Virus record (IMG/VR): IMGVR_UViG_3300038405_000130
Span: 1 to 54,370 of that record
DNA from: a virus
DNA: 54,370 nucleotides
Strand: one strand, 5' to 3'
Both the position numbers and the translations under genes were made by a program. Below, piece by piece: positions 1-54,370 of the stretch. Numbering within the stretch: the first letter of the stretch is position 1; each line of letters begins with the position of its first letter. The notes beneath the pieces are model-generated. The model did not search any database. It worked only from the letters and a program-made list of their open reading frames with translations, and was not told the DNA's origin.

Positions 1-30
1 CGTGCAACCTTTGCGTAGCGCGTTACGACT

Positions 31-642
31 CTAGAGAAGCTGTCGAATGTTGCCCCAGACCATCGTAGCATCGGCCTGAACGATGACGTCGGTCGTCGAG
101 ACCTCCTCGCCCATGTCCGTGAAGTAGCAGTTCATGTACTCGTAGACATGTCGCTGCGGGACGTTCCGGGCGATGGCGCCTAGGTCTGTCGGTTCTGGGT
201 CTGACCAGGAGAGGCGAATGGTGAAGGGAGAAGTCTGGTCGAGAAGCGTTAGTAGCTCACCGCCCGGCACATACTCGGCCGCGAAGACTTGCTTTATGGT
301 CGCCTTGTAGAGCTCGTAGCGCTTCAGCGTGACGATTCGGTTCGAGAGTATCTGAGGAATCAGCTCGCGAGGGAGTCCGCGTGCGAACGATTCGACCTCG
401 TACTCTTCTTCGACGGTGCGTGATTGACGAACTGCGATGCGATTGATACCACCAATAACGCCACGGCGGTTGCCTACGATGGCGTGGATGGTCAGCGCGA
501 ACGATGTCTTGGTTCGCGTGTTCGGGATTCGCTGGCCGTTGTCCTGCCCTCGCTGAAGCGTGCCGATGGGGTCATCAAGGAACGCCTTAACCGGGGAGGT
601 CAGCGGGCTGAGAAGCGCCGCAGCTGTGTCTTTGGAGGCCAT
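31..642 (-). CDS. Tail tube-like structural protein (second copy)
   Basis: A 203-residue protein with no signal peptide or membrane segment. It is the last of a sheath, tube, tube-like series transcribed right to left. The middle and C-terminus follow the same plan as the 169-residue protein just upstream: a basic strand with an R-Y-(D/E)-L-(F/Y) pattern (here LKRYELYK), then an apolar strand, then a Y-x-x-x-(F/W)-T-x-(I/M)-G strand near the end (CYFTDMGEE). This supports a tail-tube or tail-terminator fold, as an inference from context and pattern. No clear Shine-Dalgarno sequence precedes the ATG at 642. Bases 1-30 hold nothing recognisable. A non-tube completion protein is an alternative. 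Confidence 0.6.
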   Translation of the reverse strand: MASKDTAAALLSPLTSPVKAFLDDPIGTLQRGQDNGQRIPNTRTKTSFALTIHAIVGNRRGVIGGINRIAVRQSRTVEEEYEVESFARGLPRELIPQILSNRIVTLKRYELYKATIKQVFAAEYVPGGELLTLLDQTSPFTIRLSWSDPEPTDLGAIARNVPQRHVYEYMNCYFTDMGEEVSTTDVIVQADATMVWGNIRQLL

Positions 643-715
643 TGCAGAGTGCGTGGTAGGAGAACTAAGTCTCCGTCTGCGGAGACCTTAGGAGATGGAC
701 TTAAGGTTCGTCGAA

Positions 716-1225
716 CTAACCGTTCTGACCGGCGTACTCACGACGACGAGTGTACATCGCTTCGCCGTTCGCCATGACGATACGGTTGCCGCCGGCATCA
801 TGCTCGCGACCGATGCTCGTGAACCACGCACCGTAGTAGACGTACGTGAAGTCGAACGAACCGTCGGGCGACTTCCAGAACTCAATGAGCTTGATGCTAC
901 TCGCCTGGCGCGTGAGCATCATGAGATTGTTCGTGCCGAACGCGTTCTCGAACCTTTTGCTGAAGAGGTCGTATCGACGAATCGAGATGGTCGTTCCGCC
1001 GATGTTGCCTGGCACGATCTCGTACGCTTCACCAGGTTCGGCGGGGATATCGTCTCCACCACCGACGGTGGTCGAGCCGATGCCCGAGCCGAACTCGAAC
1101 ACTGGAGTCGCGTTGCGATTCTGCTTCGGTCCCCAGTTTGTAATTGCACCGACGACGTCACCGGCCGCCTTGATGAGAAGGCCGTGCGAGACCATCGTGT
1201 TAGTGTTGGGCAACTGTACGGCCAT
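716..1225 (-). CDS. Tail tube protein
   Basis: A 169-residue protein encoded directly downstream of the sheath gene, the usual place for the tube protein of contractile tails. It is Gly/Asn-rich and predicted mainly beta. The segment around residues 80-145 has the alternating strands of tube proteins, including ISIRRYDLF and YYGAWFTSIG. It would polymerise inside the sheath as the conduit for DNA. The start is well supported: an AGGAAAA ribosome binding site lies about 5 bases before the ATG. The 73-bp gap to the sheath gene shows no terminator. The assignment rests on gene order and strand pattern, not on a recognised signature. Confidence 0.7.
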   Translation of the reverse strand: MAVQLPNTNTMVSHGLLIKAAGDVVGAITNWGPKQNRNATPVFEFGSGIGSTTVGGGDDIPAEPGEAYEIVPGNIGGTTISIRRYDLFSKRFENAFGTNNLMMLTRQASSIKLIEFWKSPDGSFDFTYVYYGAWFTSIGREHDAGGNRIVMANGEAMYTRRREYAGQNG

Positions 1226-1298
1226 CTTAGTTTTCCTGTGTCTGAGACTGTTCGGCTGCTACGACTGCTGCGGTGCGCCCTTGACGCTTCGTCGACTG

Positions 1299-4277
1299 CT
1301 ATGCGACCAACGAGGCGAATTGGGCATCGACTGAGTAGGAACCGAATATACGGAGCGCCGGATAGCGCAGGTTGAAGAAGAACGCGAGGTCGTACTCGGT
1401 CTGCACGTTCGGATTCTGCGCGACGCGGATATCCGTTCGTAGGTCGATGGCGCGGATGTTTCCAGCAGAGTCCCTGAACGGACCGATGGTGCCGTTGTTG
1501 ATCTCTTTCGCGATGACGCCCTGGATGATGAGCTTGATGTCGAGCAGGAACGTCGCGAGGTCGAACGGCACGATGCCGATAACGTTATCGTCGAGAGCCT
1601 GCGTCACTTTCGTGACGACGACGTCCTTCTGGTACGAGGTGCTGTCTACCGCGAACTGCTCAAGGCCGCCACCACCATTCTCGGTGGACATCGCGTCCAG
1701 CATCAAGAATCGACCGGCATCAAAGGTGATGACGAGAGTGCCTTGACCCGCCATCGCACGGCGCTCGGCCGGCTTCCAGGCCTGCGTGATGTCGTCGGTG
1801 TTGAAGCCGGTGATGGTCTTCCGTGTGAGCGTCTCGGCCGGTCCCGCCAGTGCGGTGCGCTTTGCAGCGACCGCCACACCCATGTACGTCGCATCGAGTG
1901 CAATGCGCGCTGTTGAACCGTCCTCGAAGGTGACCGTACGGGTCACTCCAGCCTGCTGCGGCGGAGCGATGAGGAACATGCGTCCTCGACCTGGGGAGCT
2001 CGGCGAAACTTGAAGGGTACGAGTAGCACGTCCGACGATGGAGTTCGCCGTGCCGCTGTCTCCGATGGGCGTGTTGCTAAGCATCCCGTTGAAGATTCGG
2101 CGTGGGTGCTTCTCGGTGGAGCTGCATTCGGTCTCGAGATGGTCAATCATGTCGGTGACGACATCGACACGAGTACCGGGCTCACCGACTACGATGACCT
2201 CGGTAATGCCCGCAGTAATCTTCGCACCGTCCAGAGCCGAACGCACCTGAGACCGAGTCGGATTGCCTTCAGCCGTGTCGTCGACCTGGACGGTATAGAT
2301 GATTTGAGAGCCGTTCTCGAACGCAATCTGTGCGCTGATGGCGAGCGGGTTGAACCCGGCCGTCGACGGAGACACGTTGCCGACCTGTGCGAGCGCCGAC
2401 TCAAGCGAGAAGTGTTGGAATGGTACGCCGTACTCGTTCAGAGGACCGCTGTTTGGTCGAGTAAACTCGTAGGTCACGTAGTAGGCCGAGCCGACTGCGG
2501 GGCGCTTACCGGTCCCAAGTGCGGTCGGACTGCCATTGAACAGAATGACGTTCGCCGAGTTCGACGGGGCGGCCTTCACGTAGATGGAGCTCGCGGCGCT
2601 TCCCTGGAGCGGCGAGGTCAGACGAATGAGGAACGTGCTTCCGGCACCGGCGACGACGCTCGCGACGTTCTTGTAGCGAGGACCGAGCGCTGCGGCCATG
2701 ACGGCGTTGATGTTCGTCGCGATGTTCGCGAGCGTCGACGCGTCGCCGTCCTCGAGCGTGCTGCCCGGGTTGCTGATGTAGCCGATGGGCGGATTCGTCA
2801 TGTCGACGAGGTCGACGGTGATGTCCGTAGTCGACGTATCGAACGCGTTGACGAGACCATCGAATCCAAGCACAAGCAGGTCGTTCACGCTCAGGTCGAA
2901 CGTGCCTGCGGTCGCGACGCCGTTGACGACGGCCGACGTATCAGGACTCCAGTCGACCTGATTTGAAGTCAGGAGCCAATCGACCATCGGAGCGAAGTTC
3001 GTACCGCCTCGAGAGCTGCCGATGGAGACGATACGCTGGATGTTCGAGGTCTGCGCGAGCGGGTCGGTGTTCCCGACGAGCTCAACGTAGTCGGCCTTCC
3101 AGGTCGCCGAGGAAGACCAGACGAGGTCGTTAATAAGCAGTGCGGTCGGCGCATCGAGCGAGGAGGCTCCGAAGATGTTGAGCGTGGCGCTATCGGCGTC
3201 CGGCGCGAACACTCGGACGTCCGAGTTCGTCGCACCGACCGACGTGTTGTCCGGTTGGACTGCCTGTGAGGTCAGACGGAGGAATCCGGTCACGACGCTT
3301 GCAGCGAGTGCATATGCCGGTCCGTAGCCGAGTACGGTCGAGCCGCTGTCACCAAGTCCTAGATTGATGGCCGAAGCAATCTCGGTCATCGTGGCCGCCG
3401 AGAGCGTACCGAACGTTGCGGAGATGTTAATTTGTCGACCGATGCGGGCGACACTTGGTCCAGGATTCACGCCGCCGGACATACCGGTGTGTGAGAAGCC
3501 GGCCGTATCGACCGTATCCGTAATGGCGATGTTGCCGGCCGCAGAGAACGCGTCGTTCGTGAGCGGAACGACAGCGCCGACCGGAACGCCGGCCGTGATT
3601 GCGAGACCGCCTCCGACGCCATTGATGACGGTCTGAATCGTTGCGGCGACCGTCGCTGCGCTGGTGTCGGCACTGATGTTGAGGTCGATGTTCGTCGCGT
3701 TGTAGCCTCCGGGAGGAACGAACGAGCCGCTCTTGTCGATCCAGAACGTTACGGCAGGATTGACGCCGTCATTGAGGACAAACTTCTCACCGTCGGTGAG
3801 GCTGGCCTTCGCGATGGCGGTGATGGAACCAGTCGCCTTGGCGCCCGTCGCAGGGTAGAACACGAGCGTGACGGACGGAATGCCGTCCATCTCGAGCGCG
3901 ATGGCATTGTTGGACGTGAGGTCGACCGTGCCTGCGACTGTGCCCTGAACGTATGCCGGATTGAACCCGACGTACTGGTCCGGAATGATGGTCGTAATAC
4001 CGTTGAGGATTTTGTAGACGGTCGTGCTGTCGAGTGATCGGTCTGAGCGATTCGCGAGCGTAGCCGTATGCGAGCCGGGCGTCGGGTCAACAGTTAGGGA
4101 CTCGCCCTTAACGATGCCCCGAACGACAGGCTCATTCACGACCCGCTTGTTTCGCGAGCCCGTACCCACGAGACACACGGCGAACGGAAGGGCGGGGATG
4201 TTGAGCCCGCCCGGCGTCACGACCTCCGTGAGGTACGCACTAGGGTCCGTGTAAGTCGTAGCTCCGGCCATGCTCAC
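1299..4277 (-). CDS. Contractile tail sheath protein
   Basis: A 992-residue protein, clearly longer than the roughly 660 residues of T4 gp18. The N-terminus (TYTDPSAYLTEV, then an apolar ALPFAVCLVGTG strand) and the C-terminal domain from about residue 850 (FDLATFLLDIKLIIQGVI, then IDLRTDIRVAQNP and YPALRIFGSY) have the layout of phage sheath subunits, whose conserved C-terminal domain makes the contractile mesh. The extra length is an Ala/Thr/Gly-rich insertion at about 120-640, including a unit with FVLNDGVNPAVTFWID followed by a GMSGG turn, probably surface-exposed domains. The start could be the GTG at 4277 or the ATG two codons later; neither has a strong ribosome binding site. Confidence 0.88.
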   Translation of the reverse strand: MSMAGATTYTDPSAYLTEVVTPGGLNIPALPFAVCLVGTGSRNKRVVNEPVVRGIVKGESLTVDPTPGSHTATLANRSDRSLDSTTVYKILNGITTIIPDQYVGFNPAYVQGTVAGTVDLTSNNAIALEMDGIPSVTLVFYPATGAKATGSITAIAKASLTDGEKFVLNDGVNPAVTFWIDKSGSFVPPGGYNATNIDLNISADTSAATVAATIQTVINGVGGGLAITAGVPVGAVVPLTNDAFSAAGNIAITDTVDTAGFSHTGMSGGVNPGPSVARIGRQINISATFGTLSAATMTEIASAINLGLGDSGSTVLGYGPAYALAASVVTGFLRLTSQAVQPDNTSVGATNSDVRVFAPDADSATLNIFGASSLDAPTALLINDLVWSSSATWKADYVELVGNTDPLAQTSNIQRIVSIGSSRGGTNFAPMVDWLLTSNQVDWSPDTSAVVNGVATAGTFDLSVNDLLVLGFDGLVNAFDTSTTDITVDLVDMTNPPIGYISNPGSTLEDGDASTLANIATNINAVMAAALGPRYKNVASVVAGAGSTFLIRLTSPLQGSAASSIYVKAAPSNSANVILFNGSPTALGTGKRPAVGSAYYVTYEFTRPNSGPLNEYGVPFQHFSLESALAQVGNVSPSTAGFNPLAISAQIAFENGSQIIYTVQVDDTAEGNPTRSQVRSALDGAKITAGITEVIVVGEPGTRVDVVTDMIDHLETECSSTEKHPRRIFNGMLSNTPIGDSGTANSIVGRATRTLQVSPSSPGRGRMFLIAPPQQAGVTRTVTFEDGSTARIALDATYMGVAVAAKRTALAGPAETLTRKTITGFNTDDITQAWKPAERRAMAGQGTLVITFDAGRFLMLDAMSTENGGGGLEQFAVDSTSYQKDVVVTKVTQALDDNVIGIVPFDLATFLLDIKLIIQGVIAKEINNGTIGPFRDSAGNIRAIDLRTDIRVAQNPNVQTEYDLAFFFNLRYPALRIFGSYSVDAQFASLVA

Positions 4278-4338
4278 ATAGTCGTGATATCGGCAGGTAC
4301 GGCAGCGGATGCTGGACCTTGCGACAGCGTCGAAGCGA

Positions 4339-5739
4339 CTAATCCGGATTGGGAAAGGGTAGAGTGGCGTCCTCGACCAGATTCGAGCTGTCGATGATGA
4401 ACGGTGTCGTTGTTCCCGAGAACAGGACCTCTCGGTCGAGGTACATCGAGATGGTCAGGTCGAGCGCGAACGAGTTCACGTAGACCTTACCGGAGGGGTC
4501 GCCGGGTCGAGGAAACTCCGACTCGGAGGCCGAGCGCATCGGTGGGTTGATAACGACCTGATACCACTCGTTGAGGATGGTCGGGTTGAAACCTGAACGC
4601 CCGAAAAACGTGAAGTACTTGGACTCCAAGAAGAATGTGAAGAATCCGAGAACCAGGTCGACGAGCTCGCCGCGTGTGTTGTCGTCCTCGCAGAAGACGT
4701 CAATCTGGGCGGTTAGGTCCATGGCGTGGGCATACCGATTCTTCGGTGGCCGGGCCGGATTCTTGAAGTCGTCTCGCTGTCCGATGAACCAGTGAGCAGG
4801 CGAAGACAGCTCGGTCCTACCGTACCTGTTAGTGAAGGTCAATGTGTCGATTCCACCACCGGTCGAAAAGTTGGTGATGAGGAATCGACCGTCGTTGAAG
4901 GTCGGCTGGTCAGAACCTAACATGACAACGTAGCGCCCGATGTCAGACGAGGACCACGTTCCGGCTGGCGCCGTCGCGGTCATATTTGGGTCGGTGCCGC
5001 CGATGTTGGTCAGAGTGCCGCTAGCGCTAAACCCAAGAACAGACTGAGCATTTGTGCTGACCTCTTGGTCAGCTTCGATTTCGGTCGGCGTCGTACTGGA
5101 CGAGGCGTCGATGGGGCCGCCCGCGGCGACCTGAACGAAGTTCGACGGGCCGATGGATAGGACTGAGGCGTGGACTCGTGCACCTAACTCGTTGATTACC
5201 CTAGCGACGTCGACGGCCAGGGCCGCGCCGATGGGGTTGGTCACCGGGAATCGGTCGGCCGTGAACGTAATGACGTCGAGGTGCGGTTGGTCCTTACGGC
5301 CTTTCGGTAGGGTCCTGAAGGTCACAACGTCACCATCGGCCAACGCGTACGGCTCCGGCAGTGTCGCGACGATGCGTGCTGGGTCCTGTACGACCGCCAT
5401 GAACGGCGGGCCTATGGTGAGCTTTCTCTCAGACCCGGTCGAGGTCATGACCGCTACGTGAGGTAGGTCTTCGAGCGCTTGAGGGTATTTACGGACGATG
5501 TCAACGGAGGTCGAGAATCGGTCGAGCGCGCTGTCGCTCCCGCTGAAGCTCGCGTACTTCTCTACGGTAGGAAGCTCGATGCGCCGGCTGGGGGTCTGCT
5601 GCTGATTGGCGAAGAACTTGCGGAGCTCGAGGACTAGGACGTCCTTCAGCGTTTCTTGCAGCTGGGAAAACCTTGGCGGGTCCTTCAGGTCATCCGGCGC
5701 CGTGGACGCGAAGGCTCGATTTAGCGCGTCGGCGACCAC
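4339..5739 (-). CDS. Structural protein of the tail/neck region, family not recognised
   Basis: A 466-residue protein immediately upstream of the sheath gene. The N-terminal 100 residues are helical and charged. A beta-rich middle follows, and the C-terminal third (about 330-466) contains an acidic, aromatic stretch and ends in FPNPD. There are no transmembrane segments and no catalytic motif that I can name. Its place next to sheath and tube points to a connector, tail-terminator or baseplate-linked role, but that is inference from neighbours only. The start is a GTG at 5739; a TAAGG lies almost against it, too close for an ideal ribosome binding site. Confidence 0.6.
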   Translation of the reverse strand: MVADALNRAFASTAPDDLKDPPRFSQLQETLKDVLVLELRKFFANQQQTPSRRIELPTVEKYASFSGSDSALDRFSTSVDIVRKYPQALEDLPHVAVMTSTGSERKLTIGPPFMAVVQDPARIVATLPEPYALADGDVVTFRTLPKGRKDQPHLDVITFTADRFPVTNPIGAALAVDVARVINELGARVHASVLSIGPSNFVQVAAGGPIDASSSTTPTEIEADQEVSTNAQSVLGFSASGTLTNIGGTDPNMTATAPAGTWSSSDIGRYVVMLGSDQPTFNDGRFLITNFSTGGGIDTLTFTNRYGRTELSSPAHWFIGQRDDFKNPARPPKNRYAHAMDLTAQIDVFCEDDNTRGELVDLVLGFFTFFLESKYFTFFGRSGFNPTILNEWYQVVINPPMRSASESEFPRPGDPSGKVYVNSFALDLTISMYLDREVLFSGTTTPFIIDSSNLVEDATLPFPNPD

Positions 5740-5775
5740 GCCTTACATAATGGTAGTGAATCGGCGTCGACGGCC

Positions 5776-6156
5776 TTAGACGTCGATTTTGACGTTCGTC
5801 TCATCCTCGTCGTGCTCGGCTAGCTTCGCCGCCGCGCGCAGAGTGTCGACGACCTCTTGCTGCGTTCGGCCCGGTGCGTCGTTCCAATTCCAGACAGAAT
5901 CGCAGCCCGCAGCGGTTCGAATGTAGCGTTGCGTTAGGACCATCGGATGTCCGTCCTCCCAGTACAAATCTGACCGTTCTCGAGTCAGATAGCGAAGTGC
6001 GCCTGAGACGCAGAAGCATACAGCGTAATCGCATCCGGCAAGAACGCTCTCACCGTCGACGTTCCGAGCAAACGCATATTGGGTCCAGCCGTTCGGTCTC
6101 GCGAGCATGTTTGCCGCGGCGTTCAGATACCACGAGATTTTCTTATCGTCGCTCAC
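5776..6156 (-). CDS. DUF6197-like phage protein
   Basis: A 126-residue cytoplasmic protein. I chose the GTG at 6156 over the longer open frame because a GGGAGG ribosome binding site lies about 5 bases upstream and the upstream extension is Arg/Ser-rich antisense-like sequence. The order of features is a helical start with LNAAANML, a Trp in the next helix (NGWTQYAF), a Cys-rich turn (CDYAVCFCVSGALRYL) and a late WNDAPGRTQQEV segment. To my knowledge this matches the small DUF6197 family seen in phages and actinobacteria, of unknown function. The gene overlaps the end of the zinc-finger gene upstream by 14 bases, so the two are probably translated together. Confidence 0.7.
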   Translation of the reverse strand: MSDDKKISWYLNAAANMLARPNGWTQYAFARNVDGESVLAGCDYAVCFCVSGALRYLTRERSDLYWEDGHPMVLTQRYIRTAAGCDSVWNWNDAPGRTQQEVVDTLRAAAKLAEHDEDETNVKIDV

Positions 6157-6505
6157 GCTGACCTCCCACCGGAGCACTCTGCGGGGCCGAACGCACGCCG
6201 TTCGCGCCGTTCGGCCCGACGCGCATCGGGACTCTGAGCGTCTGTTGCTGCGCGAGAGTCTCGGCCTCACGCTCGACCTGCTCCTCGGCTCGCGCCGCCG
6301 TGATGATGGCAACGCACGCGCCGCACATCGTCAGCTCTTGCACGATCTGCGGACCCGAACCGCCTGGGTCGTCTCGGTAGTCCTCGTTGCGACGAGGATG
6401 GGCAAACGGTCTCGACGGATGTTCGTATTGAACCTCGTTCGTGATGACCCTGACGGATTTCTCTCTGCTGCGCGATTGTCGGTCGCATCGTTGGCACTTG
6501 AACAT
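6143..6505 (-). CDS. Small zinc-finger-like protein
   Basis: A 120-residue hydrophilic protein. The N-terminus begins with FKCQRCDR, a CxxC knuckle, and a second pair (CGAC) follows near residue 60, so a treble-clef or zinc-ribbon fold is plausible. The middle is rich in Arg, Pro and Asp, followed by an Ala/Glu-rich helix, and the tail is Arg/Gly/Pro-rich and probably disordered. The role is unknown. The ATG at 6505 lies 45 bases downstream of the preceding gene with a weak AGGGAGG-like site. Its 3' end overlaps the following gene, which supports translation of both. Confidence 0.6.
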   Translation of the reverse strand: MFKCQRCDRQSRSREKSVRVITNEVQYEHPSRPFAHPRRNEDYRDDPGGSGPQIVQELTMCGACVAIITAARAEEQVEREAETLAQQQTLRVPMRVGPNGANGVRSAPQSAPVGGQRERR

Positions 6506-6550
6506 AAAAGTAAAGCCTCCCTTTAGTTGGTGTCGACGGTCGGTTTTGTG

Positions 6551-7477
6551 TTACGTCGTCGCCGTCATTGTCGTGTCGTCCGGCGTCATCGTATCGGCGT
6601 TCGGAGCACCCGTTCGGACGTAGTGGTGGCACTCTAACCACGACTCGGCGTTCTCCGAAGTCGTGGACGTGTCCAAGACCTTCCATGAGAGCTCACCGGT
6701 GCTGTTGTGAACCTCCGCCTTCTCACGTACGAACTCGTTCGCGGCTAGCTGACGAATTCGATAGCAGACTTCAGTCCCGTTGACGTAGCAGCGAAGACCC
6801 TCGCTCCAACGGTCGTTCTTGCGAACGTACTCAGCGATGACGACCGCACGCCCGAATGCCTTACGGGCAGCCTTCTGCTCGCGCTTCGACTTCGCGATGT
6901 CGGCCTTCTGCTGCGCGACCTGCTCCGGTGAGAGGGTAATGCCGGCACGAGACACGTGCGTTTCCGGAACGCCTTTGAACTCAGAATGACGCTTGACGGT
7001 CATCTTCGCCCAAATCTCGTGGCCGGGTTCGACCCTCTTGCCGTCCATCGCCGCACCTGACGTCGCGGTCGTATGGTACAGTCGGCCCGAGCCGAACCAG
7101 GTGAGCAGGTTGCCCTGCTCGTCGACGAACTTGTGGATGTACATCGCGCCGTAGTCGGTCTGCGATTCGTGAATCGCAAGCAGACGAACCTTGAGGTGCA
7201 GACGCTGTCCGACCTCGCCGACATGTTTCGACTTCGACGCGTCGACCGGCTTCTGCCGCTTCGCCAGCTCTCGATTGTATGCCGACACTGCTGAGGCAGC
7301 GATGCCGATACCCTTCGGCGTCAGCTTGCCGGCCTTCGCGTAGACACTCAAATTCCAGAGGTAGTCCGAAGTCTCAGCCTCGGTCGAGTCGATGAGAGAT
7401 TCCATCCAGTCCGCTACTTGCTTTGCTAGAGTGTAGTCTGCTTCGGTTGGCGGAACGACCTTCTTGCTGCTGTACAT
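6551..7477 (-). CDS. Phage hypothetical protein with OB-fold-like middle domain
   Basis: A 308-residue protein. Residues 1-75 are helical. From about 90 to 165 there is a beta-rich stretch starting LHLKVRLLAIHES, followed by a Tyr/His/Phe-rich strand and WFGSGRL; this arrangement recurs in phage proteins of unknown function and resembles an OB-like barrel. A Lys/Arg-rich helix (about 195-220) and a C-terminal part with several Trp residues follow. Another gene of similar flavour lies at 11152-12033; in other phages I recall the two kinds being found together, but I cannot verify that here. Single-stranded nucleic-acid binding is possible. The start is the ATG at 7477, with a weak upstream site. 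Confidence 0.6.
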   Translation of the reverse strand: MYSSKKVVPPTEADYTLAKQVADWMESLIDSTEAETSDYLWNLSVYAKAGKLTPKGIGIAASAVSAYNRELAKRQKPVDASKSKHVGEVGQRLHLKVRLLAIHESQTDYGAMYIHKFVDEQGNLLTWFGSGRLYHTTATSGAAMDGKRVEPGHEIWAKMTVKRHSEFKGVPETHVSRAGITLSPEQVAQQKADIAKSKREQKAARKAFGRAVVIAEYVRKNDRWSEGLRCYVNGTEVCYRIRQLAANEFVREKAEVHNSTGELSWKVLDTSTTSENAESWLECHHYVRTGAPNADTMTPDDTTMTATT

Positions 7478-7545
7478 AACATCTACGTTCGGACTAACGA
7501 CCGACCTGTGTCAAGCTCATCGGTGTAGCGTCTGCCGTCGTCTCG

Positions 7546-8352
7546 CTACGGAAGCCTCTTCACACCGTATTGCTTGCAGGCTATGCGACGGACCTCACGT
7601 TCGAGGAAGTCGGCGTCGATGTGGTCGAGCACGCAGGTGTAACCACTTGGGCTACGCAGTTGATACATAACGTTTGCAAGCTTGTTATGGATTTCACGTG
7701 TAGTGTCATACGTCTCGTCCATCCGCGCAACTCCCAGTTTTGGCGTTCGCTTAAAGTTCCGAGGTCTCTTGGCGTCCTTCGCGAAGAAGGCTACCAGTCT
7801 GGCGTAGTTCTTCGCCAAACCGACCGTCCGCGTCATACCCAATCGAAAGGCTCGGTTCCGCAGGAGTTTTCGAACATACTTCACCGCGATGTCGTTCAGG
7901 TGCTCTCGAAGGTCCACACGCCACAGGATCGTTCGCCATCGACAGACGAGCTTGTCGGTGGAGTCATCGGTACGGTAACCCTTGGACGCCAGCCCGGCAC
8001 ACTTGACCCGTGTGAGCACCAAACCCGGAGCGTAACAACACGCATCGTCGAGCTTCTCGCTTGCGTGGAGTCCACTGATGCACGTGTATAGCGGCCCGTT
8101 ATGGGTGAGCGTTTCGCCGTCCGCCGGAGCCGTTCGTCCATCGCGCAGGAACGGTCCGGACCCTGTCGTGCCAAGAATGGGTCCAGGTGGATTGGTCGAG
8201 TCGTACAGCCAATGCCAAGCGAGGACGTCGCCCTTCTGGAGCTTAACCGCTACCAGCGGCTTGCGCTTCGACTTCGTCGACTTTGTAGTCGAGCGCTTCG
8301 TCTTCGACGTCGCGCAGTTCACCACGAACGTAGACTTTTTGACCGGTGCCAT
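7546..8352 (-). CDS. Phage hypothetical protein with GLHAS/YAPG motif
   Basis: A 268-residue basic protein. The first 35 residues are a Lys/Thr/Ser-rich tail, likely disordered and possibly nucleic-acid binding. The central domain (about 35-150) has the features CISGLHASEKLDDA, then YAPGLVLTRV, then a late DKLVCRWRTILWRVD. This GLHAS...YAPG...K-(L/V)-x-C-x-R arrangement recurs in small phage proteins of unknown function. The C-terminus is helical and basic. The ATG at 8352 has GAGG and GGAAG sequences just upstream. No enzyme motif can be named with confidence. Confidence 0.62.
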   Translation of the reverse strand: MAPVKKSTFVVNCATSKTKRSTTKSTKSKRKPLVAVKLQKGDVLAWHWLYDSTNPPGPILGTTGSGPFLRDGRTAPADGETLTHNGPLYTCISGLHASEKLDDACCYAPGLVLTRVKCAGLASKGYRTDDSTDKLVCRWRTILWRVDLREHLNDIAVKYVRKLLRNRAFRLGMTRTVGLAKNYARLVAFFAKDAKRPRNFKRTPKLGVARMDETYDTTREIHNKLANVMYQLRSPSGYTCVLDHIDADFLEREVRRIACKQYGVKRLP

Positions 8353-8396
8353 CGTCTTCCGCCTCTCAATTCCGTTGGCCGTCTGGAGACCAACGA

Positions 8397-8900
8397 CTAG
8401 AGCGTCTTTACTGCAGCGGCGGCTGCGGCAGTCTGTCCAGCCTTGATTCGGTCGAGCTCTTGCGCGCCGGAGATCATGACCTCGAGTTCGGCCAGCTCGT
8501 CCGACTCGTCGAACAAGAAGCGCTCGACAACCATCATACCTACCGATGCGAGACCCGCCGAGGTTGCCGCTTTGAGAGCGGGAATCGCAGCGACGCAGGT
8601 CGCACGGAATCCCTCGTGCTCGCTCTCAGAGCCAACGATAGCGATGCCGAGTAGCGCGGCCGGCGTAACGAATTTGGCGAAGTCCCGAGCGTCCTTGCTG
8701 ATGAGCGTTCGGGCGAGGTCCGGTCTGCCCGCCTTGACGGCGCTTCTGGCGAGCTTGCGCGTCATGACCTTGACGAAGAGGTCGATGCTCATCGTGGAGG
8801 TCGCTCCACCGATGATGTGCTTGAGATGTCCCTCGCTTGGGCTCTCGCCCGAGGCGTCGTTCAGAATGGGATCGCTCGTGTATGTGATCGTGCCGGTCAT
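8397..8900 (-). CDS. Internal in-frame ORF with its own ribosome binding site
   Basis: A 167-residue reading frame nested in the 3' end of the larger one. The ATG at 8900 follows an AAGGAGA site with about 6 bases of spacing, one of the best ribosome binding sites in the window. The product is an Ala-rich helical protein; near its C-terminus it has an acidic segment (FLFDESDELAELEVM). Its start coincides exactly with the end of the repeat region upstream, which is what a separate gene would look like. A TAA stop is present one frame over, 18 bases upstream of the ATG. I cannot assign a function. Confidence 0.5.
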   Translation of the reverse strand: MTGTITYTSDPILNDASGESPSEGHLKHIIGGATSTMSIDLFVKVMTRKLARSAVKAGRPDLARTLISKDARDFAKFVTPAALLGIAIVGSESEHEGFRATCVAAIPALKAATSAGLASVGMMVVERFLFDESDELAELEVMISGAQELDRIKAGQTAAAAAAVKTL

Positions 8901-10385
8901 GTTCTTATCTCCTTGGGTTAGAGGTTGCGTTGTTGTGTTAGTGTCGCTTGTGGCTGTCGCTGTGACTGCAGATGTGCCGGGATCGAGTTGCGCGATTCGG
9001 CCGTACTTTGCGTGCTCCTCCATTCTCGATATGGTCAAGTGCATGAGGTCGTCTCCATCGACCTGTCGTACGACGAGGTAGTCAAACCTGTCGTCGATCT
9101 TATCCACACGAAAGAGTCTACCGAATCGGCTAGAGCCAAATGCCTTATTCGTAACTTTGATGAAGTCACCGACTTTGAAACTGAGCATATTCTCGGGCTT
9201 GGCCGCGTCGGTCTGCGCAGCTTCGGTCGCAGCTTCAGCGTCCCGCACCGTACCGGCCCACCGAACCAGTTTGCCTTCTTTGATGTGCCGCGGCATAAAT
9301 TCCGGTGTCAGAGTGAGGGTGCAGTCTGAGCCCTGTAGAGGTCGTAGCTGCACAAAAGAGCTGGTGACGTTCTCAACTCTGTACATATGGCCTTTGCAAT
9401 CCACATTGAAATCGTATGTGACGTCGAATATGTCACCGACCTTGAAAGTTGTGTCGAGCTCTGTAGCGACGGCCGGCGGCGATTCGCGCACTAATCTTCC
9501 GCCCTTGATTCGGCTGAGCAGCTCCGTCTCTGTGTAGCCCATGCCCGTAGGTTTCAGTTCGTCAAGCGCTTTTAGCGTTATTGCCCTACAGCCTTCAGAA
9601 ATACTCACAATCTTAAAGGAACGCCCAGTGAGTGTAGGCAGTGCCTGGTTGGACGCATAGCGAAAGACGTCGCCTACCTTAAAAGTCAGGTCATCCGGTT
9701 CCATCGCGGCGGTCGCCACTGCGACGGAGGCATCGGCCAAAATGGGCGCAGCGCCAGCGACCACGACCTGCGCAGATTCAGTGGAGGTCGTTGCGGACGC
9801 GCCGGCAACGGGTGGTTCTATGCCGAACGTGTGGAGCTTGAAGCAGTCTCGTCCGACGTCAGAAAGTCTGGCCGATAATCGCTCGACGCACAGAGGGCCG
9901 GAGCCGATTCGAAATGCCTTGGAATGAGGATAGGCGAGGTTCACGATACCGGTAAACTTCTCACCGTGTATTCCGAGGACACGCTCCATATCACCATATC
10001 TGTCAATCAGGACGTCGGTCTTCAAGTCTAGAATCTCTCCAGGCTGAATCCATCGTGCGGCGACGAACTCTCCCACCTTCAAGTCTGCGGCCGTAATTTT
10101 AGGGTCGATGATAATCGGAGTCGTAGTCGCGCTCGTGTCTCCGTTGTAAACCTCCGACTCCTTCTCGAACCGGACGAACACGTCTCCCTCCGGGTCGAGA
10201 CGCAGTCGACGACGCTTTACGACATCGGTGTGTCCATGTCGAGCGCAGACGGATGTCCAGCAATTCTGCTCGTCTATGCGGGCGACGATGTCCGTGTCCC
10301 TATCCAGGACGACGGAGTCACCGAGCTCTCGGAAGCGCAGAACCTCACCCTTCTCAAACAGTAGTCCGACTCTACTTGTCTTCAT
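8397..10385 (-). CDS. Tandem SH3/KOW-like repeat protein, in-frame with a C-terminal helical protein
   Basis: The open frame gives 662 residues. At least three clear repeats of about 65 residues begin with FKVGD at residues 235, 314 and 403; a related LKVGE unit begins near 102 and a divergent unit fills the N-terminus. Each has the strand pattern of SH3/KOW-type barrels. Ala/Thr-rich linkers separate them. The last 167 residues are a helical Ala-rich domain with no such repeat. An ATG at 8900, preceded by an AAGGAGATAAGAAC leader, lies at that boundary, so a separate C-terminal product is likely. Function unknown. Two genes fused by loss of a stop codon, or an indel in the assembly, are real alternatives. 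Confidence 0.6.
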   Translation of the reverse strand: MKTSRVGLLFEKGEVLRFRELGDSVVLDRDTDIVARIDEQNCWTSVCARHGHTDVVKRRRLRLDPEGDVFVRFEKESEVYNGDTSATTTPIIIDPKITAADLKVGEFVAARWIQPGEILDLKTDVLIDRYGDMERVLGIHGEKFTGIVNLAYPHSKAFRIGSGPLCVERLSARLSDVGRDCFKLHTFGIEPPVAGASATTSTESAQVVVAGAAPILADASVAVATAAMEPDDLTFKVGDVFRYASNQALPTLTGRSFKIVSISEGCRAITLKALDELKPTGMGYTETELLSRIKGGRLVRESPPAVATELDTTFKVGDIFDVTYDFNVDCKGHMYRVENVTSSFVQLRPLQGSDCTLTLTPEFMPRHIKEGKLVRWAGTVRDAEAATEAAQTDAAKPENMLSFKVGDFIKVTNKAFGSSRFGRLFRVDKIDDRFDYLVVRQVDGDDLMHLTISRMEEHAKYGRIAQLDPGTSAVTATATSDTNTTTQPLTQGDKNMTGTITYTSDPILNDASGESPSEGHLKHIIGGATSTMSIDLFVKVMTRKLARSAVKAGRPDLARTLISKDARDFAKFVTPAALLGIAIVGSESEHEGFRATCVAAIPALKAATSAGLASVGMMVVERFLFDESDELAELEVMISGAQELDRIKAGQTAAAAAAVKTL

Positions 10386-10438
10386 TCAGTCACCGCCGTT
10401 CCGCCTCAGTCGACTGTCACTTGAAGTCAGCGTGGACG

Positions 10439-11089
10439 TCAACGCTTCGAGAGGTTCAGCGTCGGAAAGAAGAAGCGCATGTGGCGCTCGTGCTCTTCTC
10501 GGTCGAGCTGCTCCTGCGTCTTCTGCCGGGCCCTGACCGGTGCGATGGTCTGCGCCGTCGCCTGCTCCCACGGAGGAGCGGCGACGCGCCTGAGGGCGTT
10601 ACTCAGAATGTGTGGGGGTAGTTCTAGGACGCCGCCTTTGCTGTGCGAAACACCATCAGGTCGAAGGAATTGAATCTCGATCGGGTCGCCCAATGAGACC
10701 ACGCGAACGTAGTGACCTATAGGCACTTCGACGAGCAAGGAGCCAACCATACCGCACCAACCTGGAGAGCAGAGCAAAAACAGGTCGCCGACCTTGCACG
10801 AAGTGTCGAGCACTTTGGTCTGTGTCGCGGCAGATGTAACCGGCGCTCCGTTCGTAGCTGCCGTGGTCGACTTCTTGCGTCGTAGCGGATACCAATCTGG
10901 CTTTACAACCTGCCCGACGTAGCCTTGATTGACCAAGGCCGAGTCTGCAAACTGGTCATCCACTCTGATAGCATCGCCGACGCGAACAAGCTCCCAGTCG
11001 GTTCCAAGATCATCGGCACCTTTCTCCGCTAGAGCGGCCATGCCGTCCTCATATCCGGCATCCAAGAACATCTGCTTCGTTGGTTTCAT
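10439..11089 (-). CDS. SH3-like domain phage protein
   Basis: A 216-residue protein. The start chosen is the ATG at 11089, which has AGGAG 5-6 bases upstream; the longer open frame upstream is compositionally odd. Two beta-rich units are visible: WELVRVGDAIRVDD near residue 30 and a CKVGDLFLLCSP unit near residue 95. Both resemble the VGD-type SH3/KOW units of the repeat protein encoded downstream. The C-terminus is a charged helix with REEHERHMRFFFP. It may belong to the same functional module as its neighbour, but that module is unknown. Confidence 0.6.
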   Translation of the reverse strand: MKPTKQMFLDAGYEDGMAALAEKGADDLGTDWELVRVGDAIRVDDQFADSALVNQGYVGQVVKPDWYPLRRKKSTTAATNGAPVTSAATQTKVLDTSCKVGDLFLLCSPGWCGMVGSLLVEVPIGHYVRVVSLGDPIEIQFLRPDGVSHSKGGVLELPPHILSNALRRVAAPPWEQATAQTIAPVRARQKTQEQLDREEHERHMRFFFPTLNLSKR

Positions 11090-11151
11090 CGTATTCTCCT
11101 GCTGTGCTTCGTGCGTCGTGCTGTAGCGGTTGCTGTAGTTGTTGACGTGGA

Positions 11152-12033
11152 CTATCGGCGCCGTTGCTCGTCGTGGTAGTCGCACATGGTCATGAATGCA
11201 GCGTCAGCCGTTGCCGGACCGCTAGAGAAAGTCTCTTCTCGGGCCTGCCCACGAGACTTCCAGCCATTCTCTCGAATCTCCTTCGCCGTCCAGGCCAAAA
11301 ACTCGACGAGCGTGCACGTGTATGTTCCACGACTGCCCCGCCAGTCTTCAAGTTCAGCCTCGGAGAGACACGCGAGGGCGCTCGCCGAGAGTTCGACCTC
11401 GTTGATGCATGAAGCAACGTCCGTGCCGAGGAAGTCGCGAATGCAGGTCGAACCGACCTGAACGAGACGACCGTCCGACTCGTTCATGCACACGAACGTC
11501 TGCTTGCGCACCTGAGAACGTTTGCAGTGGTCGCAGGAGTTGTTTCGATGATGCCACTCGGTCGGAAGTACCACGCCCGGAACCGCTCGAACGATGGTGT
11601 TGTCCTCACCGAGCTCGTGGTCGAGCATCGCGGCGAAGGCCCAACCATTCAGCTTGACAGTCTTGACCCCGATGAGCCGCACCTGATGGACGGTACGAAC
11701 CTGGCCGGTGTACGAGCGCTTGCTCTGCGGGTTTGGCGCGTCTGGCGCGAGCCTGGTCCAGGAATAGCACCAACCAAAGCCGCCCTCATCATCGGCACGA
11801 TACGAGTACTCGTACTCGTCGATGCCGCCGACGACTTCATAGGTCGGCGCCTCGACTCCGAGCTTCTTCGCTCGTCGGGCAAGCTTGGCGAAGTTCTCCT
11901 CGAGGCGCTCGAGGTTGAGGACGTTGTAGAGTTTCTCTTTCGGTCCTTCAACCATGGCCTCATCGACCACCGGCGGTTCGACCGTTGACGGTTCGACCGT
12001 TGACTGTTCGATGACTGCGTTGTTCTCGTGCAT
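11152..12033 (-). CDS. Phage hypothetical protein with C4 zinc-finger
   Basis: A 293-residue protein. An acidic N-terminal tail carries a short STVEP repeat. The middle contains a beta-rich segment (VRLIGVKTVKLNGWAF). A zinc site follows: NNSCDHCKRSQVRKQTFVCM and then a G-S-T-C-I-x-D-F segment, giving the CxxC...C...C arrangement typical of a widespread phage family in which a conserved C-x-x-D-F follows the finger. The C-terminus is Trp/Glu-rich. The role is unknown; nucleic-acid binding is plausible. The ATG at 12033 has no strong ribosome binding site, but the longer frame upstream would overlap the neighbouring membrane-protein gene and is Arg/Ser-rich. Confidence 0.65.
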   Translation of the reverse strand: MHENNAVIEQSTVEPSTVEPPVVDEAMVEGPKEKLYNVLNLERLEENFAKLARRAKKLGVEAPTYEVVGGIDEYEYSYRADDEGGFGWCYSWTRLAPDAPNPQSKRSYTGQVRTVHQVRLIGVKTVKLNGWAFAAMLDHELGEDNTIVRAVPGVVLPTEWHHRNNSCDHCKRSQVRKQTFVCMNESDGRLVQVGSTCIRDFLGTDVASCINEVELSASALACLSEAELEDWRGSRGTYTCTLVEFLAWTAKEIRENGWKSRGQAREETFSSGPATADAAFMTMCDYHDEQRRR

Positions 12034-12076
12034 GACCAAATTGTTTGGTCGTCGCCGTCGCGCTGTCCAGCGTCGG

Positions 12077-12358
12077 TCAAACCTTGTATGTCGGTGTGAC
12101 GAAAAGCAAGCGAAGGACGAAGATGCCGAAGAAGAGTGCGATGCCGGCTGCGATAGGACGCCCAAGGACGAGCGATAGCAGTAGGACGACGATGCCGGTC
12201 ACGAAAACGGTAGCGACGATAAGACCGACTGCGACGCAGAACAAGCCGAGAACCTTGGCCACGACGTGTATCGTACCGGAGACGACTGCCCAGACGAACG
12301 CCAGGACCGACTTGACGACCTGGGCGACGGGGCTGCGAGATTCTTTTACCTTGGGCAC
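12077..12358 (-). CDS. Small integral membrane protein
   Basis: A 93-residue protein made almost wholly of hydrophobic segments: about 15-45 (Val/Ala-rich), 40-65 (a Val/Leu/Ile-rich span ending at LGRP) and 68-90 (an Ala/Ile/Phe-rich span). Two to three transmembrane helices are likely, with a basic N-terminus. It starts at a GTG at 12358 with AGGTGA just upstream and overlaps the end of the preceding gene by 13 bases. It could be an inner-membrane phage protein of almost any kind; it is far from the lysis-like cassette, so I do not call it a holin. Confidence 0.6.
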   Translation of the reverse strand: MPKVKESRSPVAQVVKSVLAFVWAVVSGTIHVVAKVLGLFCVAVGLIVATVFVTGIVVLLLSLVLGRPIAAGIALFFGIFVLRLLFVTPTYKV

Positions 12359-12759
12359 GATTCACCTGGTCCATCAATTGTGATGTCGGCAGGAAACTCG
12401 TCAAGGACCTTCGCATCGAGTTCGTAGGCCGCAGCGATACCATCGATCGCGCTCCTCCAGTCTTCGACTGTGACCTCATCATGGATCATCTGAAGCTGAC
12501 CCACTAGTTCTCGGTGGCCTATCTCGCTAGCGATTATCTCGGTGGAATCTCTATTTCCGTTGAGCGGGTTTATTCGTGAACTGCCCCACAACACCCCTTC
12601 CATATCTGGGCGATACTTGTCGTCTGGAATCAGACAGCCGGCGGCGCACCTAAGCCCCTCCGGAGTACGATACATGCAGTTCCCTTCAACCATCGCCTTG
12701 CACTTCTGCGTGAGCATATGCCGAGCGACTTTGTCGAAAATCTCTTGTGGTGTCATCAT
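12346..12759 (-). CDS. Phage hypothetical protein with CAAGCLIPD motif
   Basis: A 137-residue protein. The N-terminus is helical (MTPQEIFDKVARHML). The signature is a Cys-rich turn, GLRCAAGCLIPDDKY, followed by MEG. This motif is frequent in short phage proteins of unknown function and resembles the Cys-rich turn of the protein encoded at 5776-6156. The C-terminus is acidic. The start is one of two consecutive ATGs at 12759 and 12756. It is the first gene of a minus-strand run that diverges from the Thg1 gene; a possible TTGACT-18-TACCAT promoter lies at 12767-12796, but this is weak. Confidence 0.65.
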   Translation of the reverse strand: MMTPQEIFDKVARHMLTQKCKAMVEGNCMYRTPEGLRCAAGCLIPDDKYRPDMEGVLWGSSRINPLNGNRDSTEIIASEIGHRELVGQLQMIHDEVTVEDWRSAIDGIAAAYELDAKVLDEFPADITIDGPGESCPR

Positions 12760-12835
12760 GTCGATGATGGTACGTCCGATCGGCGCTCGAAGTCAACCGT
12801 TGCCAAATTGTCGCGCTTCGTGCTCTTGTAGGCAC
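12760..12835. promoter_or_regulatory. Divergent intergenic region
   Basis: This 76-bp stretch separates a minus-strand gene from the plus-strand Thg1 gene, so it should carry promoters for both. On the minus strand TTGACT (12791-12796) and TACCAT (12767-12772) are spaced by 18 bases, an imperfect sigma70-type pair that would place the transcript start almost at the ATG. No good plus-strand promoter or strong ribosome binding site is visible. Confidence 0.25.
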
Positions 12836-13713
12836 ATGCCGAATGCCGCAAGTCTAGAAGAACGAATGAAGCGGTACGAAGTGCAGACCGACGCGCATCT
12901 GATGTCGGGGCTGCCCGCCATCGCCCGCTTGGATGGACGTTCGTTTGGCGCGTTCACAAAGCATGCGAAGAAGCCGTTCAGCCAGGCGTTTCGAAATTGC
13001 ATGATTCGCATTGCGGAGCATCTCATCGAGGAAACTGGCGCCACCGTCGCGTACACGCAGTCGGACGAGATAACGCTTGCGTGGGTGCAGGAGTCGATGC
13101 GAAAGGCCGATACGCCTGAGTTCGTGTTCTTCAACGGGCGCGTGCAGAAGATGTGTTCAACGCTCGCCGCGATGGCGAGTGTGAAGCTGGCAAAGGAAGG
13201 GGAGGCTATGACGTCAGCAATGCGCGACCGTAGCGGTCTTGCCTGGCATCGCATGCCTGGCATCGCATGCCAACCTTCGATTGCCGAGTGTTCAACGTGC
13301 CGTCGCTCGAGGAGGCGTCGAACGTCTTCGTGTGGCGTCAACAGGATGCGATACGCAACTCAATCGAGATGGCCGCCCGTGCGCACTTCTCGCACAAGGA
13401 ATGCCTCAGCAAGACGTGCGCGCAGCTGCAGGAGATGCTGTTTCAGCGGAAAGGAATCAACTGGGCGCACTACGAGGACGACTTCAGGCGTGGTTCATTC
13501 GTTCGAAAGACCTACGTCGAGCGTCGATACGCGCCGGTCGAGATTGCAGACTTGCCACCGAAGCACGAGGCGCGTTCGAACCCCAACCTCGTAGTGCGTC
13601 GTCGTACATTCGTGACATCATCGTTTGAGGTCGCTCGTTTATGCAATCGGCAGGAGACGCTGTTCCTTGGTTTCTCGTCAGAGCCGGACTTCGAAGGCAT
13701 GTCACCAGTCTGA
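12836..13713 (+). pseudogene. tRNA-His guanylyltransferase (Thg1-like), frameshifted
   Basis: Two overlapping frames together encode a Thg1-type enzyme, which adds nucleotides in the 3'-5' direction to the 5' end of tRNA. Frame one holds LEERMKRYE, the metal-binding IARLDGRSF and YTQSDEI motifs. Frame two, from 13267, holds FDCRVFNVPS, WRQQDAIRNSI, a FSHKE segment and the KGINW...RRGSFV end. The break lies at an exact tandem copy of a 14-base unit at 13241-13268. Removing one copy joins the frames at WHRMPTFDC and gives a 287-residue protein of normal length, with all visible catalytic residues present. It lies on the opposite strand to its neighbours and is convergent with the reductase gene. 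Confidence 0.85.
13241..13268 (+). repeat. 14-bp tandem duplication inside Thg1 gene
   Basis: The unit GCCTGGCATCGCAT occurs twice without interruption and is followed by GCC, the start of a third copy. Because 14 is not a multiple of three, the extra copy shifts the reading frame. Each unit also contains the inner repeat GCAT. Slippage during replication, a mutation in the sampled phage, or an assembly error could produce it. Confidence 0.95.
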
Positions 13714-13717
13714 ACGT

Positions 13718-15913
13718 CTAGCCTTCGCACGCCGTGCACTCGTCCTTCGAGCGTGACGCCAAATCACCACGAAGAACTCCCTCAGTCCGAAGGTAGTAGA
13801 GCGTCTTCAGACCTTCCTTCCACGCTTCGACGTGGACCTCGTGGATGTACTTCGGTGACGAGTTCGCCGCAAAGAACAGGTTCACCGACTGAGCCTGGTC
13901 AACCCAGACTTGTCGCTGCACGGCCTGCCGAACGATGGCGTGCTGGTTAATCTCTCGCGCCGTTAGGAAGACCCGCTTCTCCTCATCACTAAGAATGCTC
14001 GAGTCGAGATGCTGAACGCTTCCCTGTTGTTCAACAATGGACCGCCAGAGCTCCTCAGTGTTGCGGTTTCGTGACTCGAGCAGGCGCTCGAGAGTTCGGT
14101 TGCGCCGTAGGAACGTGCCGTGCGCACCCTTGACCACGTACCGGTTTGCCGGCAATGGCTCGATGCTGGGTGAGTGCCCACCGGAGATTGCGGAGTTCGA
14201 GACCGTCGGTGCAATAGCGAGCAGGTGCGTGTTGCGCCGACCGAAGCCCCGGCACCATTCCGGTTCGCCCTCCTCCTTAGCCATCTCGACCGTGGCACGC
14301 TCTGCGCCATCTCGAATCGTCTTGAAGACCTTCGCGTTGAGCTGCATCGCGCCGAAGCTGTCGAAGGCGAGACCCTTCTCCTGAAGCAGTGTGTGCCAAC
14401 CAAGCGTGCCGATACCGATGGCCCGGCCCTTGATTGCGCTTCGTCGGGCCGGTTCCATGCCGGTCATCCCCTCAGAGCTGTCGATATACTCGTCAAGTAC
14501 GCCGTCGAGGAATCGTGCCGCGACTTCGGGCAGGTCCGTGTCTTTCCACTCGTCCCACCGCGTAAGGTTGAGCGAGCTGAGACAGCACACGAAGGTGTGG
14601 TCGACGTCGGTGTGGAGTGCGATCTCGCTGTTGCCGGTCATGAGGCCACAGGCTAGCGCGAACTTTCCCGTCGATGGGACCTTCGGACAGTAGACTTTGT
14701 GTGTACCTTCGAGCTTCTCGATACGTGCGATCCGGGACCAGTCTTCGAAGCTCGTGTGCGAAGCGCCGGCAGCAGTGCTAGCGAACGCGTGCTCCTCTAG
14801 CCACATGCCGGGCTGAAGGTCCTCGGCGAGCGTCTCACGGTACATCTCCTTGAGCGCTTCGGTCGGGTCGGACGTCGCGAACCATCGATGATTGCGCGTG
14901 CAGTCGACGTACTGGTCTTGTCCTCGAGCACGGTAGTGAATGCGTAGCAGCTCATCCTCGCCCTTGAGCTCGAATGAGTTGTTCAGAACCCACTCCTTAC
15001 CGTCCCAGATTTTGGCCTTCCGGCCGACGAGCTCATCGATGCGGACCGGCGAGTCGCAGAGCTCGACCATCGTAGCACCGGAGAGACAGCAAATGTTCGA
15101 GGTCTTAACGCTTAGGCCGTTCTTCTTGTAGCAGTCCGGATTCCGTTCGTTGATGTTGTCGGTGAAGATGAGATACGGCTCGCCGGTCTCAGCGCGGGTC
15201 TTGAGAATCTTCTGCCAGAGCAGTCGCTTCTCGCTACTGCCTTCGAGCATCGAGTGCATCCATTCATTCCCGATGCAGACGCCGTGGTTGAGGTTCAGGC
15301 AGCGACGGTTCATGTCGCCGGTCGGCCGACGAATGTCGAGGAATTCGTCGATGTCGCCGTGCTCAACTGGAAGGAACAGCGCACCAGCACCGCGCCGTGT
15401 CTTGCCTTGCTTTACGGACATGATGGCGGTGTCGTAGAGCTTGGCCCAGGGTATGACTCCTTCGGCGCTACCGTTGCCTGCGATCTCGGCTCCACGTCCA
15501 CGTAGGTCGCCGAGGTAGATTCCGACGCCGGCCCCGCGTTTAGTCAACAGCGCGAGCTCGTGGGCCTTTAGGAAGATGCTGTCGATACTATCACCACAAT
15601 GGATACTATCGCATGAGATGGGGAGCCCACGAGTCGTGCCCATGTTCGAAAGCACGGGGCTCGCCGGGCATAGCCAGTTGCGCCACATGTAGTCGAAGTA
15701 CTGCACCGTTCGTCGGTCCTCTTCGGCAGCCGTCGTTGACGCACCAACGGCGGCAGCTCTCGCGACTCGTGTGTACATTGCTCGAGGCGTCTCGCCTGGC
15801 AGCATGTAGTTCGGATGAATGGTCTTGAAACCCTCCTCCGTCATCCACGCGGGAGCTTCGTCGTCGCGCTTCAGCAGTTCAAGTGTGGCGCTATCGTCGT
15901 TCGAGTCGCTCAT
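13718..15913 (-). CDS. nrdA: Ribonucleotide reductase class I alpha subunit, intein-containing
   Basis: A 731-residue precursor; 578 residues remain after splicing. It reduces ribonucleotides together with the beta subunit encoded upstream. Visible landmarks are LPISC (C101, first active-site Cys), TSNIC (N273 and C275, the thiyl-radical Cys of SNLC-type motifs), then after the intein S-E (catalytic Glu) and VCCLSSLNL (second redox Cys). TLYYLRTEG carries the Tyr-Tyr radical relay, and the CTACEG end holds the thioredoxin-accessible Cys pair. There is no N-terminal ATP-cone, so allosteric activity control is probably absent. Residues 276-428 are a mini-intein. The ATG overlaps the previous stop (ATGA). 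This is a nucleotide-supply gene typical of large lytic phages. Confidence 0.93.
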   Translation of the reverse strand: MSDSNDDSATLELLKRDDEAPAWMTEEGFKTIHPNYMLPGETPRAMYTRVARAAAVGASTTAAEEDRRTVQYFDYMWRNWLCPASPVLSNMGTTRGLPISCDSIHCGDSIDSIFLKAHELALLTKRGAGVGIYLGDLRGRGAEIAGNGSAEGVIPWAKLYDTAIMSVKQGKTRRGAGALFLPVEHGDIDEFLDIRRPTGDMNRRCLNLNHGVCIGNEWMHSMLEGSSEKRLLWQKILKTRAETGEPYLIFTDNINERNPDCYKKNGLSVKTSNICCLSGATMVELCDSPVRIDELVGRKAKIWDGKEWVLNNSFELKGEDELLRIHYRARGQDQYVDCTRNHRWFATSDPTEALKEMYRETLAEDLQPGMWLEEHAFASTAAGASHTSFEDWSRIARIEKLEGTHKVYCPKVPSTGKFALACGLMTGNSEIALHTDVDHTFVCCLSSLNLTRWDEWKDTDLPEVAARFLDGVLDEYIDSSEGMTGMEPARRSAIKGRAIGIGTLGWHTLLQEKGLAFDSFGAMQLNAKVFKTIRDGAERATVEMAKEEGEPEWCRGFGRRNTHLLAIAPTVSNSAISGGHSPSIEPLPANRYVVKGAHGTFLRRNRTLERLLESRNRNTEELWRSIVEQQGSVQHLDSSILSDEEKRVFLTAREINQHAIVRQAVQRQVWVDQAQSVNLFFAANSSPKYIHEVHVEAWKEGLKTLYYLRTEGVLRGDLASRSKDECTACEG
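14630..15088 (-). mobile_element. Mini-intein in the reductase alpha subunit
   Basis: Residues 276-428 of the precursor (153 residues) do not belong to the reductase fold and interrupt SNIC/SEI. The insert starts with Cys (CLSGATMVEL, block A), has a block B-like CTRNHRWFA with the T-x-x-H pattern, a block F-like THKVYCPKV segment, and ends LMTGN before Ser+1. No endonuclease motif fits in this length, so it is a mini-intein. It sits directly after the catalytic thiyl-radical Cys. The usual penultimate His is Gly. Splicing is required for an active enzyme; it is inferred, not shown. Confidence 0.88.
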
Positions 15914-16125
15914 CTGTCCTCCCCGTCCTTGTCGACGTAGTCCTGCGCATGGTCGTAGGCGCCGCGAGCGTAGTGCATTCCATACGCTACACGTCGCAGT
16001 GCGTCCGACAGCGATAGGACACGGGATGAGCTGACATCCAGGCCTTGCTCTAGACCGTTGACCGCAACTTCGAGACTCTCGAGCACATCCTTCATTTCCT
16101 GCAGTCGACGCTCAGACTTCTTCAC
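15910..16125 (-). CDS. Small helical protein between the reductase subunits
   Basis: A 71-residue protein, almost all helix-forming and charged: MKKSERRLQEMKDVLESLEV followed by a second helix and an acidic Asp-rich end (DYVDKDGEDR). Heptad-like spacing of Leu/Val suggests a short coiled coil. Its stop overlaps the start of the alpha subunit (ATGA), and it begins 9 bases after the beta subunit stop, so the three genes form one translational unit. A role in reductase assembly or regulation is conceivable from position only. Confidence 0.6.
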   Translation of the reverse strand: MKKSERRLQEMKDVLESLEVAVNGLEQGLDVSSSRVLSLSDALRRVAYGMHYARGAYDHAQDYVDKDGEDR

Positions 16126-16134
16126 GAAGTCACC

Positions 16135-17094
16135 CTAACTCCAGATGGTAGAGAAGTCCAGCGTGCCCTTGGAGTAGTCCGAAACACGCTGGGCGAAGAA
16201 GTCAACCTGAGCAACGCCGGCCGAGAGCGAGTCGAACCAAGACATGCGGGCGAGCGCCGACTTGTCGATGTTTCGCCAGTTGCTCTTGAGCCCGAGGTCC
16301 TGCAGCTTGGTGTTGCAGCGATGACGGATGAACGCCTTGAGGTCCTTCGCGTCTATGCCCTCGACCGAGCCGACTGAGAATGCCTTGTCGATGAATGCGT
16401 CCTCGAGCTCGACGGTCAGTCGAGCAGCATTGTAGATACTCTCCCTGAGCTCTTCGGTCCATGCCTGAGGATGTTCGGCGATGAGCGTGCGAAACAGCCA
16501 ACAGCCGGCGTCGCTGTGCAAGCTCTCATCCTTGATGCTGTACGCTATGATTTGTCCGACACCCTTGAGCTTGTTGTAGCGACTGAAGTTGAGCAGCACG
16601 GCGAATGACGAGAAGAGGTTGACACCTTCGTTGAACGCGCTGAAGACTGCGAGGGAGAGCGCGATGTCTTCAGTCGACTTGCCGCGAGTCGTGATGAGCC
16701 GGTCGATCTTCGCCTTCGCGGTGGGCTCGTGCAAGAACGAGTCGAAGTTCTCGAGACCGAGGGACTGGTCCAGATAGGCGTACGAAACGGCGTGAATGCT
16801 TTCAAACGCCGCGAACGTCTGAGCCATCATTTGAATCTCCGGCTTCTTAAACCAACGAGAGACCATGTTGGCCCAGTAGTCAGCGATGAAGACTTCGCTC
16901 TGCGTGAAACCTTTCAGGATGTGCCCGACGAGAGCCTTCTCCGCATCGTTTAGGACCGACTTCCAATCACTGATATCGTCGCCCATCGAGATTTCGGAGC
17001 TCAGCCAGTGCGACTGCTGCTGCAGCTCCCAGTACTTGTACGCTTCAGGGTATTCGAACGGAGCGTAGGATTGGCGCGGAGTTAAGAGCGACAT
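16135..17094 (-). CDS. nrdB: Ribonucleotide reductase class I beta subunit
   Basis: A 319-residue ferritin-like di-metal protein that makes the radical for the alpha subunit. The metal ligands and radical site are visible from the ATG at 17094: E67 (FTQSEVF), E98 and H101 (ESIHAVSY) with Y105 seven residues after E98, as Y122 follows E115 in E. coli; E156 (FNEGVNLF); E190 and H193 (DESLH). Thus a tyrosyl-radical enzyme is expected. The first ligand is Glu where E. coli has Asp. The longer frame to 17136 adds a Cys/Arg-rich start and is rejected, though no clear ribosome binding site precedes 17094. Beta precedes alpha here, with a 71-codon gene between them. Confidence 0.93.
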   Translation of the reverse strand: MSLLTPRQSYAPFEYPEAYKYWELQQQSHWLSSEISMGDDISDWKSVLNDAEKALVGHILKGFTQSEVFIADYWANMVSRWFKKPEIQMMAQTFAAFESIHAVSYAYLDQSLGLENFDSFLHEPTAKAKIDRLITTRGKSTEDIALSLAVFSAFNEGVNLFSSFAVLLNFSRYNKLKGVGQIIAYSIKDESLHSDAGCWLFRTLIAEHPQAWTEELRESIYNAARLTVELEDAFIDKAFSVGSVEGIDAKDLKAFIRHRCNTKLQDLGLKSNWRNIDKSALARMSWFDSLSAGVAQVDFFAQRVSDYSKGTLDFSTIWS

Positions 17095-17184
17095 GCAGAG
17101 AAGAATACTGCAACATCGATGCCGATCGGTACGCATTTTGTTGCGGTCTTACGCACTTGCGCAAGGTCAGTTTATGCGCGCACG

Positions 17185-17586
17185 TCAGAAACAAACGTCG
17201 CAGGTGCAGTGTGCACGACCACCGCTCTCACAGCGGCTCGATGCGAAGTGTCGAGGACCGTACTCGGCCTTGTACTTTTGACAGTGGACGCAGTCAGCCT
17301 CAATAGCTCGACGAACGCCGTTCACAACTGCGTCGATGGCAATCTGTGCGGAGACGGCCTCGAGAATGAGCGCCCGCTTGGCCTTGAACTTGGCCGTCAC
17401 GGCCTTCGGTCGTGGTAGCGCGTCGAACGCAGATTCTACCGCGTGCGTCAGCTCGACGCCGTTGGCGAGGGCTGCCATAGCACCGAAGTAGGTGTGTCGA
17501 GACCGGTCGTTGTCGTTCATGCGTCGACTATACTGAACCGATGTCAACGGGCGTGTCAACGACCAGGACTTCATGGTTTGAATCAC
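17185..17586 (-). CDS. Small protein with Cys/His-rich C-terminus
   Basis: A 133-residue protein. The body is helical and Ala-rich (FGAMAALANGVELTHAVESA). The last 35 residues hold a likely zinc site: DCVHC, then HFASSRCESGG, then AHCTCDVCF. The S-x-x-C-x-S-G-x-x-x-H-C-T-C pattern recurs at the ends of many phage proteins. Function is unknown. I chose the GTG at 17586 because GGAGG lies just upstream and the codon overlaps the preceding stop (GTGA); the ATG at 17574 is a second possibility. The 90-bp stretch upstream to the beta subunit start contains no gene. Confidence 0.6.
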   Translation of the reverse strand: MIQTMKSWSLTRPLTSVQYSRRMNDNDRSRHTYFGAMAALANGVELTHAVESAFDALPRPKAVTAKFKAKRALILEAVSAQIAIDAVVNGVRRAIEADCVHCQKYKAEYGPRHFASSRCESGGRAHCTCDVCF

Positions 17587-17738
17587 GACGCCTCCCAGCT
17601 CATCATTGACTGCTTGCACTTCGGCCGGTTCGCCTGCTTGAGGGCTCGCCGACGTGCCACGCGAGCTTCGGCTGCCGCACGCGTCTCATCGGCCTGTTTC
17701 TGTTTGGCGGGGTCCTTGTGGACGGTCTTGGTCTTCAT
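17583..17738 (-). CDS. Small basic helical protein
   Basis: A 51-residue Lys/Arg/Ala-rich peptide starting MKTKTVHKDPAKQKQADE, continuing as a charged helix and ending in SMMSWEAS. The stop codon overlaps the GTG start of the following gene, which supports translation. The ATG at 17738 is the conservative start; the frame also extends to a TTG at 17774. No zinc site or membrane segment is present. Function unknown; a nucleic-acid-binding role is only suggested by charge. Confidence 0.4.
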   Translation of the reverse strand: MKTKTVHKDPAKQKQADETRAAAEARVARRRALKQANRPKCKQSMMSWEAS

Positions 17739-17798
17739 CCGAACAGCGTGCTGTAGCTGCGCTGCTCGTGTCAACCTGTGAACGCTGTCGACGATGGA

Positions 17799-18089
17799 CT
17801 AGCGAAGAAGGTGTGTGATGTAGAGCAGAACACCACCAAGGCCGAGACCGAGGAGGTACTCACAGAAATCAGAGAAGTTCTCGAGGCCGGTCTGCGCTGG
17901 CAGTTCGTACTTTGCGTCGTACCAGAATTCTTTGATGCCGGCGAGGATGACCACCAGGACGACGGCAGCGATGTAGAATGGCATACCGAACGTGAAGAAA
18001 ACCCACGTCGTAATGAGCGCGGCCCACCCACTGTGGGCCATTCCTGCGAGAAAGTTTGGGTCGTTCATCCAGCTATTTGTGAGGTTCAT
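17799..18089 (-). CDS. Small membrane protein
   Basis: A 96-residue protein from the ATG at 18089. After a short polar start (NDPNFLAGMAHSGW) there are two strong hydrophobic spans, a Trp/Phe/Ile/Val-rich one near residues 25-50 and a Leu/Gly-rich one near 78-94 ending in YITHLLR. They flank a polar stretch (KEFWYDAKYELPAQTG). Two to three transmembrane helices are likely. The upstream frame to 18164 is a possible extension but lacks a good ribosome binding site. It could be a holin-like or other inner-membrane protein, but it is far from the lysozyme. Confidence 0.55.
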   Translation of the reverse strand: MNLTNSWMNDPNFLAGMAHSGWAALITTWVFFTFGMPFYIAAVVLVVILAGIKEFWYDAKYELPAQTGLENFSDFCEYLLGLGLGGVLLYITHLLR

Positions 18090-18209
18090 GTGTCGGTGAC
18101 TTGCACAAACCATGCCGATGCCGATGCCGCTAGAGCTAGGACCTAGCTCGGTCTCCACCAACACTTAGCGAAATGAGAGGCTTCGAGGATAGAGGCAGCG
18201 ACCTCCATG

Positions 18210-20306
18210 CTACTCACGCACGACGAGCATGAAGAATTCGCCGGTGACACTTCGATCACTACGATGGATGAATACTGAGCCATTCTTGGCCGCAACGGGG
18301 GATAGAGAGGCGTTCGTACCTCCCTCGTTCTGCGGTCCTGTTGTCGCCGAAGGAACATCTCCAGACATCGCAGAGCCGCCACCCCCAGTCTCTGAACGCA
18401 CGGTGAGTGTTGACCCTCCGGCCGCGGTCGTGACGAGTGCCCAGCTCTTTAGAACACGGAAACCAAACGGTACATCGGCGTCGAACACGTCTACATCATC
18501 GGCAACGCCCGTGGTGCCCCCAGAAGTCATCTCTGTTCGAAGAACGATGGGGACTCCTAGACCGGACGTCTCTAACGCTAGCTTAGCGGGGGTAACATCG
18601 CCTGTGTCGTTAAGACCGGGCGTTACGACGAGTGCGAAGGTCCCCGCGTTTCGCAGGGCCGTCCACTGGTCATTTCGATTGAGCTCTTCGGCGGTACAGA
18701 TACCAGTGACGTCTAACAGCTCACCGCCGCTGAAGGTGTGTCGAATGAACTGACGTGGATAGGTCAGCATGATATCGAGCGCTCGCTGTCCGGACCCGAG
18801 ATACTGGACCTGCAGAGACGTTCTTGAAGTTGTATAGGGCGCGATGTAACCCGGAGGAGGGTCGGCCTTGACGCCAAATTTGTTCGACCGCGCCAGAGAG
18901 ACATTCGTGCTGGCGTTGTCTACAAAGATGGCCGGTGCCTTAGCTGTTTGCTCGAAGCGGCAGTTTTCAACGATAACGTTGTTGACGCTCGTTAGATTCA
19001 GCTCTGAGCCATTTGTTGGAACGCCTTCGAATGCGACGTTATTGACGAGAATACTCGTGTACGGTAGAAGCACATCGCCCGAGAGCGTCAGCACGTCAGG
19101 TCCTACTGAAACTGTCTGCATATCCGAGTTCTGAACTACTACAGTAGGTGATGACTGAGTCGTCGAATCCCACGGAAAGTTAAGCGACCCGCCATACGTG
19201 GGTGACACTCCATTAACCTTCTGTGTGATGCTTGAATTGAAACAACCGGCGCAGTCCACGAAGTTGACGTTGTTTAAGTTTACCTGTGCCGGAGTTCCCG
19301 GAGCGCCGCCGACAGTGAGTGCGTCGAACACGCCACCGCCGGGTGAGAACCCACACCGAGTAAATGTGACGTTGTTCAGAGTAAGGTGGGAGCTCGTAGC
19401 GCTCGACCCATCGAAGACATAAAACTGTCCGGGCTGCGATGCCGGACGTGACCATTGATTCTTAGAAAACAAACCGAGGCTTGTATCGATAAACTGTACA
19501 TTGTTAAGAACAATGTCGCCACAACGAGGTATGTCCGGGCCGGTGTAGTAGAAGTACATCGGGTCGTGGGCCGGGTCTGCTTGAAATACGCCGTAAACCG
19601 TAGGGTCTCCCGTGTACGGATTCGGCCCGAGTGCCGCTAGATGGTCGTCATAGTTAATGCACTCGTCGACATTGGAAGCCGGCTGATTTCCGTCTACCGC
19701 GTAAGGACCGGACAGGTGACCTTTGAATGTGCAGTTACTTACGTTCAGACTAGCGAAGCCGACGTTCGCAGTTCCTCCGCCGCTATAGTTAATCGGAAGG
19801 GTCTGGACCTTACCTGATATGAACAAGAACGATACGCAATTTCGATTGTACCACGGTGCCGTGAAATAGATCGGAAGGTTTGGTGCGTCTAATGGAAGTG
19901 GGGTATTGTTGACCGTCTCGAACGCAATTCCGTTCACTTGTACATTTGTACCGACATGAGAAGTCGACACTTCGTGAAAAAGGAACATACTAGGAAATCT
20001 GTGCCTAGTTGTTGTTTCAGCGACGACGGGGTCGACCAGATTCATGGGACCGCCCGTAGACGTGCCAGCCCAGAACTTTGTCTTATCCGTCCCTTGGCCC
20101 TGCAACTGACCACGGAAACCCGAGGCATAGACCATGTCATTGAACCAGAATGACCCCCGAGAAAATTGGAGGACCGAATTGGAACTGGCATCCGGGCCAG
20201 TCGAGGCCGCGGTAAGGGCAGTCTGTACTTGAGGCGAGTCATTCTGGCCGTCACCTACGGGCGTAATGGTCCAGAGATTGCTGCCGGTTCTATGAGAAAT
20301 AGCCAT
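18210..20306 (-). CDS. Tail spike/fibre with right-handed beta-helix
   Basis: A 698-residue secreted-type structural protein with no signal peptide. After an N-terminal head (residues 1-60, GDGQNDSPQVQTAL, typical of pectate-lyase-like spikes), the centre repeats short strands ending in asparagine-rich turns, such as LNVSNCTFKG, LNNVQFIDTS and LNNVNFVDCAG. That is the ladder of a right-handed beta-helix, a fold used to bind or cut surface polysaccharide. The C-terminal 150 residues (from about 550) form a separate beta domain that reappears in the protein truncated at the right edge. No catalytic residues can be assigned. The ATG at 20306 has a weak GAGAA upstream. Confidence 0.78.
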   Translation of the reverse strand: MAISHRTGSNLWTITPVGDGQNDSPQVQTALTAASTGPDASSNSVLQFSRGSFWFNDMVYASGFRGQLQGQGTDKTKFWAGTSTGGPMNLVDPVVAETTTRHRFPSMFLFHEVSTSHVGTNVQVNGIAFETVNNTPLPLDAPNLPIYFTAPWYNRNCVSFLFISGKVQTLPINYSGGGTANVGFASLNVSNCTFKGHLSGPYAVDGNQPASNVDECINYDDHLAALGPNPYTGDPTVYGVFQADPAHDPMYFYYTGPDIPRCGDIVLNNVQFIDTSLGLFSKNQWSRPASQPGQFYVFDGSSATSSHLTLNNVTFTRCGFSPGGGVFDALTVGGAPGTPAQVNLNNVNFVDCAGCFNSSITQKVNGVSPTYGGSLNFPWDSTTQSSPTVVVQNSDMQTVSVGPDVLTLSGDVLLPYTSILVNNVAFEGVPTNGSELNLTSVNNVIVENCRFEQTAKAPAIFVDNASTNVSLARSNKFGVKADPPPGYIAPYTTSRTSLQVQYLGSGQRALDIMLTYPRQFIRHTFSGGELLDVTGICTAEELNRNDQWTALRNAGTFALVVTPGLNDTGDVTPAKLALETSGLGVPIVLRTEMTSGGTTGVADDVDVFDADVPFGFRVLKSWALVTTAAGGSTLTVRSETGGGGSAMSGDVPSATTGPQNEGGTNASLSPVAAKNGSVFIHRSDRSVTGEFFMLVVRE

Positions 20307-20318
20307 GGTATTCTCATA

Positions 20319-20359
20319 TTGTCAAGAGACCTGACCGCGGTGTCTGACGGTCTTGACAA
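20319..20359. promoter_or_regulatory. Nested inverted repeat before the spike gene
   Basis: TTGTCAAGA at 20319-20327 pairs with TCTTGACAA at the right end, and inside it GACCG (20333-20337) pairs with CGGTC (20348-20352). The structure sits between the stop of the upstream structural gene and the spike start. There is no uridine run, so it looks less like an intrinsic terminator than like an RNA processing or regulatory hairpin. Confidence 0.4.
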
Positions 20360-20393
20360 CTGTCGTAGAAGGTCTATTGCCTACGGGTCAGGC

Positions 20394-21488
20394 TTACCAT
20401 ACCAACGCCGTTGATTCCTCTGCCTGTAGGCGTCGGTCGTCGAAGTACTGATGCGTGAACAGTCCGGCGCTGGCGCCGAAGTTGTCGTTGTAGTAGGCCT
20501 TGAGAATCGCGTACCTTGTGCCAGCTTGGATGCCACTACTGAAGATATAGAACGGGTGCGGACCCGTAGTCTCGACGACGCGACACGGAGGAGTGTCGTT
20601 CATCAGCGACTGGTCGAAGAAATCGAGCGGCGCAGTCCAGGTTCGGTCGGCGACGTGGTCGGTGATGAGACCTCTACCGGCCTCGAGCTGCTGAATCTCC
20701 TGAACCCACGGGCGAAGGATGAGAATCTTGCCGTCCTGATAGTCTGGACGTTGACGTCGAATGCTCTTGTTCGTGTTCTCGCTGAGTGCACGACGCAGCC
20801 GTACAATCTCGAACGCAGGCGTCAGGTCGCTCGCGCTTAGCCTCGTTAGCGTAACGCGGAAGCGGACGACGCCAGTCCCATTGAGGCTGGAGCCTCCGAT
20901 GGTGCTCGTGAAGCCTGTTCCCGGATTGGGAACATCGGTGAGAGCGAGCGTGGTCCAAGTGATTCCTAGGTCTTTGCTGAACTCAAGCGTGGCGGTCTCG
21001 CCGGCCGCTCGGATGAATGCCTCGAGCTTGAGCTCCCAATCGAGCGCGTTCGGATTCGTGTACGGCTTGTCCTGCGTAACGACGGTTCCGCTCGTTGCGC
21101 CGTCGTTGAGTATGATGACGTTCGCTTTCTTGGTGGTGGAGACGCTGGTGTTCGTCAGAACGAAGCTCGAGTCTTCGGCGCTGCACCAAAAGTGCGACTC
21201 GTGAAGGAACTTGAGGTAGCCTGGAGCCCGAAGAGTACCGTGGCAGCTAAGGCAGGCTCGGTCAGCACTCTGCGTCGTGTCCTTGACGCACGTACACGCA
21301 ACAACTCCAGGCGTTGACGCGTCGACCGGCAGGTAGAGCTCGCAGAGGCGACCACGTGCAGTCAATTTGTCTTGTAGCCACACACGCACCTTGGCCGGTG
21401 TCTGTTCGAGCTCGATGCGTCGCCACGGCGAGCTCCAATAGCCGACGGCCATGTGCTTCTGGTCGAACTTGATTAGCTTGCGTGACAT
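20394..21488 (-). CDS. Baseplate/tail structural protein with zinc-like Cys cluster
   Basis: A 364-residue protein. Residues 1-60 are basic and Trp-rich (YWSSPWRRIEL). A Cys cluster follows near 65-85: VACTCVK, then RACLSCHG, giving CxC and CxxC that could hold zinc. The central 120-230 region is a jelly-roll-like beta domain (LKLEAFIRAAGETATLEFS), the type seen in receptor- or carbohydrate-binding structural proteins. The C-terminus is aromatic. The ATG at 21488 has AGGAA upstream. Position between the spike and other tail genes argues for a baseplate or adhesin role. Confidence 0.6.
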   Translation of the reverse strand: MSRKLIKFDQKHMAVGYWSSPWRRIELEQTPAKVRVWLQDKLTARGRLCELYLPVDASTPGVVACTCVKDTTQSADRACLSCHGTLRAPGYLKFLHESHFWCSAEDSSFVLTNTSVSTTKKANVIILNDGATSGTVVTQDKPYTNPNALDWELKLEAFIRAAGETATLEFSKDLGITWTTLALTDVPNPGTGFTSTIGGSSLNGTGVVRFRVTLTRLSASDLTPAFEIVRLRRALSENTNKSIRRQRPDYQDGKILILRPWVQEIQQLEAGRGLITDHVADRTWTAPLDFFDQSLMNDTPPCRVVETTGPHPFYIFSSGIQAGTRYAILKAYYNDNFGASAGLFTHQYFDDRRLQAEESTALVW

Positions 21489-21538
21489 ATCGTCGTTCCT
21501 CTAGCCGAGCGAACCGCCACCGTGGTCGCTGCTATCTG

Positions 21539-22420
21539 CTATAGCAACCCAGCCACGAACGTGTTGCGGAAGAGTGCCCCGGCCGGAGCAGAGTCGAGCA
21601 GCTGCTGGAATCGTGCAGAGGCGTTGAACTCAACACGCACCGTGCCGTTGTTGAGGTAGTGGCGCTTCATTCCTGGAACGGTTTCCTTGAATCGCATCCA
21701 GATGGTGTTGAGCGCCGTCGCCAGTTTTGGTTGATGGTCGATCAAAAATACATTTCCGTTGTCGCTGTATGACACGTCAGTATCGATGGCGAAGATCTCT
21801 TGCGAGGTCAGTGCGCACATCGTTGCACCGTCGAGCAGCGTTCGATACTGCTCCTGCGGAAACTGGTCGATGGTCGTCCACATTGGGTAAGGTTGAGCTG
21901 AATTGATTAGGCTCAGTCCGTCCTCGAGATACTGCACGAGCATTGAATCGGTGTAGCCTAAGAACACTGGGTCGTCAGGGTCGTCGTCGATGAGCTTCGC
22001 GGCCTTGTCGACGATGAGTCTCAGCTTCGGCACCCAGCGCATGGTTCGAACGCTGACGACGTTCGCGACCTGTACGACGTTGACAGCCTCAGTACCGATA
22101 GCGCCGACGATGTGCCAGCTGAAGAGATACTCTCCCGGATTGCTCGTGTTGTTGTTCGGGTCGAATGAGGTATCACCGAACGGAAAGTAATACTGTCCGG
22201 TCGTCGAGACCGGCTTAACGATTCGAGTCGGCAGGGAGGGAGGAATGCCGTATCCAAGGTTGAAATCGTCAGCGATTATCTGCTGCTCACCGGAATTGTA
22301 GACGGAGAGAGTCAGCTGCGTCGCATCGATAGGAACGCCGTTCACGTCGGTGACGAGAATGTCGATGCGCTCGATGGTATTCTTGAGCACAAGCTCGATT
22401 GGTTGATTTGCGACTGCCAT
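21539..22420 (-). CDS. Tail/baseplate structural protein
   Basis: A 293-residue protein. The first 130 residues form an immunoglobulin-like beta domain (IERIDILVTDVNGVPID followed by YYFPFGDTSFD and GEYLFSWHI). The C-terminal part is helical and contains a Trp/Asp-rich surface. A good AGGGCAAG ribosome binding site precedes the ATG at 22420. The N-terminal plan is shared loosely with the protein at 23052-23666. No enzymatic motif is seen. I infer a virion-surface or baseplate component from its neighbours. Confidence 0.55.
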   Translation of the reverse strand: MAVANQPIELVLKNTIERIDILVTDVNGVPIDATQLTLSVYNSGEQQIIADDFNLGYGIPPSLPTRIVKPVSTTGQYYFPFGDTSFDPNNNTSNPGEYLFSWHIVGAIGTEAVNVVQVANVVSVRTMRWVPKLRLIVDKAAKLIDDDPDDPVFLGYTDSMLVQYLEDGLSLINSAQPYPMWTTIDQFPQEQYRTLLDGATMCALTSQEIFAIDTDVSYSDNGNVFLIDHQPKLATALNTIWMRFKETVPGMKRHYLNNGTVRVEFNASARFQQLLDSAPAGALFRNTFVAGLL

Positions 22421-22476
22421 GTTTCTTGCCCTACTACGTTCCTACCCTGCTATAACCTTTGCGACTTCTCTCGGTA

Positions 22477-23040
22477 CTACCGCGTCCTAATTTTGGGCTC
22501 GCGAGTTCGTCTAAGCGACGCGATTGCACCTCGACTACGCCCCGTTGCTATGTTTGATTGACGAGGCAGACTCTCTGCGCCTATCGCTCCAGTCTTCAGC
22601 ACCAATCCATCGTTCGGCGTACCCGTCGAGACGAACGGTTCTTGTGTCTGGCGCAACGACACGACCGACTGTCCGCTACTGCGCCCTGTCACTACGACCT
22701 CTTCCTCAGGCTCGTCAGTCCTAAGGACCACGCCATCTGGAATTTGGGTCACGACGCTCGTCTGCGAGAGCTGCAACGGGAGCATGACGATGCGCTCGTA
22801 GAGTCCGTCGTCTACAGTCACATGAGGCTCGTCCTCATCGGACAGAATCGGCAGAGACGACGGCGTATAATCCTTCTGCAACGAAGCTCGTGCTTCCGGT
22901 GATTCCGGAAAGTCTAGGCGAAGAACGGTCGTATTCCTGCTGGCTTGTTGCCCGAAGCCCGCTTGCACCACCGTCTGCTGGAACTGAATCCGAACGTGCG
23001 GAGCCGAATTCGACTGCGTTCTTAGACTGAGCGATGACAT
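22477..23040 (-). CDS. Hypothetical structural-region protein, Ser/Arg/Gln-rich
   Basis: A 187-residue hydrophilic protein. It is rich in Ser, Thr, Gln and Arg and has a loose repeat: SQSVVSLRQTQEPFVST near residue 130 and a second RGAIASLRRTREPKIRTR at the end, so (A/V)-SLR-x-T-(Q/R)-EP occurs twice. No domain can be named. The ATG at 23040 has AGGGA upstream. Neighbours on both sides are structural, so an assembly or tail-associated role is likely but unproven. It could be partly disordered. Confidence 0.5.
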   Translation of the reverse strand: MSSLSLRTQSNSAPHVRIQFQQTVVQAGFGQQASRNTTVLRLDFPESPEARASLQKDYTPSSLPILSDEDEPHVTVDDGLYERIVMLPLQLSQTSVVTQIPDGVVLRTDEPEEEVVVTGRSSGQSVVSLRQTQEPFVSTGTPNDGLVLKTGAIGAESLPRQSNIATGRSRGAIASLRRTREPKIRTR

Positions 23041-23051
23041 CGTAACGGTCC

Positions 23052-23666
23052 CTACAGAATACGGTCGAATGTCAATCCGACCACACCTCTTACGGTAATA
23101 ATGCTGGGCGTAGCGACGTCGATGGTCGCAACGGAGAAGGCCGCGTTCTCACCAGCGGCAAAGGATGGGATGGGGAAGGTGAAACGAAAGACCCCCTGGG
23201 CTATTGGTGAGGGTTGAGACGAAGGGGAGGAAAGCACTGTACCATCGCTCTTGTAGAGTGCCGCCGTAGCATTGGATAGACCCGTTACCTGCTGCCCGCC
23301 CTTCACCTCGACCCACGTATTCACGATGACCTGGTTGTTAGGTACGTCCAGCGTGTAGGATTGACGTACTGCCATCAGGTCAAGGCCAGCAGACTCCGCC
23401 GAGATGACCTCTAGATTTTCGGTGTCTGGAAAGTAAAACTCGGATAGGGTCGTATGCCCGGAGTCGTCGTAGATATCGTAGATGACGAAGTAGAATCCAG
23501 GAGACGACGGGGTCCATGTCGACTCATAGTAGCCGAGCGACACGAAAGAAAGTGGCACGGTCGCCGCCAGCGTTACTCCATTATACACGCGTGCCTGCGG
23601 GAAGACTCCAGGGTTGTAGTCTTCGAGCAGGATATGCAATGCGATGGGAGAGCCGACGACGAACAT
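23052..23666 (-). CDS. Beta-sandwich tail protein
   Basis: A 204-residue protein of two beta-sandwich-like halves. The first (residues 1-85) includes IALHILLEDYNPGVFP and YYESTWTPSSPGFYFVIYDIY, an immunoglobulin-like pattern common in tail adhesins. The second (from about 110) includes VIVNTWVEVKGGQQV and ends in VVGLTFDRIL. It begins with the ATG at 23666, 11 bases after the previous stop. A role in the tail tip or baseplate is inferred from fold and position. Confidence 0.55.
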   Translation of the reverse strand: MFVVGSPIALHILLEDYNPGVFPQARVYNGVTLAATVPLSFVSLGYYESTWTPSSPGFYFVIYDIYDDSGHTTLSEFYFPDTENLEVISAESAGLDLMAVRQSYTLDVPNNQVIVNTWVEVKGGQQVTGLSNATAALYKSDGTVLSSPSSQPSPIAQGVFRFTFPIPSFAAGENAAFSVATIDVATPSIITVRGVVGLTFDRIL

Positions 23667-23677
23667 TTAAGACACGC

Positions 23678-24592
23678 CTACGTCATCTGATTATACCAGT
23701 AGTACGGGTCTATGCAGGCTCCTAAGAAGCTCATGTTCGTGTTAGGGCTGCCAGTGAACGAGTTCGATACGCTCGTCTGGGCGGTTTCCATCGTCGCCTT
23801 GGCCCCAGAGCTGCCGGTCCAGTATGTTCCACCGGCCCCGCTTCCAACCTCAGCACCGCAGTACAGACCGTAGTTTCTAGCAGACGCCGTGACCGACGCG
23901 TAGTTGTACCAATTTTGGAACTGCGAAATTTGCGACGACGACGTGTTGTAGTAGTCCATCACGACCACGAAGTCCGAGTGGTCCATTAGATGGAGGCCCT
24001 CGAGTTGAGAGACACCATTGTACGTAACCGTCAGTGCCGCACTAGTCCCATCTGCCAGCCACTGCGTCGCGAAGCAGCCGATTGGAATGTTGAGCAGCTT
24101 CTTCGTCGAAATCATCAAGTCGCAAAGCCCGATAGGCTCGGTGCTGGTGTAGTTAGCGACAGTCCAATACTCTACATCGTAGGCCAAACCATCGAAGTGA
24201 GACATGTTGTTTGAACTTTGGTCGCACCACTGGTCGTACTGTTGCATCGCTTTGAGCACGTTCTTCGCAACCCACTGTTGGTTGTGCCCCCAGTCGTTGT
24301 TGCCGGCCATCGCGATCACCCTGATATAGGACGCACGAAGATAGTGAACGGCGCGAGCAAGTTGTGTCGCGTTTGCCGAGCTCCAATTACCTCCACCGAC
24401 GTACGGATATACGTCTAGGAAGACCACGTTGATGTTGTTGTTACCGCAAAACGTGATAAGGCTTTGAATCGTCGAATCGGACTTGATCGGATCGTTGGTG
24501 TTCCCCGCGGAGCCATTGATCCAAACAGTCATTGCCCGCTCTGCGTTCGAATTGGGCGGGCTCGGCGGTGTCGTTAGTGCAGTAATCGTCAT
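23678..24592 (-). CDS. Putative TIM-barrel glycoside hydrolase-like tail protein
   Basis: A 304-residue protein with alternating apolar strands and helices: INVVFLDVYPYVG, then SYIRVIAMAGNNDWG, then HFDGLAYDVEYWT (about residue 135-147), IGCFATQW, DFVVVMDYY and NYGLYCGAE. The D-x-E at the end of a central strand resembles the acid of barrel glycosidases such as GH18-type enzymes. This suggests a polysaccharide- or peptidoglycan-cleaving tail enzyme; the exact family cannot be named. The ATG at 24592 overlaps the previous stop and has a strong GGGGAGG site. No signal peptide, as expected for a virion enzyme. Confidence 0.5.
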   Translation of the reverse strand: MTITALTTPPSPPNSNAERAMTVWINGSAGNTNDPIKSDSTIQSLITFCGNNNINVVFLDVYPYVGGGNWSSANATQLARAVHYLRASYIRVIAMAGNNDWGHNQQWVAKNVLKAMQQYDQWCDQSSNNMSHFDGLAYDVEYWTVANYTSTEPIGLCDLMISTKKLLNIPIGCFATQWLADGTSAALTVTYNGVSQLEGLHLMDHSDFVVVMDYYNTSSSQISQFQNWYNYASVTASARNYGLYCGAEVGSGAGGTYWTGSSGAKATMETAQTSVSNSFTGSPNTNMSFLGACIDPYYWYNQMT

Positions 24593-24963
24593 TTCTTACC
24601 TCCCCGAATGAGCGCGAAGAAATCCGGGTCCCTCAGTGCTCGATTAATTGTCTCAACCGGATGGTTTTGCGGAAACGAGTACGCGGAAGCGCTGTTTGCG
24701 GGCGCAGCTTCGTTATGACATTTGACCCACGCTTCAATCTGGTCAGCATTGCCGTGCGTCGCGATACTGCCATCTGCGTAGTATGCAATCGCAATCTGCA
24801 TGTGACACGTCGGCACCTTTTTCTCACGCGGGTTGATTTGCTCCATGCGTCTCTTCTGCGCGTTCCAGCGCATCGCAGGCTCCGAAAAAACCTGAACTTC
24901 TCCCTCAGACGAGTCGCGGTGAAGCAGATACATACCTGCCTGGTACTTATAGAATTCAGCCAT
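24589..24963 (-). CDS. Small hypothetical protein in tail region
   Basis: A 124-residue soluble protein. It has an aromatic N-terminus (EFYKYQAGMYLLHRDSSEGE), a central basic stretch, a His/Cys segment (TCHMQIAIAYYADG) and a C-terminus ending in ALIRGGKK. GAGG lies 8 bases before the ATG at 24963. Its stop overlaps the hydrolase-like gene (ATGA), so they are probably translated together and might act together as a chaperone or accessory pair. No family recognised. Confidence 0.5.
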   Translation of the reverse strand: MAEFYKYQAGMYLLHRDSSEGEVQVFSEPAMRWNAQKRRMEQINPREKKVPTCHMQIAIAYYADGSIATHGNADQIEAWVKCHNEAAPANSASAYSFPQNHPVETINRALRDPDFFALIRGGKK

Positions 24964-24966
24964 GTT

Positions 24967-25698
24967 TCAAACCTCGTAGAAATCGATATCCGCGGTTACT
25001 GTCCCCGCCGTAACAGCATCCGGCGCGGCATATGCCGTGATCCGGGCTGGCCCAGAAACCCAGAGATTCTCGTAGTAGAATGTTCCTGAATTCTGGCCAC
25101 TGACTATGCGAATCCTAGCCGTGATCTGCTCTTCAAACGCTGTGCTTGTAAGTTGGGCGATCTTCCGTAGAAATGCGGATACGCTGATCGTTGCAGTTCC
25201 AACGATGAATCCGCGAACGAAGCATATTTTGCCGAGCGAAACGTAGTGATGCGCCCAAAATGTTCGCCCATCGCCTACCGCAACAGTCCCAACTGTCGCG
25301 CCTGCGCCGTTGCGCCGAATCGTAAGCGTACCGACGTTCGTGCCGTTCGACCCTACTGTTAAGCTTTCCAATTTCTCGACGAACTGCGCATTCGAATCTC
25401 CGATTGCGACAGCGGTCGTTCCGTTCGTCGTAATCGTCGCTGTATACGGTCCGGACCCGTCCGTTCGATAGTACGTCACGAGAAGGGTGCGCGTACCAGT
25501 TCCTGCCGAAGCATCACTTGCACTCGAAGACACAACTTCGAGATTCGACGGTGTTGCTTGCTCCGTATACGTTGTAGCACGAATGGCCTGAATCGAAGTC
25601 GAGGATGACGATAGACTTCCAGAAGCGACACCTGAGACGCCTGGGATGGTTCCCTCCGAGATATCGAGCGCGGGCGTGAGTATTGAGCCGTTCAGCAT
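24967..25698 (-). CDS. Tail protein, paralog 1 of 3
   Basis: A 243-residue protein, the shortest of three related proteins encoded one after another. Shared landmarks are DASAGTGTRTLLVTYY, a TITTNGTTAVAI strand, VEKLESLTVGSNGTNVGT, then FWAHHYVSLGKICFVRGF, and an acidic Phe/Tyr-Glu-Val end (FYEV). All three repeat these in the same order, so they form a beta-rich domain duplicated in tandem. It lacks the repeat-rich extension of the third copy. The ATG at 25698 overlaps the preceding stop (TGATG) with GGAG upstream. Probably a tail or adhesin component. Confidence 0.6.
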   Translation of the reverse strand: MLNGSILTPALDISEGTIPGVSGVASGSLSSSSTSIQAIRATTYTEQATPSNLEVVSSSASDASAGTGTRTLLVTYYRTDGSGPYTATITTNGTTAVAIGDSNAQFVEKLESLTVGSNGTNVGTLTIRRNGAGATVGTVAVGDGRTFWAHHYVSLGKICFVRGFIVGTATISVSAFLRKIAQLTSTAFEEQITARIRIVSGQNSGTFYYENLWVSGPARITAYAAPDAVTAGTVTADIDFYEV

Positions 25699-26414
25699 CA
25701 GAACTCCACGTAATCGAACGACGCGTACGCCGTCTGAACAATTGCGTTATCCGGGCGCTCGTTCACGATGACCATGTTTGGCCCGCTGATCATCAACCAC
25801 GGGTCCCAATCGATCAGCTCTATCACATTTTCGTGCCGGAGCGTTCCCGTAATGTTCGAGAATGCGAGTGCCGAGTTTCCAGGATCGCCGGTGGATTGAA
25901 GAGTTGCACCGCCCGATGCGATCGTCGAGCTCGCGCGGAATCCAACGAGGTAGCATGTTCGCCCCGCGCCGACGTAGTGCTGCGCCCAAAACGTTTGGTT
26001 GTCGCTCGCAGCAATCGAGGCGAAGACGGAACCACCTCCCACAGTCGTGGTCCACAGCTGAATCGTTCCAACATTCGATCCAACAGAACCGACTGTGAGG
26101 ACCTGAATCTTCTCGATATATTGAACGTTCGTCGCGACCATATTTACGGCCGTCGTTCCATTGAGCGTAACGTCTTCGGTGTTTGGACCGTTCACGGACC
26201 CGTCGAAGAAAAACACACGGACCGTCCGCGCACCAGTACCAGCTGACGTGTCGTTTGCGCTCGTTGAGTTGATCGATCGTTGAACCGCTGAAGCCTGTGC
26301 TATATACGACGTAGCACGAACAGCGACACCTGCAATCGCCGACGTCCCGACGTAACCATTCACTACGCCGAACTGCGCTGTCGTGATTGGAACGAGGCGA
26401 TCAAAGATTCCCAC
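25698..26414 (-). CDS. Tail protein, paralog 2 of 3
   Basis: A 238-residue protein matching its neighbours over almost the whole length: NDTSAGTGARTVRVFF, DVTLNGTTAVNM, IEKIQVLTVGSVGSNVGT, FWAQHYVGAGRTCYLVGF, and an end in FDYVEF. The start is a GTG at 26414 with GAGG upstream; the previous gene stops immediately before it. Close tandem paralogs in a tail module are often alternating adhesin copies or subunits of one hetero-oligomer; either is possible here. Confidence 0.6.
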   Translation of the reverse strand: MGIFDRLVPITTAQFGVVNGYVGTSAIAGVAVRATSYIAQASAVQRSINSTSANDTSAGTGARTVRVFFFDGSVNGPNTEDVTLNGTTAVNMVATNVQYIEKIQVLTVGSVGSNVGTIQLWTTTVGGGSVFASIAASDNQTFWAQHYVGAGRTCYLVGFRASSTIASGGATLQSTGDPGNSALAFSNITGTLRHENVIELIDWDPWLMISGPNMVIVNERPDNAIVQTAYASFDYVEF

Positions 26415-27770
26415 TTAGACCTCGAAATATCCGAACTCCATCGCGTTGACTTGCGAAACGGAGTTTGTCGTCGTGACGTATCCGGTAATGAGCGCGGGAC
26501 CTTGGACAACAATTGGTGTAACATGTGACCAAAACATAGAATCAGCGTCACCCTGCTGAATAATGTTATCCATAACCCGTCGTTCGACTGCATTTGTCGT
26601 GCTTAGGTCGAGTGATCGCACATGAAAATTCGGCACCTGTGCCGATGCTGCAGTTGAAGAAGTCATCAGGTCCGTGATGTAGCATTTACGCAACGAGGCG
26701 ACATAATGATGGCAGTACGCTGTTCGGCGCGCTTGCGCCGGAATCGACGCAAACACCGAACCGCCTCCCGCGGCCGCAGAAAATACTTGAAGCGTCCCGG
26801 TAGGAATGTTCCCCACTCCGCCGGTAAGAACGTCTACCGATTCGATAAACGCGACTGTGGTGGAGACGGTATTGACGGCGGTGTTTCCGTTGAGTGTGAC
26901 TGTTTCGGTAAACGGTCCTGTCACAACTCCAGCGCTGATTGAGTAATACGTGATGAGTACGGTTCTGGCCCCAGTTCCTGCTGAAGTATCAGCCCCACTC
27001 GTTGAGTTGATTGACCTTTGCGCGTTCGAAGTTTGTGCTGTATAGACCGTATTCCGAACCGGCGTTTCTGTATTCGTTACCGCAATAGTCGTATCACCAG
27101 CAATTCTTCCGGCCGACCCCGTAAGTCGACCTATGGCAATAGCATAGGAGAGCGGCGCGTTGATAATCACACCATTTGCATCGGTTGCGAATGTTCGAAT
27201 GTCAGTCGCGTCTGACCCGCCGATACGTACCGGGCTGCCTGAAAGTGCGGCGCCTTCGGCCGCTACACCCTGTACCTGGTTTGAGTTCGGTGACAAACCT
27301 ACGACAAATGCTTTGTCGGTTGCTACGGTCGCGGTCGAAGCCGGTTTGACTGCAACCGGTCCGGTCGTCCCGTCCGTAATCTCGGTAGGCCAGGCATTCG
27401 CGAGACTGTTAGGCGTTCCTTGATTCGCAGTGACCGTACCAGAAACAGGTTGATTCGTCGTACCGGTCGGGTCCGTTCGTACGGGATGTCCGCTCGTGCC
27501 CAACAAATTTGTACCATCAGACAGCTCAACAGGCAACGGATTGGACAACGATGGTGCCGCACCAGCTACCTGCGCAACGTTGATACTTTGGTTCGCGCTC
27601 AGTGCACCGATAACATTTGTACCTGCGGGGAGTGGCGAGTTTGGAGAAAGACCGACCGCAAGTGCCGGGTCTGTCGCAGCCACCGGAGTTGAGGCCGGTT
27701 TAACAGCTGTGACGTTAGCTCCATCAGCCGACCCGACTGACACCTGTTCTTGGTCTTGCTCTAGAGACAT
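26415..27770 (-). CDS. Tail protein, paralog 3 of 3 with repeat-rich N-terminus
   Basis: A 451-residue protein. The C-terminal 240 residues match the two paralogs downstream (DTSAGTGARTVLITYY, VTLNGNTAVNTV, a CHHYVASLRKCYITDL segment, MEFGYFEV). The N-terminal 210 residues contain spaced phage-type units: VKPASTPVAATDPALAVGLS near residue 25 and VKPASTATVATDKAFVVGLS near 150, each followed by PNS, and an LSDGTNLLGTSGHPVRTD segment between. Such units recur in neck or tail-linked proteins of other phages. The ATG at 27770 lies 3 bases after the previous stop, with a weak ribosome binding site. Confidence 0.62.
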   Translation of the reverse strand: MSLEQDQEQVSVGSADGANVTAVKPASTPVAATDPALAVGLSPNSPLPAGTNVIGALSANQSINVAQVAGAAPSLSNPLPVELSDGTNLLGTSGHPVRTDPTGTTNQPVSGTVTANQGTPNSLANAWPTEITDGTTGPVAVKPASTATVATDKAFVVGLSPNSNQVQGVAAEGAALSGSPVRIGGSDATDIRTFATDANGVIINAPLSYAIAIGRLTGSAGRIAGDTTIAVTNTETPVRNTVYTAQTSNAQRSINSTSGADTSAGTGARTVLITYYSISAGVVTGPFTETVTLNGNTAVNTVSTTVAFIESVDVLTGGVGNIPTGTLQVFSAAAGGGSVFASIPAQARRTAYCHHYVASLRKCYITDLMTSSTAASAQVPNFHVRSLDLSTTNAVERRVMDNIIQQGDADSMFWSHVTPIVVQGPALITGYVTTTNSVSQVNAMEFGYFEV

Positions 27771-27773
27771 TCG

Positions 27774-28103
27774 CTACTTTTTCTTCTTCGACCGATTCTC
27801 TCGTGCTGACTGCGAATGCTTCTGGCCGGTTCCTGGAACCATGTGCAAATGCCTAGCGGGGCGTCCACAGGCCGATAACAATTTAATGACCGGAGCCCCA
27901 CAGGGACTTTGAGAACCGTCCGGTGCGAAGACGGACCCTCCACAGTAGATAGAGAGCGTTTTGTCCTTGTATGAGTAGACGGCCTTTGTCATTGCCGTAG
28001 GATGGCACTTCGACGCGATCAGGACATGGTGCTCCTCGTGGGAACAGTCCTTCTTATCACATGACGTCTCCACCAGTTCGTTCAAGTCTTCCTGATACTG
28101 CAT
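27774..28103 (-). CDS. Small Cys/His-rich protein
   Basis: A 109-residue protein between adhesin genes. It has several potential metal ligands: CDKKDCSHEEHH near residue 15, then KCHP, a YCGGS segment and CGAP, followed by CGRPARHLHM. The tail is very basic and ends in four lysines after an RSK. A zinc-binding role is possible. GGGAGA lies 7 bases before the ATG at 28103. Its function in a tail-gene region is unknown. Confidence 0.5.
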   Translation of the reverse strand: MQYQEDLNELVETSCDKKDCSHEEHHVLIASKCHPTAMTKAVYSYKDKTLSIYCGGSVFAPDGSQSPCGAPVIKLLSACGRPARHLHMVPGTGQKHSQSARENRSKKKK

Positions 28104-28127
28104 TCGTCTTTCTCCCTAAACCCAAAA

Positions 28128-28922
28128 TTAGGCCGTAAACTCAGTAATACGCGCTGACCCATTCGCATTAGCCCATATCGCGTCGATTTCACCCGTCCAG
28201 TTAAATGGAACCTCCCAGTAGCCGTGCGCGCTTATTCTCACCGTGTAAGACGTGGCCGAAGCAGTCGTTCCGCACTTAACGAAGACGTTCTGAGTAGAAT
28301 CGTTGAAAACTGTCGCGCCAAGCCGATTCGCGTTCGACGCTAGAAGCTGAACGTTTGTTGCAGACGAGGCTACGCTAGTTACTGCATCCGTAGACGAGGT
28401 CAGAAGTGCGGTCGTCGCCGTAACAAGTAGATGTCCGTTCACGTCGGTTCGAAGAGTTTGAACGTTAGTTCCGTCCCAACCTGCGCTGAGTACTGGATTA
28501 CCTGCCGGTGCCGTACCAGCCGCAGCACCACCGACCGAGACCTGTCGTCCAGACGTATCAGTACGAAGAGCTTGAAGATTGGTTCCGTCGAATCCGGCGT
28601 TGTAGACCGGATTCCCTATCGGCACGGCACCAGTCGCCCCAGGGCCAACGACCGTAGGATGACCAGAAGTGTCTGTGTGGATCGGCTGTACGTTCGTTCC
28701 ATCGAACCCGGCGGTGTAGACCGGATTTCCAACTGGAGCAGCCCCAGTTGCCGCGCCACCGACAACGATCTGCCGTCCAGAAGTGTCTGTATGGATCGCT
28801 TGAAGATTGGTCCCGTCAGACCCCCCGACTTGAATAGCCGCACCAGGTGCGGTCGACCCAGGTACGCCAGCGATGGCGTTATCGGCGGTATCAAACAGAA
28901 TCGCTTGTGTATTAGAGAGCAT
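28128..28922 (-). CDS. Repeat-built tail protein
   Basis: A 264-residue protein. Residues 36-168 consist of three complete and one partial 38-residue units. Each begins DGTN(L/V)Q and has a TD(T/V)(S/N)G turn; the complete units also have APxGNPV. The C-terminal 90 residues form a separate beta domain with ATVFNDSTQNVFVKCG and WANANGSARITEFT, which is shared with the protein encoded directly upstream at 28947-29606. The repeat region is probably a fibrous linker and the C-terminal domain an attachment or trimerisation module; both are inference. Weak ribosome binding site before the ATG at 28922. Confidence 0.62.
   Translation of the reverse strand: MLSNTQAILFDTADNAIAGVPGSTAPGAAIQVGGSDGTNLQAIHTDTSGRQIVVGGAATGAAPVGNPVYTAGFDGTNVQPIHTDTSGHPTVVGPGATGAVPIGNPVYNAGFDGTNLQALRTDTSGRQVSVGGAAAGTAPAGNPVLSAGWDGTNVQTLRTDVNGHLLVTATTALLTSSTDAVTSVASSATNVQLLASNANRLGATVFNDSTQNVFVKCGTTASATSYTVRISAHGYWEVPFNWTGEIDAIWANANGSARITEFTA
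28419..28817 (-). repeat. 114-bp in-frame tandem repeats
   Basis: Three and a half units of 114 bp encode the 38-residue repeats of the tail protein. Adjacent units remain similar at the DNA level, for example around GTGTAGACCGG on the plus strand, so expansion is relatively recent or maintained by recombination. The period equals 38 codons, so unit gain or loss would keep the frame. The repeats are coding and have no spacers of CRISPR type. Confidence 0.85.
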
Positions 28923-28946
28923 CTTGGATTAACTCCATTATTCGGG

Positions 28947-29606
28947 CTAGGTCAGCTCGGTTATTCGGGCTAGTCCTGCACCGTCTGCGGCCCAGACACC
29001 CGTTATCAGGCCTGTGTATATTGGAAATGGAAGTTCGTATACACCGCCCGGCAGCAGTCGTACACTCCAAGCGTTTACCGTAGCGGCTGGCCCTAACTTC
29101 AAATAGAGAGACCTCGTCGAGTCATTGAAAACAATGCAACCACGACGATTGACGTTCGGTCCGTCAATGGTCACAGTACTAGTAGACTGACCAACGATAG
29201 TTATGCTAGGAATCGTGGGCGCACGTAAAAGGCTAAGTAACGTCTCCAGAGTCGATTCAGTCGCGACTCCTTCTAGAGTGCTCTCGAGCGCTAAACCACT
29301 CGCATCTGAATCAATGAGGACGTGGACCTGACCTGGAACCTTTACCGGCCACGCGTTCGCGTTTGATGCAGGTTGACCCTGGTCGGTCTTGCCGATGGTG
29401 TTATTGCCAGACGGAAGACTCGCAGCCAGCTCTACCAACTGCTCGTGCGTCGCGTTGAGCTTGATGAACTGTGCGTTGCCGTCTGGGTCGAGTCCGAGTA
29501 TGAACAGACCTGGCGTAGTCGAGTCTGGAGGTACGCCGGTCTGCTTCGCCAGCTCATGCCGCAGGCTGTCGACTAAGACAGACAGTGGAGTTCTAGATGT
29601 TGGCAT
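28947..29606 (-). CDS. Tail protein sharing a C-terminal domain with its neighbour
   Basis: A 219-residue protein. The N-terminal half is helical (LSVLVDSLRHELAKQTGVP) with a hinge near residue 75. A run of Thr/Ser/Leu (ESTLEGVATESTLETLLSLL) probably makes a short coiled coil. The C-terminal 90 residues (CIVFNDSTRSLYLKLGPAA, then WAADGAGLARITELT) match the end of the repeat-built protein encoded downstream. The ATG at 29606 has GGTAA upstream. The shared end suggests that both attach to the same partner. Confidence 0.58.
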   Translation of the reverse strand: MPTSRTPLSVLVDSLRHELAKQTGVPPDSTTPGLFILGLDPDGNAQFIKLNATHEQLVELAASLPSGNNTIGKTDQGQPASNANAWPVKVPGQVHVLIDSDASGLALESTLEGVATESTLETLLSLLRAPTIPSITIVGQSTSTVTIDGPNVNRRGCIVFNDSTRSLYLKLGPAATVNAWSVRLLPGGVYELPFPIYTGLITGVWAADGAGLARITELT

Positions 29607-29649
29607 CTTTTATTACCACGATTGATAGGTGTGCACGCTATATGCGATG

Positions 29650-30006
29650 TTATGGAGAGCCTCCACCGCCTCCAGGTATCACTCGAATAATCAAATTTCC
29701 TGGAAAGTCTCCCGGAGCGAACGTGCTCCATGCGTACTCCATGATGTGCTCATGAGTGTAGATGCTCAATGTATTCGCTGTTACTGGAATGCTCGCTATT
29801 TGAGCGCGTCGGCCCTTTCGGTCAACATCGTAGAGGACCCACGTACCATTCTGGTCGGAGAGGCAATAGAACGTCGTGCGTTGCCGCTTGAGTGGATTCG
29901 AGACAACCTTCGTCTGGACTACGGCCCCAGTGGTGAATGGACCGTCGAAGGTGAAACCTCCCTCGGGTGTGAGATTGGTTATTGAAATGTCGACTGTGGG
30001 AAACAT
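29650..30006 (-). CDS. Small beta-rich protein of tail/lysis boundary
   Basis: A 118-residue soluble protein. It is beta-rich with FTFDGPFTTGAVVQTKVV, then LYDVDRKGRRAQIAS and YAWSTFAPGDFPGNLIIRV, and a Gly-rich end. There is no signal peptide. AGGTAA lies 7 bases before the ATG at 30006. It follows the lysis-like cassette and precedes tail genes, so its role could belong to either. No family recognised. Confidence 0.5.
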   Translation of the reverse strand: MFPTVDISITNLTPEGGFTFDGPFTTGAVVQTKVVSNPLKRQRTTFYCLSDQNGTWVLYDVDRKGRRAQIASIPVTANTLSIYTHEHIMEYAWSTFAPGDFPGNLIIRVIPGGGGGSP

Positions 30007-30016
30007 GATTAGTTAC

Positions 30017-30403
30017 CTATCGTAGGACGCAGTGGCCTGAGACTCGAATGCAGACGACGTACATGTCGCTCGATACGCCACGTACGTGCTCCTTGAGCTT
30101 ATCAAGGTCTTTGCGGTTCTCGTCGAGCTTATCGTCAATCTTCGACTGTTGCTTCTTGATGTCATCGAGTCGGTCTATGAGGTCGGTCCTAAGCTGTGCC
30201 TGGTCGCGAACGACTTGCTCTCTCAGCTCTGCGAGACGCTTCTCTGTAGTTACTTCGATCTCGGCGACTTTGACAGCCTGAGCGCTCACCGTCGCCTCCC
30301 ATCTGGCAAAGCCGTAGACAGTCGTAAAGGCGATAATGACCCAGGGCGCAACCGTTCGCTGATTGACCCAGGCCCAGAGTGTTCGAAGATGGTTTTTCCA
30401 CAT
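30017..30403 (-). CDS. Membrane-anchored coiled-coil protein
   Basis: A 128-residue protein. A basic, Trp-rich start (MWKNHLRTLWAWVNQRTVAP) leads into a hydrophobic span (about residues 20-40, WVIIAFTTVYGFARW). From about 50 to 110 it is an unbroken charged helix with heptad spacing (LDDIKKQQSKIDDKLDENRK). A Cys-containing end follows. This is the layout of an inner-membrane spanin or of a Rz-like or phage tail-chaperone helper. The ATG at 30403 overlaps the lysozyme stop (TGATG), so it is co-translated with the endolysin. Confidence 0.55.
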   Translation of the reverse strand: MWKNHLRTLWAWVNQRTVAPWVIIAFTTVYGFARWEATVSAQAVKVAEIEVTTEKRLAELREQVVRDQAQLRTDLIDRLDDIKKQQSKIDDKLDENRKDLDKLKEHVRGVSSDMYVVCIRVSGHCVLR

Positions 30404-31002
30404 CAGTCCGTGTCTCCATCGTTTGGTGTCGCCTGCTCGGATTGTGGCTGCGACTGCTGTGTGGCCGACTCGATTTCATCGTCCGGGTGCACGAACAGTG
30501 GGGCGAACACCTTCGCACGCTCGAGTACATCGGCTGAGTAGTTCGCATCGGTCGTACGTGCATCGACGTCGAGTCCCTGCGATAGGGCGCGACGCACTCC
30601 GACGGTGCCGCAATTGTAGGCCGCTACGGCCGCTCGAATGTTTTGGTTCGATGGCAGTCCAGGAATGAGCCGTGCGACCTCATCGAATTTCGAGCGCAGA
30701 ATTTCGCAACCCTTAAGAATTCCGTCAGTGACGCTCAATCTGCCATTGTCCCAATCGGAGCACCAGTCCGGAAAGCTACGGTCGTCGACCTGCATCGGTC
30801 CGTGACCGTGCCCATCATCGCCGTCTCTACCGTGTGGGGGCGGTTGACAATACTCATCGAGCGCGAACGTCTCTCTGCTGATGATGCCAGCGACGATACT
30901 AGGGTCGAGGCTGTGTGCCTTCGCCGCAGAGCGAATCGCATCTGCCATGCGTTCGACGTCGTGCATAGTCTGCTCGGCCGCACTGCTACCATACGCAGTC
31001 AC
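30403..31002 (-). CDS. Endolysin, goose-type lysozyme (GH23-like)
   Basis: A 199-residue protein that should cut peptidoglycan glycan strands. The chosen start is a GTG at 31002 with GGAGG 6 bases upstream, overlapping the previous stop (GTGA); the longer open frame is Arg/Ala-rich and not coding-like. Landmarks are SIVAGIISRET with E44 as catalytic Glu, the Gly/Asp/His loop ending GHGHGPMQVDDRSFP, and the later AVAAYNCG helix. That arrangement is typical of soluble lytic and goose-type lysozymes. There is no signal peptide, so release by a holin is expected. It lies among small membrane proteins. Confidence 0.85.
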   Translation of the reverse strand: MTAYGSSAAEQTMHDVERMADAIRSAAKAHSLDPSIVAGIISRETFALDEYCQPPPHGRDGDDGHGHGPMQVDDRSFPDWCSDWDNGRLSVTDGILKGCEILRSKFDEVARLIPGLPSNQNIRAAVAAYNCGTVGVRRALSQGLDVDARTTDANYSADVLERAKVFAPLFVHPDDEIESATQQSQPQSEQATPNDGDTD

Positions 31003-31496
31003 AAGATTCCTCCGCTGTGCGGCGTTACAAGCCGAACGACGACAGCCGTAGACAGAGCGCCGATGGCGAGCCACAGGACGGGGGAGCGCCAGAACGAATC
31101 GAGCTCTTGGAGCTTCTGCTCGAGAGCGTTGGCCCGCTCTGCCTGCTTTGCCGCTAGCTTTGCGTTGTCGGCGGCGAGTGTAGCGGTGACGGTGATCTGC
31201 GTCTTCTGCAGCGCCACAACCTTGTCTTCCGCCTCGACGACGCTCTCGAGCTTCTGATTGAGCTGCTCGTCGTGCTCTAGCCTGTCCTCGAGCAGTTGCA
31301 TCTGATGCGTCGGCAGCCACACTCCCTCAATGTCTTCATCGACTAGGACCTTCGGCGTTAGGCGTAGCGGTTGCGTGACGGTGCTGTTGTTCGTCGTCTG
31401 CACCGACTGCACCTGCGCACATACGCTCATCGGCATGCTCAGCTGAGCCGCTATGAGAACCGCGAGAATGCGTCGGGCAACCGCAGACGTCGACAT
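30999..31496 (-). CDS. Secreted/membrane-anchored coiled-coil protein (spanin-like)
   Basis: A 165-residue protein. An N-terminal signal sequence runs to about residue 28 (ILAVLIAAQLSMPMSVCA, with AxA-like cleavage or a lipobox-like Cys). A long charged helix follows (LEDRLEHDEQLNQKLES and on to AERANALEQKLQELD). A C-terminal hydrophobic span (LWLAIGALSTAVVV) ends 10 residues before the stop. This is the plan of a periplasmic protein anchored in the inner membrane and could bridge to the outer membrane as a spanin would. GGAG precedes the ATG at 31496. Stop overlaps the lysozyme start. Signal-anchor topology is inferred. Confidence 0.55.
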   Translation of the reverse strand: MSTSAVARRILAVLIAAQLSMPMSVCAQVQSVQTTNNSTVTQPLRLTPKVLVDEDIEGVWLPTHQMQLLEDRLEHDEQLNQKLESVVEAEDKVVALQKTQITVTATLAADNAKLAAKQAERANALEQKLQELDSFWRSPVLWLAIGALSTAVVVRLVTPHSGGIL

Positions 31497-31517
31497 TCGC
31501 TACTCCGTTCCCACCAT

Positions 31518-31841
31518 CTAGAGCGAGAGACGCTCGAGACGGTCCTTGACTTCATCAGCGGACAGGTCCACCGATTGGTACGTGGTTACGAGCACGGCCT
31601 TTCGCTTGTCGAGCTCAGCCTGGGCCTTCGCAACCTGAATTGCGACTTGGTCCGCAGTTCCGCTCGCCTGCTTGATCTGCTGTTGGAGCGCCGCGATAGC
31701 CGGTCCCTGTGACGCCTCAATCGCAGCGACCGCCGTTGCGCCGATGGCGTCGTGCTTGTATAGCCGATAGACGATGAGTGCGATGGATGCGAGCAGGCCG
31801 AGCAGCCAGCAGACGGTCCAGATGATTGAGCTCCTCAACAC
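31518..31841 (-). CDS. Single-span membrane protein of the lysis-like cassette
   Basis: A 107-residue protein. Residues 4-27 are a hydrophobic span (IIWTVCWLLGLLASIALIVY). The remainder is a helical, Ala/Gln/Lys-rich cytoplasmic or periplasmic domain (AAIEASQGPAIAALQQQIKQ and on to VDLSADEVKDRLERLSL). It starts at GTG 31841 with GAGG upstream. It lies between the holin-like gene and the spanin-like gene, which supports a role in lysis, but an antiholin, a second holin or a spanin subunit are all possible. Confidence 0.5.
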   Translation of the reverse strand: MLRSSIIWTVCWLLGLLASIALIVYRLYKHDAIGATAVAAIEASQGPAIAALQQQIKQASGTADQVAIQVAKAQAELDKRKAVLVTTYQSVDLSADEVKDRLERLSL

Positions 31842-31864
31842 GGCACGGTTCCTCGAGCGTCGCG

Positions 31865-32137
31865 CTAGCTGGACGGGCCTTGTGGCGCGCTGGGACCTTG
31901 CGACGCACTTGGTCCTTGTGAGGTCGGAGCCGGCGGAGGCGCGGGCGCATTGGCCGCCTGCAACGCTGGAAGCAGCGCGCTATCGAACCAGTTGTGAAGC
32001 GCGGCCAGACCAGCGATGATGCCGAGAACGATGGCAGCCTGAAGAGAGGTCTGCCCCATTCCCCACGCACCAAACGGTGCGGCGACCGCGGTCAGAATCG
32101 CGAGCAAGCCCTTCAGGTAGATGAGTTTATCTTGCAT
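31865..32137 (-). CDS. Holin-like small membrane protein
   Basis: A 90-residue protein with two hydrophobic spans: residues 8-25 (a Leu/Ala/Gly-rich segment) and 32-48 (AAIVLGIIAGLAALHNW), then an unstructured Pro/Ala/Ser tail with three copies of QGPS. Two spans and a short polar tail match class II-type holins. It is the first gene of the run that includes the lysozyme. The ATG at 32137 has an AGGAGAG ribosome binding site, but that site lies in a strong hairpin (see next entry). Direct proof of holin activity is not available from sequence. Confidence 0.5.
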   Translation of the reverse strand: MQDKLIYLKGLLAILTAVAAPFGAWGMGQTSLQAAIVLGIIAGLAALHNWFDSALLPALQAANAPAPPPAPTSQGPSASQGPSAPQGPSS

Positions 32138-32142
32138 GTTAC

Positions 32143-32185
32143 CTCTCCTGGGAACGCTTGAAGTTTGCTCGTTCCTACAGGAGAG
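32143..32185 (-). promoter_or_regulatory. Hairpin occluding the holin-like gene ribosome binding site
   Basis: CTCTCCTG plus GGAACG (32143-32156, plus strand) pairs with CGTTCC, a two-base bulge TA, and CAGGAGAG (32170-32185). In the minus-strand RNA the downstream arm is CAGGAGAG, which includes the ribosome binding site just 5 bases from the ATG. The stem has 14 base pairs and a loop of about 13 bases. This could delay translation of the holin-like gene. Confidence 0.6.
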
Positions 32186-32256
32186 ATAATGCGTCGTGCC
32201 GGCTCGAGAATCTCTTTAGACGAATGTCTGGACCGACGCGTCGACGACCAACTTGG

Positions 32257-33222
32257 CTAGTCGGAGAGCTCGTCCTCGGTCGGGATGAGGCCCGAGGCTT
32301 TAGCGAGCTCGAGGTGTTTAGCCTTCGCCCACTTCTTGACGCTGGGGTAGTAGCCCGTTGCCGCGATGAGGTCGAGCTCCTCGATTGTCAAGGAGTCCTC
32401 GAGGTTGAGCAGCTCAGTCATCAGCTCGGTGACTGCTGTGCGCTCGTGGTCCTTCAGCCGAACGTCAACACCGGCCAGCAGGTTCTGGACGTAGGGGTTG
32501 ATGGCGTCGTCGATGCTCGGGCCAGGTTCGTTGGAGATTCGCTGCGACTTGTCAACCTCTTGAGCTGACATCGGCTTTGCCCTGAGGGACTCTTGAGCGA
32601 GTGTGGCGGACTTACGCATCAGTGCTTCCGGCGTCGTCTTCAAGACTTGTGCCTTTTTCTCAAAGAAATCAAGCGCTTCTGCCTGCGTCATCAGCTTGAT
32701 GGTGCCGTTAGAAGCATTCTGCACCAAGTCAGCGGAATCACGAATAATCTCGTACTGAGCATAGCGTGAAAGACATATTGGGTCGCCAGGCTTGATCGGC
32801 GGAATCTTGATTCGTTCTCCGGATTTGCCTTTGAGCTCGATGATGACGTGCATGCCGCGCTTGGCGGTCGCCTTCACCCAGACCATGCCGTCGCCGCCGT
32901 TCTTCTTGTCGACCTTGTCGAAGAAGTCGACGACGTTCATCATCGTGTGTGCTGGATTATACTGCAAGTTTGCCATATATCTCTTCTCTACCTTCACGAC
33001 TTCTGGCATGACCATTGCACTTCTCGACTGGACGGACGAAGGCGGTCTCGGGCATTGCCCCAAGTCCGCAAGTAGTCGAATTGTGAACGGTTGTTCTTGA
33101 ACGGCGGCTGCGTGTCCGCCCTTGAGGGCGAATCGAGCAACCGCTGGGGCCACGTACTCGACGACAGTCCCGTCAGGTGACAGGACAGCGACGTCATCAG
33201 GAGAGGAGCTGTGCTCGGCCAC
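32257..33222 (-). CDS. Structural-region protein with a PLMP/RRXRR-like N-terminal segment
   Basis: A 321-residue frame starting at GTG 33222. Residues 11-52 contain a pattern like the short PLMP (RRXRR) domain at the start of IscB-family proteins: AR at 29-30, L33, G36, A38, V41 and PFTIRL at 45-50, with the same spacing as I recall it from IscB. From residue 83 onward the protein is a different, well-behaved domain (MVWVKATAKRGMHVIIELKG, then PGDPICLSRYAQYEIIRDSA) ending in helices. A second possible start, ATG 32976, has GAGAAGAG upstream, so the N-terminal segment may be a separate fusion. The gene follows the capsid and two homing endonuclease genes; its main role is unknown, perhaps virion-linked. 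Confidence 0.6.
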   Translation of the reverse strand: MAEHSSSPDDVAVLSPDGTVVEYVAPAVARFALKGGHAAAVQEQPFTIRLLADLGQCPRPPSSVQSRSAMVMPEVVKVEKRYMANLQYNPAHTMMNVVDFFDKVDKKNGGDGMVWVKATAKRGMHVIIELKGKSGERIKIPPIKPGDPICLSRYAQYEIIRDSADLVQNASNGTIKLMTQAEALDFFEKKAQVLKTTPEALMRKSATLAQESLRAKPMSAQEVDKSQRISNEPGPSIDDAINPYVQNLLAGVDVRLKDHERTAVTELMTELLNLEDSLTIEELDLIAATGYYPSVKKWAKAKHLELAKASGLIPTEDELSD

Positions 33223-33231
33223 ACCAGAGTC

Positions 33232-33351
33232 TTATGTCTCTCGGGAGTGTGCGTCCCGGTAGCGCATCTTGTCGGCGCTTGCCTGCGGCTGGTCCGCGAA
33301 GCGCTCCGACTTGACCCCTAGAATAGAGTTCTGAACTGAGCAGTCGGTAAC
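33232..33351 (-). pseudogene. Possible gene remnant beside the homing endonuclease
   Basis: On the minus strand a frame ends in SVQNSILGVKSERFADQ, then ASADKMRYRDAHSRET and a TAA. It reads like an authentic hydrophilic C-terminus, but no usable start lies between it and the LAGLIDADG gene on the other strand, whose first codons lie just beyond. It stops 9 bases before the start of the next minus-strand gene. It could be the tail of a gene cut by insertion of the endonuclease, or an accidental open frame; identity is unknown. Confidence 0.35.
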
Positions 33352-33394
33352 ATGCTTTGTGACCCGCGGTCTGAAAATTGCAGTCTGGGTGGGG

Positions 33395-34285
33395 ATGTCG
33401 AATCTTGAAGACCTGACTGGTCGTACATTCGAATCTGACGTGAACATCGCGCTGGTTCTTGGACTATCGCATATGTACCGAGACAGGTTTGCGATGTGGC
33501 ATGTTGAGTGGTTCTGCGGCCATGTGGGAGTCGTGCGAGGATCCCATCTAAAGAGCGGCGCAATTCGTGACTGCCTGAACGCCACCTGCAGAGCCGATAG
33601 GGCTCGACCGGCCTTCAACTGGACCGACGAGATGCACGAGGTTGTTGACGGGTTACTGCTCGGAGATGGTCATCTTAACCGAGGCTCCCTGATATTTTCT
33701 AAGTCTAAAGGTAGGACCCGCGGATATGACCAACGTCAGTGGGTGAGAGCAGCTAGCCAAACGCTTCGACAGAATGGAATCCGAGTCAAGGTATATCAAC
33801 GGGCATCAAGGGTTCGCGAGGTCGCAGGGCGCACTGTACACTCGCATCCGTCTCTAAAGCTGTACACGAGTGTGTATTCTAACTTCGTGGCGGAAACGGC
33901 TCGCTGGTATCCGCAAGGAACGAAAGCCGTGCCGAAAGATGTGCGACTCACACCTAGGTCGCTTGCGTGGTGGTTTATGGCCGACGGGTCGACCGCGTGG
34001 TGGGGTCGCGACAAGCGCGCACCGATTAAGAATCAGGTAATGCTGCAGCTCAATACGCAAGCGTTCTCTGTTTCTGAATGCGATATGCTCGCAGCACGAA
34101 TACACTCGGAATACGGCATTCGTTTTGGCCTCGGGCACGCTCGAGGACAAGTCTTCTTGCAATGCGCGGCCATCGACCGGGTCAACAGGTTCTTGGACCT
34201 CGTTGAGCCGTTCGTACATCCGTCGTGTGCGTACAAGATCAAGCGTCCGTGGTATCGACATCGCTGGCCTAAATCACGTTCCTAA
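33395..34285 (+). CDS. LAGLIDADG homing endonuclease with zinc-type DNA-binding N-terminus
   Basis: A 296-residue protein on the plus strand, against its neighbours. Residues 84-92 (VDGLLLGDG) and 190-198 (LAWWFMADG) are the two LAGLIDADG helices with their catalytic acidic residues. Residues 5-60 (EDLTGRTF, then WFCGH, GSHLKSG and RDC) match in outline the DLTGQ-F-G-R-L...CDCG...G-S-x-L-x-S-G...C domain that often precedes HNH nucleases in phages. It probably binds DNA. The ATG at 33395 has GGGTGGGG just upstream. A GTG at 33359 is a less likely start. Freestanding nuclease genes spread by cutting alleles that lack them. Confidence 0.82.
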   Translation: MSNLEDLTGRTFESDVNIALVLGLSHMYRDRFAMWHVEWFCGHVGVVRGSHLKSGAIRDCLNATCRADRARPAFNWTDEMHEVVDGLLLGDGHLNRGSLIFSKSKGRTRGYDQRQWVRAASQTLRQNGIRVKVYQRASRVREVAGRTVHSHPSLKLYTSVYSNFVAETARWYPQGTKAVPKDVRLTPRSLAWWFMADGSTAWWGRDKRAPIKNQVMLQLNTQAFSVSECDMLAARIHSEYGIRFGLGHARGQVFLQCAAIDRVNRFLDLVEPFVHPSCAYKIKRPWYRHRWPKSRS

Positions 34286-34299
34286 TTGTCTGCTTTGCC

Positions 34300-35202
34300 C
34301 TAGTTGCCTACATTGCCGGATGCGGCAGCTTCAACCTGAGCTTTCTCAGTCTTCTTTCGCTCTGCACGAGCTCGATTGGCTTTGGTTAAGCCTTCGTTCT
34401 TGCAGGTGCGGCAGACACGCTGGGTCTTGCCAGTCTTCTTATGGGTCTTGATGATGAGGTTCTCGCCCTCGAACGGGTGACCGTACTTGCAGTGCGTTCG
34501 GTCGGCGCACGCGTTCGATACATTGCCTGCCGCGAGGAAGTCGCGACGATTCGCTTGGTAGCGGTCGTTAGCTTGAGATCGATGGCACGCTTTACACACT
34601 CGGAAGGGTCCGCCACGTGCCGTCGTACGCACTTCGGTATTCTCTTCGTCGTACGGATGGCCTTGAGGACAAAACTGCTTTGCTGCATTGGGTAGTGCGG
34701 GCTCGGGCAGCTGCTCGGGCAACCTGTTCCCGTCCGGAAAGTTGATGTTGGCGAATCGCCCTTGCGTAGCGATCGCATGTGCGTCGTACGCTACTGCGGC
34801 TTGTTCGGCTGTCTCAAATGACCCGGCGTACGAGCGGACGCCGTTGGCTACGACTTCGGCCGACCATCTTCCATTCTCTCGCCGCCAGATGCCCTTGTAC
34901 CCGGAAGTGTTATCAGACCTGAGTATCTTGTTCTGCGCGTTCTGCGCAGATGTTGCGAGACGAAGGTTTGACCTCTGGTTGTTCAGGCCGTTGAGGTCGA
35001 TGTGGTCAATCTGAACGTTATCTGGAGGATTGAGAATGAAGCGATGCATCAGTATTTTCTCTCCATACGGCTTGCCTTGCGCGTATGTCGTATTTCGACG
35101 TTTCGGTTCTTCCTTCACCCACCAATGGAACTGACGAACCAACTCATAGTCGGCATCATCAAGTAATACGTAATAACCCTTCTTTAGCCCTATTTTCTTC
35201 AT
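34300..35202 (-). CDS. HNH homing endonuclease with AP2 and zinc-finger repeats
   Basis: A 300-residue protein from ATG 35202 (the longer frame to 35430 would run through the terminator and into the capsid gene). Order of parts: HNH_3-type nuclease (H53, then IDHIDLNGLNNQRSNLR with H67, N76 and N79), an AP2-type DNA-binding domain at about 100-155 (GYKGIWRRENGRW ... GSFETAEQAAVAYD), and two Cys-rich repeats (FCPQGHPYDEEN ... CKACH and HCKYGHPFEGEN ... CRTC) that may bind zinc. It lies 14 bases beyond the end of the LAGLIDADG gene, convergent with it. It probably cuts near the capsid region of related phages lacking it. Confidence 0.85.
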   Translation of the reverse strand: MKKIGLKKGYYVLLDDADYELVRQFHWWVKEEPKRRNTTYAQGKPYGEKILMHRFILNPPDNVQIDHIDLNGLNNQRSNLRLATSAQNAQNKILRSDNTSGYKGIWRRENGRWSAEVVANGVRSYAGSFETAEQAAVAYDAHAIATQGRFANINFPDGNRLPEQLPEPALPNAAKQFCPQGHPYDEENTEVRTTARGGPFRVCKACHRSQANDRYQANRRDFLAAGNVSNACADRTHCKYGHPFEGENLIIKTHKKTGKTQRVCRTCKNEGLTKANRARAERKKTEKAQVEAAASGNVGN

Positions 35203-35240
35203 GCACCGGTATAATGCATGAAAGGTGCCACGTGGGGCCC

Positions 35241-35278
35241 AAATAAAAAGGCCGGTCACCCTGCGATGACCGGCCTTT
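35241..35278 (-). terminator. Intrinsic terminator after the capsid gene
   Basis: AAAGGCCGGTCA at 35247-35258 and TGACCGGCCTTT at 35267-35278 form a perfect 12-bp stem with an 8-base loop. In minus-strand RNA it is followed by UUUUAUUU (35248-35241), so it ends transcripts coming from the capsid gene, 24 bases after its stop. The plus strand also has a short T run in the stem, so weak bidirectional function is possible. Confidence 0.85.
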
Positions 35279-35302
35279 AAGAGCCTGAGAGATCTTAAGT
35301 TT

Positions 35303-36622
35303 CTAGCTTCGAACCGCCTTGGCCACTGAACGGCTGTTCGGGCCTCCGAAACCAACAACTTCACAGAAACCGAAACCCTTAACGGTCTGCTTGAGAGGCA
35401 ACAGGTTGTACGGTTCACTGAACAGTTCAACCCGGATGCCCATCTCGCCGATGTACTCAGGTGCGGTCACCGCGTACATCGTTCCGCTTTGGATGACTTC
35501 CTCAGCCCCGATGCCGGCAGCCGTGAGGATGTGCGCACCCAACCACCGTCCGACATACCCTGCAAGATTCCACTCACGCTGGGTGACTGGGTCCACAGTG
35601 CCGGACATGTTGATTTGGATGTCGGCGACTTCCGACCGATTGATGAGGAACTTGTCCACGATCAAGCGGTGGCGCTCGACCTGGTAGCGCAAGTTCTCGA
35701 GAACCGAAAGCGACACCGTGGCGAACGTCGACACCGAGTTGATGGCTTGAGCCATGCGGTCGATGAGGCGCATACCACGTTTGTCCTCTTCCAACTCAAT
35801 TTCTTGACGGGCCGTATCTTGCATACGGTCGAGCACGTCAAAGTTCATCTGGTAGATCTCCATCATGTCCACTTCGGGATACGATGTGATCTTGCCCTCA
35901 TCCGGAAGGATGTAGGTGCCGTACGCACGGCTCTCGATTCCCTGGCCGTCCTGACCGACGCTGTACGCGGTCGCACGAACGTCCTTCGCAATTCGGAAGA
36001 GCTCGCCCTGCGCGAGGGTTCGAACCCGAAGAATCTTGCGGATGAACCCTTCGTAGTCGATGATCGCCTTGATGGGAAGAGCGAGCTCTTGTCCAACAAG
36101 CGCGAAGCCTTCGCCGGTCGGGTCGTTCATCGCCGCCGCGAGGACTTTGCGTCGTTCCTCACGCTCGGCTGCCGAGGCCTGCCGCGTCATCTTCGACAGC
36201 GGAGACTGCCGGGTGACGTGGTTGAGCAAGTGCGCCGCTTGCGCGAGCGCGTCCTTGCGGTCCCACGCGTTCATCTCGCCGCGTGAGTCGTACATGCGGT
36301 CCGTGCGCGAGGAGAGAGCCTGTCGCACTGCACCGTTGTCCGAATAGCCGGCGAAGCGATACGGATTGAAGACGCCGCCCTGTCCTTGCGGCTCGAAGTT
36401 CTGCTCGTCCCGAGCGGAGGCGAAGCGTTGAATGACCGGAGTCGGAACGCCAACCGGCACCGTACGCTCGCCAGTCTGAGACTGAGCTTGCGGCTGTGCC
36501 TGTCGTTGTACGCCGGCCGAGGCCTGACGTTGGCCACCCTGCGGAGCACCTTGCGCACCCTGAGGCTGCGCCGAGGCCGTCCGACGAAGCGGATTGTTTG
36601 GATTGATGAAGGTCGTAGCCAT
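35303..36622 (-). CDS. Major capsid protein
   Basis: A 439-residue protein. Residues 1-65 are Gln/Ala/Pro-rich and unstructured (QGAQGAPQGGQRQASAGVQR), perhaps removed by the prohead protease. The rest has an E-loop-like and helix-rich fold with features typical of HK97-type capsid proteins, for example AIIDYEGFIRKILRVRTL and the late strands YIGEMGIRVELFSEPYNL and VKGFGFCEVVGFGG. It follows the scaffold/protease and second head protein genes and is followed by a strong terminator, as expected for an abundant product. A GGAGAAG site lies 14 bases before the ATG at 36622. The family name is inferred from position and fold pattern. Confidence 0.82.
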   Translation of the reverse strand: MATTFINPNNPLRRTASAQPQGAQGAPQGGQRQASAGVQRQAQPQAQSQTGERTVPVGVPTPVIQRFASARDEQNFEPQGQGGVFNPYRFAGYSDNGAVRQALSSRTDRMYDSRGEMNAWDRKDALAQAAHLLNHVTRQSPLSKMTRQASAAEREERRKVLAAAMNDPTGEGFALVGQELALPIKAIIDYEGFIRKILRVRTLAQGELFRIAKDVRATAYSVGQDGQGIESRAYGTYILPDEGKITSYPEVDMMEIYQMNFDVLDRMQDTARQEIELEEDKRGMRLIDRMAQAINSVSTFATVSLSVLENLRYQVERHRLIVDKFLINRSEVADIQINMSGTVDPVTQREWNLAGYVGRWLGAHILTAAGIGAEEVIQSGTMYAVTAPEYIGEMGIRVELFSEPYNLLPLKQTVKGFGFCEVVGFGGPNSRSVAKAVRS

Positions 36623-36679
36623 GATTGTTTCTGCTTCTCCTTGAGTCCTGCGGTAGACGGACGTTCTCTAGCCCGAGGA

Positions 36680-37453
36680 CTAGGTCTGCGCTCCGTTGAA
36701 GCCGAACCAATCGACTCCGAGGAAGGGGTCAGTCGCGCTCGGGACACTGATGCAGTGGCCGACGAGCTTGTTGCCGCTCGAATCGCTCGTGAGGATGCCG
36801 CTCGAGTTCACGTAGAGGTTCGAAAGCGCGCCGGTCAGAGCGTACGCCTGCGACGTGTCGAACTCGGTCGTATAGACCTGAAACGGCGCCTCAAGAACTT
36901 CAACGCGAAGGTCTTGAATCGTCACGTAGTCGAGCGTCTGCCAGAAGTTTTTACCTTCGAGCTGATAGTCGAACTCCGTGAGCGAGCGCGAGTAGGTCAC
37001 ATAGACCGGCAGGGTCGGGTCGATCGACCCGGCGCCGACTTGCGTGATGGTTCCGTTGCTGAGGTTGACGGTGTAGTCGGTCGTAACCGTATACAGCGTA
37101 CCTCCGCCCTGTGGAAGCGACCGCACCTGCAGCGAACCGCTGATGATGTTCGGCTTCAAGAGCGCCGTAGCGTTTGCGACGCCGAACGTCACCGACTGGT
37201 CGACGACGAGCGTCTGCCCAAGAGTGACTTTGGACCATCCGGCGAGCCCGAGAACCGCCGTGCCGTCGGAGAGGACCACCTCACCGACACTGTTGAGCAT
37301 GACGGCCTGTCCAGCACGGAAGGTCGTTCCTGGATTGGCGCGATAGACGCCCAACCGACGATGCAGCTCGCTCCGATTGTGGTCGATGCCAGACGGGAAA
37401 AGCTGCTGTTGGAAGGAGGCTCGCGCCTGTGGATTAGCGATAAGCGATGCCAT
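36680..37453 (-). CDS. Head decoration or minor capsid protein
   Basis: A 257-residue beta-rich protein encoded between the protease/scaffold and capsid genes. The segment at 40-75 has a strand-turn pattern (FRAGQAVMLNSVGEVVLSDG) that resembles beta-tadpole-like head decoration proteins, followed by VTTDYTVNLSNGTI and YVTYSRSLTEFDYQLEG. No membrane span or enzyme motif. GGAG lies 12 bases before the ATG at 37453. Position strongly suggests a head protein; a separate decoration role is my inference. Confidence 0.65.
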   Translation of the reverse strand: MASLIANPQARASFQQQLFPSGIDHNRSELHRRLGVYRANPGTTFRAGQAVMLNSVGEVVLSDGTAVLGLAGWSKVTLGQTLVVDQSVTFGVANATALLKPNIISGSLQVRSLPQGGGTLYTVTTDYTVNLSNGTITQVGAGSIDPTLPVYVTYSRSLTEFDYQLEGKNFWQTLDYVTIQDLRVEVLEAPFQVYTTEFDTSQAYALTGALSNLYVNSSGILTSDSSGNKLVGHCISVPSATDPFLGVDWFGFNGAQT

Positions 37454-37487
37454 TGTGTTTGATGTCTCCTAGTAGTCTTCCGGTCCG

Positions 37488-40400
37488 TTAGCTCGGCCGA
37501 AGCTCTTCGTTGAGGATTCGGCTAACCTTTGTCGGACTGAGCGCAGCGCGAATCGCACTGGCCTTGTCTGTTGGACCTGCAACGCCGGAGTCAGCCATTC
37601 CGGGCGCGAGGGCGAGATTTCCACGTGAGAGGTCATGACGAAGCTCTGCGGCGCGCCGCATCGGCTCCTCCACCGGCACGAGCTGCTCCTCGGCGAAGAC
37701 CTGCGGAATGGCCGCGGCCTGCTTCGAGATGTCCTGCTCGACACTAATGAGATACTTGTCGTCGTATGACATGATCTCTGATGCTCGATGGATGAGATGT
37801 TCGACCTCTTCCTCGGCGCTCTCCGCCCAGGCTGCCTCCACCAGGTGAAGGCCCAACTGTTCGTCGACGCCTGTATACTGCATCTGTTGACCGGTCATCG
37901 CGCTGCGACCGATGGGACGCGGCACGGTAAGCGAGTCGAGCATCTTTGCCTTGAGTGGAGAGACCTCGATGTTCAGCTGCCCGCGCTTCGATGCGACCTT
38001 GAGCGCTCGTGCGAATCGGGATGCGTATGATTTCTCAAGCGCTTCCTTCTCCGCGTCGTGCTCCGTCTGCATGCGCTCCAGCTTGGATGCATGGAGCTTC
38101 GTCTGGCGCTCGAGAGCGGCCGTCAGCTCGGCGATTTTGGCCTGCACTGCCGGGTCCGCCAGGACGGTAGCAGTGCTGGCGGTCTTGGTCGCTGAGGCGG
38201 TTGCCGGAGTCGACGACGCCTCACCGACAGGCGGTGTCGGAGCAGGAGCCACGTCGGCCTTACGACCGCCGGGACCTACGCCGGCCTGACCGGCCATGTC
38301 GGAGGTGCCACCAGAGATAGCATCCTGCCGCACGGTGTACTTCGGCCGCTTCTCCTTGTTCACGTCTTCAGCGCCATCGGTCGCGTTCGTCTTCGGCGAA
38401 GCGACTTGAGCTTCGTCCTGCATGTCGGTGTCACGAGACTCGACGGAGTTGGTCGGCATCGGGCGCGACTCATTCGCGAACGTCTCCATGCCGCCCTCGG
38501 TAGCGCCGCCGACGACCGGAACGTCCTTGCCGGGCTCGTGCTGCTCGGTCGCGACGCTCATCGCGCCCTCGAGCGCACCGCCATCCGACATCGGGCGTCC
38601 GCCCTGGAAGTCGAACATCGCGCCCTCGACACTGTCCGCGAATCGCTTCGAGAACTCCGCCTTGTATTTGAGCGCCGTGCGCACGAGACCATCGCTCATG
38701 ACGGAATCGATGAGCTCGTTGCCGAACTTCAGCTTGTCCGCGTTCGACGCGAGTTTGGCGTTTGGAGCGCTAACCTTGCCGCTCTTCACCGAGAAAATCT
38801 CACCGCTCGGGGCGAGAAGCGTGGCACCGTCATCGAAGACGTCCACCTCAAAGTCGCCGTACACCGACGCGTACTTCTCTTCTTTCATGTCACTTCCTTC
38901 GTCTGCCGCCGCGTACGGCGATTCGTGTTCATCCTCGTCACCCTCGGCGTGCGAGTGCATGGCCTCATCACCCTCGCCAGGCGCTTCCGCACCGGGCGGT
39001 AGCATTCCGAACTCCTCGGGGCTCTGCTCGCTCTTGGCAGGATTCATCTCCTGCTGGGTGAGGTCCTCAATGGTCGTCGGTGCGCCTCCAGGTCCTTTCG
39101 GTCCGCCGGGCGCGCCAGGCATTCCGCCCGGTCCCGCAGGCGCACCGCCAGGACCGACGGCGGGAGCGTGATTCATCGGCATGCCGTTCTGGTCGAGGTG
39201 TAGCTGCACGCCGTCCGGAACAACCAGACTGACGTCGCTGGTGATGGGTAGATACTGAGCGCTCTTCGTAGCGCGAACGATGGCCTGGCTCAGCGAGTCG
39301 GCATGAACTTGTGCATACTCCACACTGTCTTGAGCGCTGATACGCAGAGTCTTCTGGAGTTCGTCGAACGAGGCCTGAACGCACAGGTGCTCGTCATCCC
39401 CGTTGATGCGGGCAATGTGGAATGTTTGAGATTGCGGAGAGCTCCCAGTAGAGAGCGCCGTCTTAGGCATTGATTGCTCCGATAGTCGAGCGAGCCTCGC
39501 CCAGTTGATGAGCTGCTCGGTCTCCTGTTCGAGGGATAGGTCGCCGTTGGCGGATGCCGCCTTCAGCAGCTCAATAGTGTGGGCCTTGGGGTCGGCCGGC
39601 TTGTGCACTCTGGAGTACTCTTCGAAGTCGACGCCCTGGCAATACTCGAATGCCTTGCGAATCTCGAAGCCGTCGCCCGCGCTAGTTCCCGGAATGCGAA
39701 GGTAGACGTCGATGAGACGTTGAAGGTTGCTCGGAACGGTCAGACCCGCAGTGCGTGCTAGCTTACGAACTTCTTCAGCAGTGATGCGCTTGAACTCGGA
39801 ACCGCTCTTGAGCCAGAGACTTCCCTTCGCGGCGCCGCGGATGTGCGTGCAGAAGTCTTGAACCGAACGTGCGACGTGGTCGCAAACGTTGCACACTGTC
39901 GACGAGCAGCTGCAACCCATGCTTCCGGCATTGAGAAGTCCTGCTTGAATTCCACGTATGAGCGCCGGGTCTTTCTTTGTATCGACCGCGACGAGAATCT
40001 CGATGTACTCGTCTTTGACTACCGAGCCACACTTCGAACAGTGCAGACCGCTGGGGTCTCGCTCCGTCGCCTCTGCCGTTCGGTGATTGCACGTAGGGCA
40101 GTGCTCAAGAGCAGGAGCGTCATCATTGTAGTGAGCATCGAGAATGACTCCGCGTGCGCGCCTAGGGTCGGATGAGTTGAACGTCGCGAGACCGTTGTTG
40201 ATCTGGTAAGAATGACTGCCTGAAATGGTCAAGTTGTAAACGGGTAGGTCATTCGGCACCGTCTCTACGGAAACGATCGGCACCAAGAGATGCTCGCCGC
40301 TATCGCGGACCTGATTCGCAGCCGTCAATGGAGGCCGCTCATCTGCTAGGGCCGCTTCGCCCCAAATAAGCCGTGCGAGCTTGGTTGCATACCACCCGTG

Positions 40401-41795
40401 AATTCGAATTTGATAGGCGGTATGCTTTCGAGTCTTGTTTGGCTTTTGAAGGCAGACCGTGGACGGAATGCCGATTTGATGTAGAAGAACACGAGCCTGG
40501 CTCGCAAGATGTGGTGACGTTGTCGTCAGAGCCCCGACGAACTGTGTGTACGCGTGGCTGTTCTGGTACATCGACCGAAAGAACTGAGAACCGTCGCCTC
40601 GAATCCAGCCCCGAAGGAGTTCGATCTTTAGGCCTTTAGGCCAGGACATTACCTCTCTAGAGAGGCGCTTCTCGGTCGAATATCGACCACCCTCAGAGAC
40701 AAACCACTTCTGAAGCTGCTCGCCCTTGGGATTCGAAGTTTGCACTGAGAACGTACCGCGGTTGAAATCTGGGACGGTCCTAGTCGCAACGCCAATCGAC
40801 GCACAGAGCTCCTGCACGTCCTTGCACCAAGTCTTCTCTTCGTGAAAGCCGAACGTGAAACTGGTCCATTTGGCGGTCGAGGCACAACCCTCAGCGGTGT
40901 AGTAGCCGAGAAGTCGGGCTTGAGCAGGTGTTACGTCGGTGGCCGACGTCTCGCTCGTTTGAGGAATGAATAGCCAGTCTCCAGGGCGAGCATCTCCAAT
41001 CGGAATGCGCTTAATTGGGTCGTAGTCCTTAGGTATACGACGAAGACCGCCGTTGCGCTTAGTCGACCCGTCGATAACTTTCAGGTCTGAATCGACGCGA
41101 CCCTGCTTGTAGTGATTGTGCTTGTACGCCCTGCCTGGATTGACGTCTTCTCCGCAGCCGCAGGCGCATTTGCGCGGCCAGGCCCAGACTGGAAACTCGT
41201 GATTCGAAGTGGCGAAGAAAGTGCCGTAGTTCTTCGTTCGAACTTTCGTTAGCGTGTCCGGAACGCCTTCGCACCAAGCCGCTTCGACCTTTTGCACCAT
41301 GCCGTTACGGTCGAGAACCTCATCGCCATCCTGAACAAGTTCAATTGACTTAGACGTTCCGTCTGCCATGACGACGGGCGTGCCTTCTCGAAAACAGCGA
41401 TGGTTTAGGTGATGAGGCTTGCCCTCGTACGTTAGGTAGACAGCCATCTTTCGCTGATGGTCGAAGCGGAGGAGCTCAGCCTTCGAGAACGCGTCGTGGT
41501 TGTCGTTCGGAACGTTGACGCTGTTTGCGCGGATGGCCTCGTAGATGTAGTCCGACGGATGCGGACTGATATCGTACTTGGTCGATGCCTCTCGGAGCTT
41601 GCCGGCGACGTCAATCTTGCGTGCGCCGTCGAGGTAGTACGACCTGCGCTGCGAGGCTTCAACAGCCGCACCGGTGAATCCGAGCTCGGCCGCGTTCGGC
41701 TCGTTTCGGGCGATGCGATGAAACTGCTGCCCGACGGCGTCAAAAGTCGCCGTCCCGACCGAGTCGAGATGCGGAAATGCGACCTTGTGAAACAT
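37488..41795 (-). CDS. Prohead protease/scaffold precursor with an endonuclease-containing intein
   Basis: A 1435-residue precursor; 1028 remain after splicing. The host protein starts with an amphipathic region and GARKIDVAGKLREAS, then HHLNHR, then (after the intein) SSDPRRARGVILDAHYND and a Cys-rich zinc-like domain (CPTCNHRTAE, SKCGS, then MGCSCSSTVCNVCDHVAR and FCTHI). This order of RARG-ILDA, EILVAVD and GCSC...CNVC is what I recall from T4-like prohead core proteases of large phages. A Pro/Gly/Glu-rich linker follows, then a coiled coil (LERQTKLHASKLERMQTEHD) typical of scaffolds. Location before the capsid fits. Catalytic residues are not certain. Intein at residues 134-540. Confidence 0.72.
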   Translation of the reverse strand: MFHKVAFPHLDSVGTATFDAVGQQFHRIARNEPNAAELGFTGAAVEASQRRSYYLDGARKIDVAGKLREASTKYDISPHPSDYIYEAIRANSVNVPNDNHDAFSKAELLRFDHQRKMAVYLTYEGKPHHLNHRCFREGTPVVMADGTSKSIELVQDGDEVLDRNGMVQKVEAAWCEGVPDTLTKVRTKNYGTFFATSNHEFPVWAWPRKCACGCGEDVNPGRAYKHNHYKQGRVDSDLKVIDGSTKRNGGLRRIPKDYDPIKRIPIGDARPGDWLFIPQTSETSATDVTPAQARLLGYYTAEGCASTAKWTSFTFGFHEEKTWCKDVQELCASIGVATRTVPDFNRGTFSVQTSNPKGEQLQKWFVSEGGRYSTEKRLSREVMSWPKGLKIELLRGWIRGDGSQFFRSMYQNSHAYTQFVGALTTTSPHLASQARVLLHQIGIPSTVCLQKPNKTRKHTAYQIRIHGWYATKLARLIWGEAALADERPPLTAANQVRDSGEHLLVPIVSVETVPNDLPVYNLTISGSHSYQINNGLATFNSSDPRRARGVILDAHYNDDAPALEHCPTCNHRTAEATERDPSGLHCSKCGSVVKDEYIEILVAVDTKKDPALIRGIQAGLLNAGSMGCSCSSTVCNVCDHVARSVQDFCTHIRGAAKGSLWLKSGSEFKRITAEEVRKLARTAGLTVPSNLQRLIDVYLRIPGTSAGDGFEIRKAFEYCQGVDFEEYSRVHKPADPKAHTIELLKAASANGDLSLEQETEQLINWARLARLSEQSMPKTALSTGSSPQSQTFHIARINGDDEHLCVQASFDELQKTLRISAQDSVEYAQVHADSLSQAIVRATKSAQYLPITSDVSLVVPDGVQLHLDQNGMPMNHAPAVGPGGAPAGPGGMPGAPGGPKGPGGAPTTIEDLTQQEMNPAKSEQSPEEFGMLPPGAEAPGEGDEAMHSHAEGDEDEHESPYAAADEGSDMKEEKYASVYGDFEVDVFDDGATLLAPSGEIFSVKSGKVSAPNAKLASNADKLKFGNELIDSVMSDGLVRTALKYKAEFSKRFADSVEGAMFDFQGGRPMSDGGALEGAMSVATEQHEPGKDVPVVGGATEGGMETFANESRPMPTNSVESRDTDMQDEAQVASPKTNATDGAEDVNKEKRPKYTVRQDAISGGTSDMAGQAGVGPGGRKADVAPAPTPPVGEASSTPATASATKTASTATVLADPAVQAKIAELTAALERQTKLHASKLERMQTEHDAEKEALEKSYASRFARALKVASKRGQLNIEVSPLKAKMLDSLTVPRPIGRSAMTGQQMQYTGVDEQLGLHLVEAAWAESAEEEVEHLIHRASEIMSYDDKYLISVEQDISKQAAAIPQVFAEEQLVPVEEPMRRAAELRHDLSRGNLALAPGMADSGVAGPTDKASAIRAALSPTKVSRILNEELRPS
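40176..41396 (-). mobile_element. Large intein with LAGLIDADG endonuclease
   Basis: Residues 134-540 (407 residues). It starts with Cys (CFREGTPVVMADG, block A), has block B-like ATSNHEFPVW, and a Cys-rich insert (CACGCGED). Two LAGLIDADG motifs follow: ARLLGYYTAEG (intein residues 160-170) and LLRGWIRGDG (260-269). It ends VYNLTISGSHSYQINNGLA then TFN, with Ser as the first C-extein residue. The usual penultimate His is Phe. It interrupts HLNHR/SSDPRRARG, a conserved part of the host protein. It is therefore probably active for both splicing and homing, but neither has been shown. Confidence 0.88.
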
Positions 41796-42035
41796 CTACT
41801 TCGATTGCTCCGCCTCATAGGCTGCGAGCTCAGCCCGAAGGTCCTCGAGGTCGGCGCCAGACATTGAGGCGCGAATCTTCTGCGTCATCGGGTTGTCGGA
41901 AGCGAAGAGGGCTCGAAGAAACTCGCCCCTGGAACCGTCGACCTGCACCCTGTCCGACTCGGCCGGTGGAGAATCGAGAATCTCTACCGGAACCCGGCCA
42001 AGGTCAGACGCGTCCCCAAACTTGCGGAATGCCAC
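41796..42035 (-). CDS. Small acidic protein between portal and protease
   Basis: A 79-residue protein. The N-terminus is FRKFGDASDLGRVPVEILD and the C-terminal half is a charged helix (ADLEDLRAELAAYEAEQSK). It is immediately followed by the protease precursor (TAG then ATG), so they are coupled. It starts at GTG 42035 with a weak upstream site. Small head proteins of this size at this position often assist assembly; there is no recognised domain. Confidence 0.55.
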   Translation of the reverse strand: MAFRKFGDASDLGRVPVEILDSPPAESDRVQVDGSRGEFLRALFASDNPMTQKIRASMSGADLEDLRAELAAYEAEQSK

Positions 42036-42090
42036 GTACGAATAATCGTCAGACCGGCTAGAACAATTGGGTCGTTAGGCCGTGCGAGGC

Positions 42091-42107
42091 CGTCGGGAAG
42101 GCCGACG
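42091..42107. promoter_or_regulatory. Short hairpin between portal and small protein genes
   Basis: CGTCGG and CCGACG form a 6-bp stem with a 5-base loop just downstream of the portal stop codon in the minus direction. There is no U run, so it is not a clear terminator; an mRNA stability or processing element is possible. The rest of the 77-bp gap shows nothing more. Confidence 0.25.
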
Positions 42108-42112
42108 TGTGG

Positions 42113-44497
42113 TCAGGAGTCGCCGCTGGCGCCGATGAGCAGGTTGCCGTTGTCGGAATCTTCAAGCATTACGCCATATTCCTTAGCCATCCGCTCCAGC
42201 TCAGCGTCGGTTGAGCCGTTGACGTGTCGGAGCTTGCCGAGGTCCGTCAGGATGGATGACAGCTCCTGGATAGAGGCTGACGGGTAGTTCTCGTCGACCA
42301 GCCAACCCTCGACAGCCTCCCAGAGGTCATGCCTGTCGTGTGAGGCAAGTGCCTGAATGATAGCCGGGTCCTTCAGGGCGTCAACCCACGGCTCAGTCTG
42401 GTCGTCCTCAATGTTGGACGGGTCGAACGTGTCGAATAATCTTACGACCGGGTCCAGCACCGCATGTGCCCAGTTCTTCGAGCTCGCTGGGCGACTGCCA
42501 TTCGTGCCATTGCCGGCGCCGTTTGCAAGCGGCTGTGCCTGGTCGCCCTCGGCCGCCGAGACTGATTCCCCGCCGGAGGACCCCCCAGCGACGGGCGAAC
42601 CCTCGCCGCCTCCACCGCCTCCACCGCCGGGCGCGCCCTCAGGACCTCCACCCGGCGCTCCTCCACCCTCCTCACCAGGCAGGCCGAACGACTCGGGTGG
42701 AATGCCGGGCGAGAGTACGTTACCTCCACCGCCGCCTCCACTCGGTCCACCTTCGGCACCCGGGGCCGCTGCGAGACCAAGCAGCTGCTGCAGCTCCGGG
42801 TCCTGGCCGGCGAGGTCCTTCTTAAACTTATACTCCTCGACGAGCTGCTTCTGCTCCTCCTCAGAATCAAGACCGAGGCAGGCGTACTTCTTCTGGTCGG
42901 TAATTTTGATGTGCAGATTGTTCTCGAGCGCGTTCATCGCGTCGATGCGTTCCTTGTCTATGTTCGGGTCGAGCGACTTACTCCACTCAATAGTGGGTAC
43001 GATGTACATTCGCTCATCCATCAGGTCGAGAGAGCTTCTCTTGACGCGCACGTGCCCTTGAGACGCGCCGGCCTTCGACGGCTTGACCCACTGATTCGCG
43101 ATTGCGACGGGCATGAAGAATCGAGGGATGAGCCACTCGTTCACGAAGAAATCGCGCATCGCTTTCAAACGCTGTAAGAAGACGGTTAGACCCGCAGCGC
43201 TCGATGAGTAGCTCGACTCACCGCTGATGAACGACTTCGATACGCCAAGAGCGATGAGCTTCAATTTCTCGAACAATTCGTTGTGCGTGTTGACACTCAT
43301 CAAACGTTCGGGAGTGCCAATCGTCTCTGTTGCAATCTGATAATTATAGATCAGCTTCGCGACGGGATCTGCCTCAGCCTGTGCAAGCAGGCTTGCGACT
43401 TTCTTCTCTTCGGACGGCGGTGGAATTGTTCCAGTCGTCGGGTCGCCGAGCTTCACTAATGTAATGGCGTTAGCCGCACGTCTCGCTGTCGCAATAAATG
43501 CGGCCCACAAGCCGTCTTCAGCCATGTAGGTTCGCCAGAGCCTTGTCTGAATGCTAGCTCCGCGCAAATCGTACGGATGCAACTTGCGAGGAATGAATGT
43601 CGCATTGACCGGACTGAGCGGGATGTTCGTACCGGCACGAAGGTGCGCCAACAGCTCCGGTGGCATCGACTCACGAACACGAGCGAGCATCGGATGGTCC
43701 GAGGAGACAATCTCGCGCAGCTTGGGGTCCGGAACGAACTCCATAATCGTGTCCATCTTGATGAACGGACTGTAGACGACGTTGATTTGGTCTGGGTTGT
43801 GGAGCGCTACGTGCGTCCAGATTCCTTTGCTGTCGTCGAAGTGGCAGTGAGGAATGACCTCTCCAACGACCAAAAACTCACGCACGAGGTACGGCAAAAT
43901 TGTGCGAATGCCGCACTCGTTGAGCATGTACTCGAGCGTCTCTTTGATTTCACCATCGACGCCCTCTCCTGTAAGCTGGAAATCGCTCCATGGCAGTTCG
44001 CTGAGTAGTTCGATGACGGCACCGACGATAGCGTCGAGCTTGAAGAACAGACGGAAGTAGCTATTGGCTAGACGACGATGGATTGGAAAGAATTGCCTGT
44101 CTGGCGATTCATACTCGGGTTGGTACGGCTTCATCGTGGTGAAGAGCGACTGCCCTCCACCGCTGAGACCGTGCGAACCGTGCCCAGTCGTCGGAGAGAT
44201 TTGGCCAGTTCGGCCGAACATCGAGGGTGATGCGCCGAATGGAAGCGCGTTCAGAATCTCACTACGGGAGTCGTGACCCGGTCGAATGACTCGACCTTCC
44301 ATCTCGCCGAGACCCTCGCGGAACTTCTCCGAGAGCGAATCGATCTGGGACGGCAGCATACCGTGCGGTTCATCATCTTGAAGACCGCCGAAGCGACGTG
44401 CGAGCTCTGCGGTTTCTGCGAGGCCGGGCGTATCCTGCTCGCGCCCCCAGGCCTTGGCAGGTGCTTGACCTGCACGTCTGTACATTCTAGCCGCCAT
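42113..44497 (-). CDS. Portal protein
   Basis: A 794-residue protein encoded downstream of TerL. Residues 120-560 have the mixed alpha-beta core of myovirus portals (for example FFPIHRRLANSYFRLFFKLD, LVREFLVVGEVIPHCHFDD, then WIPRKLHPY-type and VFLQRLKAMRDFFVNEW segments). A Gly/Pro/Ser-rich stretch at about 580-660 is followed by a helical C-terminal tail (WVDALKDPAIIQALASHD). The protein forms the head vertex ring through which DNA enters. AGGAACG lies 6 bases before the ATG at 44497. Context with TerL and the protease makes the call firm, though the sequence family was not searched. Confidence 0.88.
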   Translation of the reverse strand: MAARMYRRAGQAPAKAWGREQDTPGLAETAELARRFGGLQDDEPHGMLPSQIDSLSEKFREGLGEMEGRVIRPGHDSRSEILNALPFGASPSMFGRTGQISPTTGHGSHGLSGGGQSLFTTMKPYQPEYESPDRQFFPIHRRLANSYFRLFFKLDAIVGAVIELLSELPWSDFQLTGEGVDGEIKETLEYMLNECGIRTILPYLVREFLVVGEVIPHCHFDDSKGIWTHVALHNPDQINVVYSPFIKMDTIMEFVPDPKLREIVSSDHPMLARVRESMPPELLAHLRAGTNIPLSPVNATFIPRKLHPYDLRGASIQTRLWRTYMAEDGLWAAFIATARRAANAITLVKLGDPTTGTIPPPSEEKKVASLLAQAEADPVAKLIYNYQIATETIGTPERLMSVNTHNELFEKLKLIALGVSKSFISGESSYSSSAAGLTVFLQRLKAMRDFFVNEWLIPRFFMPVAIANQWVKPSKAGASQGHVRVKRSSLDLMDERMYIVPTIEWSKSLDPNIDKERIDAMNALENNLHIKITDQKKYACLGLDSEEEQKQLVEEYKFKKDLAGQDPELQQLLGLAAAPGAEGGPSGGGGGGNVLSPGIPPESFGLPGEEGGGAPGGGPEGAPGGGGGGGGEGSPVAGGSSGGESVSAAEGDQAQPLANGAGNGTNGSRPASSKNWAHAVLDPVVRLFDTFDPSNIEDDQTEPWVDALKDPAIIQALASHDRHDLWEAVEGWLVDENYPSASIQELSSILTDLGKLRHVNGSTDAELERMAKEYGVMLEDSDNGNLLIGASGDS

Positions 44498-44506
44498 GGT
44501 ACGTTC

Positions 44507-45487
44507 CTATGCCTGCCTCTTGCTAGCCGTGTCCAGCGTTCGCGTTCGAGCCCATCGGCTGTGCCTTACTCGTAGTCCGCCGGCCCACCGCGTCCGGACA
44601 GGTTGAGCCGGTGCAATCGACCCGGTCGACCAAGTCGACGCAGGCATCGCAGTTCGGCGTTCGAGGAGATTCGACGCTCGACCCATCCAATCTGCCGGGT
44701 CCCCAGTCTCGGGGCTGTCATCGAGCGGACTCGAGTCCCTTCCGGGCCCAGTCAGCTCGCGCAGCGATACACCGAACTCGGCCTCGTGTTGAGCCTCGCC
44801 TTCCGCTTCGTGCTGTTGATAGCCGCTGGGAAGCTGCCCTTCGAACGAGCCTTCTGGGTCGTTCGCTTCAGTCGACTCAGGATGGTATTGATAGTAGTCG
44901 CGACCGAGCGGCTCGCTACCGTCGAGGTCTTCGAATCTCTGCTCACCCTCTTGCTCGTCACCGAGACCCTTCTCGACGGTGTCGACAGGATAGAAGTGCT
45001 CGTAGTAACCGTGACCTTTCGAATCGCCGGTGGGAATGTCGTCGTAGTGTTCCTGGTCGACCAGGTCCCAGTTGTAGTCCGGCCATCCGTGGTCCTTCGT
45101 CGTATCGTCGAACCACGGCTTTCGACCTGGGTCGAGTGGGACGCCCTGGTCCGCCACATCAGCGTCGACCGTGAGCGGCGCGTTCGTTACGCGACTGTCC
45201 TCGTAGTAGTCGCGCACCGAGTTTGGCATGTACGTGGCGCCATCGCCTCGGCCCGGCGCATCAAGATTCGTCTCGATGTTCTGGTAGACCGGACGGTCGT
45301 AGTACTGATGGTCGTAGGTGTTCTGAATCTGTGCGGTGCGTTCAGCTTCGGCCTGCTCCTCGAGCAGAGCGACACGCTCCATCTCGGCCAGCACGTCGTA
45401 CTGCAGTTCCAGTTCGGCCTCGAGCTCGGCCTGGCGGTTCATCGCCGCGTTGGTTGCGAGCCAGCCTATGAAGTCGAAGTTCGCCAC
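44507..45487 (-). CDS. Acidic, Tyr/Asp-rich protein between terminase and portal
   Basis: A 326-residue protein from GTG 45487, 1 base after the TerL stop and with GAGGG 7 bases upstream. The first 60 residues are a helix of Glu/Ala/Leu (MNRQAELEAELELQYDVLAE). The middle is very acidic and rich in Tyr/His/Asp (YNWDLVDQEHYDDIP, GYYEHFYPVDTVEKG). It probably has little stable fold. The C-terminus is basic and Arg-rich. A similar acidic, Tyr-rich stretch lies in the DUF192 fusion at 52358-53812. Role unknown; position suggests head assembly. Confidence 0.6.
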   Translation of the reverse strand: MANFDFIGWLATNAAMNRQAELEAELELQYDVLAEMERVALLEEQAEAERTAQIQNTYDHQYYDRPVYQNIETNLDAPGRGDGATYMPNSVRDYYEDSRVTNAPLTVDADVADQGVPLDPGRKPWFDDTTKDHGWPDYNWDLVDQEHYDDIPTGDSKGHGYYEHFYPVDTVEKGLGDEQEGEQRFEDLDGSEPLGRDYYQYHPESTEANDPEGSFEGQLPSGYQQHEAEGEAQHEAEFGVSLRELTGPGRDSSPLDDSPETGDPADWMGRASNLLERRTAMPASTWSTGSIAPAQPVRTRWAGGLRVRHSRWARTRTLDTASKRQA

Positions 45488-45488
45488 G

Positions 45489-47537
45489 CTAGAACCCTCG
45501 TCCGGTAATTGGAGACGGCCGCGTCGTCCTACCGTTCGGACTGTAGACCTGCCCACGTCCTGCTGCGGCCCACTCAGCAATACTGACCTCAGCGCGCTTG
45601 CGACGGGCTCGACGAGATGTGTCGTCCTGTCGCTCTGTGTAGCCTTGGTCCTGCACGAGTCGATGCACATGCACGGCGACGCGTGCCATGTCATCCGAAC
45701 ACCAACCACGTCTGAGCCCTTTTTTGCTGTTGAACACTTTGTCGTTCTTCGGGTCGCGTTCGAGATGGAGTAGCTCGTAGATGAGGGCACCCTGCGCGCT
45801 CTTGTAGGGGGGGTCGAGCGTCGCGTCGTCAAGCAACTCGGGCAGCAATCGCACGCGTCCGCTATAGGCATCGCGCATGAACTGGATGAAGTGCTCATTC
45901 GTCGTGACGGCCTCCTCTGCAAACAGGTTAAGGTCGCGCCGGAGTCGCTGAATCAGAGGGAAGCTGTTCCAGTGGTCGAACTCGATCTGCTTGATGACCA
46001 TGAACTGAGTCACCTCTTTCATGAGCTCATAGAACGACTCGAAGTAGACTTCCTGTTGGCGCGACGCCGTGAGCAATCGAATGGCCCAATCGTATACGGT
46101 GACGACGTTGCCGTCCTCGTCGGTGTCTCCGTGTGCACAGACGACAGCGAACGCGTCGAAGTTCTTGCCGGCATCCACCGCGATGAATCGAGGAACGCCT
46201 CGAGTGATGAGGTCGGCCCTCTCAAGCTTGACACCGAGAAGCGAGCGTCCCTGCACGTCCGAGAACTGATACTGCGAGAACGAGGCCGTCGGCTTGAGCT
46301 CGAGGTCGATAGCCGATTCCTTAAAGTCCTGCGGCCGGTCGATAAGCGGATTCGCAGCTCCTGGCGGACGGGCGCCAAAGTTGCGCATGGTGCCGACGAA
46401 GTCCTTCTTGAGCATGTCGGCGAAGAATTCGTAGGGCAGCCACGGATTGAAGTCCCACGTCGCGAGATGCTGCGTGTACATTCGAGGATTATCCTTGGCC
46501 GTCTCGAGCAGCTGCATGCCGTAGTCGTCCTCGGACTTCGGCGAACTGATACTACCGATCATGCCCATCCATGGAATCAGACCGAACTGCTCCACGTTGC
46601 CCTGAACGCTCTGAACGCTGGCATCCATGGTTCGATAGACTTCTTGAGCCGACTCAGAGGAATCTGTCTGCTTCATTCGACAGACCTCATCGACGAACGC
46701 AGCGACTCGAGTCCGTCCGGCGAGACCGTCGCTGTTGCTGTTCAGTGAGTCGATGCTTAGCTGGGCGAGCTCGTTGTCGATGTTCTTATCGTGCTCGTTG
46801 TACTCGAGCCGCTGCATGCCTTTCGGGATGTCCTGCAGACGCTCTTGGTCTTTGACCCACGGAACGTAACGTCGAAACCACGGACTCAGACGCCGGTAGG
46901 CTCGGTACTTGGCCCAGATGGTTTCCTTGGCCTGCGTGTCCGTCGACGCGACATAGGTGATGTGGAGCGGCTCACCCGGCAGCGACCCGAAGTAAGAGCT
47001 CAGACCGCCATCGAACGAATGCGCAAGTGTCAGCAGCACGTGCTCGACGTAGGTGCCGACCAGCGCCAGAGTGCTGCTTTTGCCGCTACGCTGACCGATG
47101 ATGCAGTGCAACACTCGATGATTATTGAAGATTCCGGCATCAACGAACTCGGTGCGCGTCGTGCCGCACTTCGGACACGCATCATCCTCATGCTTCGGCG
47201 CCCACACGAGCAGAACTTCAGCGCCGAGCGTCTCGGGCGATAGGCCCCATGGATTCGACGGCACTGCATTCGGGCCGACGTTGCAGTTCGGGCAGCGAAG
47301 CTCGAAGAACTCTTTGAGTAGCTTGTACGCACCCCAGTGCTTGTAGAGGGACGCCTGGTTCGCGAAGCGTTTGTCGACGGCCCACTCGAGCATATTCGGT
47401 GCACGCTGTACGAGATACTCGCGCTCGACGTCGACATGCTCGGCCAGCGAGACTGACTTTCGGATCATCTCCGCAAAGTCACCGGGCCGGTCTGCAACCG
47501 AAGTTGCGAACGGTCGTTGTGGCGTCTTCTTCGACAT
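45489..47537 (-). CDS. terL: Terminase large subunit
   Basis: A 682-residue packaging motor. ATPase parts: Walker A GQRSGKS at about 148-154 and Walker B VAAFVDEV with D283 and E284. A zinc-like pair of CxxC motifs (C82/C85 and C121/C124) is inserted before Walker A. The nuclease domain starts at FIAVDAGKNFDAF with D455 as a metal ligand and continues with DHWNSFPLIQRLRRDLN. It packs DNA through the portal. The start ATG 47537 has only a weak ribosome binding site. Length is normal for TerL with an extra zinc module. No small-subunit gene is obvious nearby; one may lie outside the window. Confidence 0.92.
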   Translation of the reverse strand: MSKKTPQRPFATSVADRPGDFAEMIRKSVSLAEHVDVEREYLVQRAPNMLEWAVDKRFANQASLYKHWGAYKLLKEFFELRCPNCNVGPNAVPSNPWGLSPETLGAEVLLVWAPKHEDDACPKCGTTRTEFVDAGIFNNHRVLHCIIGQRSGKSSTLALVGTYVEHVLLTLAHSFDGGLSSYFGSLPGEPLHITYVASTDTQAKETIWAKYRAYRRLSPWFRRYVPWVKDQERLQDIPKGMQRLEYNEHDKNIDNELAQLSIDSLNSNSDGLAGRTRVAAFVDEVCRMKQTDSSESAQEVYRTMDASVQSVQGNVEQFGLIPWMGMIGSISSPKSEDDYGMQLLETAKDNPRMYTQHLATWDFNPWLPYEFFADMLKKDFVGTMRNFGARPPGAANPLIDRPQDFKESAIDLELKPTASFSQYQFSDVQGRSLLGVKLERADLITRGVPRFIAVDAGKNFDAFAVVCAHGDTDEDGNVVTVYDWAIRLLTASRQQEVYFESFYELMKEVTQFMVIKQIEFDHWNSFPLIQRLRRDLNLFAEEAVTTNEHFIQFMRDAYSGRVRLLPELLDDATLDPPYKSAQGALIYELLHLERDPKNDKVFNSKKGLRRGWCSDDMARVAVHVHRLVQDQGYTERQDDTSRRARRKRAEVSIAEWAAAGRGQVYSPNGRTTRPSPITGRGF

Positions 47538-47594
47538 GTTGATGTTGCAAGTGGAGGCGTTCGAGGTCGGTCGGCTACCGACGCGCTGGTCGCA

Positions 47595-48386
47595 CTAGCG
47601 CAGGTACACCTTCGAGACGAGCGCCTCGACACCGTTGTCGCTGAGTACGTGGAGACCATCGGCGTGCTCGGCAAGTACAGTGACTTGAGCGCCACACGGA
47701 ATGACCTGTCGCGTATCAGGTACGGTAATTTCAACGGTCAGCTCGGCAGTTCGCGGAACGACGCCACGCAGGCCTGAATGGCCGCCCGAGCCGAGACCGG
47801 CCCCACCTCCGACCGCGCTGCTCGTCCTCGGTGGACTGAACATGTTCTTGCGGTCCGGCCTGACCTCATCGCGGAATGTCGCGTCGCTGACGAGCTCGTC
47901 GATAGCCGACTGCGAGATGATGTACGGCGAGCCCTGGTGATAGAAGATGCCAGGTGAGAGCATGTAGCCGTTCTTGACAGTCACCGGGACCTCAATCCGT
48001 TGGGTCATTCCCTTGACCGGCGTCATCTCGACCTGAACGGCGATGGTCCCGTCGGTGATGTCGTGGCCTCCGCTGCCGGCCGATCGGTGCAGTCCAGCGT
48101 AGACGGTCTTCAGCGCACCGTTGATGTTGAATTCTCCAAAGGTTTCGCTGACATAAGCACAGGCAGCCGCGCCGGGGTGGCCGCTAAGCTTTTTGGTCGC
48201 GCCGTCCTCGTTCTTCATCCACAAGTGGGAGTTTCTATTGATGAAACCTTCACTTGCGTCTGCGACGGCGTCGCTCAGACCTGCCAGACGAGCGAGCTTG
48301 GCACTCTTTCGCTCTTGACGGGCCTTCCTCGCTGCCGGCGATGCCAAATCTCTTTGCAGTTTGCGTACGTAGTCCACGTAGGACAT
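47595..48386 (-). CDS. Structural-region protein upstream of terminase
   Basis: A 263-residue protein from ATG 48386 (the longer open frame to 48557 is not coding-like). The N-terminal helix is very basic (SPAARKARQERKSAKLARLA), as in proteins that bind DNA or capsids. A central domain includes IAVQVEMTPVKG and VPVTVKNGYMLSPGIFYHQG, followed by YIISQSAIDELV and a Gly-rich linker, then a C-terminal beta unit (VTVLAEHADGLHVLSDNG). No family is recognised. Head or packaging role by position. The 57-bp gap to TerL contains a short hairpin but no terminator. Confidence 0.58.
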   Translation of the reverse strand: MSYVDYVRKLQRDLASPAARKARQERKSAKLARLAGLSDAVADASEGFINRNSHLWMKNEDGATKKLSGHPGAAACAYVSETFGEFNINGALKTVYAGLHRSAGSGGHDITDGTIAVQVEMTPVKGMTQRIEVPVTVKNGYMLSPGIFYHQGSPYIISQSAIDELVSDATFRDEVRPDRKNMFSPPRTSSAVGGGAGLGSGGHSGLRGVVPRTAELTVEITVPDTRQVIPCGAQVTVLAEHADGLHVLSDNGVEALVSKVYLR

Positions 48387-48559
48387 AGTGACAGGTCGTG
48401 TAGGGTCAGTCTGTATCGTGTCAGCGTAGCTTTTCGCCACGTTGACATGACTTCTAGAACCGAGTGGCAATAGCCCAACGTAAGCTGAGGTCTTCGACCT
48501 TAGTCCACTAACCGTCTCGATACAATCTTTACAGCTCGAAAGCAGAAGCAGCACCAACG
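48387..48559. promoter_or_regulatory. Divergent promoter region between structural and plus-strand operons
   Basis: This 173-bp stretch is one of the longest gene-free segments. On the plus strand TTGACA (48442-48447) is followed 18 bases later by GGCAAT, and TACAAT occurs at 48521-48526, 34 bases before the pentapeptide-gene ATG but without a good partner at -35. Either could drive the plus-strand operon. No strong minus-strand promoter is visible. Promoter calls here are weak. Confidence 0.3.
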
Positions 48560-49231
48560 ATGTCGATCCCAGTTAGCCCCGATTCCATTCGTCAAACTTT
48601 GTCCCTTCACAAGCTCTGGTCCTTAGGCGCGCCCGGAGGGGAGCGCGCAAATCTGAGCCATGCAAACTTGAGTCACGCGATTTTGCGCTGTGCCTACCTA
48701 CGCTCGGCTGCCATGAGCTGCACGAATCTAAGCCAGGCCGACCTCCGCTTTGCAAATCTACGGTCGGCCAATCTCATGGGGGCCAATTTTGCCTATAGCG
48801 ACCTCAGCGGCGCGGACCTCCGCGGCGCCGATATCCGTGGCGCCGACTTTCGTTTTGCCAATCTAACTGATACTAAGAATCTTCGCGCACCGCACCCGCA
48901 GCTTCCTGAAGGAGCCCTGATAGTCTGGAAGAAGGTGCGAGGAGGTCTGGCCAAACTCTTGATTCCAGAGGGAGCACATCGTGTCATGTGTCTCGCGAAT
49001 CGTAACTGCCGCGCAGAATGTGCGGTAGTCCTCTCACTCGAGTCTACCAACGCAACACTTATCGACGGCTCTCCCAACGAGTCCTACTCGGTGTCTGCAC
49101 CCGTCGGAAAATGTCTTACCTATCGGGTCGGCGAACTGGTTAAGTCGGATTCGTATGATGAGTCACCGTTCTTAGATTGCACCAGCGGCATTCACTTTTT
49201 CCTGACGCGTGAAGAGGCACTAGAATTCTGA
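48560..49231 (+). CDS. Pentapeptide-repeat protein with DUF5758 domain
   Basis: A 223-residue protein. Residues 29-100 are tandem A(D/N)Lxx pentapeptides (ANLSHANLSHA, then LSQADLRFANLRSANLMGAN and DLSGADLRGADIRGADF), which form a four-sided beta-helix. The C-terminal 100 residues follow the DUF5758 order: WKKVRGGLAKLLIPEGAHRV, NCRAECAVVLSLEST, YRVGELV and CTSGIHFFLTREEA. Such proteins are frequent in phages; DUF5758 has no known role. It begins the plus-strand operon. The ribosome binding site is weak. Pentapeptide proteins can mimic DNA, but this one is short and that use is not implied. Confidence 0.85.
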   Translation: MSIPVSPDSIRQTLSLHKLWSLGAPGGERANLSHANLSHAILRCAYLRSAAMSCTNLSQADLRFANLRSANLMGANFAYSDLSGADLRGADIRGADFRFANLTDTKNLRAPHPQLPEGALIVWKKVRGGLAKLLIPEGAHRVMCLANRNCRAECAVVLSLESTNATLIDGSPNESYSVSAPVGKCLTYRVGELVKSDSYDESPFLDCTSGIHFFLTREEALEF

Positions 49232-49275
49232 TATCTCGGCACGCATCTTGCTACAGCATTGAGCATGCCGAGATA
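49232..49275 (+). promoter_or_regulatory. Hairpin overlapping the start codon of the next gene
   Basis: TATCTCGGCA (49232-49241) begins directly after the pentapeptide-gene stop and pairs perfectly with TGCCGAGATA (49266-49275). The second arm covers the last two bases of the ATG at 49265 and the next codons. The 10-bp stem with a 24-base loop could control translation of the zinc-ribbon gene or protect the upstream mRNA end. No U run follows. Confidence 0.45.
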
Positions 49276-49540
49276 CTGGTATCAGTGCACTAAGTGTGGC
49301 GCGACCGAACATCGAATGGTCTCTATCGCTGCTCGCGATGAGCAGACTTGCGCGGCGCTTATCGACGTCGTTGCCGCAGAGTCAGCTGACGCACAGGTCG
49401 ACTCTGCCTCCGATGATGGGATGCCGGCTCGCCCAGACTTTCCATGTCTCGTACATCAAACATGTGGTGCAAGGCTTGCCCGAGAAGAGATCTCGGACGG
49501 CGGCACGATGAACTATCAATGGTCGAACTGGCGACGATAG
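49265..49540 (+). CDS. Zinc-ribbon protein
   Basis: A 91-residue protein. It starts YWYQCTKCGATEHRM, an FmdB-like CxxCG ribbon half, has an Ala/Asp-rich middle and a late Cys pair (FPCLVHQTCGARLA), which could complete a four-Cys zinc site. It ends YQWSNWRR. No strong ribosome binding site is visible, and the ATG lies in a hairpin. Its 3' end overlaps no other selected gene; the next begins 24 bases on. Function unknown; the FmdB-type ribbon suggests nucleic-acid or protein contact. Confidence 0.6.
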   Translation: MPRYWYQCTKCGATEHRMVSIAARDEQTCAALIDVVAAESADAQVDSASDDGMPARPDFPCLVHQTCGARLAREEISDGGTMNYQWSNWRR

Positions 49541-49563
49541 CGGTGGTAGCAAGGAAAAGCACC

Positions 49564-49782
49564 ATGGCACATCGATGCCACGCAATCGGTTGTACGGTCG
49601 AAGTGAAGCCGGAGCTTCTAATGTGCGCCAAACATTGGCGGCGTGTCCCGAAGGACATTCAGCGTGAAGTCTGGCGCTCTTATAGGTCTGGTCAGTGCGA
49701 CGACAAGAATCCGAGCGCTGAGTGGCTCGCTGCGGCTGCTAGGGCCATCGCCGCTGTCGCTGAGAAAGAAGGCCTAAAATGA
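49564..49782 (+). CDS. Small Cys/His zinc-type phage protein
   Basis: A 72-residue protein. The chosen ATG at 49564 has AAGGAAAAG 5 bases upstream; the longer frame overlaps the previous gene. The sequence CHAIGCTVEVKPELLMCAKHW gives four Cys/His ligands in a short finger, followed by VPKDIQREVWRSYRSGQCDD and a helical tail. This finger with W-x-x-V-P-K and a later Y-R-x-G-Q recurs in phage proteins of unknown function. Its stop overlaps the next start (ATGA). Confidence 0.65.
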   Translation: MAHRCHAIGCTVEVKPELLMCAKHWRRVPKDIQREVWRSYRSGQCDDKNPSAEWLAAAARAIAAVAEKEGLK

Positions 49783-50093
49783 CGACCAACCTTGCAAAGC
49801 TTACGCTTTCATGCTCATGCGAACGGGTCGAGACATTCTTCGATGGACCGTTCTTCCAAATCACGCCGTGGGGATGCCCTCTACACGCGGTCGACCTCTA
49901 TCTCGACTACCTCGCACGGCTCTTCGATACGAATCCTATTCGATGGAGTATCGGTTGGATGACGGATGATGACGTCACGTTCGGTGTTGGTAGTGTCGTA
50001 CGTAGAGTGACCAAAGAACAGGCCAAACGCTTCATGGTCGAAGCACGTGAGCTGAATGCTCGCCACTACGACCCGGATTCAATCTGGCATTAG
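49779..50093 (+). CDS. Small hypothetical protein
   Basis: A 104-residue protein coupled to the previous gene by ATGA. It has two Cys near the N-terminus (LSCSCERVETFFDG), one in WGCPLHAVDLYLDYL, Trp-rich strands (RWSIGWMTDDDVTFGVG) and a C-terminal helix. It may be a small metal-binding or regulatory protein; no family recognised. Its upstream neighbour provides the ribosome binding context. Confidence 0.55.
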   Translation: MTTNLAKLTLSCSCERVETFFDGPFFQITPWGCPLHAVDLYLDYLARLFDTNPIRWSIGWMTDDDVTFGVGSVVRRVTKEQAKRFMVEARELNARHYDPDSIWH

Positions 50094-50132
50094 CGAACAA
50101 GACCGATAGCCGAGTTCATAGCCGAACGAACT

Positions 50133-50192
50133 ATGCCACGCGACCACAACCAACAACGCGAGCGAGAGCAGCTCGAAGAGGAAGACAAATGA
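50133..50192 (+). CDS. Possible 19-residue leader ORF
   Basis: The ATG at 50133 opens a very short, charged reading frame (MPRDHNQQREREQLEEEDK) whose stop overlaps the start of the next gene (ATGA). It has no clear ribosome binding site. It could couple translation, or be chance; the rest of the 95-bp gap has no other feature. Confidence 0.25.
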   Translation: MPRDHNQQREREQLEEEDK

Positions 50193-51001
50193 ATCAATTC
50201 GGACAATTCCCGTACCACGTACCGCATGCGACGCAACCTGCTACACTGCAGGTCGCGATCGTCGACCAGGACACGCATCAGCCGGACACCTACCGCGTCG
50301 CTCTGGCTCTGCAGAAGCAGGTCCAACGTGACTTCGCTTTGCCACCACCGTACGGCTACGGCATCAGCTGCACCGTACGAGTCGCAGACACTCTGCACCC
50401 TCGACAACCGAATGAGATTCCACTAATGCTATTCTCCGCGGCGGACGTGCCTGGCGCGCTCGGCTACCACGACGAGACACCCGAGGGCTTGCCGATCATG
50501 AAGGTGTTCCCTCTGCTCGATGCGCAGGACGGCGTGACCTGGTCGAGTACGGCATCGCACGAGCTGCTCGAGACCCTCGCCGACCCAAACATCTGTCGAT
50601 GCACACAATCACCAACCGGCATCTTCTACGGCTACGAGGTCTGCGATGCTGTTGAGGCCGACTCGTACGATATCGACGGTGTACAGGTCTCAAACTTCTG
50701 TCTGCCACTGTTTTTCGAGCCGACGCTCGATGCGAGCGGCGCAATCCTCATCGCACGGGGCAACAAGCTCGATTATCTCGGACTCACGACGACGCCGTTC
50801 GAGATTCGACCCGGTGGTTACCTCTCGCGCTGGGACCCGGCGCAGGGATGGGTCCAGGATGTTCATCAAGCAAAGGCGCCTCGAGCATATCGACAGGCGC
50901 AGATGATGAACAACCTCGGCCGTGCTAGCCGTCGACGCAATCTCACGCTGCAGGGCACTCCGGCCATCTCGCCCGCCACACCGGCCGCACCGACTCCGTA
51001 G
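50189..51001 (+). CDS. Putative zincin-like metalloprotease-type phage protein
   Basis: A 270-residue soluble protein. Residues 120-145 contain VTWSSTASHELLETLADPNI, an H-E-x-x-x motif with a following acidic residue, as in zinc-dependent peptidases; the downstream DAVEADSYDID gives further possible ligands. The N-terminal half has an apolar strand (LQVAIVDQDT) and a Tyr/Gly-rich turn. The C-terminus is Arg/Gln then Pro/Ala-rich, likely disordered. No signal peptide. Full HExxH is not present (HELLE instead), so catalysis is uncertain. The ATG at 50189 overlaps a tiny upstream frame, with a GAAGAGGAAG stretch upstream as a possible ribosome binding site. Confidence 0.5.
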   Translation: MNQFGQFPYHVPHATQPATLQVAIVDQDTHQPDTYRVALALQKQVQRDFALPPPYGYGISCTVRVADTLHPRQPNEIPLMLFSAADVPGALGYHDETPEGLPIMKVFPLLDAQDGVTWSSTASHELLETLADPNICRCTQSPTGIFYGYEVCDAVEADSYDIDGVQVSNFCLPLFFEPTLDASGAILIARGNKLDYLGLTTTPFEIRPGGYLSRWDPAQGWVQDVHQAKAPRAYRQAQMMNNLGRASRRRNLTLQGTPAISPATPAAPTP

Positions 51002-51015
51002 GATCGGAGGATGCG

Positions 51016-51351
51016 ATGAACATCAGGGAGCTGCAGAGAATCTCAGCAGAGAGATGCGAAGCGCCATCAGGTTTCAACTCGGCGATTAGCTCGTGGACCA
51101 TTCTTGAGTGGGCCGGTGCAATGTGCGGTGAGGCCGGCGAGGCCGCCAACGTGGCGAAGAAGATTCGTCGGGATGGACCGTTCTACGGTAGAGAGCTCGT
51201 CCAGATGCGGACAGCACTCGCGCATGAGCTGGCCGACGTAGTTTGCTACGCGGTCCTCGTCGCCGAACGCATGGGCATCGATTTACAGGACGCAATTCGC
51301 GAGAAGTTCAACGAGGTCTCGGACCGTCGAGGCTGCGACATCAAACTGTGA
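51016..51351 (+). CDS. MazG-like nucleotide pyrophosphohydrolase
   Basis: A 111-residue helical protein. The EXXE...EXXD motif of the all-alpha NTP-PPase family is clear: GEAGEAAN (E39 and E42) and HELADVV (E71 and D74), 28 residues apart, followed by the MGIDL helix and a KFNEV end. It should hydrolyse nucleoside triphosphates to monophosphates; MazG-type proteins in phages are thought to clean up or adjust nucleotide pools. GGAGG lies 6 bases before the ATG at 51016. It fits with the reductase genes in nucleotide metabolism. Confidence 0.85.
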   Translation: MNIRELQRISAERCEAPSGFNSAISSWTILEWAGAMCGEAGEAANVAKKIRRDGPFYGRELVQMRTALAHELADVVCYAVLVAERMGIDLQDAIREKFNEVSDRRGCDIKL

Positions 51352-51359
51352 AAACGTCG

Positions 51360-51569
51360 ATGACCACGGTCGTTCTCGGCCGTAACGGCAAGTACTACGA
51401 CCTCGGACGCGGCGAGTTTCCGGGCACCGTCTGGACAGTCTCAGATGGGAAGCTCAAACGGAAGAAGTACTCAACGCTGCCGCAGGACGCCTTTGCGTGC
51501 ACGCAAGAACGTGCAGACGAGCTCACCGGGAGAGTCAAACAGGAAGGAACAACATGGCCGGCGCAGTAA
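51360..51569 (+). CDS. Small hypothetical protein
   Basis: A 69-residue basic protein (VVLGRNGKYYDLGRGEFP, WTVSDGKLKRKKYSTLP, then a helical, charged end). ATG 51360 is used; a GTG at 51348 overlapping the MazG stop (GTGA) is an alternative start. No good ribosome binding site. Predicted to be a beta-rich small domain. It overlaps the next gene by 16 bases. Function unknown. Confidence 0.5.
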   Translation: MTTVVLGRNGKYYDLGRGEFPGTVWTVSDGKLKRKKYSTLPQDAFACTQERADELTGRVKQEGTTWPAQ

Positions 51570-51955
51570 ATAATTGTCCGAAGTGCGGAGACCAATGCTG
51601 GGATATGGAGCCGTGTACGAAGTGTGGATTAACGGGACGTCAGGTTGCGGAAGGCGCCAGGGAGCGAAGCATAGAGCAACAGAGAGTCCGAGATGCGATT
51701 TCAAGACGAAACGCCGGAACGACCAGCAAACCGCTAACGTTCGGTGAATTGAAAATCGGCGACTTCTTCATCGGCTTCCCCGAAGATGGCGACGACTCAG
51801 GCCATGGTGGTTATCGTAGAGGAAGCTATCTCTTCGAGAAGGTGGAGGAGCGAAAGCCCGAACGGCGGTATATGCACGGCGACAACGCCATCAAGGTCTG
51901 CGACGGTGTAGAGAGCCACATGCCGGACGGCATGAAGGTTGTCAAAGTACTGTAG
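51554..51955 (+). CDS. Zinc-ribbon phage protein
   Basis: A 133-residue protein. Start ATG 51554 has AGGAAGGA 5 bases upstream; the longer frame is rejected. It begins with NNCPKCGDQCWDMEPCTKCG, two Cys knuckles that make a zinc ribbon. A charged helix follows, then a beta domain (LTFGELKIGDFFIGFPEDGD ... GGYRRGSYLFEKVEER) resembling a small SH3-like fold seen in phage hypotheticals. It is the last gene of the plus-strand operon; the minus-strand gene begins 7 bases on, with no visible terminator. Confidence 0.6.
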   Translation: MAGAVNNCPKCGDQCWDMEPCTKCGLTGRQVAEGARERSIEQQRVRDAISRRNAGTTSKPLTFGELKIGDFFIGFPEDGDDSGHGGYRRGSYLFEKVEERKPERRYMHGDNAIKVCDGVESHMPDGMKVVKVL

Positions 51956-51961
51956 CCATGC

Positions 51962-52351
51962 TCATCGTTGAGCAAGCTCGCGAACGAATCGTGGTAGCTC
52001 GTCGGCAAGCTCGTCAAACACAATCCAGGATGGAATGATTCGGTAGCAGCGATAGTAGCTCAGCCTGCCGAGCGACTCGACGACCTCTCGATGACCCGAG
52101 ACACTCTCAGGAAACCAGCTCAGATTCCACAGAATCCAATCAGCGAGTCGCTGTGCCTGTTCAAAGTCGAAGCGTTCTCGAACACGTGCGTAGGCCAGAA
52201 CGACCGATTCCCTGGAGAGGTCGACGGCGCGCTCGGACGGAACTTGCGAATTGAAGACGCCCTCGATGTAGGCGCGTGCCGTGCGAGTAGCGTTGAGGTC
52301 GGCGACCCTAGCTGCAAAGAGGTCTCGCAGCGAGTACTGCAGCACTGGCAA
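51962..52351 (-). CDS. Hypothetical protein at operon junction
   Basis: A 129-residue helical protein (VADLNATRTARAYIEGVFN, then FDFEQAQRLADWILWNLSWF and a C-terminal RRLSYYRCYRI-type strand ending in LPRFVRELAQR). Starts at TTG 52351, or GTG 52345; neither has a strong ribosome binding site. It lies 6 bases downstream of the DUF192 fusion gene. Trp, Tyr and Arg spacing looks real for coding but no family is recognised. Confidence 0.5.
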   Translation of the reverse strand: MPVLQYSLRDLFAARVADLNATRTARAYIEGVFNSQVPSERAVDLSRESVVLAYARVRERFDFEQAQRLADWILWNLSWFPESVSGHREVVESLGRLSYYRCYRIIPSWIVFDELADELPRFVRELAQR

Positions 52352-52357
52352 ACGACT

Positions 52358-53812
52358 CTAGACCACCGATGTGCTCTCGCCCTCTCGAGGTTCTCGATAG
52401 AGAACGAGTATTGGGCGACGACCTGAAAAACCGATGCGGCTGAAGTCTGCCATGTCGGCGAGCACGAATGCGTTGCCGATGAGCGAGAGTCCTCGGTCGT
52501 TACTTGCGGCATCGATGATGTAGCGGGTAGCCTCTGGAGCTGCCGCGGCAATACCGCCATTGACGTTCGGCGATGAGGAACCGCCGAGCCACCGTGCCAG
52601 GTCCTGTCGACCTACGACGGCACGCTCGGTCGCACCACCATTGAGAGCGTCCGGCTCCCACGGAATCTCGTCCGCATGCGCGAACAGAATCCGGGCGACC
52701 TTTTCGACGAACTTGGCCTCGTCAACGATCTGCCCAATTCGTCGCTGTTGTGCCGGCGCTTCGATGATGGCACCATGTCGCGTTACCGGGTCCTGGACAC
52801 TCGGCTCTAGGGCTTCATCGGCAAGCGCGTCCGGATAGAGCTCGTGGTAATACTGCTCCTTCGGAGTGTCATACATGCCGTGCGCGCCGTTCGATGACTG
52901 CGTAAGCGCGTCCGGCGTTTCTCGGTCGCGGTATTGCTCGTCGGGATGTTCGGTGTCGCGATTATCGATCTGTTGGTCCTGAGGCGACCATGGATTGAAT
53001 CCGTCACCGACCTTCTCAAAGTCTGCCGCTACGTCTGCCGATGCGTCGTGCGGCGCTTCGCTCGCTGGCGCCTCGGGCGTCGACGGCTCTTCCGTGAGAT
53101 CGAATCTGCCGTATGCCACCGGTGCGCCGAGGCGGTCTCCGCTGCCTTGTACGACTGGATAGACCGCGACTTCGCCGGTGTCTCGGTTGTGCGAATAGCC
53201 GAACCATTTGCGCTTGTGGTCTACTCGCTGGCAGAAGCCGGCCGAGCCTGAAGCCTTCGTGACTTGCCAGGTCGGTCCGTATCGTCCGACCTTGAAGCGG
53301 TCACCGACCTTGAGCTCGGGTTGATTGAGCCCGGTCTCGGGACCGTGCGCTTCGTCTGCAGCGTCACCGTCGTCGCTGGCGTTCGTCGAGTTGTGCACAC
53401 CGTCGATGTCGGTAGCATCATCTGCGCTGACTTGCGCGGTGCGCGAGTCGCTTGCGGTGATGAGGTCACCACCACGAAGACCTGCACGCCGACAGGTCCC
53501 TGCAGGAACCTCAAGCACGGCACTGACACGGCTGAACGACCAACGCTCGGTCGAGCCGGGCATCGCACCCTCGACGATGCGAGAAACGCGAGACTGCCCA
53601 TCGATGCCGACGAGGTCGATGGCGAATGGAACTTCACCCATCCAAAACTGGGCTGTTCGCACTCGTGGGAAGAGGAACAGAAGCCCCTCGTCCTCGTCGA
53701 GCTTCGCATGTTTCTGCAGCCCGAGCGCGTGTTCGGCCGGCGTGAGCGCGACGGCACAACGGACTCGAAGTCCATTGAGCGATAGAGTCTCTGTAGAGTC
53801 TTGCGCCGGCAT
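52358..53812 (-). CDS. DUF192-domain fusion protein
   Basis: A 484-residue protein. The N-terminal 110 residues match the DUF192 pattern: VRCAVALTPAEHALGLQKH, DEGLLFLFPRVRTAQFWMGE, a FAIDLVGID strand and VLEVPAGTCRRAGLRGGDLI. A Thr/Asp/Ala linker follows, then a short VGDRFKVGRYG unit with SH3-like look (near residue 175), a long acidic Tyr-rich stretch (NRDTEHPDEQYRDRETPDAL ... YYHELYPDALAD) and a helical C-terminal domain (IGQIVDEAKFVEKVARILFA). DUF192 is a family of unknown function found in bacteria and archaea; its fusion with this acidic stretch is unusual to me. GGAG precedes the ATG at 53812. A virion role is possible. Confidence 0.7.
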   Translation of the reverse strand: MPAQDSTETLSLNGLRVRCAVALTPAEHALGLQKHAKLDEDEGLLFLFPRVRTAQFWMGEVPFAIDLVGIDGQSRVSRIVEGAMPGSTERWSFSRVSAVLEVPAGTCRRAGLRGGDLITASDSRTAQVSADDATDIDGVHNSTNASDDGDAADEAHGPETGLNQPELKVGDRFKVGRYGPTWQVTKASGSAGFCQRVDHKRKWFGYSHNRDTGEVAVYPVVQGSGDRLGAPVAYGRFDLTEEPSTPEAPASEAPHDASADVAADFEKVGDGFNPWSPQDQQIDNRDTEHPDEQYRDRETPDALTQSSNGAHGMYDTPKEQYYHELYPDALADEALEPSVQDPVTRHGAIIEAPAQQRRIGQIVDEAKFVEKVARILFAHADEIPWEPDALNGGATERAVVGRQDLARWLGGSSSPNVNGGIAAAAPEATRYIIDAASNDRGLSLIGNAFVLADMADFSRIGFSGRRPILVLYREPREGESTSVV

Positions 53813-53829
53813 GAAGCGCTCCAGTTCGA

Positions 53830-54370
53830 TTACGCTTCGCGAAGAGCGTAGATGAAGAGCTCGCCCGACTGCGACTGGTCGTCTCTGTGCAGGTACAGTG
53901 ATGTGTCCACGTCGACCGCAGATGAGGATGTCATCGCCGTGCCGGCAGGTCGGGCGAGACCGACGGCCGAGGTATCCATGCTTTCGCTCAGCCGCGTACC
54001 AGTAGCATTGACATCCGACCAGAGTGCCGCCGTACTCGCTGCCGCGCCGGCCACCCTCGTGAGCAGAAGAGCGTCGACCACGCGAAAGCTGAACGGCGAG
54101 TTGGAGACGAAGATGGAAACATCATCGGCCGTTCCGGTCGCCCCACCGGCGTTCAGGATAACGCGCATAACGAGCATCGGACCCATATTATTGTCATCCG
54201 CAATGCCAACTTTTACGGAAGTGACCGAGCTATCTATCGGAGTTCGGTCATCTGAGAGTCGAGCGTCGTTTCCGGCACATGCGGTTGTCCCTGACGTCCC
54301 GAGCACGAGGTCGCCCGGGTCGGCAATGTCGTCCGAGCCGGGCGTTACGACGAGCGACAGCGTTCCGGCC
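53830..54370 (-). CDS. Tail fibre protein, 5' part beyond the window
   Basis: A partial gene of at least 180 residues; its start lies to the right of the window. The visible part begins with AGTLSLVVTPGSDD and has GNDARLSDDRTP, a typical phage tail-fibre motif, then VILNAGGATGTADDVSIFVS, PFSFRVV, LYLHRDDQSQSGELFI and an end in ALREA. The last 120 residues share ADDV...F...PF-x-FRV and HR-x-D-x-S-x-x-GE-x-F with the C-terminus of the beta-helix spike (18210-20306). The module is likely a shared attachment or trimerisation domain. Internal GTG starts exist but the frame is open to the edge. Confidence 0.7.
   Translation of the reverse strand, partial: AGTLSLVVTPGSDDIADPGDLVLGTSGTTACAGNDARLSDDRTPIDSSVTSVKVGIADDNNMGPMLVMRVILNAGGATGTADDVSIFVSNSPFSFRVVDALLLTRVAGAAASTAALWSDVNATGTRLSESMDTSAVGLARPAGTAMTSSSAVDVDTSLYLHRDDQSQSGELFIYALREA

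Follow-up and report, generated by a model that had tools for sequence, protein, structure and literature searches.

The locus and its surroundings

The window, by which we mean the whole stretch analysed, is a linear IMG/VR virus record of 54,370 bases. It encodes, away from the locus described here, portal, terminase, protease-type and major head proteins and is therefore derived from a tailed phage. The locus itself carries a gene for a Thg1-like protein (TLP) placed between a divergent gene upstream and a convergent gene for the large subunit of ribonucleotide reductase (NrdA) downstream (Table 1). No sigma-70-like promoter was detected on the + strand upstream of the TLP gene in a scan which covers this type of promoter only. 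Thg1 was not found near the NrdA gene of relatives; Myxococcus phage Mx1, which has NrdA/NrdB and little else in common with the window, has no Thg1.

Table 1. Coordinates of the features discussed (window positions, except for the relative L145)
Feature	Coordinates	Strand	Evidence
Phage protein of unknown function (PHROG 17693), upstream of the TLP gene	12346..12759	-	PHROG match
N-terminal part of Thg1-like gene, frame 2	12836..13240	+	Start ATG 12836; Pfam PF04446, PHROG 4717
ORF readable from ATG 12836, 252 aa, last ~110 out of frame	12836..13594	+	ORF list, stop map
14-bp perfect tandem duplication (frameshift site)	13240-13271	+	TRF, repeat finder
C-terminal part of Thg1-like gene, frame 1	13267..13713	+	PHROG 4717, PDB 4kgk
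NrdA, downstream of the TLP gene	13718..15913	-	PHROG 84 [7e-148]
Frameshifted Thg1 gene of L145	L145:6001-6782		Main frame ends after ~220 residues

Three other features of the window deserve mention. NrdA contains an insert of ~153 amino acids between its TSNIC motif and SEIAL which, as judged by alignment, is absent from the Mx1 protein. The insert begins with Cys and ends with Gly-Asn before Ser, and in these respects it looks like a mini-intein; the 20 NCBIfam families which matched at E <= 0.01 include no intein model. A tandem array of ~15-bp units (CGGTTCGACCGTTGA) is found at 11963-12011 within a - strand ORF (11152-12165) and, the unit being a multiple of three, specifies a repeated STVEP peptide. 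Lastly, the 1435-aa protein encoded by the - strand at 37488-41795 may be a large fusion, since its match to a head maturation protease [PHROG 18299] is confined to its N-terminal part.

A Thg1-like gene in two frames

The N-terminal part of the gene was identified through its matches to the Thg1 catalytic domain [PF04446, 1.3e-22, 80.6 bits against a cut-off of 29.2 bits] and to the tRNA-His guanylyltransferases of PHROG 4717 [3.5e-34]. The C-terminal part matches the same PHROG [2.2e-30], as well as the TLP of Bacillus thuringiensis (BtTLP) [1e-12], whose solved structure (4kgk) is likewise matched by the N-terminal part; its similarity to Thg1C [PF14413, 5e-4, 20.7 bits] falls below the 26.3-bit cut-off, although the PHROG and 4kgk matches extend over that region. 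The two parts occupy consecutive positions of the PHROG 4717 profile (3-120 and 128-212), and one intact phage protein, L162, shows 50% identity to the N half and 49% to the C half. Among the relatives found, none exceeds 48% identity to the window TLP. The frame of the N part stays open from its ATG as far as a stop at 13592-13594, while that of the C part, which is preceded by an in-frame stop at 13231, ends at 13711-13713.

What separates the two frames is a tract with a period of 14 and no mismatch, which reads TGCCTGGCATCGCA twice and then TGCC (TRF: 2.3 copies, 100% match, score 64). An earlier note on this DNA had placed GCCTGGCATCGCAT twice, head to tail, at 13241-13268, and these coordinates are right. 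It had also proposed that removal of one copy would restore a Thg1 of 287 residues; translation of the one-copy gene gave this protein, which can be aligned with phage homologues over its whole length. The tract is not due to chance, since a tandem run of at least 18 matches did not arise in any of 20 sequences of 54 kb simulated with an order-3 Markov model. Perfect non-triplet duplications whose unit measures at least 11 bp were encountered four times in 2.2 Mb of other, related viral loci.

The gene shares with the TLPs of phages and bacteria (PF04446/PF14413, PHROG 4717; BtTLP, 4kgk) the catalytic domain, a putative C-terminal domain and all of the catalytic and triphosphate-binding residues that were tested, and is a single gene if the tract is ignored. 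Unlike them it is not one uninterrupted ORF, the tract splitting it into two frames, and it is a lone + strand gene among - strand genes. Judged by its sequence it is a broken member of the Thg1/TLP family, and any working enzyme is only putative.

State of the gene on either side of the break

Residues E15, R31, D33, S76, D77, E78, K105, R146, R163 and M174 of the window protein, the equivalents of BtTLP E12, R28, D30, S74, D75, E76, K99, R131, R147 and M158, are all retained. The metal-binding D33, D77 and E78 (BtTLP D30/D75/E76) lie in the N part together with R31, S76 and K105, and the equivalents of BtTLP R131, R147 and M158 in the C part. The carboxylates of the metal site are thus present, as are the basic residues which bind triphosphate (R31, K105, R146 and R163). 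The equivalent of R16' is D19, at a position which is variable in the family.

Conservation was assessed with 158 relatives, taken from viral contigs and genomes, at the 30 most conserved columns, each shared by at least 95% of them. The window protein departs from two in the N half (D49S and F118L) and from none in the C half; 16 relatives score equally badly or worse. By codon usage the Thg1 frame scores best of the six frames in each half, and the frame which ribosomes would enter after the tract has a negative score. From either half out to the ends of the gene, no other stop or break of frame occurs. On the conserved-column and codon tests gene decay was rejected. The extra stops and missing residues which would have spoken for an already inactive gene were looked for and are not there; conserved columns, codon usage and stops agree with the earlier note that the duplication alone breaks the gene. 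Because there is no second lesion the break would be recent on a substitution clock, which is one of the three readings that the note had offered. The protein has no close kin and its branch is long (1.53; the median is 0.5), which could also reflect some relaxed constraint preceding the duplication.

The tract falls within the most length-variable loop of the family. Among relatives this loop has a length of 18-59 residues, and in the one-copy form of the window protein it has 32. L162 was modelled with AlphaFold (mean pLDDT 91), and in the model the loop lies between a helix (95-115) and a strand (128-135), the latter carrying the arginine equivalent to R131. The readable product lacks the equivalents of R131 and R147 and everything beyond them. 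Both arginines have been associated with binding of the incoming nucleotide or with strict conservation (PMC3701042), and since they and all that follows are missing the 252-residue product should be inactive.

Origin and significance of the duplication

We consider it probable that the window records a recent, spontaneous 14-bp tandem duplication in the TLP gene of a tailed phage, which would have cost the gene its function and from which low-frequency reversion is possible. In the one-copy sequence TGCC stands at each end of the 14-bp unit. This is how sites of slipped-strand, that is microhomology-mediated, tandem duplication usually look; the process has been described, and this type of arrangement is the one expected for it (PMC13207564). 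At replication the nascent strand presumably slipped between the two TGCC microhomologies 14 bp apart, so that the unit was copied twice. No special element is needed, since 4-bp microhomology pairs at a spacing of 5-30 bp are common (148 per kb). With a shift of +14 ribosomes would leave the Thg1 frame at about residue 139, just ahead of the beta strand with the triphosphate-binding arginine, and would terminate at 13594 with an inactive product. The repeat itself would permit reversion by slippage at low frequency, as a by-product rather than as a demonstrated switch. The Thg1 gene of another viral relative, L145, is frameshifted too, the one other case among the relatives examined: its last ~50 conserved residues are in another frame, and the break, near the C-terminal end, shows no obvious duplication. 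Sporadic loss, or sequence error, thus occurs in the Thg1 family. The two-copy state is most likely a mutation in one phage lineage.

It is unlikely that the second copy arose in assembly or sequencing and that the phage itself carries a single copy, its gene being intact. Such an artefact would agree with a gene which is perfect apart from the tract and with the single record that covers the site. Viral contigs searched for the tract, in one or two copies, and for its left flank gave no match, and when NrdA, MCP and TerL were used to look for the corresponding site in relatives, none was found to cover the tract. Against an artefact, the tract of 32 bp is shorter than the usual short read, and an insertion of 14 bp is not typical of base-calling errors. 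Furthermore, IMG/VR record 3300039441_000116 (30,714 bp), which may not be independent, agrees with the window base for base over the 30.7 kb that they share (23657-54370, 100% identity); the two have their end base in common, and the shorter begins at 23657 and misses the tract. We infer that the metagenomic consensus represents a real molecule.

A selected phase-variable switch, by which members of the phage population would make the enzyme or not according to whether slippage leaves them one copy or two, is quite improbable. The duplication does break the frame, as in phase-variable genes of the duplication type, and intragenic tandem duplications do revert: pneumococcal capsule genes vary in phase in this way through reversible short duplications, according to the passages of PMC4022640 and PMC4243769 which cite Waite 2001/2003. 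The duplications of pneumococcal cap3A, cap8E and tts, and the microhomology-mediated ones of fission yeast, are short, perfect and two-copy like that of the window, with microhomology at the ends of the unit and a frameshifted ORF. By analogy reversion of the window tract is plausible, and any selected role would be hypothetical. Two copies of a 14-mer are moreover the minimal and least unstable form of such a repeat, no related Thg1 gene among those examined has a frameshift caused by duplication, and a mixture in the population is not visible. In a comparable case, with insertions of up to 9 bp, reversion reached ~1e-5 at most (PMC4022640). Slightly more doubtful is the idea that the duplication serves as a reversible on/off state of a phage tRNA-end-repair enzyme and is maintained as such, one- and two-copy genomes being mixed in the population, perhaps since only hosts which damage tRNA ends make the enzyme worth its cost.

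Recoding, by -1 frameshifting or by a 14-nt ribosomal bypass between identical codons, would make the enzyme full-length with 0-5 residues added, which a length-variable loop could tolerate; the tract folds into hairpins and offers identical codons 14 nt apart. Such codons, however, are a trivial consequence of any duplication, and use of such a site is not known from any relative. Recoding was rejected for want of a slippery site, there being no X XXY YYZ heptamer in the frame overlap (13225-13591), and we regard it as very improbable. Least credible of all is an enzyme assembled from the N part and a C part begun at ATG 13267: this codon lies exactly at the loop preceding the beta strand, but ~110 residues of the N product are out of frame, the relatives examined nearly all have a single ORF, and translation of the C half on its own was rejected as no ribosome-binding site (Shine-Dalgarno-like sequence) precedes the ATG.

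Thg1 in phages has already been reported, and the phage collection holds 116 records of it. The earlier note had suggested that a phage enzyme of this kind might repair host tRNAs cut as a defence. A cut in the anticodon loop requires end-healing and ligation. The known activity of TLPs is to restore missing 5' nucleotides (PMC3701042, PMC7824862), and since it acts at the 5' end, and no tRNA gene was found in the 54,370-base window, a function in countering defences that cut the anticodon finds no support. In jumbo phages Thg1, listed as a sporadic phage gene within an RNA repair set, has been proposed to restore tRNA 5' ends (PMC7824862). In contrast to that set, the window is a 54-kb fragment in which neither a tRNA gene nor another RNA-repair gene was recognised.

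If the duplication is a plain mutation, the phage TLP would be dispensable at least for a time, and annotators are warned against listing an active enzyme here. Were a stable mixture of the two states true, it would represent a rare instance of a phage gene for RNA repair that varies in phase, and one could then test directly under which circumstances such an enzyme is required.
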